Assembly: GCA_027604685.1 (NCBI GenBank) | Contig: JADHYX010000056.1 | Span: 3,075-67,074 of the forward strand | Direction of reading: 5' to 3' | DNA length: 64,000 nucleotides | Source: Lobulomyces angularis | Lineage: Eukaryota > Chytridiomycota > Chytridiomycetes > Lobulomycetales > Lobulomycetaceae | In this document: positions 1 to 64,000 of the stretch, piece by piece | Layout of the letters: every line of letters starts with the position of its first letter | Numbering within the stretch: position 1 is the first letter of the stretch | Notes under the pieces: generated by a model | Database searches by the model: none | Told to the model about the DNA's origin: nothing | What the model saw: the letters and a program-made list of their open reading frames with translations, nothing else | Made by a program: the position numbers and the translations under genes

Positions 1-3828
<3,828 letters not shown>

Positions 3829-4032
3829 AAAAAATACAAATTTTTACTTTTTTTTTTTTATTTTTTTTTTGGATAAATGTTTTGTACATTTTATATATTG
3901 TAATTCATTGTTTTACATTCAAAGTATCAACTAGTACTTTTTCTTTTTTTTTTTTTAGACTAAAAAAAATACTGTAATAAAATTTTTTGAATTTTAAACC
4001 AAAATATCTAACAAATGAAATTTAATAATAAA

Positions 4033-4070
4033 TTTTTTGCTAAATAAACACTAAAAAGAGAGAGAGAGAC
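4033..4070 (+). repeat. Left terminal inverted repeat
   Basis: An A/T-rich 20-mer followed by AAAAAGAGAGAGAGAGAC. It matches the reverse complement of 6263-6298 with two or three differences. Confidence 0.75.
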
Positions 4071-4287
4071 TTGGGTACTTAAAGTCGCAATTTTCCACCA
4101 AATTTTCATCAAAAAATATAGTGACATGTACTGACAAAAGCACCACTAATAAATTCATTACCACAAAAAAATATTGAAGTATTTATAAATTTGAATATTT
4201 ATTATTCGTATTTAAAAATATTGAAAATAATGGTAAATTTTGAATTTTCAAATAAAATGACTTAAGAAAATAAATTAAAAATCAAAT

Positions 4288-6044
4288 CTATAAGTAGATT
4301 AAATAAATAAAAAAAATAAATTTGTCTATATCGAAATAATTTATTATTTCATCTTCTTTTGTTTCATAATAAAGACAAGAGGCGTGAACTCTACCTCCCA
4401 TGTAAGCTTCTCTTGGATTTAATTTATCTACATATTCAAAACTTAATTTAAAATTTCTTAATTTTTCAACTTGCGTTATCAACTGATTAAATTCACAACT
4501 AGTTATAACTCTAACTTTGTATTTTATTTGTAAGCTCTTAATTCTTTGTGAAGTAATTTCCCATAATTCTCCCCATGTAATATCTTTCGTAAATATGTTT
4601 CTCATTAAATTTACTTTTATAACATTTATCACAACTATGAAATTCACATCCATTAAAAATAAAAATTTCTTTAGTTTTTACACAGTAACCATCTACTCTG
4701 GTATTAAATTCTCTTAGCTCCCTAATTATTTGTTGCATGTTCAATAATAATATTCTCATTTCTAGCAAGCTATTCCAACCAGGTAATACTAATTTTTGAA
4801 TGAGTTTGTCTTTTCAAATAGGTAATAGGAACTGTATTTGGTAAATAAATCACTACTTCTGAAATCATTAAAACACGCAGAAGCGATAGCTGAGTATTGA
4901 AAAGGATCTAAAGAAAAAATATTTTTAAATATTTCTCTAAATTTTAAGCAACATTTTTTCAACATAATTGTATCATTTTTGCAGTATTCAATTAACTCAT
5001 TTTTAAAATTGTAGGGTAAATTCTTATTTGTGTTAAACCCTATCATAAATTTTTCTGCCATCTTAGGCATCATTGCACTATAACCAAACATCTCAATATC
5101 TATTTCTGATAACCTTCCTTGATAGTTCATATTTTTTTCTTAATTGTAAAAGAAAGGAAAAAACCTTTACGACCTTGATCCTCTAGTCCAAACATTTGAG
5201 GAAGTTTTGCCAATGAAGTATTAAAGAAATTTAAAGATTCAATAAATGTTTTTTTAAAATTTTTGATTTTATCCAATCCTGTTAATTGCATCTTCATTAT
5301 TTTATTGCCATTGGTAGTAACATCAGGCGTAAATCCATTGTTAACCATATATTTTAATATAAACTGAAAGTCATCGTGGGCGATAAAAGTACAATTATCG
5401 TGATTAACATCAACAACAAAATTATAAACAACTGAATAAAAAACAAATTTTTCATCAGAGTCTTCGTATTCAACAGTGGCTAGATTTACTACATGGTTTT
5501 TATTTCATTGGTTTGAGTTTTAAAATCAAAAAATATTAATCTAGTTTCTACATCCAGCTTTTTTGTTGGTTGTAAAAAACATTTATAATTTGTAGTAGTG
5601 AGATCAATATCAAAGTTTTTTTCCAGATTGAATTACTTTTGATATACTATTGAATATGTTATTGACAGAAAAGTCTTCAACGTAGGTCAAAGGTGTGTAA
5701 AATGGAGAATCGAAGTCAGGCTCACATATTTTAAATTGTACTTTATCTTTTGGACGAAGCGCCGCAGATTCTTGATTCCAAAAATTAGTAAAAAAATTGA
5801 CTATTTTAGTGACAGTATTTAATTCAGGAAGAGCATGAAGTTGATAGCGTCTTTTGGAAAAGCTGATGTTATCAATGTTTGTGACTTCAGAAAGTTTTAA
5901 GACTTTTTTATAATTAATTGGAGTTGTGTGAGGATGAAGGATAGCAGGAGAAGTGGAGTAAATGTGAGAAATATCAATGTTGTCAAGACCAGTGTCATTT
6001 CGGATGATACATTGAATTATGTTTTTAAAAAGAGGATTATTCAA
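4288..6044 (-). pseudogene. Protein-primed DNA polymerase B fragments (Polinton type)
   Basis: At least five open stretches on the - strand (5610-6044, 5127-5348, 4789-5130, 4538-4768, 4288-4653), separated by frameshifts and stops, read in order as the N-terminal half of a type-2 family B polymerase. The first piece carries no motif I can name. An exonuclease-like region follows (FIAHDDFQFI near 5340-5400; ELIEYCKNDT then IASACFNDFR in 4789-5130). Next is a Vsr-like insert (FNGCEFHSCDKCY in 4538-4768), and finally LNPREAYMGGR just before palm motif A, where the sequence ends. The Vsr-like insert and the GGR block are characteristic of Polinton polymerases. The catalytic palm, thumb and YxDTDS region are missing, so no active enzyme is possible. 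Alternatives are a linear mitochondrial-plasmid polymerase or a virophage relative. Confidence 0.8.
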
Positions 6045-6262
6045 AGGTAGGATGAAATTTTAATGGCTTATTGAGACTTTGTGGACACCAAAATTTATTG
6101 TAGAGGACAATTTTTACAATACAAAATGTTGAAGTATTAATTATATTTGTATTCACATTTCGTTACTGATTTTGGTGGCTGTAAGTTTAAACTTAGTGGC
6201 AAAAAGAGATTTTAAGCGGCGTTAAAATTTTTGGTACAAATTGTCAATTACCATAATGCCCT

Positions 6263-6298
6263 GTTCTCTCTCTCTCTGTAGTGTTTATTTAGCAAAAA
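6263..6298 (-). repeat. Right terminal inverted repeat
   Basis: Inverted copy of 4033-4070. The CT tract followed by GTGTTTATTTAGC is the complement of the left end. Confidence 0.75.
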
Positions 6299-6576
6299 AA
6301 GTGATAAACCTATTTTCTTTTGAAACTCTATACCTGTAGATACTAAAATGTCAGAAATTCTGAAAATAAAGTTTTTCGTGAGGAAGTTTTAGCAAAAAAA
6401 AAAATTGTAAAATTGCATTAAATTTATCAATCTCAAGAATTAGTATTTTGAATGTAATACTGTATTAGATTTTATGGAAGGAATTTATTTGAACCACTTT
6501 TTTTTTAGAAAGTCTATAGATTTTTAGGTACTATTCAAAAAAAAAAAAAAAATTGCATCAGTTCTAAAGTCACCTT

Positions 6577-8821
6577 TTAACGGTAACTATTTTTATAGTT
6601 TTTTATAATCTTAAACAGCATCCAATTAAATAACATAAAAGCTAAGAGAAAGGCTGGAGATAAACTGATTAGTAATATCTTTAGTAGAGTTTCACTATCT
6701 TTTGATGTGCTTGGTAAATCGAATTCGGATTTTTCATTATTTTTTGCAAAATTTTCCTTTTTTAAAATAACAGAAAATAATAGCTTTAGTACTTATACAT
6801 AATTTTTTCAACAAAACCTCTTTTTCTCTTATGTACAAAGTGAAATTTTGGTTTAAAATTTTTATCGAGGTAGTCATATGAAGTAATGAGGGTCTAAAAA
6901 AAAAAAAAAGAAAAGAAACCATTAATTTTTTTGCGATGTTTATAATTTTAAAACAGTACGAACTATTCCCGATTTCAAAATCTGTATCATCAGTTAATGT
7001 AATATTATATCCCAGAAAATCGGGATTTTGGTTTACTATACTTTGGATTATAGAGTTTGGATTAAGCGATACAACAACAAATCCAACAACAGTGTCTATA
7101 CTTGCGGTATCATTTATAATAAATTGTTGCTTAGACAGAGGAACTGTGTATGGTGTTAAATAAACTGGATCTTTTTCTTTAAATTTAGGTAAAAAAAAAT
7201 TTTCAACAGCAACTTTTGAAATGTTCGAAAAGAAAATAGGAAAATACTCTTCTATTTCCTCTGATGAGTGATATAACATTGAAGTGGCAGATGGAGCTCC
7301 TAATTTCCATGTTTTCTCTATCGCTAATCGAAATAAAAAATTATATAAGTTTTATAAAATTTCAGAATACCTTTTTCACGTATTAAACTTGACTGAAGAT
7401 TTATTCCCAACGTCAAATTGGAATTTTCTGAATTCATCCATTGCAAAGAAAAATAATTGCTCCTCTTTTCTGCAATTGTTATATTTTCTTTCTCAAAATC
7501 AGATAAAGTTTGATTAACAAATTGTGTAAAGGTGAAGTTTCCATATTCAAGTTGACCAACATTTGTCCAATACTCTCTTCCAATTTCACTTTTTGAATGG
7601 GGTGCAAAACCAATCCAATTTATTACGGACTCTCCAATAAAATTACTATTTATATTTTTTGCGGAAAGTAGTTTATTAAATTGAATCCCTGTAAGTAGCC
7701 CATTGTTGTATACGATGTAGTCGATGTTGTTCTTTTTTAAAAAAAAAAATATAAAACAAATTTTTTCAATTTGTATTTGTATTTTTTACCTCAGTAATTA
7801 AATTAATTGTATTAATTTTATCCATTACTAAGAAAATAAAATAAAAATAAAAAAAAATGTTTCCATATTAATGTAATCCACTCTGCTGATATTAATTATA
7901 CTTACTTCTCAAAGTTATTAACCTGGCTGTTCTATTGAATAAAAAATTGATAGATTCATAGTCTTTGGAATTATTGCCATCATTAACAACATTCCATAAA
8001 ACAACGCTGGAACATATGCACGTTATAATCAATAAAAAGGTATTAAGGAGTACAATTTTTGTAAATGTTTTTGATGTATTACTATTCAGATCATATCTGC
8101 ATTTAATGCAAAATTTGTTGGAAAATGATGAATTTGAATAGAAATCGGTGGGTTTTTGATTTGATTTATTATGGTTTTCTTTACTTTTTTTACTTATTTC
8201 ATTACTTGAAGATTCTAAATTTGAATTTTTTTCATAAGAAGAGGCATTATCCAGCATGGATTTGGCAGAGGAAGAAAACGAAACTTCACTCTTTGCAGTT
8301 TTATGAATTTCATCACCATTCCATAAACTCAAAGGCAACGAAACTTTTTTTGAAACCAAATTCTTATACTTCCCCTCACTCTTCCGTAGATGCATCATCG
8401 CTTCATCATAACCATTATAATTTCCATTTGAAAAACTTAGTGTATCATTAGAATTCACATTTTCCTTATTGTCTATGTTTGTTGAGAACTTTATTTTTTC
8501 CCTTAAACGCTCTTTAAATTTATCTGCATCATTGTACTGCTCATTTCTCTTCCAGACTGAAATTATATTATCTTCCCTTTTAGATCCTTCAATTGAATTT
8601 TTTTCTGGAATCTTAGAAGCATCTGAACTTAATTTACTATTACTATCTGTTTCTCCTTTTATATTATTTTCTAAATTGGAACTTTCTACTATTTTTTTTT
8701 CATTATTGTTTTGAACTTTTTCTGATGGCCCTAAAAAAATTGTTCATCAAAAATTTTTATTCATATATTTTTCTTTATTTTTTTCATTTATACTAAAAAT
8801 CGCTATTTCATCTGCTTTCAT
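6577..8821 (-). CDS. CHASE-domain two-pass membrane protein without output domain
   Basis: Seven exons: 8794-8821, 7906-8730, 7790-7827, 7371-7731, 6960-7317, 6818-6893 and 6577-6756, 621 residues in consistent phase. A long Ser/Asn/Lys-rich cytosolic N-terminus (about 230 residues) is followed by a membrane helix (IVLLNTFLLIITCICSSVVL). The extracellular region resembles CHASE: VINWIGFAPHSKSEIGREYW, a later GAPSATSM stretch, DPVYLTPYTVP, then GFVVVSLNP. A second membrane helix near the C-terminus (LLISLSPAFLLAFMLFNW) ends after a short KNYKNSYR tail. CHASE domains bind small ligands in front of cyclases, histidine kinases or GGDEF domains, but none follows here before the stop. It could act as a ligand-binding subunit or receptor using its long N-terminal tail. 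The last two introns are the least certain. Confidence 0.7.
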
Positions 8822-9226
8822 TTAAATTTATTGTTAAAAATTAATTTTTTGGTTTTATGGAGTTTGTGATTGGTTAAAAAAACACTTCATTTTTTTTTTT
8901 TTTGAAAAGAAAAAAAAGGTGAGGTAAATTGGTTAATATCCTATAAAATTCTACTTAAGGTATTAACTAGTACATTCCACCAAACTTTGAGAATATTATT
9001 TGAAAAACAGATAAAACTGTTAATAGCCTTTTTTTTAACAATCACCAAATTTATAAACTCACGTTTTTTTAATTGAAAACATGTGAAGAAAGATTTAAAT
9101 TACTTGTAACTTGAAAATCATTTCTGAAACAAATCTTGTTTTTGGAAAAAATATTATACACTCTATAAAAGATAGCTTTTCGTACAATAAAAAAAATATA
9201 ATTTTTTCAATATCACTTCACCATCA
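8822..9226. promoter_or_regulatory. Shared 405-bp upstream region of two divergent genes
   Basis: AT-rich interval between the start codons of the CHASE gene (-) and the VWA gene (+). It must contain both promoters. I see poly-A/T tracts but no element I can name. Confidence 0.4.
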
Positions 9227-10447
9227 ATGAATGCTAATCTTGATCTAGTCTTTGCTATTGATTGTACTGGTTCAATGGTTTGCCATATTGCAGTTGTAAA
9301 ACAGAAGGTAAACAAAATGGTAGAAGAAATTTGTAATTCAAAAAAAGCACATGTGAGATTAGGTATTTAACAAGAACAAGATATTTTATATTTGATAAGG
9401 TTTGGTTGGATATAGAGATTATGATACAGAAGACGCAGGTTGCTTAATAAAGGTCTATCCTTTTACTGATTCAATGTCAACAATACAAACAAATGTGAAT
9501 GAGTTACTTGCTGCTGGGGGAGGAGATTGTGAAGCTTTTGCATTGGCCTTTCATAACTGCAGAAACTTAACTTGGAGAGATAACTGCACCAAAATGTAAT
9601 TAAGTTGGTTGTAATAAGTAACTGATATTTTTACACAGCGTTGTCATTATTGCAGATGCACCACCACATGGAATAGGTGAATGGAGTGATAAATACCCCG
9701 GTGGGGATCCTAGTGGATTTGACTCTATCAAAATTGCTTATGATATGGTAAAATTAATTAAACCTAACTGCTTCCATTAAAGATTTCTAGGCAACTTCAG
9801 GAGTAGTAGTCTATTCTCTATACTGTCCAGATCAATATGGTTTTACACTTGCGCGGGACTATTTTAAAAAAATCTCCAGTATCACTGGAGGACTATACTT
9901 ACCAATTGAAAATGCCGACTCGCTACCAGAAATCATAATAGGATCGATTAAAGAAACGTTAAGTTTGGAACAAATCTTGGAGCAGTTGAAAGATGAAATA
10001 GAAGTTCAAAGGAGTAAAGGTTTGGAAGAGGAACAGTTATCAAAGGTGCTTCATGAAGGACATAGCAATACCTTGATGGTTGAAAATTTAGCAATAGTAG
10101 GGGTATATTTTAAGAGGTGAAATATGCTAAAAAGTTTTCTTTTAATAGGGTAATAATGACAAAGTCCTGATTTTGAACAAGAATGTTTCATTAGAGCAAG
10201 TTGAAAGGATAATAAAATGGGATAGTCAACGCAAAAAGTAAGCTAAATTTAGTTAAGAAAAAGGCAATATTTTTAGATTTAAGTGAAATTGTTAATATTT
10301 TATTAAAAAATTGATTCGAAAAAAAGAAAGCATTCTTTATTATTAAGAAAAGAGATATTAGTAAAACCTAAAGATTTCGAAGACAACACTTCCTTGTTTC
10401 AAACACATATGGTTCTTATCAAAGATCTTCAGCTACGTCATGCCTGA
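9227..10447 (+). CDS. VWA-domain protein
   Basis: Six exons: 9227-9362, 9400-9595, 9639-9747, 9791-10102, 10149-10237 and 10327-10447, 963 nt or 320 residues, with matching phase at every junction. The first intron is only 37 nt. The N-terminus is a von Willebrand A domain of the kind found at the front of Dictyostelium-type alpha-kinases: LDLVFAIDCTGSM contains the DxTGSM metal-site motif, followed by LVGYRDYD, GGGDCEAFALAF and VVIIADAPPHG, then SITGGLYLPI. No alpha-kinase or other catalytic domain follows; the remaining ~110 residues are charged and probably helical, ending LQLRHA. A cytosolic divalent-metal-dependent protein-binding role is family inference. The last exon is supported by phase and coding character only. 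Confidence 0.82.
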
Positions 10448-10700
10448 CGCTGCTAAATTCTTCTAGTTCTCCGCTGCCATTCTATTGTATAAAAAATTGC
10501 CAGTGTGTTAAAAAGTTAACTTTGTTTTTGGGAATCTTTCACATGTTAAAAAAAATTTTTTAAAATTCAAAAACAACCAAGTTTCAAGTTCAAAAAAATT
10601 TTAAAATTCTAACATTTCATTTATATTGTTTAATTAAAATAAGTTAAAATTAAACTCAAAAATTTATAGAACATTACGCTTCAAAATTTCCTGACAAAGA

Positions 10701-11279
10701 ATGTTGGCTTTTACACTACCTGTTCAGCCTCAACGTTTATTAACGTACTATAGACAAATTCCAGTACAGTTACAATCTTTAAAGTTAAAAGTTTTACAAT
10801 TTGTAGAAACTTCTAATGTTATTTTAAATAGATATCCTCCTTTGAAAGGTAATTATATTTTTTTTTCAATTTTTTTTTCAACCTTTTTTTGGTGAACTAT
10901 TTTATGATTTTAAATTTATGCTGTTATTTTTTCATATAATTTGCTGAATATTCACTGATTTTTTCCCTAGTGTTTGTTTACTCATTGGGATTTTCTTCGG
11001 CATTGCCAGTTTTCGCCTTTTATTCCTATAGTACTGCAACATTGTTTGGTTTATTAACTGTTGCATCTACATTTCAATTAGGTAAAAACTCAAAATTGGT
11101 TTTAAATAAATTTTTTTTATTTTACAATAGGGTTTGTGCTAATCGGTACTTTTTTCGTGTTTTGGTTTATATTGGCCGCTCTCTTTTTTGCTGCCTTGGT
11201 CACTTTTTGGTTTACTGTCTTTTTCAACCTTTTCAAGTTAAAATCAAAATTTGATAAACCTGAAATTTCAGCTGAGTAA
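10701..11279 (+). CDS. Promethin/LDAF1-like hydrophobic protein
   Basis: Three exons: 10701-10848, 10971-11081 and 11131-11279, giving 135 residues. A 45-residue polar N-terminus (MLAFTLPVQPQRLL) leads into two long hydrophobic hairpin-like segments (YSLGFSSALPVFAFYSYSTA and IGTFFVFWFILAALFFAALV), then a short charged tail KSKFDKPEISAE. Size and layout match promethin/TMEM159 (LDAF1), which works with seipin at sites of lipid-droplet formation in the ER. The assignment rests on topology and general similarity rather than a unique motif. The downstream convergent gene is a lipid-modifying desaturase homologue, which fits a lipid role but is only context. Confidence 0.6.
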
Positions 11280-11511
11280 AATTATATAATTTTTTTCCCT
11301 TTTTTTTTTTATGTATAAAAAAATAAAAATTTTTAATTATACATAGATGAGTACCTTTTTTTTGTAAATAAATTTAATTTTTTTAATTTAAGCATTCTAA
11401 ATATCATGAAAAAATATGTAAAGTAAAGAAAAATTTGCATATAATTAAAAAACAGAGAAAAAAGCAATCAAGATACAATTAGCAAATCAAAAAGGCGAAA
11501 AATAATTGACT

Positions 11512-12930
11512 TTAATACAAAAAGCTACCCAAAACCTCATAAATTGGTTTACTTGTAGGTTTCCCGTAGTATTTAATAATTTCCTGCTGAGTGAATCTTT
11601 TAGTTCTCCTTCTTAGTAGATTTTCAATTTTGATCAAGTCTTCTTCACTTTTTTCAATTTCTAGACCAGCAGAATTTAAATTTACATAAGATTTTGATAA
11701 AGTTTTGTAATCTTTTAACATTAGGGCAACCCAAACCAGGTGAAAGTCTAAATTATTGAAAATTATTGTTCCTAAAAATATATAATTAAAAAAATGTTAA
11801 TGCTTTTCCAAACTTTTTACCTTTATCATGATACTTTTGCTTTTGTTCAACCAAATTTCCAGGGTGGTCTGCCCAATGACGGATAGGATTTAGATGATGA
11901 GAGGTATGATAGCCGTCTTTACAAAAAAATAAATAAAATAAAATAAAATATCTAACCATTAAAAGCTACGTTGTTGTATTCCGAATTAATACAGGTTATA
12001 GATTGTACGTAGTCATCATCCATTCTGGTGGGCTCAATAAAGGCATGCTGTCCCCAATTTCCAGACATCATACCAAATCTAACTGAAGCAAAAGGAAACC
12101 ATAGTAAACATAATGCTCCATTAGTATTGGCATATTTAGTGCAGGCTACAAAAAATCCTAAAGTTATAAATTCCCCCATCATTACTCTTAATCCTGTTAA
12201 GTACCTGCACAAAAAAATTGAATTTTTTTTTTTTAGTAAGTATCTATATTTACCATCCTTTTTTTGCGAAATACAATGGTAATTCAATCCAACTTAAAAA
12301 TAAGAATCTGCTAAAGTAGCATACAAAGTGAAACCAATTATCCCTTTGATATTTTAAAGTACTACTTAAATCTCCAGGACCATTGTCTTCGACATGATGA
12401 TGTTTTACATGGCTATTAAAGAATTTTTAAAAATAAATTAGAAAGTGTAAAAGAAAGCTTTAAAAATATAATAATAGATAAAATTTTTTAACTTACTGAA
12501 AATAAAAAGAATCCAAAGTTTGACCAAGGAAAGGTCCTAACACATATGGAATAATCAATTCCAAATACCAATATTTAGGTTTATATAAGTTTTTATGACA
12601 ACAGCAGTGTAACATTAATATGTAACTAACAGTAAATTTTGCTTGAAAAACAGCGTGTATGAAAAAATGAATCCAGGAAAATTTATAAAAGATCATGTAG
12701 ATACTAGAAGATACTAGAAGCAGTAGCTTTAGAGATAATTTAACAAAAACCACATCTCTCTTATCTTGTATCAAGGGTTCCACTATTTTATCAAAGGTTG
12801 AAGTTTGTGTAGTTATGTTTTTTTTTTCATGGGGGTTGTTTTGAATTGAGTTATTTACTTTTTTATTTTCAAGGTATTCTTTGTCAAATAAGGATTTAAT
12901 AATTTCAGTATCTTTTAGTTGAATAACCAT
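11512..12930 (-). CDS. Membrane fatty-acid desaturase/hydroxylase-like protein
   Basis: Five exons: 12497-12930, 12254-12412, 11957-12204, 11821-11916 and 11512-11771, 1197 nt or 398 residues. Histidine clusters typical of di-iron membrane desaturases are present: FHHVKHHHVE across the first intron, GNWGQHAF, and DGYHTSHHLNPIRHWADHP across the third intron, matching the HxxHH box. Hydrophobic segments lie between them. These enzymes use O2 and reduced cytochrome b5 or ferredoxin to desaturate or hydroxylate acyl chains in the ER. Substrate and regiochemistry cannot be read from the sequence. The gene starts just left of a run of ten N. Confidence 0.85.
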
Positions 12931-12975
12931 TATTTTAAATTTTTTTTTTTTTTTTTTTTTTCATTAAAAAAATAA

Positions 12976-12985
12976 NNNNNNNNNN
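12976..12985. other. Assembly gap (10 N)
   Basis: Ten undetermined bases after a T-rich tract, upstream of the desaturase start codon. The true distance is unknown, so the promoter of that gene may be incomplete. Confidence 1.
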
Positions 12986-13429
12986 CTATTTTTAATTGTA
13001 TTCCGAATCGGCTAATTTTTATCTCCCCAATGACTGAGTTTTAAAAACTTGATCTGTATTTGGCAGCTTCATTCACCAAATTTTCTTAAAATATAATATT
13101 CATTTATGAAATTTTTGAAAGAATTTATTAAGTATTTTTGATGGTAATTAGATATTTGTTTCTAGTTGAAAATGAAAATCCTATTTCTTAAAAAATTAAA
13201 TCAATTTTTTTTTTTAAGTTCAGACATAAAAAAAAAATAAGAAAAAAAACATTATATGTAATTTTTTTTTTTTAATATACCCGACAAAAAATAGGTAAAT
13301 TTACCCTATCTTATAGAGATAATTATATCATAATAGATCGATCTAAATAGGGACAGGTATATTAAAAGAAAGAGAGGAAGTAGTTTAATGTATTAAATAA
13401 ATAAAAAAATATTTCAAGTGTTGTTTTGT
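12986..13429. other. Intergenic AT-rich stretch
   Basis: No coding region seen. It holds a 96-bp palindrome-ended segment at 13271-13366 (TTTAATATACC ... GGTATATTAAA), listed separately. Confidence 0.6.
13271..13366. repeat. 96-bp inverted-repeat segment, MITE-like
   Basis: An 11-bp perfect inverted repeat bounds the segment, and similarity extends inward (CCGACA against GGGACAGG). It could be a miniature transposon or simply a palindrome in AT-rich DNA; no second copy is visible in the window. Confidence 0.3.
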
Positions 13430-13904
13430 TTATTGACAAAAAGTTGTCTGAAAGTTAATGGAAGTACACATATTTTTCCAAGGTCTGCATGATCTCATTC
13501 TTGGCATATCTAAACAAAGTCTTGAGTACTTATACAAGGCAGGTGACTGTGGAAGTGAGCAATCCTTCATATCAGGCATTTGATCTTGAATAATATAGAA
13601 TAATTATTGAAGAAATAGTCAAAATGAGCTATATACCACAAGTGTCAAAAATCCCAGCAAGAGTTTGTTCAGTAGTTAAAACTTTGGCAGAACCGTCAGT
13701 ACAAAAAGCAGGCAAGCTAGCTGAATTTGCTGGACAAGCGGTAGAATAGAATTCGCATTCAGTTGAATTTGGATCTACAGTGCAACTGTTATTAAATAAA
13801 GGTACTTTATTTATTTTTCTCATTGTATTATTTAAAATGTACCTAGGATCAACTGTTGGTAAAGAAGCAGCCAGTGCAAGAAGGGTAGTAATAGTTAATT
13901 TCAT
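13430..13904 (-). CDS. Secreted Cys/Met-rich protein, single module, no anchor
   Basis: Three exons: 13843-13904, 13637-13785 and 13430-13584, 366 nt or 121 residues. The start is chosen because it gives a signal peptide (MKLTITTLLALAA) and because the first exon is 62 nt, exactly as in the paralogue at 14530-15401. The mature part has NSTECEFYSTACPA, LPAFCTDGSAKVLTT, TCGDQMPDMKDC, LYKYSRLCLDMPRMRSC and ends at FCQ. The repeated C-x-MPxM-x2-C pattern matches the neighbouring gene and the Ctr fusion at 16670-18132. It lacks the Ser/Thr-rich linker and hydrophobic tail of its paralogue and has lost the intron inside LCxDMPRM. A role as an extracellular copper-binding protein is inferred from Cys and Met spacing and from context. 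Confidence 0.8.
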
Positions 13905-14529
13905 TCTAACTATAATTTGTATTGATATATATTTGCCACAAAGGAAGCAGTAAAATTGTAGTCTTTTTATAGTTTTTTTTTTACAAAAAGATCGCAATTA
14001 TGCGGGAATGGTTCTGTCACTGACTCATTTCGCCATTAATGATAATAAGGTAAACAAGAAAGGAAAAATATATAGCAAAAAAACCAAAAAAAATAAGCAC
14101 CCCAAATTCTTTAATTTAATTAATTTTAACCACGTAATATTTTGATTTTTCATATTACCCAACTGAGAAAGACGCGCAAAAATTGCTCAATGTTACTTTT
14201 TTTCAGTAAAAGATAGGGTTTATGTAATCAGTGTTCATGTTTACTTCCCCTATATTATTCAATTTCTAACAGTAAGTGCTTCCAAACTCCAAAAAAAAAA
14301 AATTAAACAACTGGGTAATTTTTGATCAGAATTTTAAAATGTAAAAACTCATATTTTATGGGAAAGACTATTTTACGTTTATATAAGGCATTATTAATAA
14401 TCACAATATGTTTATGAACGTCATACTATGAAGATAATTTAATTTTAAAATAAACATGAAATTAATTAAATGACAAGAAAAAAAGATTTATTTAAAAACT
14501 ACGCTCTATATGAAATCTAAAAATATCAA
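13905..14529. other. Intergenic region between the Cys-rich paralogues
   Basis: About 625 bp, AT-rich. It contains the promoter of the 13430-13904 gene and the 3' end of the 14530-15401 gene. No ORF or structured RNA recognised. Confidence 0.5.
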
Positions 14530-15401
14530 CTAAATTAATACAAAAATAGCAGCTATGCTTAAAACAACTTTGAAACCTAAAGATGTTGCCCCGTTTTCAT
14601 TCAAGTTTTGCTCTTTGTATGTGGAGGCTTTAACTTCAACAGTAGGAAGAGCAGTAGCAGTTAAATAAACTGATGACGCAGTAGCAGATTTCTCTCCATC
14701 GCAACTTTCCGTTACTTCACTGACAAATGTAGTAACGGGTGGTTTAGTTTCACTGGCTCCAGTAGTTTTAGTTTCCACAGCTTTAGTTTCACTAGTTTTA
14801 GGATCAGTTGGTTGAGAGTCAACTGGTTCGCTAGTTTTAGGTTCAACAGGTTCAGAACCAGGAATTGGATCTATTCCACCACAAAATGAAGATTGTTTTC
14901 CAATTGATGCACACATGTTAACCCAAGGTTTACAAGATCCCATTCTAGGCATATCTTTTTAATGGTTTAATTCTTTTAAATAAAAATGTAATTTCTTACC
15001 AATACAAAGTCTAGAATACTTGTATAGAGCAGGTTTTGCAGGTAATGGGCAATCTTTCATTTCAGGCATTTGATCTATTTTTAAAAAAGTTCCAGTTTAA
15101 AAAATGGATTAAAAATTTATTGAACCTACCACAAGTATCGAATATTCCTGCTTCAGTTTCAGCAGTAGTCAAGATTTTAGCGGATCCATCTGTGCAAAAA
15201 GCAGGCAATTTGGCATTAGCAGGGCACGCTTTCGTAAAAAATTCACATTCAGTTGAATTTGGATCAGAGCAACTTTATTGGTTTTTTTTGTTTACAATAA
15301 ATTTTAAATTTTATTCTTTAATTGAAAGAGTTTAATTACCTAGCATGCTGTTGTGCAGTGACAACTATGGCCAAAGTAACTGTAGACAGAAAAATGTGCA
15401 T
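14530..15401 (-). CDS. Cys/Met-rich surface protein with GPI-like tail
   Basis: Four exons: 15340-15401, 15130-15272, 15000-15074 and 14530-14954, 705 nt or 234 residues. It begins with a signal peptide (MHIFLSTVTLAIVVTA). Then comes the module seen in the neighbouring gene: NSTECEFFTKACPA, LPAFCTDGSAKILTT, TCGDQMPEMKDC, YSRLCIDMPRMGSC and WVNMCASIGKQSSFC. A Pro/Thr/Ser/Lys-rich linker of about 90 residues follows, and the protein ends in a short hydrophobic segment (SLGFKVVLSIAAIFVLI) with no charged tail, as in GPI-anchored proteins. It is therefore probably an anchored copy of the same ligand-binding module. Copper is the favoured ligand because the same motif forms the ectodomain of a Ctr transporter 1.3 kb away. 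Not recognised as any named family. Confidence 0.82.
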
Positions 15402-16669
15402 CAGTGTTTTTAATATTGAAATTGAAATACAACTTAATTTTTTTTCAGAAAATTCAAACAAAATGAGAAGGAAGTATTTATTGGGTTTATATATAGTTTG
15501 GCTTGGTAATATGTATAAAAAGTTTAATGCAAAAAATGTTAAAAGGAAGATTGCGCCCTTTTTCCGGCCGACTTTTGATTTCGGGACACAATAAACAAAT
15601 AAATATATTTAAAAAAAAATTAAGAGTTTGCTGAAAATGCATACGAAATAGTCTAGTGAATTTCTAGGGAATCGTGAGTTTGTATATAAAGTTAAATAGA
15701 TGACTGTTACATATGAATAAATTAACGATCTGTTTACTTTATATTCAGAATTAACAATGTTACGAATAGGATACATGTAAAAGTTTTTTTCATGCTAAAA
15801 AAAATCAGCTGTAGATAATTCAATGTTAATTTATCTCATTTAACTAAATTTATCATCTCACAATTAGTTTTAAGAATCTTTACTTTTTCACTCTCTCAAC
15901 TCACCTTCACAATTTAATGAACATGGAGCTATAAAGAAATTGGCAGATTCGGCACATGACTTTTTATCAAAAGTCAATTAAGATTTTACAAGATTTTAAA
16001 CCAATTTTGGTTTTTGAAAACGTATTTTTAGCTTTGCGATTTTTACGCCGGAGACCTCAGCTCTCAATGTGGTTTCTTTTGTTTTTGATAAATCACAAAT
16101 GGAAAAAAATTTGAGTAATAATGAATAGTATTTTTTCTTTAACCTATTTTCTGTTCTTGCATTTTTGTTTGATAGCTGTTTTATATAAAACTTCAAGAAG
16201 TTATAGATCAAAAATAAATGAGGATTTATAATGTATATATTTTTTTTTTATTTTTTTGATTGTCAAAAATTTTGGAGTGGTCGTTTCCGTTTCACAATCA
16301 CGGAATAGGGTTGAGGTTTTTTTGCGGTAGGTATGGGAGACTTTGATAGGATCACTGTTCTATTTTATGACGAAGTTAACGAAATTAGTAGAAAACATAG
16401 TAAGTAAGGAGTTAAAATTTTTGATACTATTTTTGTAAGCTTCTCATCATGATTTTTTCAGTGTAGTAAATTGATTTACACTTTCATGATATTTTATTAT
16501 TGGAGGAGCTTGAGGCTTGTGGGTTGATGAAAATTAGGGGCAAAAAATATTTAGGATTGAGGGATTAACGCCATTTTATTCTAAAAAAAATTATAAAAAA
16601 AATCAATTTCAAATAAAATAAAACAGCAATTAGATTTTATTCAATTTTGATTAGCTCTACTCTACTTAA
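15402..16669. other. Long intergenic region, mostly featureless
   Basis: About 1.27 kb containing the divergent upstream regions of the GPI-like gene and the Ctr gene. The only coding-like signal is at 16334-16400 (+): ATG followed by GDFDRITVLFYDEVNE and a good GTAAGT donor, but no convincing second exon could be joined. Confidence 0.45.
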
Positions 16670-18132
16670 ATGAAAACAGTAACAACATCTTTTAACATTA
16701 AATTGTTAATATTTTATATCTCAGAGTTTGTATTTCAAATCCAAAATTCTGTTCTTAAGCATAGTTGCTGCTCAAAACTATCCTGACGCCAATGCTACTG
16801 CTGATATAACTCTTCTATGTGAAAGTATGCCTTTCATGGCTGGCTGCTCTGTTATGACTGCCTGCAGCGGGAAATCTGATGCATTTTGCAAACCTTTTTC
16901 TATTTTAAGTGATATTTGTGCTGCTGATATGCCCAGGTATTAAAAAATACATTTGTTAATGCAGACTTCTCTGAAATCAAACTTGATAACAAAAAAAAAT
17001 TTTTTTAACCTCAAAGAATAAAAAATTACAATTTAATTTTTTTATTATTTACAACAAATTAACATTCTCAACATGCAACATTAATTTTAAATTTAATGTT
17101 ATTTTAGGATGAACGATTGTACAAATTATCGTGTAAGATGTAATATCACAGGCACTGGTGATAAAAATGTTCCTGCAAATCCAATTGCTCTCTTAGGAAA
17201 TACAAATGATGCTCAGTGTAAGAGTGAGCTTCCTCTTCCTAGTTTACCAAGTTCAAAATCGTTAAGCTCTCAGGTCTCCTCCATTTGTTCAGAAATGAAT
17301 ATGGTACAATTTAACCCAACACTTTTTAATTAATTTCAAAATTAAATTTTAATATCAATTATAGTCTGGTTGTGAAAAATGCAAAAATACAGGGTCCACT
17401 TATATGGATTGTAATTTGCTTGAGGTTTATAGCTTTCTTTGTAAATCCATGCCTGATATGAAGCAGTGTGGTGAATGGAAATCTTTATGCGCTGCAACGC
17501 CGACTTTGTCGTTTTGTCCCAGTAGCTCTGGATCTGAAGAGTCGGAAGGTCCTCCTGCTATGAAAATGTTTTTTCATTCTGGTTTTGCTGATTATGTGTT
17601 ATTTGAAAGTAAATACAAAAAATTAGTCCTATCATTTATTCTTCTAACTTTTACAGAATGGGTTCCCAGAAACGCTTTGCAGTACTGGTTGAGTAACTTG
17701 GCTCTCTTCGTCTTGGCAATATTTTACGAAGGGTTATCGACCTACCTAATACTACTGGAAGCAAAATGGTCAAAATTCAATAAAGCTGCTGCATGCTATC
17801 CCTACAGATTATCAAGTAACAAGCTAAATTCTTGTTAAGTTAATATGTTTTTTTTCATTGATGTAGCAGCGGCTGGGTTTCCATCATCTTCTTCATCAAC
17901 TTTTCCTCATTCTGGAATTCGTATCGCTTTAACAAGATTTTTGTTTAAATTCGTGTTAACAACCCTAGGCTATGCTCTGATGTTAGTCACAATGACTTTT
18001 AATATTGCAATGTACTTTTCAGTAGTTCTTGGATTTGCCTTTGGCACTTTAATTTTTGGTGGTTTAAGCAAGAGAACTAGAATGGAGTCAACTTCAGATC
18101 CCGCTGAAGAAAAAATTTCTGCTTGCTGTTAA
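16670..18132 (+). CDS. Ctr-family copper transporter with Cys/Met-rich ectodomain
   Basis: Six exons: 16670-16678, 16725-16936, 17108-17303, 17365-17608, 17657-17815 and 17867-18132, 361 residues. The first exon is only 9 nt; splicing it gives a signal peptide (MKTSLYFKSKILFLSIVAAQ). The ectodomain carries three Cys/Met repeats: LCESMPFMAGC, ICAADMPRMNDC and LCKSMPDMKQC. The C-terminal part is a Ctr domain. It has MKMFFHSGF before TM1 (LALFVLAIFYEGLS), an MxxxM in TM2 (YALMLVTMTFNIAMYF) and a small-residue TM3 (VVLGFAFGTLIFGG). The tail ends ISACC, resembling the Cys-containing tails of Ctr proteins. Ctr proteins form trimers that import Cu(I) across the plasma membrane. The ectodomain probably gathers Cu(I) for the pore (inference). 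It shares the module with the two proteins at 13430-15401. Confidence 0.92.
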
Positions 18133-18474
18133 AAAAATTGTATTTTCTTATTTTTTAAAAGAATGCTTTTGAAATAGTTATTTTTTCTTAAAAAAATACT
18201 CAGTTAATACCAAACCAAAAAAAATAGTAAAATTTTTACCCTATAGACAGTAAATCATAGTTTTTTATCCTCATCAAATAATTTTTTTTTTTTATTAAAT
18301 GATGTTAAAAACTATTGCTCTTTATAAAAAAAAAAAAAAGGACAGATTAATAAAAGTTCGTATGTTGAAGGGGTCATTAGTATTAACAATTAATCATTTT
18401 AAAAAGAAATACCTACAAAAAAGAAAAAAAAAATTGTCTTATAATGTTACATTTTTTATATTTTACATATTTCA
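18133..18474. other. Convergent intergenic region
   Basis: About 340 bp between the 3' ends of the Ctr gene (+) and DOT1 (-). AT-rich; no feature recognised beyond homopolymer runs. Confidence 0.6.
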
Positions 18475-20649
18475 TTAGTCATTACCACCTGAACCTCTAT
18501 TTATAGTATGAATATAAAAACTTCCTCCCTCACTCATCCAGCTGCAGCTATCTCGACCGAATATAAATTCTTGGCAGTTTAAGATTGAATTTATGCTGTT
18601 GCTGTCACTAATTTTTCTCTTTTTTTCACCAACTGGAACAAAACTTCGTAAACTCACAATTTTACAGGTTGATTTTAAATCCAAGAATTTTTGCAATATA
18701 CTGTTGTTTAAATTTGGATCAAAGATATAACTAAAAAATACAAATTAAAACAAAATATTTTAGTATATTCTATTAAATTACTTATTTACAAAAACTACGT
18801 CAGCAACTTTCATTATATCATCTACTTTTTTAGAATTCAGAAAATCCTTTTAAAAAAAATATTCGTATAAAATAATTTCAGCCTTTTATTTTCATAGTAT
18901 ATTTTTTTTAATATATTACTGCTTTGAATAAATCGATTTTTCCATGAGGCCTTGCATAAAATTTCATTCTTGTTTCGAATTCTTTTTGTTGAGCTAATGC
19001 TAATTTTGAGGTATTTTCCCTATATTTGAAGAATATAAATATATAATTAGCCTTATTCACTTTTTTATTACAAAATTTCAACGCCATAAGAATCGCACAT
19101 ACACTGAGCACTTATTTGAAGGACAACATTGCCGATTCCAGATCCCTACAATATATATGTCTTTATTAGAAAAAATTTAAATTAGTGGTTACCATATCCA
19201 GAAAAACCTGGCCTTTTTTTATTTGGCACTGGTTAATCAATTGATTTACAAATTTAGGCTTAATTTCTCCGTATACATTATTGGAAAAACCACTTTGTTT
19301 TAAAAGATTATAATTAGGAGATATTGCTCGAGCATAACTTTGTTCCAACACGTGCGATACGAATTCAAATTGTTCGGCAGAATTAAAATAATCTTCATCA
19401 AAATTTGGTGTCGATTTGTTAAATTCTTCATCCAGATTTTCTACTCCTCCATTATTGAGAAATTCTTTGAATTCAGGTGTATTTTTTACTTGTTTCAAAG
19501 TTGAATTAAATTCTTCCACAGCTAATTTAAGATCTTTCGGAAGTTTTTTATTTAATGCCTTTATGCATTTTCTGATACCATTTATAAAATAGAATTCTTT
19601 CAATTAATAAATACCTGATGATACCCACTTTGGAATCACCAAATTTTTCTTGCAAAGATCTGGGAATTGAAGTTTTTGCTATTTGTTGTATGCTGTCCCT
19701 TATGTCCAAGCAAGGATTATAGTCATCTGGATCCTTCGGAAGGATTAAGGGAAATCTAGAAAATAATTTAACTGAGAAGGTAATACTACACAAACTTTAC
19801 TTTTCAGTTAGGTTTGTTCCTGGATAACACAAGTAAACCGTAATTAATTCATATTTCAAAAGCTGCTTATCATTTGTGTTATACTTTATTTGAGTTCCTA
19901 GCAATAAATAATCATCCTGATATTTCAAGCAAATGTCTTCACTCTGAATAAATTTTAAATCAATTTCTTCACTCCTCTCAAAATAAATTTTTTTTTTTTT
20001 TTTAATGTTTTTAATCTTCTTTTTTGCGAGAGTTTCCTCAAGGTCAAATTTTTCGTCCAATAAAACTTTTTGCACTGAAGTATATTTTTTTACTAAACTT
20101 TTTGAAGTAGCAGGTACAGTTATACTTTCACTTGAACTTTGTTCTCCTAACTTCATTAATTTTTTTATTTTTAAATCTTTCATCAAATTCTTTTTTATTT
20201 CGAATTTTTCAATATTTGATTTAGGGTTATCATTATCGTTCAACACATTTTTACTAACAGCTTTTTTGTTAATTGTTATACTTTTTTCATAGGCTGAATC
20301 AGTAGGTGAAATCTGTTTGATACTAAAATTGTCTTCACTGTAAGAGTTATGCTGATATGCTTCGCTTTGGATAGACACAGGATTTTCAGCTGTTTTATGT
20401 ATTGTATAAAAAAGCTGAGTGCATTTCAAAAATCTTACCTTTAATTTTTGATTCTTTGTAAATTACGCTGCCATAAGAGGAAGAATAATTATTATCCGAA
20501 TCAACGTTTTTTAACGTTGATTTAAATTTTTTATTTTTTTCTTCACTTTGATTTTTTTCAACAACAGGTAAGACTCGTTTGTAAAATACTCTTTCACTTA
20601 GAAAGTCTAGTTTTGATTCATTCTTTATTCTAGTGTGTTTTTTTAACAT
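18475..20649 (-). CDS. DOT1: DOT1-type histone H3-K79 methyltransferase
   Basis: Eight exons: 20439-20649, 19801-20389, 19615-19755, 19193-19571, 19072-19145, 18920-19019, 18782-18846 and 18475-18730, 1815 nt or 604 residues, all in phase. The N-terminal ~270 residues are Lys/Ser-rich and of low complexity, as in fungal Dot1, and probably contact nucleosomes or DNA. The catalytic domain is at the C-terminus. YGEIKPKFVNQLINQ leads into the SAM-binding loop LDMGSGIGNVVLQ (usually LGSGVGN), then GVEILENTSKLA, ADVVFVNNYIFDPNLN and KIVSLRSFVP. These blocks are diagnostic of the family, which methylates Lys79 in the histone H3 core and acts in the nucleus in silencing and checkpoint control. Confidence 0.95.
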
Positions 20650-20938
20650 GGTATATTAATAATTATAAATAAAAAAAATTATAATGGGAGAATAAATTAA
20701 TATTAAATAATGATTAAGTTTTTTTTTTTGAAATGATATTTTTGAAAAATTGAATTTTAAAGTGTTGTAGTTCGCGTGTTTTATTGGTGTTATTTTTATT
20801 TGCATTGAGACTAAAAATTTTTAAATATTAATACCTTTTATATAAGGAATAAAATATTCATTTTATTTGTAATGTATTTTATTTAAGAATAAAATGTTGG
20901 GTTTCTAAATGAGATTAATAAACAATAAAAAAAATGGT

Positions 20939-21449
20939 CTATTTCTTTTTTTGATTAGCAGTATTTGTACCACTTGCAGCAGAAGCTGCTTCTGCTTCTG
21001 CTTTAGCTTTTTTAGCAGCCACTTTTTCTAGTAATTTGGCAGCATCACTAAATTAATGCGTAATTATTACAATGTTCTGCAATTTTCTATATAGATTTCT
21101 TACTGCTCTCTTCTTTGCTGTGGTGTTAACTCCTGTAAACCGTCCTTACGTTCTCCCTTGCCACTGAAAAATTGAGTTGTTGTTACCGAATTTAATAAAG
21201 TGTTACTTTACCTAGCATTATTCTTCATTAAATTCTTTTCTCTTGCCTTATCCCTAAACTGAAATATTAATAATTTAAAACTTAAGTTTTTTTGTAAAAA
21301 TTTAAGGAAAATTTGGTTGCTGTAAAATTTGAAGTTATTCTGAAATACGATATGATAATGTTTATAGTAAAACTGAAGATTTCAATTAGGTTTAACATTT
21401 AAATACAAAATCCAAAAAATGTATCTTGCCTCTGGTTTCCTCTTGCCAT
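20939..21449 (-). CDS. SERF/4F5-family small protein
   Basis: Four exons: 21430-21449, 21212-21253, 21104-21163 and 20939-21047, 231 nt or 76 residues. The spliced start MARGNQRDKAREKNL matches the family signature of small EDRK-rich factors, followed by a charged helical region and an Ala/Lys-rich tail ending NQKKK. The first intron has a GC donor (CAGAG^GCAAGA) and a TTTAG acceptor; no GT donor gives the MARGNQR-D join. SERF proteins are small charged proteins that bind nucleic acids and modulate protein aggregation; what this one does in this organism is not known. Confidence 0.85.
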
Positions 21450-21595
21450 TTTTTAGTTCTCTAAATTTCTTGAATCTTTTTCAAAATTATGGAAATTGAA
21501 TTATAATTTATTTTTATTAATTGTTTGCATTTCATCTTAACGTTTTGCAAACATCTACTATTAAATTTAAACTAAATATACATTTAAAGAGATAT

Positions 21596-24500
21596 TTAAT
21601 CATAATATTGGTATTTTATTTTATTTTGAAATTCTTCCAATGCTGGGTCTTGATATTCACCATCTGGCCTTTTTACAATGGTTATTTCGTTTTCAGATTT
21701 CATCAGTTTGAATGGTCCTACTTTAGAAGCGACACTGGTGTTTCTGGTACCAGTTTTATTGTTTAAACTTCTAATTCTTTTTTTTTCTAGTCTTTGCAAC
21801 ATTTCCAAGTAGTCGACTTTCATTTTAATAGCATATGGGGCACCTAACCATGATATATACTCAAAAACCGTTTTAACTTATTTAATATTTTTACCTTCAT
21901 AAGTGACTGTTTCTTTTAATTCAGTTGAAATTTTTTTAATGAGTTCCGTCAACATTGATTCAATCTTATGCAAATTTGCCATAATTATTTTTCTTTGTTC
22001 CGCTTCTTCCATTCTAAGTAGGGATGAACCTGTTGATAATTAGTTTACTTTAAAAAAAATATCTCCCTATTAGTTACCATCATATCCCTTTTTAAAAAAC
22101 CGACTATTTAAATGAGTAAGTTAGAAAAAAACTTAAAACAAAAATATACTTGGGATCTGACGCCTTGGTTTCAAAGGTCTCAGCTTGTTTTAAAATTAAT
22201 TCACGTTCAGCAATATTTCTTGCAACTTTCTTCCATAAATTAATGGCCTTATAATAACAGTTTGTAAAAAGATTTTTTAAAATAATGATACATTATCAAT
22301 TTTTAAAGCTTGTCGCGGATTTCCGTATTTAACTGCCATTTCAATTTTTTGATCCAACGGCATTTTCAATACTACCCAAATTGCTTCAAGTTGATTTTGG
22401 CATGTATCCATATCAATTAAAGATTCTAGTTAATATAGTTAATATAGGTATTAGCACTAACAAAAACTTTAAAAAAACCTGCAGGTTTTAATGGATACAA
22501 AAGTCTCTGCTCCACCCGTTTCCCTTATAAAAATATATGTTATTTAGCATTATCAAATATATTACTTTTTTCTTTAGATTTATTAGAACCAGAGTTTGTA
22601 CTGCAAAAAAAAATAAAATAAAATAATTGTGAAATAAAATAATTGGATAATTTACTTGCTCTCTCTTGATATTATGTTAATTTCTGATACTGCAGCACTT
22701 TCAATCTGACCACCTTGGAAGTCTTCATCGTCCTCACTTTCGCTGCTGTCGGTATACTCAAAATTTGTCGATTCTGCTCTTGATGACAAACCTTGAATTT
22801 ATGCATTAGAAATACACATTTTCATAACCTTACCACTTTTGTGGCCAAACTGACTACCATATTCGCTACCAGCTTCACTTTCGTTTTCTTTGTACAAAGA
22901 AAAGTTGGAAAAGTTACTCGAAGCATATAAACTGCTTTTACTTTTTCTTTGAGAACTATCTAAGGTATCATTAGTCAGGCTCTGTGAAAAATTATCATTA
23001 TTTAACAACTCTAATTTTTTTTTGACAAGATAAGCTTCACTAGGTTTTACAAATCCAAATTCAACGTCCCTATCATGGAATTCAGTGTAAACTTCGAGGA
23101 GACCAGGATTCCAAAAGCCATGCTCATACATCAAAAGCTCTTCCCTTTTCTTTCTCTTTTCCAATTTTGCTGTTTCGTATCTCTGTTTCTCTTCTTCTTC
23201 ATGCAGTATTTTTAATTTTCGTAATTCATCCTTTTTCCGTTGCTTTTCTTCCGCTTCTTCATCTACTAGAATATCTAAAACAAAGTCTGTTTTATGGACT
23301 CTTAAAAACTCAATATAATTTTGAATGTGGAATTCTTCTCTATTGGCAAGACTACTATTTTTTTCTACAACGTTTTTTGGCATATATCCTCCTAAGTTGT
23401 ACTTCAAAGTTCCGTGGTACCTTGAGGTTGTAATTCTTCGCATTGCTTCTTTTCTATTTTTTATAAAGTCCTTTTTTTTTTGATAAGTATTCACTTTATA
23501 AAATTAATTACTTCTGGTGGTATATTAATATGCCCCTTTACTCTTGTAATTAAACGAACCGATGGCATTAATGCACCTCCCGCAGCTTTTGACTGCATAC
23601 TTGGCTTTTCACTAGCATCGCCTGCTAAAAATGAAGATAAGGTAAATTAATGCAAGTATCTAATAAACCGAGTGGTATAAGCATGCCGGTCTTAGGATCA
23701 GCATAAGTGGTATATCCCAGAAATGCATTGCTCATAATTTCTAAATCATTAGGAGCAGTGGGACATATTACTAGTTCATCGTTTTCTACATTAAAGCACT
23801 TAATTTATTGCTTAAAATCTTTCATAGAAATACCTTCTTGTGCATTCAAAAAATTTTCGTGAATTGTTTTCATAATTTCTTCATAAAGTTCTTCGATCTC
23901 CTTATAATGACGTAGCTTCACATCCAGTGTGTCCATCGCACTACCATCAATTTGATTACCCAGAAAAGCAATTGAGGAATTTACAGAGGATTGTAAGGAT
24001 ATAATGCTTTTCGGAACTCTAATACTCAATTTTGATCTTTCAGTACGAACGACATCCTTTAATTTTTAAACACCACTAAGTTAAATTACAGAAAACTTTT
24101 TATTACATTAGATTCAATTTCAGTTTCTATATAATCTCTTTTATTGATTGGTTCTAACACCTTCAATTTATTTTGCTCCTATTAAAAATTTTAATGATGA
24201 AACTAATTTTTAAAATATTCTTACCATATCCTGTTCAAAATTTTCGTAATCAAATCCCACTAATGCGTTTTTGACCTCTTCAGTAGGAATAAGGTATCTA
24301 CTTCTGGGCGTCACCTAAACATTCATTAGAGTTACCGAAAATAATTGTCTCCTTTACCAAATTATCTAGTTTTTTTCTGCGCTGAGCTCTTTTTAAAGAA
24401 ATTAAAGAATGCTCGGTATGGGATTGTAACAAAGGATCATTTCTCATTAAATTGCTATATTTGAAACTACCATCTTCCAGCTTTGGCTCTAAAAAATTAT

Positions 24501-26164
24501 TATACAAAAAAATATGATGAAAGTACCTGGCCGAAAAATCTCGTTTTCTAACTTCTCATTAAATATTTTTTCATCCAAAATTAAATTATTTTCCTCTTCT
24601 TTTTTCTTTCTATTCAACAGCTCAGTTTCTTCTGAATTATTTATGCTAGTTTGTGGGATTAGACTTGCTCGTCTTCCTTTGTAAACAGACTTTTTTCTTA
24701 CATCGTTATATTCTTTTTGTGCCATTTGCTGAAATCGCTGAGTAAAGTTTGGCACGTTAATTATATCCAATCCGCTTTCCGAAGCACTAAATAAATCTCT
24801 TTTGGGATAAATGGCAGACATTTCTAAATATTTTTTTTTTTTGTCCTTTTGCAGATAATACAGCAAACTATTGTCTATAGGGATTAATGCTGGAGTAGGA
24901 TGTGTTACACTATCTAAAGTTTCCTTAAACTTTTTTCTCTAAGGTATCAATATAGAGTTTTTTAGATTACCTCTTGCATCTCAGATTTTGTAACTTGCTG
25001 TATCGTACCTGTATAGCTTTTTTTTATTGCACTGCCACTTTCTATTTCTCTTACTGCCTCCTTCATTATTTCTCGAGTATTAATTCTTTAAAAATATGTT
25101 TAAAAGAATAATAAGTAATCAATAAATACTTTTTAAGTAGCTCATTTCTAAAAATGCCTCTAATTCTATTAAAGTTTTTATTTTCATCAAATATATTTTT
25201 GTGATCCATTCCTAGAGGAAGAGCAGTTGTAAAATTCAGATTTATTTTTTATTAAAAATACAAACTTCTTTTTTTTTTTTTACACTTGTCCAAAGCAAAA
25301 TTTTTTACTTCATTAATTTTTTCAAATATTCTAAAAACTAGATTTCTATTTTGAGTTGGGGTAAAATTTTTAAATGTCAAATCTTGCAGGGTATAAAATC
25401 TTGCTGCTAAATCAGCTATGAAAATGTTCATCTATATTTTAGAAAAAGGAATTAAATTCTTTGAAAACATAAAAACTGAAAGATTATACCAACGATTCAG
25501 CTTCTACATTGGATAACCATTTGTGATTGTCTAAAATTTCTAGAGCCATTTTTTTTAGCGCCTTTTGTACACTTGTAGTAGCCAACTGATTTTCCTTTCC
25601 TAATTAATGAATAAATATATTTTAAGGTCGAGAAGTCTAGAAAAATACGCTTAATGATATCATCCTCTGGATTTTCGGCTTCTTTGTTTAGATCTTGTTC
25701 CTTAATAGTCTTCTTTTTTATTTGCTAAAATAAAGTTAAATAATTGCAAACAAAAAGTGCTAACACTAGTGTCTGTTAAATCTTTTAACAACAGTAAATC
25801 GTAGCCCAAAAATTGTGTAGTTTTTTCCAATCCATCTCCTTCCTCCAAAATTTTTTCTGTAGTTGCGCTTCTTTTTTTTGTTTGCTTTTTTCTAAAATTC
25901 CTTTTTATTTAAAGGTTAGAAATGACAATAATTGATTGAAATGGTTGTGCATACTTAATTTTTTCTCGTATTAAATGATTTCTTTCAGCTGAATTTATTG
26001 CTGTGACATAGCCATCTGTTAGACCAATGCTATTTTCTAATAAAACGCAAATTTACAAATCATAAAAATATTCTAAATTTTAACAAAAAATTTTTACCAA
26101 CTATTTTAAATACTTCAGACATTTCATCATACGAGGAAGGTCTGTAAGTTCTTTCCGTTAGCAT
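21596..26164 (-). CDS. CCDC87: CCDC87-like coiled-coil protein
   Basis: Large gene of about 20 small exons from ATG at 26162-26164 to TAA at 21596; I estimate roughly 1,100 residues. The longest exon (22799-23494) holds an acidic/basic coiled coil. The C-terminal third resembles the conserved end of animal CCDC87. It runs QNQLEAIWVVLKMPLDQK, then ALKIDNAINLWKKVA, RELILKQAETFETKASDP, RFFKKGYDGSSLL, then VTYEGAPYAIKMKVDYLEML (the last across an intron). An upstream NYIEFLRVHKTDFVLDIL block and GFWNPGLLEVY also fit. In animals the gene is expressed in testis and linked to sperm; that association suggests a flagellar or zoospore role here, which is inference. Exact boundaries of several small exons between 23500 and 26100 were not all verified. 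Confidence 0.8.
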
Positions 26165-26269
26165 GATAAATTATATAATGAATATAAATGTAAATTTCGG
26201 TTTTTTTCGTGTTCTAATCACGAAAAAATTTTTTTGCAAGTTTTTTTGGTTATTTTGACAAAACAAGAA
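26165..26269. promoter_or_regulatory. 105-bp divergent promoter CCDC87/UBE2U
   Basis: Only 105 bp separate the two start codons, so both genes very likely share one regulatory region. It contains TTTCGTGTTCTAATCACGAAAA, whose TTTCGTG and CACGAAA arms form an inverted repeat; no known factor site is assigned. Confidence 0.5.
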
Positions 26270-27762
26270 ATGTCTCTTCAACCTAGAACGGCTTTACTTC
26301 TTCAAAAAGAATTATACAAAATTGAAAAGTCTATCATGCCAGTAGGTATAAATATAGAACTTAAAAGAAATAATATTTTCCATTGGAAATGTCAGATAAA
26401 TGGTATATTTCCTTGCTCAACTAAAATGTAATGATAAAAATTATTAAAGGACCAATTGAAACTCCATGGGAAGGCGGAATTTTTAGCGTAGAGCTACTCT
26501 TTTCTCAAAATTATGATGAAATTCCTCCAGGTATTGCAAAACAATTATTTTGTGACAGTGACCTTTTCTAGAGGTGATATTCACTTCGGTTCCTTTTCAC
26601 CCTAACATTGATGTGTATACGGGAAAACCATGCTTAGATTACCTGGATGATCCTTATCTTTGGCAGCCAGAATTTTCCATAACATCCTTGCTACTGCAAC
26701 TTCAGTTTTTACTATCCAATCCCATTTTGTTGAACCCAATAAATGCTGTGGCAGCAGACGTGTGTTTAAATTCACCGCGACTTTATGAGCAGTTAATTAA
26801 AGATTCTGTGGTGGCAAGCAGGCGAATACACGGTAAAATTAATGAGCTACATAGTAAAAGATTTAATTAAAGTCAATTTTTATAGCGGGACTGCCAGTTT
26901 TCGAAAAAACATGGGAAGAAAAACCAGCGATATCAAAAAAGGTTGCACTATCACTGCCGAACTCAGCTTCCACCAGTGGTGCAAAAAAATTAGCTGGCGA
27001 AAACTTAACATTAGAAAACAATAAAAATAAAATTAAAACTACTAAGACTTCTTTTGAGAATTATTATCAAAACTGGAAAAATTTAGCAACTTCTATCCCT
27101 ACTTCAAATAATAAACCGTTAGTGCTTAGTCACATCATAACCAAACCAAAAAAGTTATTTTGCTTTGGTAATGAACCATTAGATGAAGTAGAAATGCAGG
27201 AAATTTTGCAAAAGTATAATATTTACAGTGATTATATTTATAATTTTTTAGGCAACATCATTTATACTTTGGTAAATTCCCATACATAAACAATACAGAA
27301 TTGGTAAAAAGGACCAGCGTAAAGCTAACGAATATGAAAAGAGATTTAGCGATGTTTTCGAAATTAGAAGTTCAATTAGATCAAGTTAAACAACTTACTA
27401 TAACGGATAACAGCCAGGAGCAGATACATACAGATATTGAAAAAGAAAAAGAGGTGGAAACTAACATTGCAATTAAGATACCAATGAACGCAACTCAAAA
27501 AGAAAATCAAGATTTTGAGGAAAATAAATTTGTTACCGATTTAACTGTTGATAGATTCGAAAAATTAGTTTCAGACGCAGTAGATGATCATTTTAAAAGT
27601 AACACGAGTAAGAAGGAAGATAACTTAATTGAACCCTCTTCCACTGCACCCACCAATGAAAAACAAGTTTTAAATGACTTGGATATACATTTAGATGGAG
27701 AAATGGAAGATTTAGTTGAATGGAGTAGCAAATTAAATGAGACTAATATTATCAATATTTGA
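26270..27762 (+). CDS. UBE2U: UBE2U-like ubiquitin-conjugating enzyme
   Basis: Five exons: 26270-26402, 26450-26530, 26572-26832, 26886-27213 and 27252-27762, 1314 nt or 437 residues. The UBC fold is at the N-terminus (about residues 1-150): WEGGIFSVELLF, then VPFHPNIDVYTGKPCLDYLD with the catalytic Cys, LWQPEFSITSLLLQLQFLLS and NPINAVAADVC. The FHPNxDxxTGxPCxDxLDxP pattern and the later TKTSFENYYQNWKNLATS block are both hallmarks of UBE2U rather than other E2s. The canonical HPN is present. A C-terminal acidic tail of about 150 residues (Glu/Asp/Lys-rich) is extra compared with the animal protein. Substrates are unknown. The start was chosen at the ATG opening MSLQPRTALLLQKEL, which aligns with the family start. 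Confidence 0.9.
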
Positions 27763-27954
27763 ATTTACATATTCATAAAAAAAATAAAAAAAAATTAAAA
27801 TTTTTAATAATAACAAGTAATCTCATTGTTATATCTCTCTTTTCTAAACATTATTCTCTGTAAATTTTTCGTTCTTTGATTCTTAACCAATCGAGCCAAT
27901 CACTTCCCTGAAGAAATATTCAAAAAAAAATAAGCAATATAAACTGCTATTTAA

Positions 27955-28743
27955 ATGGGTTGTTCTCCTTCTAAAAATGCTCGAAAAGAATTAAACCTCT
28001 ATTTAGATTACAAAGCAAATGATGAGAAAATTGTAGATACAAAAATTGATGAAAATATCCTGAAAGTATGAAGACTGTAAAATATTATTTTAATAATGCA
28101 TATTTTTTTTACATAATTAGATTTTTAATAAAATTGATATAAACAAGAGTGGTATTTATTATCAGATTTTATTTTCCTTTATATTCAAATAATATAGGAA
28201 ACATATCATTAAGTGAGGTTGATTTCGTAATAAATGATATTTTACCAGGACTTAACATTGATAGAAAAACTGTGGCCCTGGCTTACAAGGCTGCTGATGT
28301 TGACCAATCTGGTCAAATTGAGCTAAATGAATTTAAGAGGTATATTACAGTTAAAATAAAAATTAAATTAAGAAGTACCATTTTGGTTGAAATTTGAGAT
28401 TAATGCAATTACTGCAAATATATTCAAAATTTAATAAGTTATTTGAAAAATTAGATAAAAATCATGATAAAAAAATAAGTTTTGAAGAATTTAAAGAAGG
28501 TAATTTTAATTTTCGGTAAACATTAAAAAATTGATAATTATAGGTCACAAAATTATTGGAATGAAGTCTACAAACAACGAAAAATTGAAGCAAGAATACA
28601 AAATAATTGATGAAGATAACAGTGGATACATACAGTTTGACGAGGTACACTAAAAACAATTTTAAAAAATGTAACACCCTTTTTTTCAGCTTTGTTTATA
28701 TTTGGCAAAGAAGTATTATGTTGAAGCCCAAATATCCCTTTAA
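27955..28743 (+). CDS. N-myristoylated EF-hand protein, calflagin-like
   Basis: Six exons: 27955-28065, 28121-28151, 28198-28339, 28399-28499, 28544-28644 and 28690-28743, 540 nt or 179 residues. It starts MGCSPSKNARKE, a typical N-myristoylation plus palmitoylation signal. Four EF-hand loops are visible: DINKSGNISLSE, DVDQSGQIELNE, DKNHDKKISFEE and DEDNSGYIQFDE, all with acidic positions 1 and 12 suited to Ca2+ binding. Length, acylated N-terminus and four EF-hands recall the flagellar calcium-binding proteins (calflagins) of protists, which attach to the flagellar membrane. Any neuronal-calcium-sensor-like protein would share these traits, so the flagellar role is inference, helped by the adjacent UBE2U/CCDC87 pair. 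Confidence 0.88.
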
Positions 28744-29045
28744 GCTATGTGTTTTATCACATATCAAATCGACAGCAGTGTTCGTGTATAATTCATATAT
28801 TTAAGTAAGAGCAGTTGTAAATAGTTTATTTTTAAGAAATGAATTAATAACAATTCAAAGGAAATGTTATTTTGTATTTTCTTAAACCACAGTGTCCAAT
28901 TGCATCTAACATTAGAATCATCCATATTAGTTTAGATTTGGTTTCATATCATGCGCAAATTTAAATTCTTTTAACATTATAACCTTTGGAAAGAATTTGA
29001 AATTCCAATTCGTTTCCAAGGTTACACAAGTATTTAAAAAAAATT
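28744..29045. other. Intergenic region
   Basis: About 300 bp between two + strand genes; AT-rich, presumably 3' UTR and promoter of the UBXN4-like gene. Nothing else seen. Confidence 0.6.
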
Positions 29046-30460
29046 ATGCACCAAGTGTGGTATAATGGAACAATTGAAAATGGTGTACTTCACTCAAGAG
29101 ACAATAAATTGCCTTTCTTAGTGTTCATAACAGGTATTTATATGGATTTTTTGTTCAAGTTTACATTTAGTTTCCAGTTTTTATAGTCCATTTAACTTAT
29201 TTTTGTTTTTATTTTTTTAGTAAGTGATGAAATTTCCAGAAAATTTGAAGTTGACATTGAAAATTCGTTATTGAAATTTGACAAATTTATCGCAATTATG
29301 ATTAATAAAGAGTCAGAAAGTTTTTTAAATTTTACAGCCATTTGGCCAGTGTTAAAAACGCCTTCTTTGTATTTAATAAAGGATGGTCTAGTTGTCGACA
29401 TTATAATAAACGATCTTTCTAGCGCAGAGCTGGACATTAGGTTATCCAACTATCTCTTTAGTAACCGAAAATACTCCTTTTTTTAATTCTAACGCATTTT
29501 AGAAAAAGTTAGCTCTACAAACGATCTTGAAACTAATCTAGGCTCGTCCTCTAACGATTCGTCTGTAAAAACTCAATCTGCAAAAAGTAAGTTTTCTGAG
29601 ATAAAAAAAATAAAATATGAAATGAAAAGGTACATTGAACGGGAAGGAAATTCACCAAATTTTAAAATAAGGAAGGATGGTGCGATTAAAAATGAGAGCT
29701 CAATCAAACAAAATAATAAAGAAATAAATGATCTGAATTCTGAAAAGGAGCTTGAGAATTTAAGCATTATTAACAAAAATGTTGCGGAAGGAAAAGATTT
29801 TGCTGTAAACATTAAGCCCTCCTGTGAATACTGCAATTTAAAAATTAGATTATTTGATGGATCTACTTTAAGTTTAAAGTTTCCAGCCAGAGGTACAGCT
29901 GGTTTTTTGAAAACAATATTTAATTTGATTTATAGGTGTACTTGGTGATGCGAAAAGAGAAATTGATAAAACCCTTTTAAGGTTAACTTATACTGATATA
30001 CTTTATTGTCTTTTTAATGATTTAGTAATGAACCTTATAATATGATTCAACCACTTCCTTACAGGATTTTTACCGCAGCAGGTGGGATAAAATTATAAAT
30101 TCAATGCTCATTATATATTGATTATAATTGAATACAGATGAATTTAAAACCTTTACTGAATTAGAATTGATACCAAGTTCTTTGATTACATTAAAAAAGG
30201 CAAATGAATTTTCAGAAGCCTTTAAAGTTCAAAAAAAGAATACTTTTTTAAAATTTTTTTCTGAAATTGATTTTAGAATTCTTCTTTATGGTATAGCAGG
30301 AGTATTCAAAAACAGTTTAAGTTTTTTCACAAATTTAATTTTAAAAAGCAACGCAAAAAAGGAAGAAGAAGAAAGGGATCGATTGAATCAATTAAGAATA
30401 AATAGATTAAAAAAAAGTAATCAAACTTTTAACGGCGATTCAACAAATTTGGAGCAGTGA
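29046..30460 (+). CDS. UBXN4: UBXN4/UBXD2-like p97 adaptor
   Basis: Six exons: 29046-29133, 29221-29460, 29503-29892, 29936-29981, 30026-30081 and 30138-30460, 1143 nt or 380 residues. The N-terminus (WYNGTIENGVLHSRDNKLPF, later KFIAIMINKESESFLNFTAI and PSLYLIKDG) resembles the thioredoxin-like domain of UBXN4. A charged linker follows. The UBX domain begins CNLKIRLFDGSTLSLKFPAR and contains PYNMIQPLPYRIFT and LELIPSSLITLKKA; UBX domains bind Cdc48/p97. The C-terminal hydrophobic stretch (ILLYGIAGVFKNSLSFFTNL) fits the membrane hairpin that places UBXN4 in the ER membrane, where it supports ER-associated degradation. Confidence 0.88.
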
Positions 30461-30653
30461 TAAGTTCTGATACTGATAAAAAAATTTTTTCTTGGTTTAA
30501 AATACATTTTTACACAAATATTAATAAAATCATAAATATGTATTAGGAAATTAGAAACTTTATTTTTATGTTATCTATAAAATTTAAAAAAATTATTTTA
30601 ATTTTTTTACTGAAATCTGAGTGTATATATAGAATTCATTCCAAACTTATAAG

Positions 30654-31983
30654 TTAATAACATCTTTTTTGAACTTTTAAAACAGAGGTGGAATCCCACC
30701 CTGCATTTGATGACCAAGGCAAGATTGTGCTATAATCTGGTAGTCCCTGCGAGTTTTTGGCAGAGTCCCTGGCAGCCCAAATAGCAGTCATTGGAGAACA
30801 TTGCAAAACCCAAATTAACTTAGCAAACCAAAAAATAAAGCATTCACGCCCAAAACTCCAAACTGGAGCATCGTTGAAAGTTGTTGTCAGTGTAAAAATG
30901 ACGTTTGTTAAGCCGTATGGTTTCGAAGTCACTTTTAAGTCCTTAAAGAATTTTAAAATTTATTTGTATCATTAACTAACGAAATTTCTGGTAACTACTG
31001 CGTGATTTGTAAACGCTTTATCCCAAGGATATGAATTAAAAAACTCTGGTTTGTTCCAAGAATCAATAGCGTGCCCTTCTGCCTGCCAGTTTCCTGATGG
31101 TTTTTCAGCGCATTGCATTACCCAAGCACCTAATAAAAAGAAATATTTCTAATTTAGCATTAGTGTTAAGTTTACGATTTCCAGAAGCGTCTTCAATGAA
31201 CCAATATAGATAGCAATACCCATCACTTCTTCGCCATATAGGTGCTCCGTTAAATAGAGTACTAGTAACTAATTCATATGTGTAGCTATCATAGCCCTTT
31301 ACCACAAACAGATCCTGAATATTTTTTTTTAAATACATTTAGATAATGAAAAACTTACATATTTATTACGGCACCTAGATTTTGCATACATAGAGGTAAT
31401 GTTTTCATTTTTCGCAACAAAATTAACATCACTGATGCTATTTGTTGGGGGAGTCAAGTGTGTTTCTGGTAAGCAATTCTCGGATGTAAGCAAATTTTCA
31501 GTGTTAGGTCCGGTAAAGTTGAGGACTTCATTTACAGTCCAGCAAGTGTACAAAGATTTGTTCCCATTATTGCCCAATGAATTGGCGTAATTTCCCCAGT
31601 ACAAAAAAACATTCTGTTGTAGGATAAATTAAAAAAAATTTTTTTTTTAACAAGTATACCTTAAAATCTTCAGGGGAAGTATATAAACGACCATAATACA
31701 CTGGTTGGTTGTTTAGTGTCTGATGAGTAAGGTTGAATGTTCCGGATGTTCCTTGATGGGAAGTACTATCTTTTCCATATAAGTAGATTGGCTAAGGAAA
31801 AATGAAATTGATTTTAACATTTTATGAATAAATAATTTAGTAATAATTTACCCCCTCTTCTTCTGGAAAAAATTTTTTTATCAAATTTTCATTTTCATTG
31901 GTGGTTGAAGAAAAAAGACCAATTTCAAGAGAACAGGAGAAAAAATTCGTTAATAATACTAGTACAATGAGCCTGCGTAACAT
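30654..31983 (-). CDS. Secreted protein with tandem aromatic repeats, unrecognised family
   Basis: About six exons from ATG 31981-31983 to TAA 30654. It starts with a signal peptide (MLRRLIVLVLLTNFFSC). The mature protein contains at least three diverged copies of a module of about 90 residues. The shared core is a hydrophobic strand, then N-x-APV/I-W/Y, then Y/F-I/L-Y/F-W, then W-V-x-QC: NNQPVYYG with FLYWGN, FNGAPIWRR with CYLYWFIE and WVMQCAEK, and FNDAPVWSF with CFIFWFAK and WVLQCSPM. The second and third copies end in a Trp-containing segment (NSYPWDKA, TILPWSSN). Cys residues are paired in position between copies, suggesting disulfides. No membrane anchor is evident. I do not recognise the family; a lectin-like extracellular role is only a guess. 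Confidence 0.8.
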
Positions 31984-32182
31984 TTTAGTTTTTAATTTTT
32001 TTCTTACTTTTTTACTTATAAATAACTTATTGAATTTTTAAAAATAGAATGGAACATGATTTATTTGTTTATATATTCTAGAAGCAACTAGATTACTAGT
32101 GATGCACTACTTTAAAATGAATTATAAGAAGCTTCCATGTAAATAGTTCTACTTATTGTAAATCCATGTCAAATACATTACT

Positions 32183-33000
32183 CACAACAATAATGTCACA
32201 GTTACACTTATCCTAAAAAAGTTATAAAAAATGACCTACAGCGATTTGTAAATTCATCAAATTAGTGTTTTACACAAAGAAGTATGTACTTAAATCCTCA
32301 TTGGATCAATCCTTGGTAAAAGTAGTTGTATTGAGGAAATGGTGGAAATGGTGGAAAAGCAAGTGCCACCATAAGTTAAATTTTTAACTCAAAAACTAAT
32401 GGAATAGTTGGGCAAATATTCAAAAAGACAGTGCCAGATTGTACTTTTGTAGACATCATTACCTTATTAAATATGGTAATTAGTTTGGAAACTCTAATTG
32501 TTTCAGAAACAACAATTATTGAAGTAGTAAGAAAAAAAAATCAATACTTGAGAGTAGAATATGCTAAAAAACATATGGAAGGTTAGCACAAACTGATTCA
32601 TGAAACAATTTGGTTGGATGAAACTACAAAGAAAGCGAAAAGGTAAAGACATCCACTTTAGATGTCATTCAATTGTAGCTAAAGAAATTTACCATTAAAT
32701 TTGCGAAATCAACAGGGTGGATTTGGGGTTATATTCTGCGGATGCTTCTCAGCAATGGTTTAGTTCCACATGAGTTTAGGAGGCAACTAAAACCAATGTA
32801 CTTACAGAGAAACTCTTCAGGTTTAACTATTACCTGAAATTAGAGCTCTGGTATAGATATGGTGTTTATGCAAGATAATGCCCCAAATCATAAAACAAAA
32901 TTAATCCCAAAACAAGATTCCATCCCTTGTGTTTACATCCTTATTGTATTAGATTGTATCTTTATCGCATCACAATGGATCTAAAGAATTTTGTCTGTTA
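32183..33000 (+). mobile_element. Decayed Tc1/mariner element, copy 1
   Basis: Degenerate transposase-like sequence with stops and frameshifts. LIHETIWLDETTKKAKR near 32600 and MQDNAPNHKT near 32870-32900 correspond to the region before and at the second Asp of the DDE catalytic triad. It aligns over about 500 bp with the reverse complement of 49560-50115. Ends are approximate; no intact terminal repeat could be set. Confidence 0.65.
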
Positions 33001-33292
33001 TTTTTGCTTAAATACAGGAATGATTAGTCTTACAAAATCTTAAGTTATAAATATTATAATGACTTCTTTAATAGACTTATAATTATTATTAATCACCTCT
33101 TATAATTATAATAATTATTTAAGGTGATATATTGCATAACACTTATTTGCTACCTTTTTGAAGAGTCATACAATTTTTGTAAATAAAATAACGCATATAA
33201 AAATTTCATTGAAGTCATTTCGAGCATTATTAATATTATAGTCTTAATTTGTATAAAATAATATACGAAAAAGCAATAACTTCGACAACAAT

Positions 33293-33366
33293 TTCTCTGC
33301 TTAGTGGTTCAGTGATTAGCAATGGTACTATGCTGTTGTGTTCCACTCCCACTGTAAGTCGGAGAA
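33293..33366 (+). pseudogene. tRNA-like sequence, degenerate
   Basis: Has an A-box-like TGGTTCAGTGATTAGCA and a B-box-like TGTTCCACTCC at about tRNA spacing, with weakly complementary ends (TTCTCTG and CGGAGAA, 74 nt apart). The arms do not make a convincing cloverleaf, so it is likely a tRNA relic. The same sequence lies at 51566-51639. Confidence 0.4.
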
Positions 33367-33381
33367 ATGATATATCCGAGA

Positions 33382-33496
33382 TCTCCTGTAGCTCAACTGG
33401 TGGAGCATCGTACTTATAACCGAAAGGTACGGCTATACTTACAAGCATAGTCACTATGCAATGCGAAGGTCGCGAGTTCGATCCTCGCCAGGAGAA
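33382..33496 (+). tRNA. tRNA-Ile(UAU) with 42-nt intron, copy 1
   Basis: A complete cloverleaf can be drawn: acceptor TCTCCTG/CAGGAGA, D-stem GCTC/GAGC, anticodon stem TCGTA/TGCGA, variable AGGTC, T-arm GCGAG-TTCGATC-CTCGC. The anticodon TAT is at 33415-33417. The intron, 33419-33460, sits one base 3' of the anticodon, the canonical position; without it the body is 72 nt plus the discriminator A. A T-run after 33499 would stop RNA polymerase III. It decodes AUA. Confidence 0.92.
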
Positions 33497-33506
33497 CATT
33501 TTTTTT

Positions 33507-33587
33507 CCCTTTCACTACCAATTTCTTTTAGTTCCCTTTCACTACCAATTTCTTTTAGTTCCCTTTCACTACCAATTTCTTTTAGTA
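33507..33587 (+). repeat. 27-bp tandem repeat, three units
   Basis: CCCTTTCACTACCAATTTCT plus TTTAGTT, repeated three times head to tail with a change only at the last base. It lies directly after the tRNA terminator. Confidence 0.95.
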
Positions 33588-33769
33588 CTTGTAATGTGCA
33601 GATAAAAATTTATTATTTCTATATATATTAGTATATGCTTTCCAATATTTTATGTGATATCATTATAAGTTCAATAATTTTTTATGCAATTTTTTTCATT
33701 TTTTAATAAAAAATATTTCATTCTTTTTGCAATAAGCCAAATGATATTGTTGAAAAAATTTTTTTGTAT

Positions 33770-34759
33770 TGCAAAGAAATTTTGCTTTTCATTAACATTT
33801 AAAATTTTAAAATACATAACATATTAATCTTAAAGATTCCACATTTCCAGAAGGAGGGAAGTATGGAAGTTTAAGTTGATTTATTATCAATTGAAAAAAA
33901 AATAAGCGCAGGTAAAATAATGTAAAAACCAAGTCCTTTCATATCCGCGTAACTACAATATAAAAGTCTAACTTTTAAGATGTTTAGTGGGTCCTTTTTT
34001 TTTTCCAAATTCGCTTTGGAAAAAGAGGTTAAATGGCTAGCGACTTTTCATATTTAACTACAAAATTATAATGGAGTTGAGCACCTGCGTTTCAAATTGA
34101 AACCGTAAAGTAAAACTTTCGACTAAATTGTTGCTTTTCTTGGATTTTTCAATTAACTTGTCTTTCAAAAGAGAACCTTACTGAAACTTATTCTCGTATT
34201 ATCGAAACAATTGATGGTTGGTAGGCACGTTGGGTATCGATCGCCAACCCATATGTCCGCTATAATGAATAAAGCTAGTACAGCTAAGTAACTTCTAAAA
34301 TTTTTTTTCTTAATGAATAATTTTATTTATTATAACGTGTCAAAGTTAAGAAAAAAAAGTACTTTTATTTTTTATTAAGAAAAAGAAAAAAAGGAATTAG
34401 TATTATTTAAAATAAAATTTTTCCAAATAGACTATTCAATATCTTCAAGTATTATTTGGATTATTTATGGTTTTGAAAACAAATATTAATAATTTTTGGA
34501 AAAAAATGTTTTGAAGTAGTATAAAAAGTAACATACAATAGATGCTATTAAGAAATAAAGATATGCATCACCATTTTCTTCTTCCCATTGAAAATATTTA
34601 AGTGGAAATTGAAGAATTTTGAATAGAAACTTTCATGTGGTACACGGAGAAATGAATTTTCCGAGTTAAAAATTTCCCCAAAATGATGGGATTAAATATC
34701 AAAACTTATCAAGATGATGTGTTGCGAAAAAATATTTTTTTCAGAGTTTCAGCTGCAAC
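33770..34759. other. Non-coding AT-rich region
   Basis: About 990 bp without an ORF I trust. At 34217-34247 there is a GC-richer palindromic patch (GTTGGTAGGCACG, later CGCCAACCCATATG) that might be a tRNA relic; otherwise homopolymer runs only. The right end holds the TMEM135 promoter. Confidence 0.5.
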
Positions 34760-36623
34760 ATGAAAGGCAAGCATATTACTACTACATTAGATGCTAATTT
34801 AGCTGAAGGTGGTAAGAAAGTTGATAGTGCTGTCAGCATCCCAATCTTCAACAAAGAACAGCTTCACCAATCTACTTCCAACAATTCGAACTCTAATTCT
34901 AGGAAATTTGATGATTTAGTTAAAATCATTATTCATTCTATTCGAGGTAAAGAAAAATTGGTGGAAAAAATTAAATTGTCACTTTCCAAGGTGGTGCTAG
35001 AAGTTTTTTAATAACTTATGCTATTAGAGCTGGAATACCTTCTTTGATTAAACTTGCGCAATTAATTTTAAAAAAAAAGTAAAATTTTAACCATTTTTGA
35101 AGTGTTAACCATGTTTTTTTTTCTTCAGATATTCGATACAGCAATCATTTGAACCATTTTTTAGAAGCGAATCATTGCAATTTGGTGCAATGTTTGGGAG
35201 TTTTACATTTCTATGGAGATTAATAAACAATTTTATGATTTGCAAGCGAAAAAAACAGGATTCAGTTAATGGTTTTGTGTCCGGTTTTATTGGCGCTGCA
35301 GTTTCTTTAAGTTTTTTAAATTCAAGAGAAATGAAAAAAAGTATATCGCAACAAATGGCGGTGAGAGCTGGTAATCTGTTTCGCTGCTTAATTGTTTCCT
35401 AAAACTTTTTTCTTAGGCCAGGCGATTTATAACAGCCTAAAAGCTAAATCATTATTTAGCTTTCCTCACGGCGATTCGATGCTCTTTATGTTGTCATGTG
35501 GTATATATTTTAAAACAAGTTATTGGGTTTTCTAAATGTATTTTGAAGCTTCTATTATGTATGGTTATATCATGGCTCCTCAAACAATTCCAAGAGAATA
35601 CTATTCCTGGATGATTAAAACTGCCAAAATTCCAAAAAATGTATTGGAATATAATAGAGATACTGTCAGAAATATTAAAGACAGCAAGAACATGAATGTT
35701 TTATCTGAAAGAGCTATCAGCTTAATAAAGCAATATGGAAAAAGAAACACAACAAACGCAATAGAAATTGCATCAAAAAATTTTCAAGTAAATCCAAATA
35801 TAGTTTCGTGTGCAGTTTTGCATCCCACGCATTCTAGCTGTACTAAATATAATGCAAGCTTAAGTAAAAAAGGTTCATTTTATTATAAAATATATAGACT
35901 AATCTTTTTTTTGAAAAACATAGTTTTTTGTGATATATTTCCGGTAAATTAACTTTTTTTTTTTTATTGACTATTATGATTTAGGTTTATGCTTCGTTAA
36001 ATATTGTTCCCCTGGTTATTTTTAGAGGAAAAAGTTTTGTGAAAAGGTATGGCCACTTGACACAATTGTATATTAAAAGTTATTTAGTCCAGTTGCATCT
36101 CTCGTACGTGCTGTAAAGTCTTCAACGCAGTCTTCATTTTTTTTAGCAGTTTTTGTTGTAGTATATATGTCTTTAATTTGCCTACAAAGAAAGCTGATAT
36201 TGGGAAACACAGGTAAACAAAAACAATACCTGTAAATTTTTGAGCAAATTATTTTCCTAGTTAAAAATATTTCGAAGAATTTTTTCTTATCCGACAATAA
36301 ATTATGGTACTACTTGTTTGGGATTATATGTTCTAGTTCTATATTTCTGGAAAAGAAGGGAAGAAGAAGTGAACTCGCGATGTATGTCTTACCAAAGGTA
36401 ACAATTTAACTTCAACATTTTTGATTATAATACTTTAATAAAGGGTGTTGCTTCTCTATATTTGGTTCTGTTAAATAGAGGTTATTTAATTAAAGTTAAG
36501 CACTTTGATACCATCCTTCATTCGTTAGCAATGGGGACGATTATGTCCTTTTATCAAACTGAACCTGAAGCTATTAGTAGCTTGTTATATAAGATAATGA
36601 ATAAAATTATTGGAAAATATTAA
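34760..36623 (+). CDS. TMEM135: TMEM135-like membrane protein
   Basis: Nine exons: 34760-34946, 34991-35078, 35129-35370, 35417-35500, 35549-35943, 35985-36046, 36088-36212, 36261-36397 and 36444-36623, 1500 nt or 499 residues, all in phase. The family pattern is clear. FLITYAIRAGIPSLIKLA is followed by LQFGAMFGSFTFLWRLIN, HGDSMLFMLSC, YIMAPQTIPREYYSWMIKTA, a Cys-containing CAVLHPTHSSC segment, SLNIVPLVIFR and RRSELAMYVLPK. It ends near SFYQTEPEAISSLLYK. The protein is multi-pass; animal TMEM135 sits in mitochondria and peroxisomes and is linked to mitochondrial fission and peroxisomal lipid or cholesterol handling, and it is related to Tim17-family proteins. The role here is inferred from the family. 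Confidence 0.9.
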
Positions 36624-37204
36624 TTTTTTATGAAAGATGTAATTAACCACATTTAACAACTGTATTTAAAATTAAAAGCTATTGTTCATAAATTAAGTCG
36701 ACTGAACGCCTTAAAGTTATTCTAAAAAGTAAAGAAGAAGAAATACAAACTGTTGTTCAAAGTGTATGTTTCTTTTTTCTTCACTTTTCCTTTTTACATA
36801 ATCAACTTTCTATCATCATCTTCTTTCCAAATTTACTCAGTGCAAATACTTATGTTCTTGATCAAAATGACAATTACAACGCAGTGTTAAATCTGCGTTA
36901 GAGGATAAAGAAAACAAACAACTAAATTTTTTTTTTTTAAAAATTTTGGTTAGATCATAAGATCTGCATTAATAGATAAATTTCATAAAAAAAAAATTTT
37001 TATTTTTGATTCGCAAATTATCTGTATATGTATTTTACTATCAGTCATAGCCGAAAGTTGTTTTCTACGAAGTTTTTGAAATTTACTGGCCAACAATCCT
37101 TCAAAAGTACACAAAAATTTGAAAATGATATACCTAATAAAAACTGAATAATTAATATATTGAAAAATTTCTTTATTGGTTAAGATTAAAAATTTCTTTT
37201 ATAG
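36624..37204. other. Intergenic region, may hide the first exon of ABCB8
   Basis: About 580 bp. A short hairpin (AACGCAG ... CTGCGTT) lies at 36879-36899. The start codon of the next gene should lie here or just upstream of 37205, but I could not fix it. Confidence 0.45.
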
Positions 37205-40131
37205 GAAATGTTAACCAGTACCAACTTAAAAAAGTTAACCAGAAATTTTTTAACAGCAGAAAAATTATTGCAACAGCTTTATTCGTTCCAGCAGCCGCTT
37301 TTATATCTTATGAATACTATAAAAAAGGAAATTTGTTTTTCACTGAAGTTTTGGAAAATTTAAAATTTTTGGGTGATGATAAAGAAGAACCTTCGAACAC
37401 TGAAAATATTGACCTTTTAGCAGTAGAAAAGGCAGAGAATAAAGCATTTATTGAAAATAATGGTATTTTTTTTTTACACTTGATAAATTTGTTGCATTAT
37501 ATATCTTTGTGCATATAATGTTTTACCCAAATTTACAGATTCTAAAGATCAAGAACTTGAAATCCCTACAAAAGTTTTAGTCAAAGAAATTTGGAGACAT
37601 TTGTCGCCTCATAAACTTCTTTTATTTTCAATTGTTACCATCACAAGTGCCAGGTAACCATTACCAATTTTTTTTGGTAATTTTTTAAGGTTCATTTTGC
37701 CATTAGTGCCTTAATTAACATAGCTACACCAATGCTTATTGGAGAAATCGTGACTGTAGTTCAAACTACGTTAACAGCAGCTTCTCCAACAGAGAGAGAT
37801 TTCTCTGGTTTAAACAGCGCGGCCATAAAGTTAATGGGATTATTTGCTTCTCAGGTAGGAGAAAAGAAACAAATTTGTAAGATTAAATTGGATTGTATGC
37901 CAGGGTTTATTAACTTTCATTGATATTGCTTTGGTTTCGCTATTAAAAGAAAAAATAAACAAGTCTTTAAAACTTGAATTATATGAATCGCTATTAAGGC
38001 AGGTAAAAATATATCTTTACCAAAAACTACGCTCTTTAATTAAATTTTTTTCTTAGGATATTTCATTTTTCGATAAAAATATGCAGGGACAAGTTACAAA
38101 TCGTTTAACTCAGGATGTTTCAGAATTTAAATCTGTCTTCGGTATTTCTTTTTATCTTCAATAGGACATATAATTTTATTTAATTTTGTAGGTTTGGTTA
38201 TTACGCAAGGATTAAAATGCTTTACCCAAGTTGTAGGTTCAGCTATTCACCTTTTTAAAGTTTCTTCAAAACTCAGCTTCGCATTAATATCAACCATGCC
38301 ATTGCTCTATGTATTTCTTAACTTTTATGGAATGTACCTTCGAAAACTAAGTCGCTTAGCAAGAATTGGCGATGGAAAAGCCAATGGATTGGCAGGTGAA
38401 GCTATTTCTCAAATTAGAACAGTGAGAGCTTTTGCAAATGAAGGTTTTTGTTTTGTTGTAAACCTATATTCTTTGACAGTAATGATTTAGATAAGGAATT
38501 AAAAAAGTACGCGGAAGCAACAAGTGAATCAACAAATACAAATTCCCACCTTGGAATGCATGTTGGTTTGTTTCAAGGGATCACAAATACGACTATCGGC
38601 GGTATGATACTAATTATTTTATATTATGGTGGAAAACTTGTATCTAGGAATGAGATGGTAATCTTGTAATGTAGTGTTGGCTTTTTTTTAATCTAATACT
38701 AGACTGGAGGAGAATTAATGACATATATGATCGCAACACAGAATGGTATTTAAAGTCAGTACTTTTTTTTCAAGTATTTTTTCCAAAAAAGCCCAAAAAA
38801 GTTTAACTTCTGTTGGAATTCTATTTGGACAAGTAATAAAAACGTTTAGCAGTGCTTCCAGGATATTTGAATACATAAAATTAAAGGAAAAAATATCTTT
38901 AACAAATGGAATTGAAATAGATAAATCACAGTTTAAAGGAAAAATTGAATTTAAAAATGTAAATTTTGTTTATCCCACTAGACCAAATCAGTTAATTTTA
39001 AAAGATTTTAACCTAACATTACCTGTTGGCAGCGTCGTCGCTTTGGTAAACTCAATTTTTACTTTTTTGTATACATTTATTTGAATTAGTGTGGTCAATC
39101 TGGTAGTGGAAAAAGTACTATTGGTCAACTTTTAGAGAGATTTTATGAACCATATCAAGGTTATTTAGAGAAATTAACTTAAATATTAAAATTTATTTAG
39201 GGGAAATATTGATTGATGGAATACCGATAAAAAATATCAACCCCAGTTGGCTAAGAAAGAATATAGGTTACATTAATCAGGAACCTACCTTATTCGCCAC
39301 CTCCATCTTGTAAAAAAAAATTAATTTAATTAACACTTTTTTTGTATTAGGGAAAATATTCGCTATGGAAATGAAAATTCTTCTGAAATAGAAGTTATAG
39401 AAGCAGCAAAAAAAGCAAATGGTATTTGTTTTTAAAAATTTCTACATTTATTCAATTGAAAGTGCTTTTGCAACGTAGCTCATAATTTCATTCAGAATTT
39501 TCCAGATGGTATTACTCAAAAGTTTTTCGAGTATTGTAATGTTTTATTCAGGTTACCAAACTATGTGTGGCGAGAGAGGGGCAACTCTTAGCGGTGGTCA
39601 AAAGCAAAGTAATAAATATTAACGTGCTGGTAATTGACCAATAAATTTGTGTTTAGGAATCGGTATTGCCCGAGCTATATTAAAAGATCCAACAATACTA
39701 ATTCTTGATGAAGCGACTAGGTATAAAAATACTAATAATTTTTGTTGTCATTAAAGTTTAAACTAATTTTTTTAGTGCACTTGATAGTATAATTAACTAA
39801 TTTATAATGATGCATGTAATATCCTTTTATTCTAGGTCAGAGTGAAAAAATTGTTCAAGAAGCCCTGGATTATTTAATGAGAGGAAGAACCGTTTTAGTA
39901 ATAGCACACAGATTGTCAACTATTCAAAATGCTGATTTGATAGTAGTGATGTCTGGTCATGGTATGGAACATAGGGCTACTGGAAATATACTAGAATCAG
40001 GTAATTTACTTAACAAAATTTTTCCAAATTGTAAACAATTTGATTTAACTGTAGGTACACATACTCAGTTAATGAAGAAAAAGGGTGCATATTTCGACTT
40101 GTATAGTATTATGGAATTTGAAGGAAAATAA
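37205..40131 (+). CDS. ABCB8: Mitochondrial half-transporter of ABCB8 type
   Basis: Multi-exon gene. The first exon I can support starts at the acceptor before 37205 and encodes a basic stretch plus [15 protein letters not shown], fitting a mitochondrial presequence; the initiator is not fixed. One membrane domain follows ([48 protein letters not shown]), then one NBD: Walker [12 protein letters not shown]-loop [28 protein letters not shown], Walker [14 protein letters not shown] and switch His in [10 protein letters not shown]. The TQGL-CTQVVGS and FQGITN blocks place it with ABCB8 rather than ABCB7 or ABCB10. An 11-nt micro-exon (39776-39786) encodes the ALD of the D-loop. ABCB8 acts in the inner mitochondrial membrane; its cargo is debated. 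Confidence 0.9.
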
Positions 40132-40536
40132 ACTTCATGTTGATTTTAATTTTTTGTTGAACCTCTAAAATTTTAAATTTGGTTGAAAAAATTTTTTTTC
40201 AAAAAAAAAACTTAACAAAATAACTTATAAAATTTAAGTAAATTAATATAAAATAATCTTTTCGAACCAGTTCTCTGCGCTTAATACTGTTTAAATGAAT
40301 TATTCATTTTTTTATCCGTTTCATTATCAAGATTACCAAATTTTCAATCACATTTATTCTCAAAGAAATTCTTTTAGAAATAAAGTGTAAAGTTTATTTA
40401 ATAAAATTTTTTGTTTACTTTTGTATGAAATTTTAGAATCAATTACCTTAGCATTTTTCTTGAGGAAAGTAATTGTGAAAAATTGGAATGTTTGGCTTTG
40501 AGTATTGAAACTAAAGCGTTTGAGTCTAGCTTTTCA
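40132..40536. other. Intergenic region
   Basis: About 400 bp of AT-rich sequence between ABCB8 and the next + strand gene; poly-T and poly-A runs at 40185-40215, no other feature recognised. Confidence 0.55.
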
Positions 40537-41996
40537 ATGGTATTGATTTTTTTTTTAAAATGTGGTAATTTCTTTGCAGGAAATGTATTTAAGTGGAATG
40601 GAAATGTTATTAAAGCAGGTGATTGAATTAAATAAACCCATTCAAAGAACATGTAATTATGTTAGACATGTAGAAAACTATTTTAATCATTATCATTCAG
40701 TAAATGAAGAATGTAAACGTGCAACACAAGTTCAATATCAAAGAAATTTATTGTGTCATATTGCAGATTTGATAAAAGAGTTTAATCTCAACGAGCACGC
40801 ATTTCCGGATAACGAAAGATTAAAGTTTTTTTTGATTGATTCTGAAGGTGCTGTTGAACAACCTCATAATCCTGAAAAAGTATTTGTTGAAAAAAACACC
40901 GAAAGTAGCAATAGACAAAGCAATAAAAGTTGTGCTGAAAAAAGATTTTGTGGTTATAGATTTCCAATGGTAAATTTGAAAAATTTATTAAAATTTTGAC
41001 ATTTCTATTTTTAAGGAAGATTTTGTAGAGGATACCATTGAATGCAGCTTGGATGTAATCAAAACAATTATTGTAGGTGAAGTTAATGATTTATATACAA
41101 TTAGGACGGTAAAAATGAGCCAGTAGAAAAAGGCATCAAAGGAAAAAAGAAGACTCAACTTGAAAACTATCGAAATAATGTAATTAAACATTTGAAGTTT
41201 TAATATTTTTCATCAATTAAGGATGTTGCTAAATTGAAAGGAGAAAGTTTTGCAGAAGTATGTAAATTGACATTTGTAATGAAACTTAACTTTTGAAAAA
41301 CTTAGTTCAGCAAGGATGTGGGGGTAAAAAAATGCAAAAAAGGAAAGGAAATAGAAAAATTTCCAGTTGAAAATGACCAAAATAATGTAAAAATATAAAG
41401 TGAAAAAATTTTAAAATTCTGATGTTGATATTTCTATATGAATAGTATGAAGGTGATATAAGCAATCACCCCATAGAAGCAATGTCAGAAAATATTGAAG
41501 CACTGCAGCAAACCATATCCTCTTTGAATAACATGTGCGCCACATTCGATGCAACAGTAAACTTGATTTACAAAGCAAAAAACCAAAATCACGATAACAA
41601 AAAAACATATAATACTTTAAGTCAAGATGAAAGTGAAAAAATTGTTGATGAAACTTGTGATTTTGTAACTGTTGGCGATCTTCAGGAGTCGCCTAAGGAG
41701 TGTTCGAGACAGCCTGTGGAGGTGAGAAACATTTAATTTCAATTGAAATCTACCTAATGCATATATTTTAGAAGGAGGGTGATGTGTTACTTCAAAAATT
41801 TACAACAAGGTTTTAATTAAAGACTTCATTGCTCTTAAAGTTAATATTTTTTTTACCAAGATTCGCAAATGATTTACATGAATTACAAGTTAGCCGTGAA
41901 ATGAAGAGCTTGAATTTTTTATCAGAAGATAAATTATGCCTGCTTTTAAAGAAAGAATTCAATTTGAATAATGCTGGTTCTTCAAGGAGTAACTAG
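40537..41996 (+). CDS. Unrecognised coiled-coil-type protein
   Basis: Nine exons: 40537-40539 (ATG immediately before a GT donor, tentative), 40580-40969, 41016-41072, 41105-41179, 41222-41257, 41306-41386, 41446-41721, 41772-41809 and 41861-41996, giving 363 residues. All introns but the last are phase 0. If the tiny first exon is wrong, translation may start at the ATG at 40583. The N-terminus is helical (MEMLLKQVIELNKPIQRTCN, CHIADLIKEF), the middle is Lys/Glu-rich, and another helical segment (IEALQQTISSLNNMCATFDA) precedes an acidic C-terminal part. No signal peptide, membrane segment or catalytic motif is visible, and I do not recognise it. Helical segments with low-complexity linkers suggest a scaffold or complex subunit. 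Confidence 0.65.
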
Positions 41997-42248
41997 AATA
42001 ATTTTAGATAGTTAATGATTAACTAGGTTACTGAGTACATATTTTTTTTACTTAATCTGAAAATCTGGTATTTTACACTATTTTTTCCACAGTTTTAGAT
42101 GGCAAAAATATCGATAAATTTTTATATGAGCATAAAGAAAATCATTTTTATTAAATAGTAACATTTAATTGTTTATTTGATAACTTAATTGACATTAAAA
42201 TTAACGTTTTGAATAACAATATTACTAAATTGCAATTAAACATTGTTT

Positions 42249-45200
42249 TTATACATAGTAGCTAGGAGAAATTAGCAAATCATTTAAAACTAGTAGTTGA
42301 TCGTCATTAAATAACAGTACATCATTATGCCAAGTATCTTGGTGAGTTCTCTTAAATTCAGAAAACATATTTTTAATGGTAACCTATTAAAATGAGGTTA
42401 CAAAAAAAAATTAAAATTTGTATATTTACCGAAATAGGGGACGGATCGCTTATAGACAAAGCGAGTTCCACCAATCTATGAAAAAGATTGATATTTAGAT
42501 ATAATAACAAAAAGTTTTGTTTTTTCTTTACAATTCTGGCATCCATTGTGGAATTGTGTAAGGAAAAGCCATAACAATTGAAGATAAACCTAAAATTAGA
42601 GAATGCTTTTGTACAATCAACTCTGATGTAACTTTCACATCATCTTCTTTTTTTTCGGTTTTCCTTCGCTTTCTAATATTTGGGAACGTTTTTAATTTAT
42701 TGCGAAACTCTTTCAGGATTTTCTCAATACTGTTTCTTTGTGAACATTGTATTAATCCGCTTAAAGTAACCGCTGCCAAATTCCTCACCTCGACTTGCGC
42801 GTTATTTAACAATTCAGACATAGTTTCCATAACCAAATTTTCCGAAGCTTGATTTAAGTTTGGTAAATTGAAAAAAAATAGAATTTGAATCATCGGCAAA
42901 ATATTAACTTTTGCACGCCAACCACAATCAGTTGACATTACCAGTTTTATTAAGTCATCTATAACTTGATTCAATAACCTTGGTGTATGCGGAAAGTGGG
43001 GATAACTATATGTAGTATAAAAATAAATATATACAATAATGGTACATATTACCTTTTCAATATGACGCCTGCAAGTGCTTGAAGGTCCTGATCATCAAAT
43101 TCCTGTAGTTGAGGAATTATGGGCAACAGGTATTTTATATAAGGATACAATCCTGACTAATTAGATAATTAAAAAAACCTTAAAAAAATTTTGGATTACA
43201 GTTTGCTGATTATTGATTGCATTTTGGAACCAGATTAAAACCGTTTTTCCAGCGTTGGCATATTCCGTGGATCGTCGATCACCAGATTTACTTGTATTTC
43301 TCCAGTTTTCTAAGTTTCGAACCAGAGTTTCCATATCATTTCTCCTATTATCATCTAATAGCAATGGGACATCTCCAGGAAGATCTTGAGTAAGCTCCAG
43401 TGGAATTTTAGCAAAACCCCCACTTCTCTATATGATAATGTTTAAAATTTTTACTTTGATTTTAATTACATTAAATAGGTTATATCTTAATATTTCATAA
43501 AAATCCTGAGCAGAAGGATGCCACCATACTTGGCCACATGCATTCTAAAAATAAAGTTTCAGTATTTATTATTGTTCAAGAAAAATACTTTACCAAACTT
43601 GACCCTAAATTATTTCTAACTAGCTGATAAGGGTGTTGGACATGTTTCATATATGTTGTAAATATATCAGTACAAACATCAGTAAATCGCCAATTCAAAG
43701 TTGATATCAAAACTTTAACCAACGAGAGTTTTCGAGCTTCAGTAAAAAAGCTATGTGAGTCGGTATCTAAAGCAGAAGACGACAGAACTAGTTTAATTAA
43801 TGGCTGTAACCTTCTAATATCTCTTTTTCGCTAAAAAAAAGTTGTAAGATTACAACGTCAATAGAATATACGCATATCAAAGTCAAGGAAAATTCCCAAT
43901 AAGATAACATTTCTGGAGAGCAATTTAAAAGTGCTCTTTGAAAAAAAGGTATAATCCAATCCCACAACTTTTTTAATTTTTCGTAGCTCCAGTTCTTGGT
44001 GCCCAGTACAATTCCTAAATTGAAATTGTTCGTTAAACTACTTTAAAAAAAATTTTTTACCACAAAGTATCTCACAACAGCAACGCTGATAGTTTTTTTC
44101 TAGTACAGCCCCTATATATTTATCTATATACGGAATTATCAATTCTATAAATGAATCTTGAAACAATTGAAAAATGCTTTTGTAGAACTTGATAAGATCC
44201 ATGCTTAACTGCTCTATTTCTTTTTCACCTTCTTGGGAGGCAAACTTAAAAAACGCCTCCCAGAACTCATCTTTACTAAAACTTTCCCTCAACTCTTGTA
44301 TAGCCTCGGAGGACATTGGTTCTGGATAAGGTTCTTCCAAATTTTCTGCTGGAAAATACATCTTGGCACTCTTTGGAAAACAATACCAACCAAAATTAGC
44401 ATCATCTACAAATATCATATTGTTCCATTCCTCCCTTGAATACAATTCAGTTTTCGTGCTCAGTGCAAACTTTCTAGTATATTCTTTTTTTCCATCTTCT
44501 TGCCCTATTACCAAAGAAAAATCCCTTATTCCTTTTATATTAAGCAACGGGGAGTATTTTCCTTTTAGTGACCGGTTTTTGATATAAAGCATTATTCTTA
44601 CTAACAACGCCGTTGAAATTTTTCGAACAGCCTTAAGATCAGACAAACTACCGGCAATTGATGCTATTTGTAAAATGATATATAAAAAAATTTTCTCATG
44701 TTGAATTAAGTTTACACTTCACCAGTCTGCTTGGTATTGCATAATTATCTTGCAAGCACAGTTCTAAACAAGTAAGAGTCGCTACGCGATAGTACCAATG
44801 AAGATATTGATTATCAAGATGTGAAATTAAAAAGGTGATCTGATTTATGTTTTAAAATTGTACAATTCATATAAGACGTTACCAATTCGGAGTAACATGC
44901 CGTGTTTTTCTCAAAATCAGCGTTTACAGACGAAGTCATTTCTTCCAGATTTGATTTAAAAGTGTTATCCAATACATTAACGTCTTTATCAAATAATGGA
45001 AAACTTTTATCAAACCCTTCTGCAGTGAATTTAACTACAATTTCAGTATACTTTGACATATATTCCGATAAAAGTTTTCTGACTCTATTTTGAACGGAAG
45101 GCTTTTGAAAAAAAATGTTTTATAAGTTGTACTTAAAATTAAATATACTTTATCCTCATGTTGTGCAGTAAGCAAAGTTTTGACAAAAAGCAAAACATTA

Positions 45201-48200
45201 TTCCAATTACGTAAGCCGAAATGAATTAACGAGCTCCTTTGCAAAATGTAAAGCGCTCCTTTCTAAAGAAAATAGAAATACTTTTAAGTTTTCATATTCA
45301 AGTTTAAATACCATTTTATCTGAAGTATGATCATCTCTTACTTTTAAACTGGATAAAACTGTAGGAAAAATAACATTTTCAATTAACGTTTCGTGGTATT
45401 TACAAAATAAACTTAAACAACTTTGACTACTTTTACGTACTTCAGCAAAGCTATTGTTTATGCTAAAACGAAGTAAAACTTTAACTAAATCATTAATGAT
45501 TTCACATGTCTGTTTTCTAAAATATTGCTTTCTTATGTTTTCTTGTAATCTTAGATAATGCTGTAGAAAAACTCTTTTAGCTAATATTTTTCTTGGTAAC
45601 AGATCATAGCTGTTTTTGGCAATTTTGTTGTTAGTATGCTTGCTTAATTTTCCGAAAATCCTTGCTGAATTTTTTTGGTTTACATATCCTTTCTCAATAT
45701 CTGCAATCAAATCTGGTTTCACACCTGAGCTACCGTATAAAATTCCGTAATTTTTAATGCACTTCGTTAAAGTTTGGATACTTTCTACATCTAACAAATT
45801 TTAATTTTTTTTTACTTTATTATTAAGTTCCATTTTATTCTTACCACTATCTCGCTTCTCCGCAAAAAAATTTCCAATTTTTATTAGTGCTTTTCCTATG
45901 TCCATTCTTATTTCTCGAACAATCTTTGAGTTACTATCTGTGCCAGAAAGCGGCAGTCCAACATTGAAAAATATTGGGGTTTCATTTGGCAATTCGTTTT
46001 TCATTTTATCCCTTTTCATATCAAATTCATCAGGACTTTCGGCGGAGATGGCATTTATGCCTCCTATTACACCATTTAAAATTGTTAACCATTTGCAGTA
46101 CTCATTACAAAACTCTTTTTTTTGTTGAGATATTTCAATTAGAGAGTCAAGGTTTTTCAGACATAATTTTGAGTACAAGTCGATTAATTCAATAGCGAAA
46201 ATAATTTCATCATTCGAAGGAACATGCCATTGAAGGTTTAAAGGACGGTTTGGAGGAGTTCCCCAATGCATATGTGATTCCGCCATAAAATCTTACAATT
46301 TGTTAAAAGAAAAACTTGAAGTGATACCTTTGTTCTTGAACTGTTCCCTATCAAAGCTAGCTGTATCGAGAAGGTATACTTTTCCTAAACTCATAATGAC
46401 TTCTTTAAGTAAGCGGGAACCCCACTTGTATCCTCTAAAACTTTTACTTTCCAACGTGATGCTAATTGCTTCTGTCAAGGTACTTCTGATTTTATTATCC
46501 AAAAAAATTTTACCATCGCACTGCGTACAAACTGAATACAAAATTGCCTGAAACCAATGAAAAGTCGAGTCACTTAAGGAAGCGAATCCGTATGGATATG
46601 TCGATGATTTTGAAGAAGAGTTTAGAGAAGTTGATGGTGTACTGGACGCCCCATTTAAAATCTCAGTTTTTATCTTTTCAGCACATAAAGGAATAAAAGT
46701 TTTTATTGCAAAATCTGGGTATAGACCATGTAAATTACTAACAAGTCGAGCTACAAAATTATAAAAAAAAAAAATCTATTTTTTGTTTACCGATTGACTT
46801 TGTAGCATTCGGAGTAATATTTTCCGTTACATACCTTTCGAATTTTTTTATAGCTAAATTAAGCATTGTTGGTGATAACTGCTGAAACAGAGAATGGGAA
46901 GTGTATAAAGCCATAGAGAGTATACTACTCTCTGCGGAGTGCGTTGTAGAGGTACCATATTGTTGAGGGAGATTTTCAACCTAGCAAAGTTACAAATGTA
47001 ATAAATAATTTTAAGTCGCGAACCAGTTTAAAAATTCTTTCCAAAAACGCAACTAAAAATTCTTCAAAAAATCCAGTACTCATTTTTAAATTATAATTCT
47101 CTTCAAAGAGACTTAATTTTTCAACACCTTCCTTAACTACTTCCATCGCATCCTTGTCTCCTAGTTAATAATTAAGTATTGTTTTGAAAAATTAAAATTA
47201 CCAGATGTTGTAGTTGAAAGGGAACTTAAGTCATGAACAGGAATAAACATAAATACAGAGTTGAGAAAGTCAAATGTTGCATAAGTTTTCCTAGGATCAT
47301 TGATATCAATTCCTGGAAGAACTAAAAAATATTATGAGTTTCACGTCTTTTGAAAATTTGTAACAATACCCAAGTTTAAAAGCTGGGGTATATGAATTGC
47401 CCCTTCAGGGAAATTTTTACGTGAAATTAAAGGCTGAGCACAAACAGAAAGCACCCCTATAGAGGAAAGCGTTCTGTGTGTTTCCGTAAGTGTTTGGAGA
47501 GAAATGTAAACATTATCTAGAAGCTCAGGAAAAATCAATGTAGGCTCTATCCATGAAAGATTTTTTAAAGTTTTTTGAGCACTTGAAACAGCACTAGAAT
47601 CTTTCGAATACTACCATTTACTTTAATACTTAGAAAAACACAATTTTTTACCATTGCAAAAAAAGCAACACCCTTGAGCATCAAAACAAATTCTTTTTTT
47701 ATTTCTTTTGTCAATTTCAAAATAGGTGAAAAATGGTTGTTATTTTCTTTGTTCTCATCACTTTCAAAATAAATACGTTTCAACATTTCTGAGCTTAAAG
47801 TTTCAATGAAAAATGTTAAAGGCTTTGTCCAACTACCGTGGTTTGAAGGATGAAAATAAGTCTCTAAACTCCTTATCATTTCTCTTAAATGCTTGAGAGA
47901 ATTCAAATTTGGGTGTTTTGGATCTCCCACTACTTTTGGTGTTGGATAAATCGTAGATACAACAAATATCGCTAAATTCTCCGCCTAAAAAACTTAACTC
48001 ATTAAACAAATGTCATGTTACCTGTGACTTAGAGGCAAATCCAGAAAATGAATGAGAGATGCCAATATTAGCACCACTTACTGGTACTTTCAGTGCTAAA
48101 CGGAAATTTATAATTGGATAATTATATTAAATACCTTTCATTCCCGCAGTAAATATTACTTTCACCTGGTCCTCAGTCCAACAGACATTTTCTGGAGTTG

Positions 48201-49186
48201 TCATTTGGTCGGATGCAAGTTTTGCAAATATGTTAAAAAAATTCGGATCGTACACACGACTACAGCAATAAAACATTATAAATAGTTAAAAAAACTACCT
48301 ATTTCCAACCAAAGACCACAATGAAAACAGGGTTGGAACCCAGTAAAAAGGTGGGGCATTACAATCTTCCAGTCTTTCAAGTGGAGGCGGAGGAGATTTG
48401 GTTGATAAAAAAAATAATAACCAAGACTGAATTGATATATTTGATCTCGAAGTAATATTTATTTGAGGTAAAAATTCTTCTAAAATTTCTTTCGTTGATT
48501 CTGGAGAAAAATAACTAAAAAAATTTAACAAATTGAAATAGATAACTTTTATTACTTTTTAACACTTTTTGTAAAACTAGACACGAAGGAAACACCTCTC
48601 AAAGTCCCAGGTAAGTTTCGGTCCCTTAATTTCGGTTGAGACATCTTAAAGAAACTATTTAGATCCAATAATTTAGTGAAAAACCTTTTTTATCAATAAG
48701 TACAGTGGCTTCCAGTCTAAAAAAAAATTTTCTAATTTCTTTTTGTTTCCTTTTAAAAGGACAACTGAAATTGAGCAAAAGCTTTCATAATAACTTGCAC
48801 CTAGTGTTTGAGTTGTAATAATATTGTAATACATGTGTATTAACGATTTTCGATCTTCATCTGAAATCGAGAATTTTAGGTTTAATAAACTAATTTGCAA
48901 TAAAAATAATTAGCACAATATTCAAGTGTATATATTAACGTGAGTCAACAATATCATTAAAAAGTTTTAAGACAAAAAAAAAAATTTATTTTTGACAAAA
49001 TCATGTTGAAAATTTGTTGTTGTAAAACTTAAAAATTTACCTTTTTAATTTTTTAGTGTAGGATAAAACCGTTTTTGCGTCACCTGACAGAAAGCTTAAC
49101 TTCAATCTTTTTTGTATATCTCTGTAATATAGCAAATCATTTTCTGTTGAGTAAGGAAGGTGGGAGTTACAATTAAATTTAGGCAT
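42249..49186 (-). CDS. BLM10: Proteasome activator Blm10/PA200
   Basis: A 6.9-kb gene of more than twenty exons, from the ATG at 49184-49186 (MPKFNCNSHLPYSTENDLLY) to TAA at 42249; roughly 1,900 residues, the usual size. It is built of HEAT-like helical repeats. The N-terminal FFLDWKPLYLLIKK and, midway, MHWGTPPNRPLNLQWHVPS fit the family. The C-terminus is diagnostic: HSLILGLSSIVMAFPYTIP, then WMPELLVELALSISDPSP, FKRTHQDTW, DDQLLVLNDLLISPSYYV. The final Tyr-Tyr-Val corresponds to the HbYX-type tail that inserts into the 20S proteasome alpha ring. Blm10/PA200 caps the 20S core and stimulates ATP-independent degradation of peptides and unfolded or acetylated proteins in nucleus and cytosol. 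Confidence 0.95.
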
Positions 49187-49559
49187 TACAATTGATAAAT
49201 TGTTTCTGTTGATGAAAATTATAGAATAAATTAAAAGTGCGATATTGAAAAATACAAAAAAAATTGGATTGATCTTGACAATTTATACTTTTGATTACGT
49301 TTTTAATAACTACGTCCTAGCATTTTTCAATCTTGAAAATTAATTATGAATAGTTATTAATACTTTATTAATTCAATACCATCAATGAAGTCTAATACAA
49401 TTTTATTTTACTAATACGTTACTAATACACCTAAGCTCTGAATAGTTTTTTAAGAGGTAAGCGATTACAAGATTTGATTTCAAAAACTTTTAAACCACCG
49501 TTAGATGATTTAACTCACCAGGAAGAATTTGCTAATAAATTCCTTTATTGTGTTATTAA

Positions 49560-50115
49560 CAAAACATACCCCCAAACCCTTTTTGAATTTGCAAATTTGA
49601 TTGTTATATTCTTAAGCTACACTTGAATGGCATCTAAAGTGGGTGTCTTTACCTTTTCGCTTTCTTTGAAGTTTCATCCAACCAAATTGTTTCATGAATC
49701 AGTTTGTGCAAACCCTCCATATGTTTTTAGCAAATTCTACTCTCAAGTATTGATTTTTTTTACTTACTAATGGTTTCTTCAATAACTTAATTTGAATAAT
49801 GTTGTTGTTATTAAGAAAATATCGAATTGTTGTTTCTGAAACAATTAGAGTTTTCCCAACTAATTACCTTATTTAATTCCCTTTGAACATTTACTATTCC
49901 ATTAGTTTTTGAGGTAAAAATTTAACTTTGGTGGCTCTTGCTTTTCCACCACTTCCTCAATACAACTGGAAAGGATTGATCCAATGAGGATTTAGTACAT
50001 GCTTCTTTGTGTAAAACACTAATTTGATGAATTTACAATTCGGTGTAGGTCATTTTTTACAATTTTTTTAGGAAAAGGGCGGCTGTGACATTTTGGTTAC
50101 AGGCACTCTATAAAC
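49560..50115 (-). mobile_element. Decayed Tc1/mariner element, copy 2
   Basis: The reverse complement aligns with 32183-32730, sharing the ends (AATGTCACAG ... AAAAATGACCTACA) and the transposase region LIHETIWLDET. It has frameshifts and an insertion of about 35 bp relative to copy 1 and lacks the part with MQDNAPNHKT. No function is possible. Confidence 0.65.
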
Positions 50116-51559
50116 ACATTAACAATAATGTTGTTTGACCAGAAATTTATTGCTTTTTAATATCAGCTGTGTATGTAATCAGATACATTGTATTTATCAG
50201 ATTATACATTGAGATTCCTTGATGCAATTGCTTCTGTTACTTTTTTTACTAAATTATTGATTTTTTAACTTGACATTAATATAAATACTAAAACTCTGGA
50301 ACATGAAATTTGAGTGCCAAAAGTTTTGGGAGATTGGTTGGGTTATTTAAATAAATGTTTTATCTTTGTGTTGTAGCACCATTCCATAATTTAACTATTA
50401 AAAAGCAATAGCTTCCTAATCCAGTTATAAAAAAAAAAAAAAAAAAAAAATAATTAAACACAAAAAAATATAATCTTTTTCTCATTACGGTCTAATTTTA
50501 ACAATTCTACCATCGGATTCTAAATTTTGTTAAAAAAAAAAACTTGGTACCAATTTTATTTTCAGTGACTTGTCAGTAAAGAGTACTGTTGGCGAAAGTG
50601 CCACACACAACGCCTAAAAATTATCAAAGTGTTGTTAATTCTGACTAAATCTAAAAACTGCACTGTTGGTTCCATCTAGTATATCTAAGTATGGTCTGTA
50701 CCTTGGATACATAATAACATTGTAAGCAAATTCAAATTTTTCATAGTTATGATATTATTTTTAGGTATTTGCAGTTTCATAACTATGAAATATCAAATCT
50801 TATAGTTGCTGCCTGTGTTGAATCTGTTTTTTTTTTAGCGGACCTTCATCTCTTTCTAGTCTCTTTTCTTTGAATGACATAGGGGAGCACTACCACTGGT
50901 TTAAACCAATACCATAACATCTGTGTAAGTCTTAAACTAACGTTAATTAAAATTAAAATTTTTTTTTATTTCTTTTTTTATTTTCTTTTTTTATTTTCCT
51001 TTTTTTTTGTAATTTTTTTTTTGTAATTTTTTGTATTTGTGAAGAGCATTGCAAATTTCACCTTTTGCCTTTAACTAAACATACAAAATTGTGTGCGACA
51101 TATATTATCTATTTCTGCATCAAAGACATGGTGCCTTTTATTAATTATCTTAACTTTATTGCGAATTAGGTTTACATCCTAAGACAATTTGTTTTTATAA
51201 ACAATATCTTCAAACCTTCCGCATTAACATCCCAGTATAAGGTCGTAATTAATTATTACACATCAACTTCGCGACTTGACATTCTTATATACCTTTAATA
51301 ATAAATTTACATGTTTCCAAAAAAAATAGTGGGAAGCTACTTCACAGTCAAATGTATCTGTATGGAAAGGAATATTCTGTTATAAATAAAAAAATTCACT
51401 TCTTCACAGAAAGTACAAAAACGCTTAAGGTATCTTTTATTCCTATTTGGTGAATCGTTATGATCTAATATTATTTTTATGGAAAACAATAAAATATGTT
51501 GACAAAAAAATACAACAAAATTATAATAGATCTACAAAAAATGCTAAATTTTTAATGAT
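50116..51559. other. Repeat-poor, gene-free AT-rich region
   Basis: About 1.44 kb with no supported gene. It includes T-rich imperfect tandem repeats around 50955-51035 (TTTTTATTTTCTTTTTTTATT-like units) and a palindromic CATAGTTATGATATT ... CATAACTATGAAATA pair near 50739-50793. Confidence 0.5.
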
Positions 51560-52043
51560 AACAATTTCTCTGCTTGGTGGTTCAGTGATTAGCAACGGTA
51601 CTACGCTGTTGTGTTCCACTCCCACTGTAAGTCGGAGAAATGATATATCCGAGATCTCCTGTAGCTCAACTGGTGGAGCATCGTACTTATAACCGAAAGG
51701 TACGGCTATACTTACAAGCATAGTCACTATGCAATGCGAAGGTCGCGAGTTCGATCCTCGCCAGGAGAACATTTTTTTCCCTTTCACTACCAGTTTCTTT
51801 TAGTCCCATTTCACTACCAATTTCTTTTAGTTCCCTTTCACTACCAATTTCTTTTAGTACTTGTAATGTGCAGATAAAAATTTATTATTTCTATATATAT
51901 TAGTATATGCTTTCCAATATTTTATGTGATATCATTATAAGTTCAATAATTTTTTATGCAATTTTTTTCATTTTTTAATAAAAAATATTTCATTCTTTGT
52001 GCAATAAGCCAAATGATACTGTTGAAAAATTTTTTTTTTGTAT
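51560..52043 (+). repeat. 483-bp direct repeat carrying tRNA genes, copy 2
   Basis: Same order and orientation as 33287-33769, 18.3 kb away. The tRNA part is identical; differences are confined to the tRNA-like relic, the first two 27-bp units (51779-51859) and the tail. Confidence 0.9.
51655..51769 (+). tRNA. tRNA-Ile(UAU) with 42-nt intron, copy 2
   Basis: Identical to 33382-33496, including the intron, and followed by a T-run terminator. Anticodon TAT at 51688-51690. Confidence 0.92.
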
Positions 52044-52171
52044 ATGGAAAAATTTTATTTAAATAGTAGTTATAAAAAAGAATAGGTTCCAATCTAAATG
52101 CATCACAAAAAAATTTATAATAGAATTAAAAAATAATCAATTTTTAACAAAGAATAGTAAATTTTAAAATT

Positions 52172-53105
52172 TCAGCAATTGTTTTCTACTCTATATTGTC
52201 TTAGATCGCTAATAGATATCATTTTTATCCCCCACATCCTGCTCAGCGAATAAAGTTCATTTCTTCGCGCCATACTACCTATTTCGTCATTAGAATTGTT
52301 TTCAAGGTAAACAGATCCATTCTGACTCTTGAGAAATTCAAAATTTTCATTTTTTACACTGACAACTTCACTAATAGCGGCACAAGGATTCTTACCTGCT
52401 AAGATACACAAGTCCACACTAGCTTCAGTATGCCCAATGCGCTTTAAAACTCCTCCTTCCGTGTATCGAAGTGGAAAGCAGTGTCCAGGTCTTCGAAAAT
52501 CATTTGACATCGTAGTTTTTGACGGTTGTGCTATTGAACGGCAAGTTAAAGCTCTGTCATGAGCTGAAATACCAGTAGTGGTGCCTAATAAAATTATTCA
52601 ATGATTTTAACAAGAATTGAATTCTTTTCAATAGTAACCATGTTTGTAATCAACGGATACTGTGTATGCTGTTCTAAAAGTATCTTCGTTATTATTGACC
52701 ATCATTGGTAAATTGAGTTCATCTAATCTGCTGGAAAGAGCGGGTATGCATATAACTCCACTTAATATTTTATTTAATTTAACTCATAAAAAATTCTTTA
52801 GGTTATACCCACTGTATCTAACAAAAAATGCCATTTTTTCTGTAGTCATATCCTCCGCAGCAATAACAAAATCTCCTTCATTTTCCCGGTCTTCATTGTC
52901 AACAACAATTACAATATTTCCTTTTCCTAAATGTTTTTAAAGTTTTTTTAGAAAAAAAAAAAAAATTAAATTAAATTATCATTGCACTTTTTCATATACT
53001 GATTTCTTCAATCGCTTCTTCTATAGGATCCAAATGAAATTCTACTTCATTAAATTCATTTTCAGTTGATTTATTTGGTGACGAATTGTTTGAAATATTT
53101 TCCAT
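52172..53105 (-). CDS. RIB3: 3,4-dihydroxy-2-butanone 4-phosphate synthase
   Basis: Four to five exons from ATG 53103-53105 ([18 protein letters not shown]) to TGA 52172. Family motifs are intact: [18 protein letters not shown] with the acidic active-site loop, [12 protein letters not shown] joined across an intron at about 52752-52802, [32 protein letters not shown] and [14 protein letters not shown]. It converts ribulose 5-phosphate to formate and the four-carbon unit of riboflavin, using Mg2+. It is a stand-alone enzyme without a GTP cyclohydrolase II fusion, as in fungi. The Asn/Ser-rich N-terminal extension of about 20 residues is not conserved. This implies that the organism can make riboflavin, at least for this branch. 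Confidence 0.95.
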
Positions 53106-53414
53106 TTTTTTTTATGCATATTCAAAAAAAAAAAATTTGAAAAAAATGAAAAAAAAAAAAAGAAATTAAAAACTAGTAGAACTCAATTTTTATTTTTTAT
53201 TGCATTAACAAAAATGCAGATTTATAGAAAACAAAATTCTATTTGCTATTTTTCAGTTGGTATACAAAAAGGATTTAATTACAAATGAATAAATTGGTTG
53301 GAGAAATTAAATTTCCGGAAAAATTATGATGGTGTGAAATAAATATTATTTTTTCAACATGCTTTTTATATCAATATCCTACATTGCAAAACAAGAGAAT
53401 AGTTTTCGCCTTTT
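53106..53414. other. Intergenic region
   Basis: About 310 bp upstream of RIB3 and downstream of the Rab gene; AT-rich with A-runs, nothing else recognised. Confidence 0.6.
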
Positions 53415-54325
53415 TTAACAGTTGCATGAATTTTTCATGACTTTAGAAGCAGCAGCGCCAACAGAATTTAGTGAAATTGCAGCAACAGTTTCCTTTTCCT
53501 TGATATCATTGTCCTAAAACATTACTCGTGAGTAATTACTTGCGAAATTATTTTACCAGTGAATCTATCAGTCTAACTTTAATCTCCTTAGCAAGGGTAA
53601 GAAATGCTTCTTCCACCGCTTTAAAACATTGCAATAGAGTTGGATAATATTGTTAAATTTTGCTGCAATTTTTTTATACCTATATCGGATTTAGCACTCG
53701 TTTCTAAAAATTTTATATTATAAGTGTCTGCTAATCGTTGACCCTGCTCTTTTGAGACATGCTTTTCTTCTAGTAGATCGCACTTGTTACCAATTAACCT
53801 AGACACAAAAATTTTTTTTAAGAAGTTCATCTCAGTAAAGTTATATTACATTCTGCAAAGATCTCCGTTGGTATTTTTTTCTATCTGCCGCATCCAATTA
53901 TCTATATCTTTTCAAATGTTTATTTCAAAATTTGAAATCTAAATTTGCTACATACTATTAAAAGTTTTTATATCTGTAACATCATACGTAACTAGCACTC
54001 CCATCGCACTTCTATAATATGCCCTTGTAACATTCTTTTATTAAGAAATCATTTTGTGAAGGTAAAAAGTTTGCTTAACAGTAATTTCTACCTGAAATCT
54101 TTCTTGACCAGCTGTATCCCATATCTGCAGTTTAATTTTTTTTCCATCTAATTCGATGGTCTTGATTTTGTAATCAATGCCAATGGTAGTAATAAAACTT
54201 GGGGTAAAAGTATCATCACAGAACCTTAAAAGCAAGCTAGACTTTCCAGTGTTTGAATCACCAACTATTAATAATTTGAATAAATAGTCATAAGTAGAAC
54301 TTCTACTGGGATTAGGTGAAAACAT
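53415..54325 (-). CDS. Rab-family GTPase ending CNC
   Basis: Multi-exon gene from [19 protein letters not shown] at 54325 to TAA at 53415. Nucleotide-binding boxes are complete: G1 GDSNTGKSS (usually GDSGVGKS), switch [11 protein letters not shown]3 WDTAGQERF followed after an intron by [13 protein letters not shown]4 GNKCDL and G5 ETSAKS. The C-terminus KVMKNSCNC carries a C-x-C geranylgeranylation signal, so the protein is membrane-anchored. It is a close but diverged paralogue of the neighbour at 54669-55586, in tandem and the same orientation; both are Rab1/Rab8-like. The Asn-Thr in the P-loop and the QNVTR after G3 are unusual for Sec4/Ypt1 and suggest divergence after duplication. Confidence 0.9.
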
Positions 54326-54668
54326 TAAAGTGTAAGAAATTTAACTAAAAAATGAACCAAAAAAAAATTTTTAAGTTGAATGCACAAAGCGAAAATTGGA
54401 TACTATTTAGTAACAAATGAAGTAAATCATTTTCTCCACATATTGGACATTTAATTAATTATTTCTATTTGTCGAAAAAGATTATTTTATATTTATTAGA
54501 ATACAAAACTATTTCCTCCTTAATAACTCAATAAAAATTTTTTTTTTTAAAAATTATGAATACTTAAATATTTGAAGTCTAAAAACGTAGAATATGATTG
54601 AAAACATTTTTCCAAACTGAAAAACAATATAAATATTATTTTGAAGAAAAGTAAAGGAACATAAATTC
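54326..54668. other. Intergenic region between tandem Rab genes
   Basis: About 340 bp; AT-rich with T-runs. It should hold the promoter of the 53415-54325 Rab gene and the 3' end of the next; no elements recognised. Confidence 0.6.
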
Positions 54669-56605
<1,937 letters not shown>

Positions 56606-58337
56606 ATGGTCAAACGAATAGTTCTTAATCTTCTCTCAATTCTAATCCTCACAATAACCTCTGCAACCCCTGTCGACAATCAACCAACCTCCAACATATG
56701 TGATCCTTCCTCCTTAAATAAAATTTCAAATCAGTTCACAAAAGAGTGTGTCAATGGATGCTGCTTAATAGATGTAGATGACATTGATTGCCATAAAGAC
56801 TGCTACAAGCTTACAAACTATAATGATAATCAATCATCTGAGGAAAATAATGATAAATCAGTGGAGTCCAACACTGAACATAAACCAAAAGAAAAAAATC
56901 ATAATTCTGATGAATGTATAGAAATTCACAGTGCTTCTGCTTGTGCTCCTTGGCAAAGCGGTTATTATATAAATAAAACCGAGCTTTCTTTAGTTTATGG
57001 GCAAAAAATCAATTCTGAAGAAGACTGGGATGAATATGTTTATAGTGCAACCTCTGGTGGTGAGGAATTGTATATTACTTTTATAACTTTTAAAATCTTT
57101 TAAAGGTGAATATCAAGCAAATCTCTGGAACGACTGGGCCAGATGTATAAATTATAACGGAGAATCTATTCAGTATTCTAGAACCTATACATGTTTAACT
57201 GACATCTTTTTATTTTCATCTGGTTGTAACAAACAGGTAAGAGGTACATACTTTTTTATTATTTACTATAGAAAAAATAGGCTCCAAAACCATCTCCTTG
57301 TCCAGATTTTTGTGAAGTTTATGGAAAAGCAGTTGAAACTTTACTTTCAGATGACGGGGCTTGCCCAAATGTTGAAGATGTTGTTGAAGATGAAGAAGAA
57401 TACAGAATTGTGGAAAGCCGCAGATCAATTTTGGCTTCAGCAGCCTTAGGATGCAAAGATATTTTACACAGTTGGTCAAGTGGTAAATATGAAGGAAAGG
57501 TTAGTAAGCAAGGTTTTACATCTGGTGGTTATGCAGAAGATTTCAAAGAAAATGTTTATTTTACCGAAGCCACTTGCCCAAAAGATAAATTTATTGTTGG
57601 TGTAGATGAGGACGCCCATTATTGTGGTAGACTTTATTGTAAAATTTTTATTAATTATTTTTTTGTAAGGATTTGGTGGAAATTTAGATGCAGCAGAAGA
57701 ATATTGCAGTGATTTTGAAAATGCACCATGTTGTAAAAATTTAAAAAATACTAGCAGTAAATCTTCTTCAGAAAAAACTGAAGAAGAGGATGAAAAGAAA
57801 CAAGAAAACAATGGAAATAAGCAAAAAAACTTAAAATTATCCCAAGGTGCCGAAAAAGTCCAGGAATTGAATTCAGAAAATTTAAGTTCAGATCAGCAAA
57901 ACGGCCAACCAGCTTCAAGTAATTCAGGAGGAGACAATACTGGTGCAATAGTAGCAGGAACGCTAGGTTCAGTGGGAATGGTTGGATTAATTATTGGAGC
58001 AACATTGGTAGTGAGAAGAAAGAAATCAAGTAGTGCAGGTAGTGGTTATCAATCACCTACAAAAGTCGGAATGACTTCAAGTAAAAAACCTAAAACAATT
58101 TTAAATGAAAGATTTCCAGTGGTACATGAATATCATCAATCTCTGCCAGATGAGGTAAATATCAAGAGAAAAAATGAATTTTATCACTAAACAATAAATT
58201 AGGTGGAGCTAAGAAAAGGAGATATAGTGGAACTTATAAGTTCTTATGACGATGGTTGGGCGAAAGGTAGAAATATCACTACTGGGTTAGAAGGAACATT
58301 TCCTCTTGCATGCTTAAAAAAAAAAGGAAAAAAATAA
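56606..58337 (+). CDS. Cys-rich single-pass membrane protein with cytoplasmic SH3 domain
   Basis: Five exons: 56606-57059, 57106-57236, 57281-57626, 57670-58154 and 58203-58337, 1551 nt or 516 residues. Signal peptide (LNLLSILILTITSATP), then an ectodomain of about 390 residues with many cysteines (ECVNGCCLIDVDDIDCHKDC, CNKQ, CPDFCEVYG, ATCPKD, HYCG, APCCKN) and a low-complexity stalk. A single membrane helix follows (GAIVAGTLGSVGMVGLIIGA) with a basic stop-transfer RRKK. The last ~60 residues form an SH3 domain: FPVVHEYHQSLPDE, VELRKGDIVELI, DDGWAKGRN and LEGTFPLACL, including ALYDY-like, WAKG and P positions. Architecture resembles fungal single-pass SH3 proteins such as Fus1-like or sensor proteins that tie the surface to actin or signalling modules. 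The ectodomain family is not recognised. Confidence 0.87.
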
Positions 58338-59300
58338 TTGTTTTACAAAATTAATATTATTTACCACCTTTTTTTTTTTAATTATCTTTTTGATTTTTTT
58401 CCCTATATATTTTGCAAAATTAAAATTAAATATTTTTTTTTTAAAAAAAAAAAGAATTAAATATTTCTACTGTAAAACAACATCAAAAGTTTTTTTTTTA
58501 AGTTAAAAATATATGATTTTGATTTTAAAAGCTTAAAATTTGGTTTACTACTTCAAATCTTTTTTAAATCATATTTTTGGATGGTAGAGAAGAATTTGTT
58601 TGAAGAAATGGATAGAATTGAAAATAAAAAGTCAATTTTTTAAATAAAATTAAATTAATAAAAGAAAAACTGATAAAAGCTGTAATGGAAGTGTAAGTTA
58701 GTTGACAAATGTTTGAGAAAATTAGGTATCTATAGTTTATTTATAAAAATATACTATTAATAGACTAATAATAGTCTATTAGTGTATTGGTATGTTATTA
58801 GTATACTATTAGTATCTTGTAAACAAATATAGGACAAAAATGGCTACCTCCTTTTAACGGAAAAAAATATCTCATTTAAAGATTCAATAATAAAATCAGA
58901 AAAATTGAAAAATCTCACATGCCTTCAGACAAAAAGTGATGATGGGAAAAATGACTTAAAAAACATCAATTGAACTCACTTTCCTGCACATTTCAAAGAA
59001 CTTACCTGCATTCAAATCAGAGGTATTCCTCATAACATGCATCCGCATTCAAAGAGTAATCAAATTCCAAATAACGCTGCTGTGTGACAGTGCTTGATGA
59101 CTGGGCGGTGATCAATATATGTACATAGAAGCTCCCTAAGTCTGTTTCACTTACAAATATCAAGCGCAATACCCCTTAAAAAAAAAATAATTCAAAGAAA
59201 TGTTTTATTTGGAAAAAAAAATTAATAAAGCTTAAACCGGAAATAAAAAAATTTGAAAAATAAAAACTTGATAACATATATTAATTAATTAGTTTCCCTT
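58338..59300. other. Intergenic region
   Basis: About 960 bp. It contains a short hairpin (AATAGACT-AATA-ATAGTCTATT, 58759-58780) and related TATTAGT repeats, and a GC-richer patch at 58920-59160 without an ORF I trust. Confidence 0.5.
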
Positions 59301-61269
59301 ATGAGTAACGATGCAGAATCCCTCAAGTTCAAAAAAGAGCCAACACCTTGGAAAAGATCTTTATACAAGTTTATGAATCCTAACTATTACACACGCAACT
59401 TTACCTTTTCTAAATTTGTTTTTTATTTTTTTGGTGTAGTCCTCTTAATTAGTATAGCTAATATCTTACTGATGGTAAAACTTTTAATAACTATGTAATT
59501 TATATTTTGGTAGACTGTTCCTAGTGTTACTAACAAACCTAAAAATCAAAGAAGTCTATTTATCGTTGATTCAATCTGCTTTTTTATCTTCATTATAGAA
59601 TTTATACTAAACTGTTTAGCAGCACCAAATCTTAAATCCATGCTTCACGTTATATATTTAATTGATTTAGCTTCCATTCGTAAGTTTTTTTATTTAACCT
59701 TTTGTAGCTAATGTTTATTTGATTAATACTTTTAGTATCTTTTACAATTGAATGCAGTGTTAGCTATGCCACTTACGGTCCTGAAGGTTTTTTATCAAAC
59801 ACCTTTAGTGCTCAAGGTACCAGTTTCATTTGGTTTTTGAGGATGATAAGAGTTGTTAGAATATTTAGAATTCTAAGAATGTCTTCAAAGTTAAGACTAC
59901 TTGCTAGAGCTGTCAAAGGAAGTTTAAATGGAATAATTGTTTTGATATCTCTCTTTCCCTTAATGATTGTAAGTGTTCAAATTACAATTTTTGTATTTTA
60001 CACATTTTACAGATCTTTTTTGCCACCGGCTTATACTTTGCTGAAAGAACCGGGAGTATTTGGTCACAAGATCATTGGCGATACCTACCAGAATACGGTG
60101 GGGATGTATCACCTTTTCAGTCTATTCCTGATTGCTTTTGGCTAACAATAGTAACTCTGACAACAGTCGGTTATGGAGACGCTATCCCAAAAACCTTAAT
60201 TGGAAGAATAGCTATTGCATCCACAATGGTTGCATCAATATTTATTGTTGCCTTTCCTCTAACCATGATTACCATTCAGTACGCCCAGGTGGTGAAAGCT
60301 TCAGTTCAAAAACAGAGAAGAAGGGAACATGAAAGTAAAATCAGATCCGAATCCACTTCTGACTATGCTAAAAAAAAACTTTATCCTTCTAATTTTCGAA
60401 AAATTCCTATCAAAAAATTTATACGATCTCTCGGTAATCAATCAAACGATAATAAAGATTTCAATGAATCCAAGTTAGACTCCTTCTCAAATGAAAATTA
60501 CTTACAAAATTATTATAGAACCTCAACTTTTTCCTCAATAATTGATAAAAATAAATCCGACTCGGATCTGCAAAATTTAAACTTACCAGAAATTACTTGT
60601 ACAAAAGAAAGCTTTACTGAAACTTATCCTATCACTTTTGAAGAAAAAATTAATGAAATGAATGACGGGGGAGAAAAAAAGAGCAAAAAAAGCAAATCAA
60701 ACTTAAATATTAACACTCAAGTTAAGCGTAAAAACAAAATGTTTGAAAATAAAGTTGTTGGAGTGGAAAATAGACGAGATTCCAACATTGAAAAAAGTTC
60801 ATTTTTTAGTTCGACTAATGGCTCGCAGGTTAACATCAATGCAAGCCTTGCATCAGATTCAGATTTTAATACTTCAACATCTCAAATTTTAACCCCGCAG
60901 ACATGTTCTAATCATGATATAAATGCAGCATCTTTTTTAAAAAAAAGTTCCAAAAACTGTTCAGAAAATCAAACTTTTACTTACAATGTTGGAACTCAAC
61001 AGTTGACTGTAAATGAATATGGCGATGTTATCGAAGGGAATAGTTTACCATATTCAGAAAAGAATAAAAAAGGAATAAGTATCTCTGATATGGAATTTGA
61101 AGTTGATGAAACCCTAGATGGCATTCCTGATTTAGTAGAATTTCACTTTAGCAACTGGAAGTTGGATAGTGTTGAAGATAAAGAAAAACTTTCCTTAACT
61201 CTGAGAATTGATTCTCAAAAAAAATATGAGGATTTGCTGCTGGTGTTAACTCAATTTCAAAATAACTAA
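59301..61269 (+). CDS. Shaker/Kv-type voltage-gated K+ channel
   Basis: Four exons: 59301-59474, 59514-59679, 59736-59968 and 60013-61269, 1830 nt or 609 residues. Six membrane segments plus pore can be traced. S1 is FYFFGVVLLISIANILLM, S2 SICFFIFIIEFILNCL, S3 MLHVIYLIDLASILSF, S4 RMIRVVRIFRILRMSSKLRL with Arg/Lys about every third residue, S5 ISLFPLMIIFFATGLYFAE. The pore helix and filter are FWLTIVTLTTVGYGD and S6 is STMVASIFIVAFPLTMI. TVGYGD is the K+ filter. There is no T1 tetramerisation domain before S1; the N-terminus is only about 45 residues. The C-tail of about 320 residues is Ser/Asn/Lys-rich. Depolarisation-opened K+ efflux at the plasma membrane is the family role. Confidence 0.93.
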
Positions 61270-61910
61270 CCACACTAAAGAAAAATCATTATTTATTCTT
61301 TTTTTAACTCACATAATATTAATTGGCATTCTTAATTAAAAAGTGTTATTGTAAATATCATTATATTAAATTCAAAGCTTCTCATAAATTCGTTAAATAT
61401 GTAATATGAGTGTAAATTTAAAGAAAAAAACTCGTTTCTATTTCATACTTAATTTTAAGATAATAATTTCAGTATTATTCTTCACTAGTTTAACAGTACA
61501 AAAGAAGATATTTACATCTTTAAAAGGTTTTCGCGATTTTACTTTAATAATGATTTAAAGGCCCTTTATAATGGTATTGATTTTACAACTCCTATTATTA
61601 CTAGAATGAAAAGAACAATATAGTCAATCATTAATATACCCTTTTCTTCAGTCATTACAGGTACAATGAATAAAAGAATAAGATTTTGTTGCTTTTTTTT
61701 TTTTAAGTTTGTATATTAACTTTTTTCGTCATACCATTTTTTGAAATTATTTTGTATTTTAACTTACTTGAAATCAAAGTATGAAGGCATCTTATGTTAA
61801 GTATGGACTCTACCAAATAAGTAATGTAAAAAAAAAAATGAAACATATGTGATTTCCAATTTAATTGAATTTTAAACTTTTTACTAAATTTACAAATTTC
61901 TTTTATAAAG
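61270..61910. other. Intergenic region with a possible micropeptide on the - strand
   Basis: About 640 bp. Bases 61566-61655 (-) encode a 29-residue hydrophobic peptide, MTEEKGILMIDYIVLF then ILVIIGVVKSIPL, that could be a small membrane protein. The initiator exon of the PPR gene should also lie here. Confidence 0.35.
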
Positions 61911-64000
61911 GCTGGAACAACTAATTTAGATTTATGTAGTGTTTTTAAAATATATAAAAAAGTTAATTGCAATTCTATTCGAATATTTTTAACCAAGAAA
62001 AGTTTTAGTGACTTTTCTAATAAAAAAGACTCGGATGAAGTTGCGCGAGATATATTTTGTCACCTAGACGGCATTAATTTTAATATAAACCAGTCAAAAA
62101 CGTCAATTAATCTGAATCAAAAAAAGAAGTTTGTTGAAAAAGAAAAATTGTATAAAAAAGAGTTAGGTGCAAAAACTTGGGATAGGGATAAAATTTTGGA
62201 TCTTGTAACAAAGTCATACAAAATAAGGAATTTTGTTCCAGAAAAAGATCAAGAGTTTATAGATGTAATATCTGAATTTGGAAAGAAACGTACCACAGCT
62301 GAAGTTGTTATTAAGCACTATAAGGAAAAAAAGTTGGAAGGCTACGTTTTTACGCAGGACGCTCTTACATCGTATTTGAACTTTTTGGTAAAAGCTGGTG
62401 AAGAAACTGAGGTCTGTTCTGTCTTTAACTCGATAAAGTTTCCTTCAAAATATAATTACAACGCTATGATGTCATATTATTCAAAGCAAAACAACTATCC
62501 CGAAGCTCTATATTACTTCAAAAAATTAGAGAAATCTGGTTTAAAGTTTAATGAAGTTACATATAACACAATGATTGTTGCTTCCAAATCTCAACCTAAT
62601 TCCGACGTTTTAGCGGAGTATTATTTCAATAAGCTTAAAAAAAGACACTTTAAAGCAAATTCTTCTACATATAATTCATTGATTACTGTTTCATTGTACT
62701 CAGAGAATTTTATTAAAGCTGAATTTTATTACGATGAAATGAAGCGAAACGGATATACCCCCAGTCAGTTAACTTTTAACATTTTAATTAACGCATTTGA
62801 TAAAGCAGCCATTTATGACAAAATTGACTTTTATTTACAAGAAATGCAACAGTTTAACATGCTACCAGATATAGCAATCTACACCATCCTTATCAATTCC
62901 GCACTTAAAAGAAAAAATATGGATATGGTTAGATTTTACTTCAACGAAATGAGTAAAAATGAAGTTAAACCTGATATTAATGCGTATAATTCATTTTTAC
63001 AAACTTCCTTAAAAAATAAAGATTTTAACTATGTTGAGTTATTTTTTGATCAACTAAAATTGAGTGGATTACCATCAAGTGCTTTTACTTACAACATTTT
63101 AATTAATGCAGCAATGGAAGAAGGCGACTTGCATAAAACCGAGGGCTACGTACGCGATTTTTTACGTAGTAAACTTAGAATGAATTCTGTAATAGCTACT
63201 ACTTTAATAAGAGCCTATACCGAAATGAGTAACTTTCAGAAGGTTGATGAGCTTTTTCTATACATCAAAAAAGAACAGATTGTTCCAAATTTGAGAACCT
63301 ATAATGCCCTTTTATATGCGTGTGTTGCATCAGGTAATTCAAAGAAAGGAAATTTTTATCTACAAGAATTAAGAACGAAAAAGTTAAAACCCGATTCATA
63401 TACATATAGCAACATTTTAAGGATGCACGCTAACAATAATGATATGGAAAGTATGGAAAATTGCCTAAAGGAATTGTACAACAACAAGATAAACTTAGAT
63501 CTTGTTTTATATTCCGCAATATTGTCATCCTACACTCAGCTGTATGAACATGACAAAGTTTTGTCCACCTTCCAGAAGATTAAGAGTAGTGGGTTGCAAT
63601 GTAATTCAGAAATTTACAATCATGTAATTAAATCCTGTATTAAGGTTGAAGCTTTTGATAAAATACAGTTGTTTATTCAAGATATGGAGTCAAATAAAAT
63701 AACACCAGACATTCATTTGTATAATTCCTTAATTTCTGCTTGCTCTAGATCTGGTGACATCGACAAAATTGAAGTTTATCGCGAAAAAATGAAATCCTTT
63801 AAAGTTTCCCCCAACTTATTCACCTACAACACACTAATTAGTGCTTTTGTTGAAACAGACTATGACAAGGCAACGACCTTTTTAAAAGAACTGATGCTAA
63901 AAGGCTTTAGGCCAAGTATCCAAACATACAACATTTATTTTTTTTCAAACCCTGATATTGACCTTGATACCCTTTTTGATAGAATGGAAAAATTTAGATT
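61911..64000 (+). CDS. Pentatricopeptide-repeat (PPR) protein, 5' part
   Basis: An open frame from the acceptor at 61909-61910 runs without a stop to the window edge, about 696 residues, so the 3' end is missing. The initiator must be in an upstream exon that I could not fix. The N-terminus (VFKIYKKVNCNSIRIFLTKK) is basic, fitting a mitochondrial targeting signal. From about 62440 there are at least twelve tandem 35-residue PPR units, for example FNEVTYNTMIVASKSQPN, NSSTYNSLITVSLYSENF, SQLTFNILINAFDK, DINAYNSFLQTSLKNKDF and SAFTYNILINAAMEEGD. The TYN-x-LI pattern is of the P class. PPR proteins bind organellar RNA base by base and act in its processing, stability or translation. The RNA target cannot be read here. 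Confidence 0.93.

Follow-up and report, generated by a model that had tools for sequence, protein, structure and literature searches.

In the chytrid Lobulomyces angularis, the gene for a Ctr copper importer adjoins two genes whose products carry a relative of the importer's Cys-Met ectodomain as a stand-alone module. We favor, with moderate confidence, a reading in which the importer (protein C) is of the CTRA-CTR type and its neighbors A and B, together with a further paralog, D, are stand-alone CTRA-like relatives that would bind extracellular Cu(I) and raise the supply to C. As far as our searches reach, such a partly GPI-like stand-alone set is new in a chytrid; the open-licence literature that we searched yielded no description of one in fungi. 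To our knowledge, extracellular copper collection by early-diverging fungi has been little studied.

Gene structures at the locus

The analyzed assembly comprises 20.8 Mb in 533 contigs, with the locus on contig C56. Within the window, i.e., the whole 64,000-nt stretch of DNA that was analyzed, positions 13430-18132 hold three genes, all spliced at GT-AG introns in our models. Gene A, on the minus strand (13430..13904; exons 13843-13904, 13637-13785, and 13430-13584), encodes a secreted stand-alone Cys-Met (CTRA-like) protein of 121 aa. Gene B, also on the minus strand (14530..15401; exons 15340-15401, 15130-15272, 15000-15074, and 14530-14954), encodes a 234-aa protein with a stand-alone Cys-Met module, a Ser/Thr linker, and a GPI-like tail. 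Gene C, on the plus strand (16670..18132; exons 16670-16678, 16725-16936, 17108-17303, 17365-17608, 17657-17815, and 17867-18132), encodes a 361-aa Ctr copper importer whose ectodomain of two CTRA repeats (residues 21-204) occupies the coding parts of exons 2-4 (16776..17559, plus strand). The divergent starts of B and C are separated by 1268 bp (15402..16669), which in the gene models places B ~1.3 kb and A ~2.8 kb from the start of C. The preliminary description had drawn the same outer coordinates and reported that all three genes share the pattern C-x(2-4)-MPxM-x2-C, which we find at two places each in A and B and at three in C (C35, C68, and C165).

The predicted proteins coincide with deposited ones. 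Protein C is identical over 361 aa to HDU92_006868 of Lobulomyces angularis, and A is identical to HK099_001561 of Clydaea vesicula; B shares 232 of 234 residues with Clydaea vesicula HK099_001560 and differs at two. HK099_001560 and HK099_001561 are consecutively numbered Clydaea vesicula proteins, and both species belong to the Lobulomycetales (Chytridiomycota). Their copies of these genes resemble each other too closely to count as independent.

A and B had been called tandem duplicates on the strength of identical first exons and matching intron phases. The duplication holds, as the two are sisters in a tree of 59 module halves (support 100/88), but one detail requires correction: both first exons are 62 nt long, yet only 25 of the 62 bases match position by position. 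The first two introns agree in position and phase, and a third is present in B and absent from A. Reading of the spliced models reveals no intron position common to C and either A or B.

The two proteins differ in format, as judged here by composition rather than by a dedicated predictor. A has a hydrophobic N-terminus and a C-terminus that is not hydrophobic (mean hydropathy of the last 20 residues, -0.45); the tail of B is hydrophobic (2.08 over its last 20 residues), and its linker has Ser or Thr at 27 of 95 residues. The composition of B, like that of D, fits a GPI-anchored format, with a hydrophobic start, a Ser/Thr linker, and a tail. The predicted structural model of B is of moderate quality, with ten-residue means of 65-87 across the module.

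The importer and its family

Protein C scores 77.1 bits against the Ctr family PF04145 (cut-off, 25.3) and has three membrane helices with the Ctr1 fold. Its Met motifs are intact, as the preliminary description had stated, with M205-x-M207 before TM1 and M312-x3-M316 in TM2, and so is the glycine motif G329-x3-G333 in TM3; these positions are invariant or at least 90% conserved across 50 sequences. The ectodomain has strict Cys-Met motifs at C35 and C165 and variants at C68 and C134, and C145 and C155 are each at least 90% conserved in the same alignment. In the AlphaFold2 model, pLDDT is at least 89 in 15 of the 17 ten-residue blocks spanning residues 21-190, and the predicted fold contains three Met-bearing hairpins, H24-37/H42-49, H60-71/H76-85, and H157-167/H172-183, placing three of the four Cys-Met motifs at helix-turn-helix points; the fourth motif is looser. 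We take the CxxMxxMxxC-x5/6-C of C to be the Cys-Met motif of Chlamydomonas CTR1/CTR2, later named CTRA; Page 2009 reportedly defines the motif in this form. Judged by its sequence, C belongs with the Chlamydomonas copper importers of the CTRA-CTR type, and its predicted activity is Cu(I) import.

With C as the query, a scan of 2561 candidates recovered 50 proteins, C itself among them, at E up to 0.001. On the chytrid side they come from Lobulomycetales, Fimicolochytrium, Geranomyces, Spizellomyces, Synchytrium, and Entophlyctis; further sources are many Mortierella-group fungi, Calcarisporiella, and one record labelled Picre1, presumably, from this label, the green alga Picrochlorum. All 50 members, which were selected by likeness to C, carry at least one strict CxxMxxMxxC-x5/6-C motif, and 48 match PF04145, a count that the choice of C as the query favors. 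Among these proteins, the module is found mainly in a Ctr context. One member, P0047, carries a Frizzled CRD name from its source, which we set aside at the level of sequence: the 50 members together match 20 families at E up to 1, and FZ is none of them. As the ectodomain recurs across chytrids and Mortierella-group fungi and its motif, as reportedly defined in Page 2009, is already published, the Ctr fusion is known in kind and widespread. The ectodomain fusion of C, compared at the level of sequence, is no local invention, and the idea of a special one at this locus is not supported.

Stand-alone modules and their history

To relate A and B to the importer, we scored them with a Ctr-ectodomain profile. 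It was built from the 49 Ctr relatives P0002-P0050 after removal of P0037 and P0043, whose ectodomains fall below 90 aa, leaving 47 sequences. A scored 46.4 bits and B 43.3 bits. For each protein, we prepared 2000 full shuffles, 2000 with Cys positions fixed, and 2000 with both Cys and Met positions fixed; 0 of 2000 in each class reached the real score, and the maximum, from the Cys-and-Met-fixed class, was 26.9 bits. We conclude from these scores that the module common to A, B, and the Ctr ectodomains reflects true homology, in keeping with the earlier view of one module in three formats. A 30-base DNA form of the motif occurs at four places in the 20.8-Mb genome, three at this locus and one in gene D, and a reversed control pattern at one.

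A search for stand-alone forms was seeded with A, residues 1-145 of B, and, from each of 16 Ctr proteins (C plus 15 of the other 49), its second half; it was open to lengths of about 80-254 aa. Among 286 candidates it returned five proteins, namely A, B, and three of metagenome origin; a prevalence of the module outside Ctr contexts, the outcome that the preliminary description had named as telling against its reading, was not seen. Two of the metagenome proteins run into the Ctr motif MKMYFHTG and then stop, and are probably cut-off Ctr models with missed introns; the fifth protein is P0055. We note that this search depends on shared words and annotated proteins, so that further forms can exist.

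Gene D was missed by this protein search. Compared with its own genome, the B module matched A, B, and gene D on contig C40, and D as the query matched A, B, D, and, weakly, C; both sets are lower bounds. In our model, spliced by eye, D begins with a hydrophobic stretch, keeps the same ten Cys, and continues through a linker rich in Ser, Thr, and Ala to a hydrophobic tail (hydropathy 1.72). Its first intron falls just before the first Cys, matching those of A and B in position and phase. A profile scan of the genome (5/5 candidates scored) placed Ctr-family matches on C56 (gene C), C87, C533, and C31, and none on C40. The contig of D thus shows no Ctr match, and linkage of stand-alone modules to a Ctr gene is not a rule. 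The gene on C87 is a second CTRA-Ctr, in which the Mets of the first motif are lost.

In profile alignment, A and B match the second half of the Ctr ectodomain. A profile of second CTRA halves gave 41.8 bits for A, 38.0 for B, and 41.7 for D, and one of first halves gave 21.4, 21.9, and 23.6 bits. In A and B, the N-terminal part forms a half-repeat that is similar in Cys spacing but devoid of Met. Of the 99 module residues aligned between A and B, 76 are the same; when D is included, 44 of 99 ungapped columns are invariant, all 10 Cys and five of six Met among them, and 55 vary. Strict CxxMxxMxxC-x5/6-C motifs number two in C and one each in A, B, and D. Because A, B, and D jointly lack the Cys pair corresponding to C145/C155 of C, we refer to them as CTRA-like relatives rather than standard CTRA domains. 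This joint absence, together with an even Cys number in 37 of the 49 examined ectodomains, fits disulfides; the odd number in the other 12 and an eleventh Cys in B mean that free thiols are possible.

In the tree of module halves, D joins A and B (97/91), and their clade stands apart from C's own halves, although the tree is weak. The clade groups with first halves (90/76), contrary to the profile scores favoring the second half; because the alignment has 104 columns and very long branches, we left the deeper order unread. Contig C40 and the window share further paralog pairs, including a Cys-rich secreted protein with just two copies in the genome. These pairs suggest that D and the ancestor of A and B were parted by a segmental duplication, after which A and B arose in tandem. 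A and B may themselves be linked to C simply through descent from a local duplication.

A possible role in copper supply

We hypothesize the following mechanism. In most copies, a short helical hairpin would carry the Cys-Met motif at its turn. The ten Cys of the stand-alone module would most likely form five disulfides, leaving the paired Met free as thioether ligands for Cu(I). Above the MKM motif and the MX3M pore filter, Cu(I) would be concentrated by the ectodomain of C. A as a diffusible protein and B as one presumably held at the wall or membrane by a GPI anchor would most likely capture Cu(I) outside the cell and, once loaded, raise the copper supply to C by hand-over. One Ctr1 study reports that the MX3M methionines of Ctr1 bind Cu(I) and that the metal-binding N-terminal part of the protein increases the rate of transport (PMC6437178). 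In the Salmo salar Ctr1 crystal construct (PDB 6m97, 6m98), the extracellular N-terminal domain is largely deleted (PMC6437178), so these structures hold no counterpart of the CTRA ectodomain.

The same ligand-rich module would also suit proteins that bind copper against excess, by extracellular buffering or sequestration, instead of feeding the importer, and the secreted and surface formats are as fitting for a sponge as for a feeder. A motif scan for known fungal copper elements found none above expectation in the 1268-bp region between B and C and none that stood out clearly in the upstream regions of A, B/C, D, or the second CTRA-Ctr, giving no sign of a starvation response. We nevertheless regard a role against excess as unlikely, since in other genomes the module recurs together with an importer (in 48 of the 50 proteins that C retrieved) and an importer gene lies beside two of the three stand-alone genes identified.

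A, B, and D could also have ceased to handle copper. They might instead be disulfide-rich proteins of the wall or of adhesion, or partners that regulate C or form an assembly with it via module-module contacts. Their clade is distant from the Ctr modules in the tree, the proline of the second Cys-Met motif of D is lost, and the N-terminal half-repeat of A and B keeps its Cys spacing with no Met. Both Met pairs are fixed in A, B, and D, however, while those 55 columns vary, and we consider a loss of copper handling doubtful. That A and B are functionless local debris from a partial duplication of C, as their adjoining C and matching part of it might suggest, is very improbable: their spliced frames are deposited for another assembly, they share no introns with C, all ten Cys are kept in three diverged paralogs, and the stand-alone clade is not nested with C's own halves (in a weak tree).

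Copper supply to C, our preferred reading, can be compared with known systems. Chlamydomonas CTR1/CTR2 (Page 2009, Strenkert 2024) reportedly join a Ctr membrane domain to an ectodomain with Cys-Met motifs, and C would be a chytrid member of this type. Flanking stand-alone modules and a GPI-like format are not known to be part of the Chlamydomonas accounts. The closest format to A is that of Chlamydomonas CTR3, a stand-alone Cys-Met protein related to CTRA-CTR: CTR3 is described as a soluble paralog and copy of CTR2 without membrane helices, and A, by composition rather than a dedicated predictor, fits this format as a Cys-Met protein with a hydrophobic N-terminus and no membrane helices. Unlike CTR3, A, B, and D form a clade of their own apart from C, without one Cys pair, and a GPI-like tail is present in B and D. 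Points that speak against a supply role are the unlinked position of D, the scan that showed no clear copper elements upstream of the genes, a linkage of A and B that is possibly mere descent, and the loss of Chlamydomonas CTR3, which reportedly gave no phenotype under the conditions tested.

In format and proposed role, B resembles Cryptococcus Cbi1/Bim1 (PMC9258870). This copper-binding protein carries a GPI anchor, interacts with Ctr1, and has been proposed as its copper donor; it shows limited homology to lytic polysaccharide monooxygenases (LPMOs) and binds copper by a histidine brace. B differs from this LPMO-like protein in having a Cys-Met module, and it matched no Pfam family at E up to 1, by which we set aside, at the level of sequence, its membership in that group. 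With the Cbi1-Ctr1 pair as a functional parallel, it appears plausible that A and B would capture copper and hand it over to C.

A narrower version of this idea, which we offer tentatively as a possibility, is a one-module copper relay in which free and surface-anchored CTRA-like proteins load Cu(I) and pass it from module to like module on the importer. If true, it would be a one-domain counterpart of the Cryptococcus Cbi1-Ctr1 pair. The abstract of Strenkert 2024 is said to propose that algae took the CTRA domain from an ancient chytrid, and if A and B feed C, the locus would bear on the origin of green-algal copper importers. More generally, if stand-alone CTRA-like proteins feed the importer, the locus would provide a small test system for copper transfer: the donor, an extracellular ligand, and the acceptor, an importer, have one domain in common.

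A second Ctr gene with a Cys-Met ectodomain

A second gene joining the Cys-Met (CTRA) domain to a Ctr copper importer lies on another contig of the genome, C87, at about 1530-3125 of locus L025. In its product, the methionines are gone from the first Cys-Met motif (CTSNSAIVGC), and the pore MX3M is retained. The Ctr gene in the window is adjoined on the opposite strand by a DOT1 histone methyltransferase exon (19169-19603, minus strand), for which no link to copper was seen.

Matching records under two genera

The window interval 13430-18132, which holds the two stand-alone CTRA-like genes and the Ctr gene, shows 99-100% identity to proteins deposited under two genera, as Clydaea vesicula and Lobulomyces angularis. 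The two assemblies may represent either very close organisms or a case in which one is mislabelled.

Paralogues shared by the window and contig C40

Genome-wide, we found two copies of a gene for a Cys-rich, apparently secreted protein, one in the window (56546-58187, plus strand) and the other on contig C40 (1332-2930 of locus L024, minus strand), neither of which scored above the cut-off of any Pfam family. The C40 copy is ~1.8 kb from the third stand-alone CTRA-like gene, so that the window contig and C40 each hold a CTRA-like gene plus a Cys-rich gene. Additional paralogue pairs link window positions 28194-28501 and 54092-55586 with C40 positions 28428-28721 and 31295-32044, with identity reaching 100% over 80 aa in exons that, judging from their sequence, resemble those of a Rab GTPase. 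While conserved families can match by themselves, these window/C40 pairs point to a segmental duplication with rearrangement.
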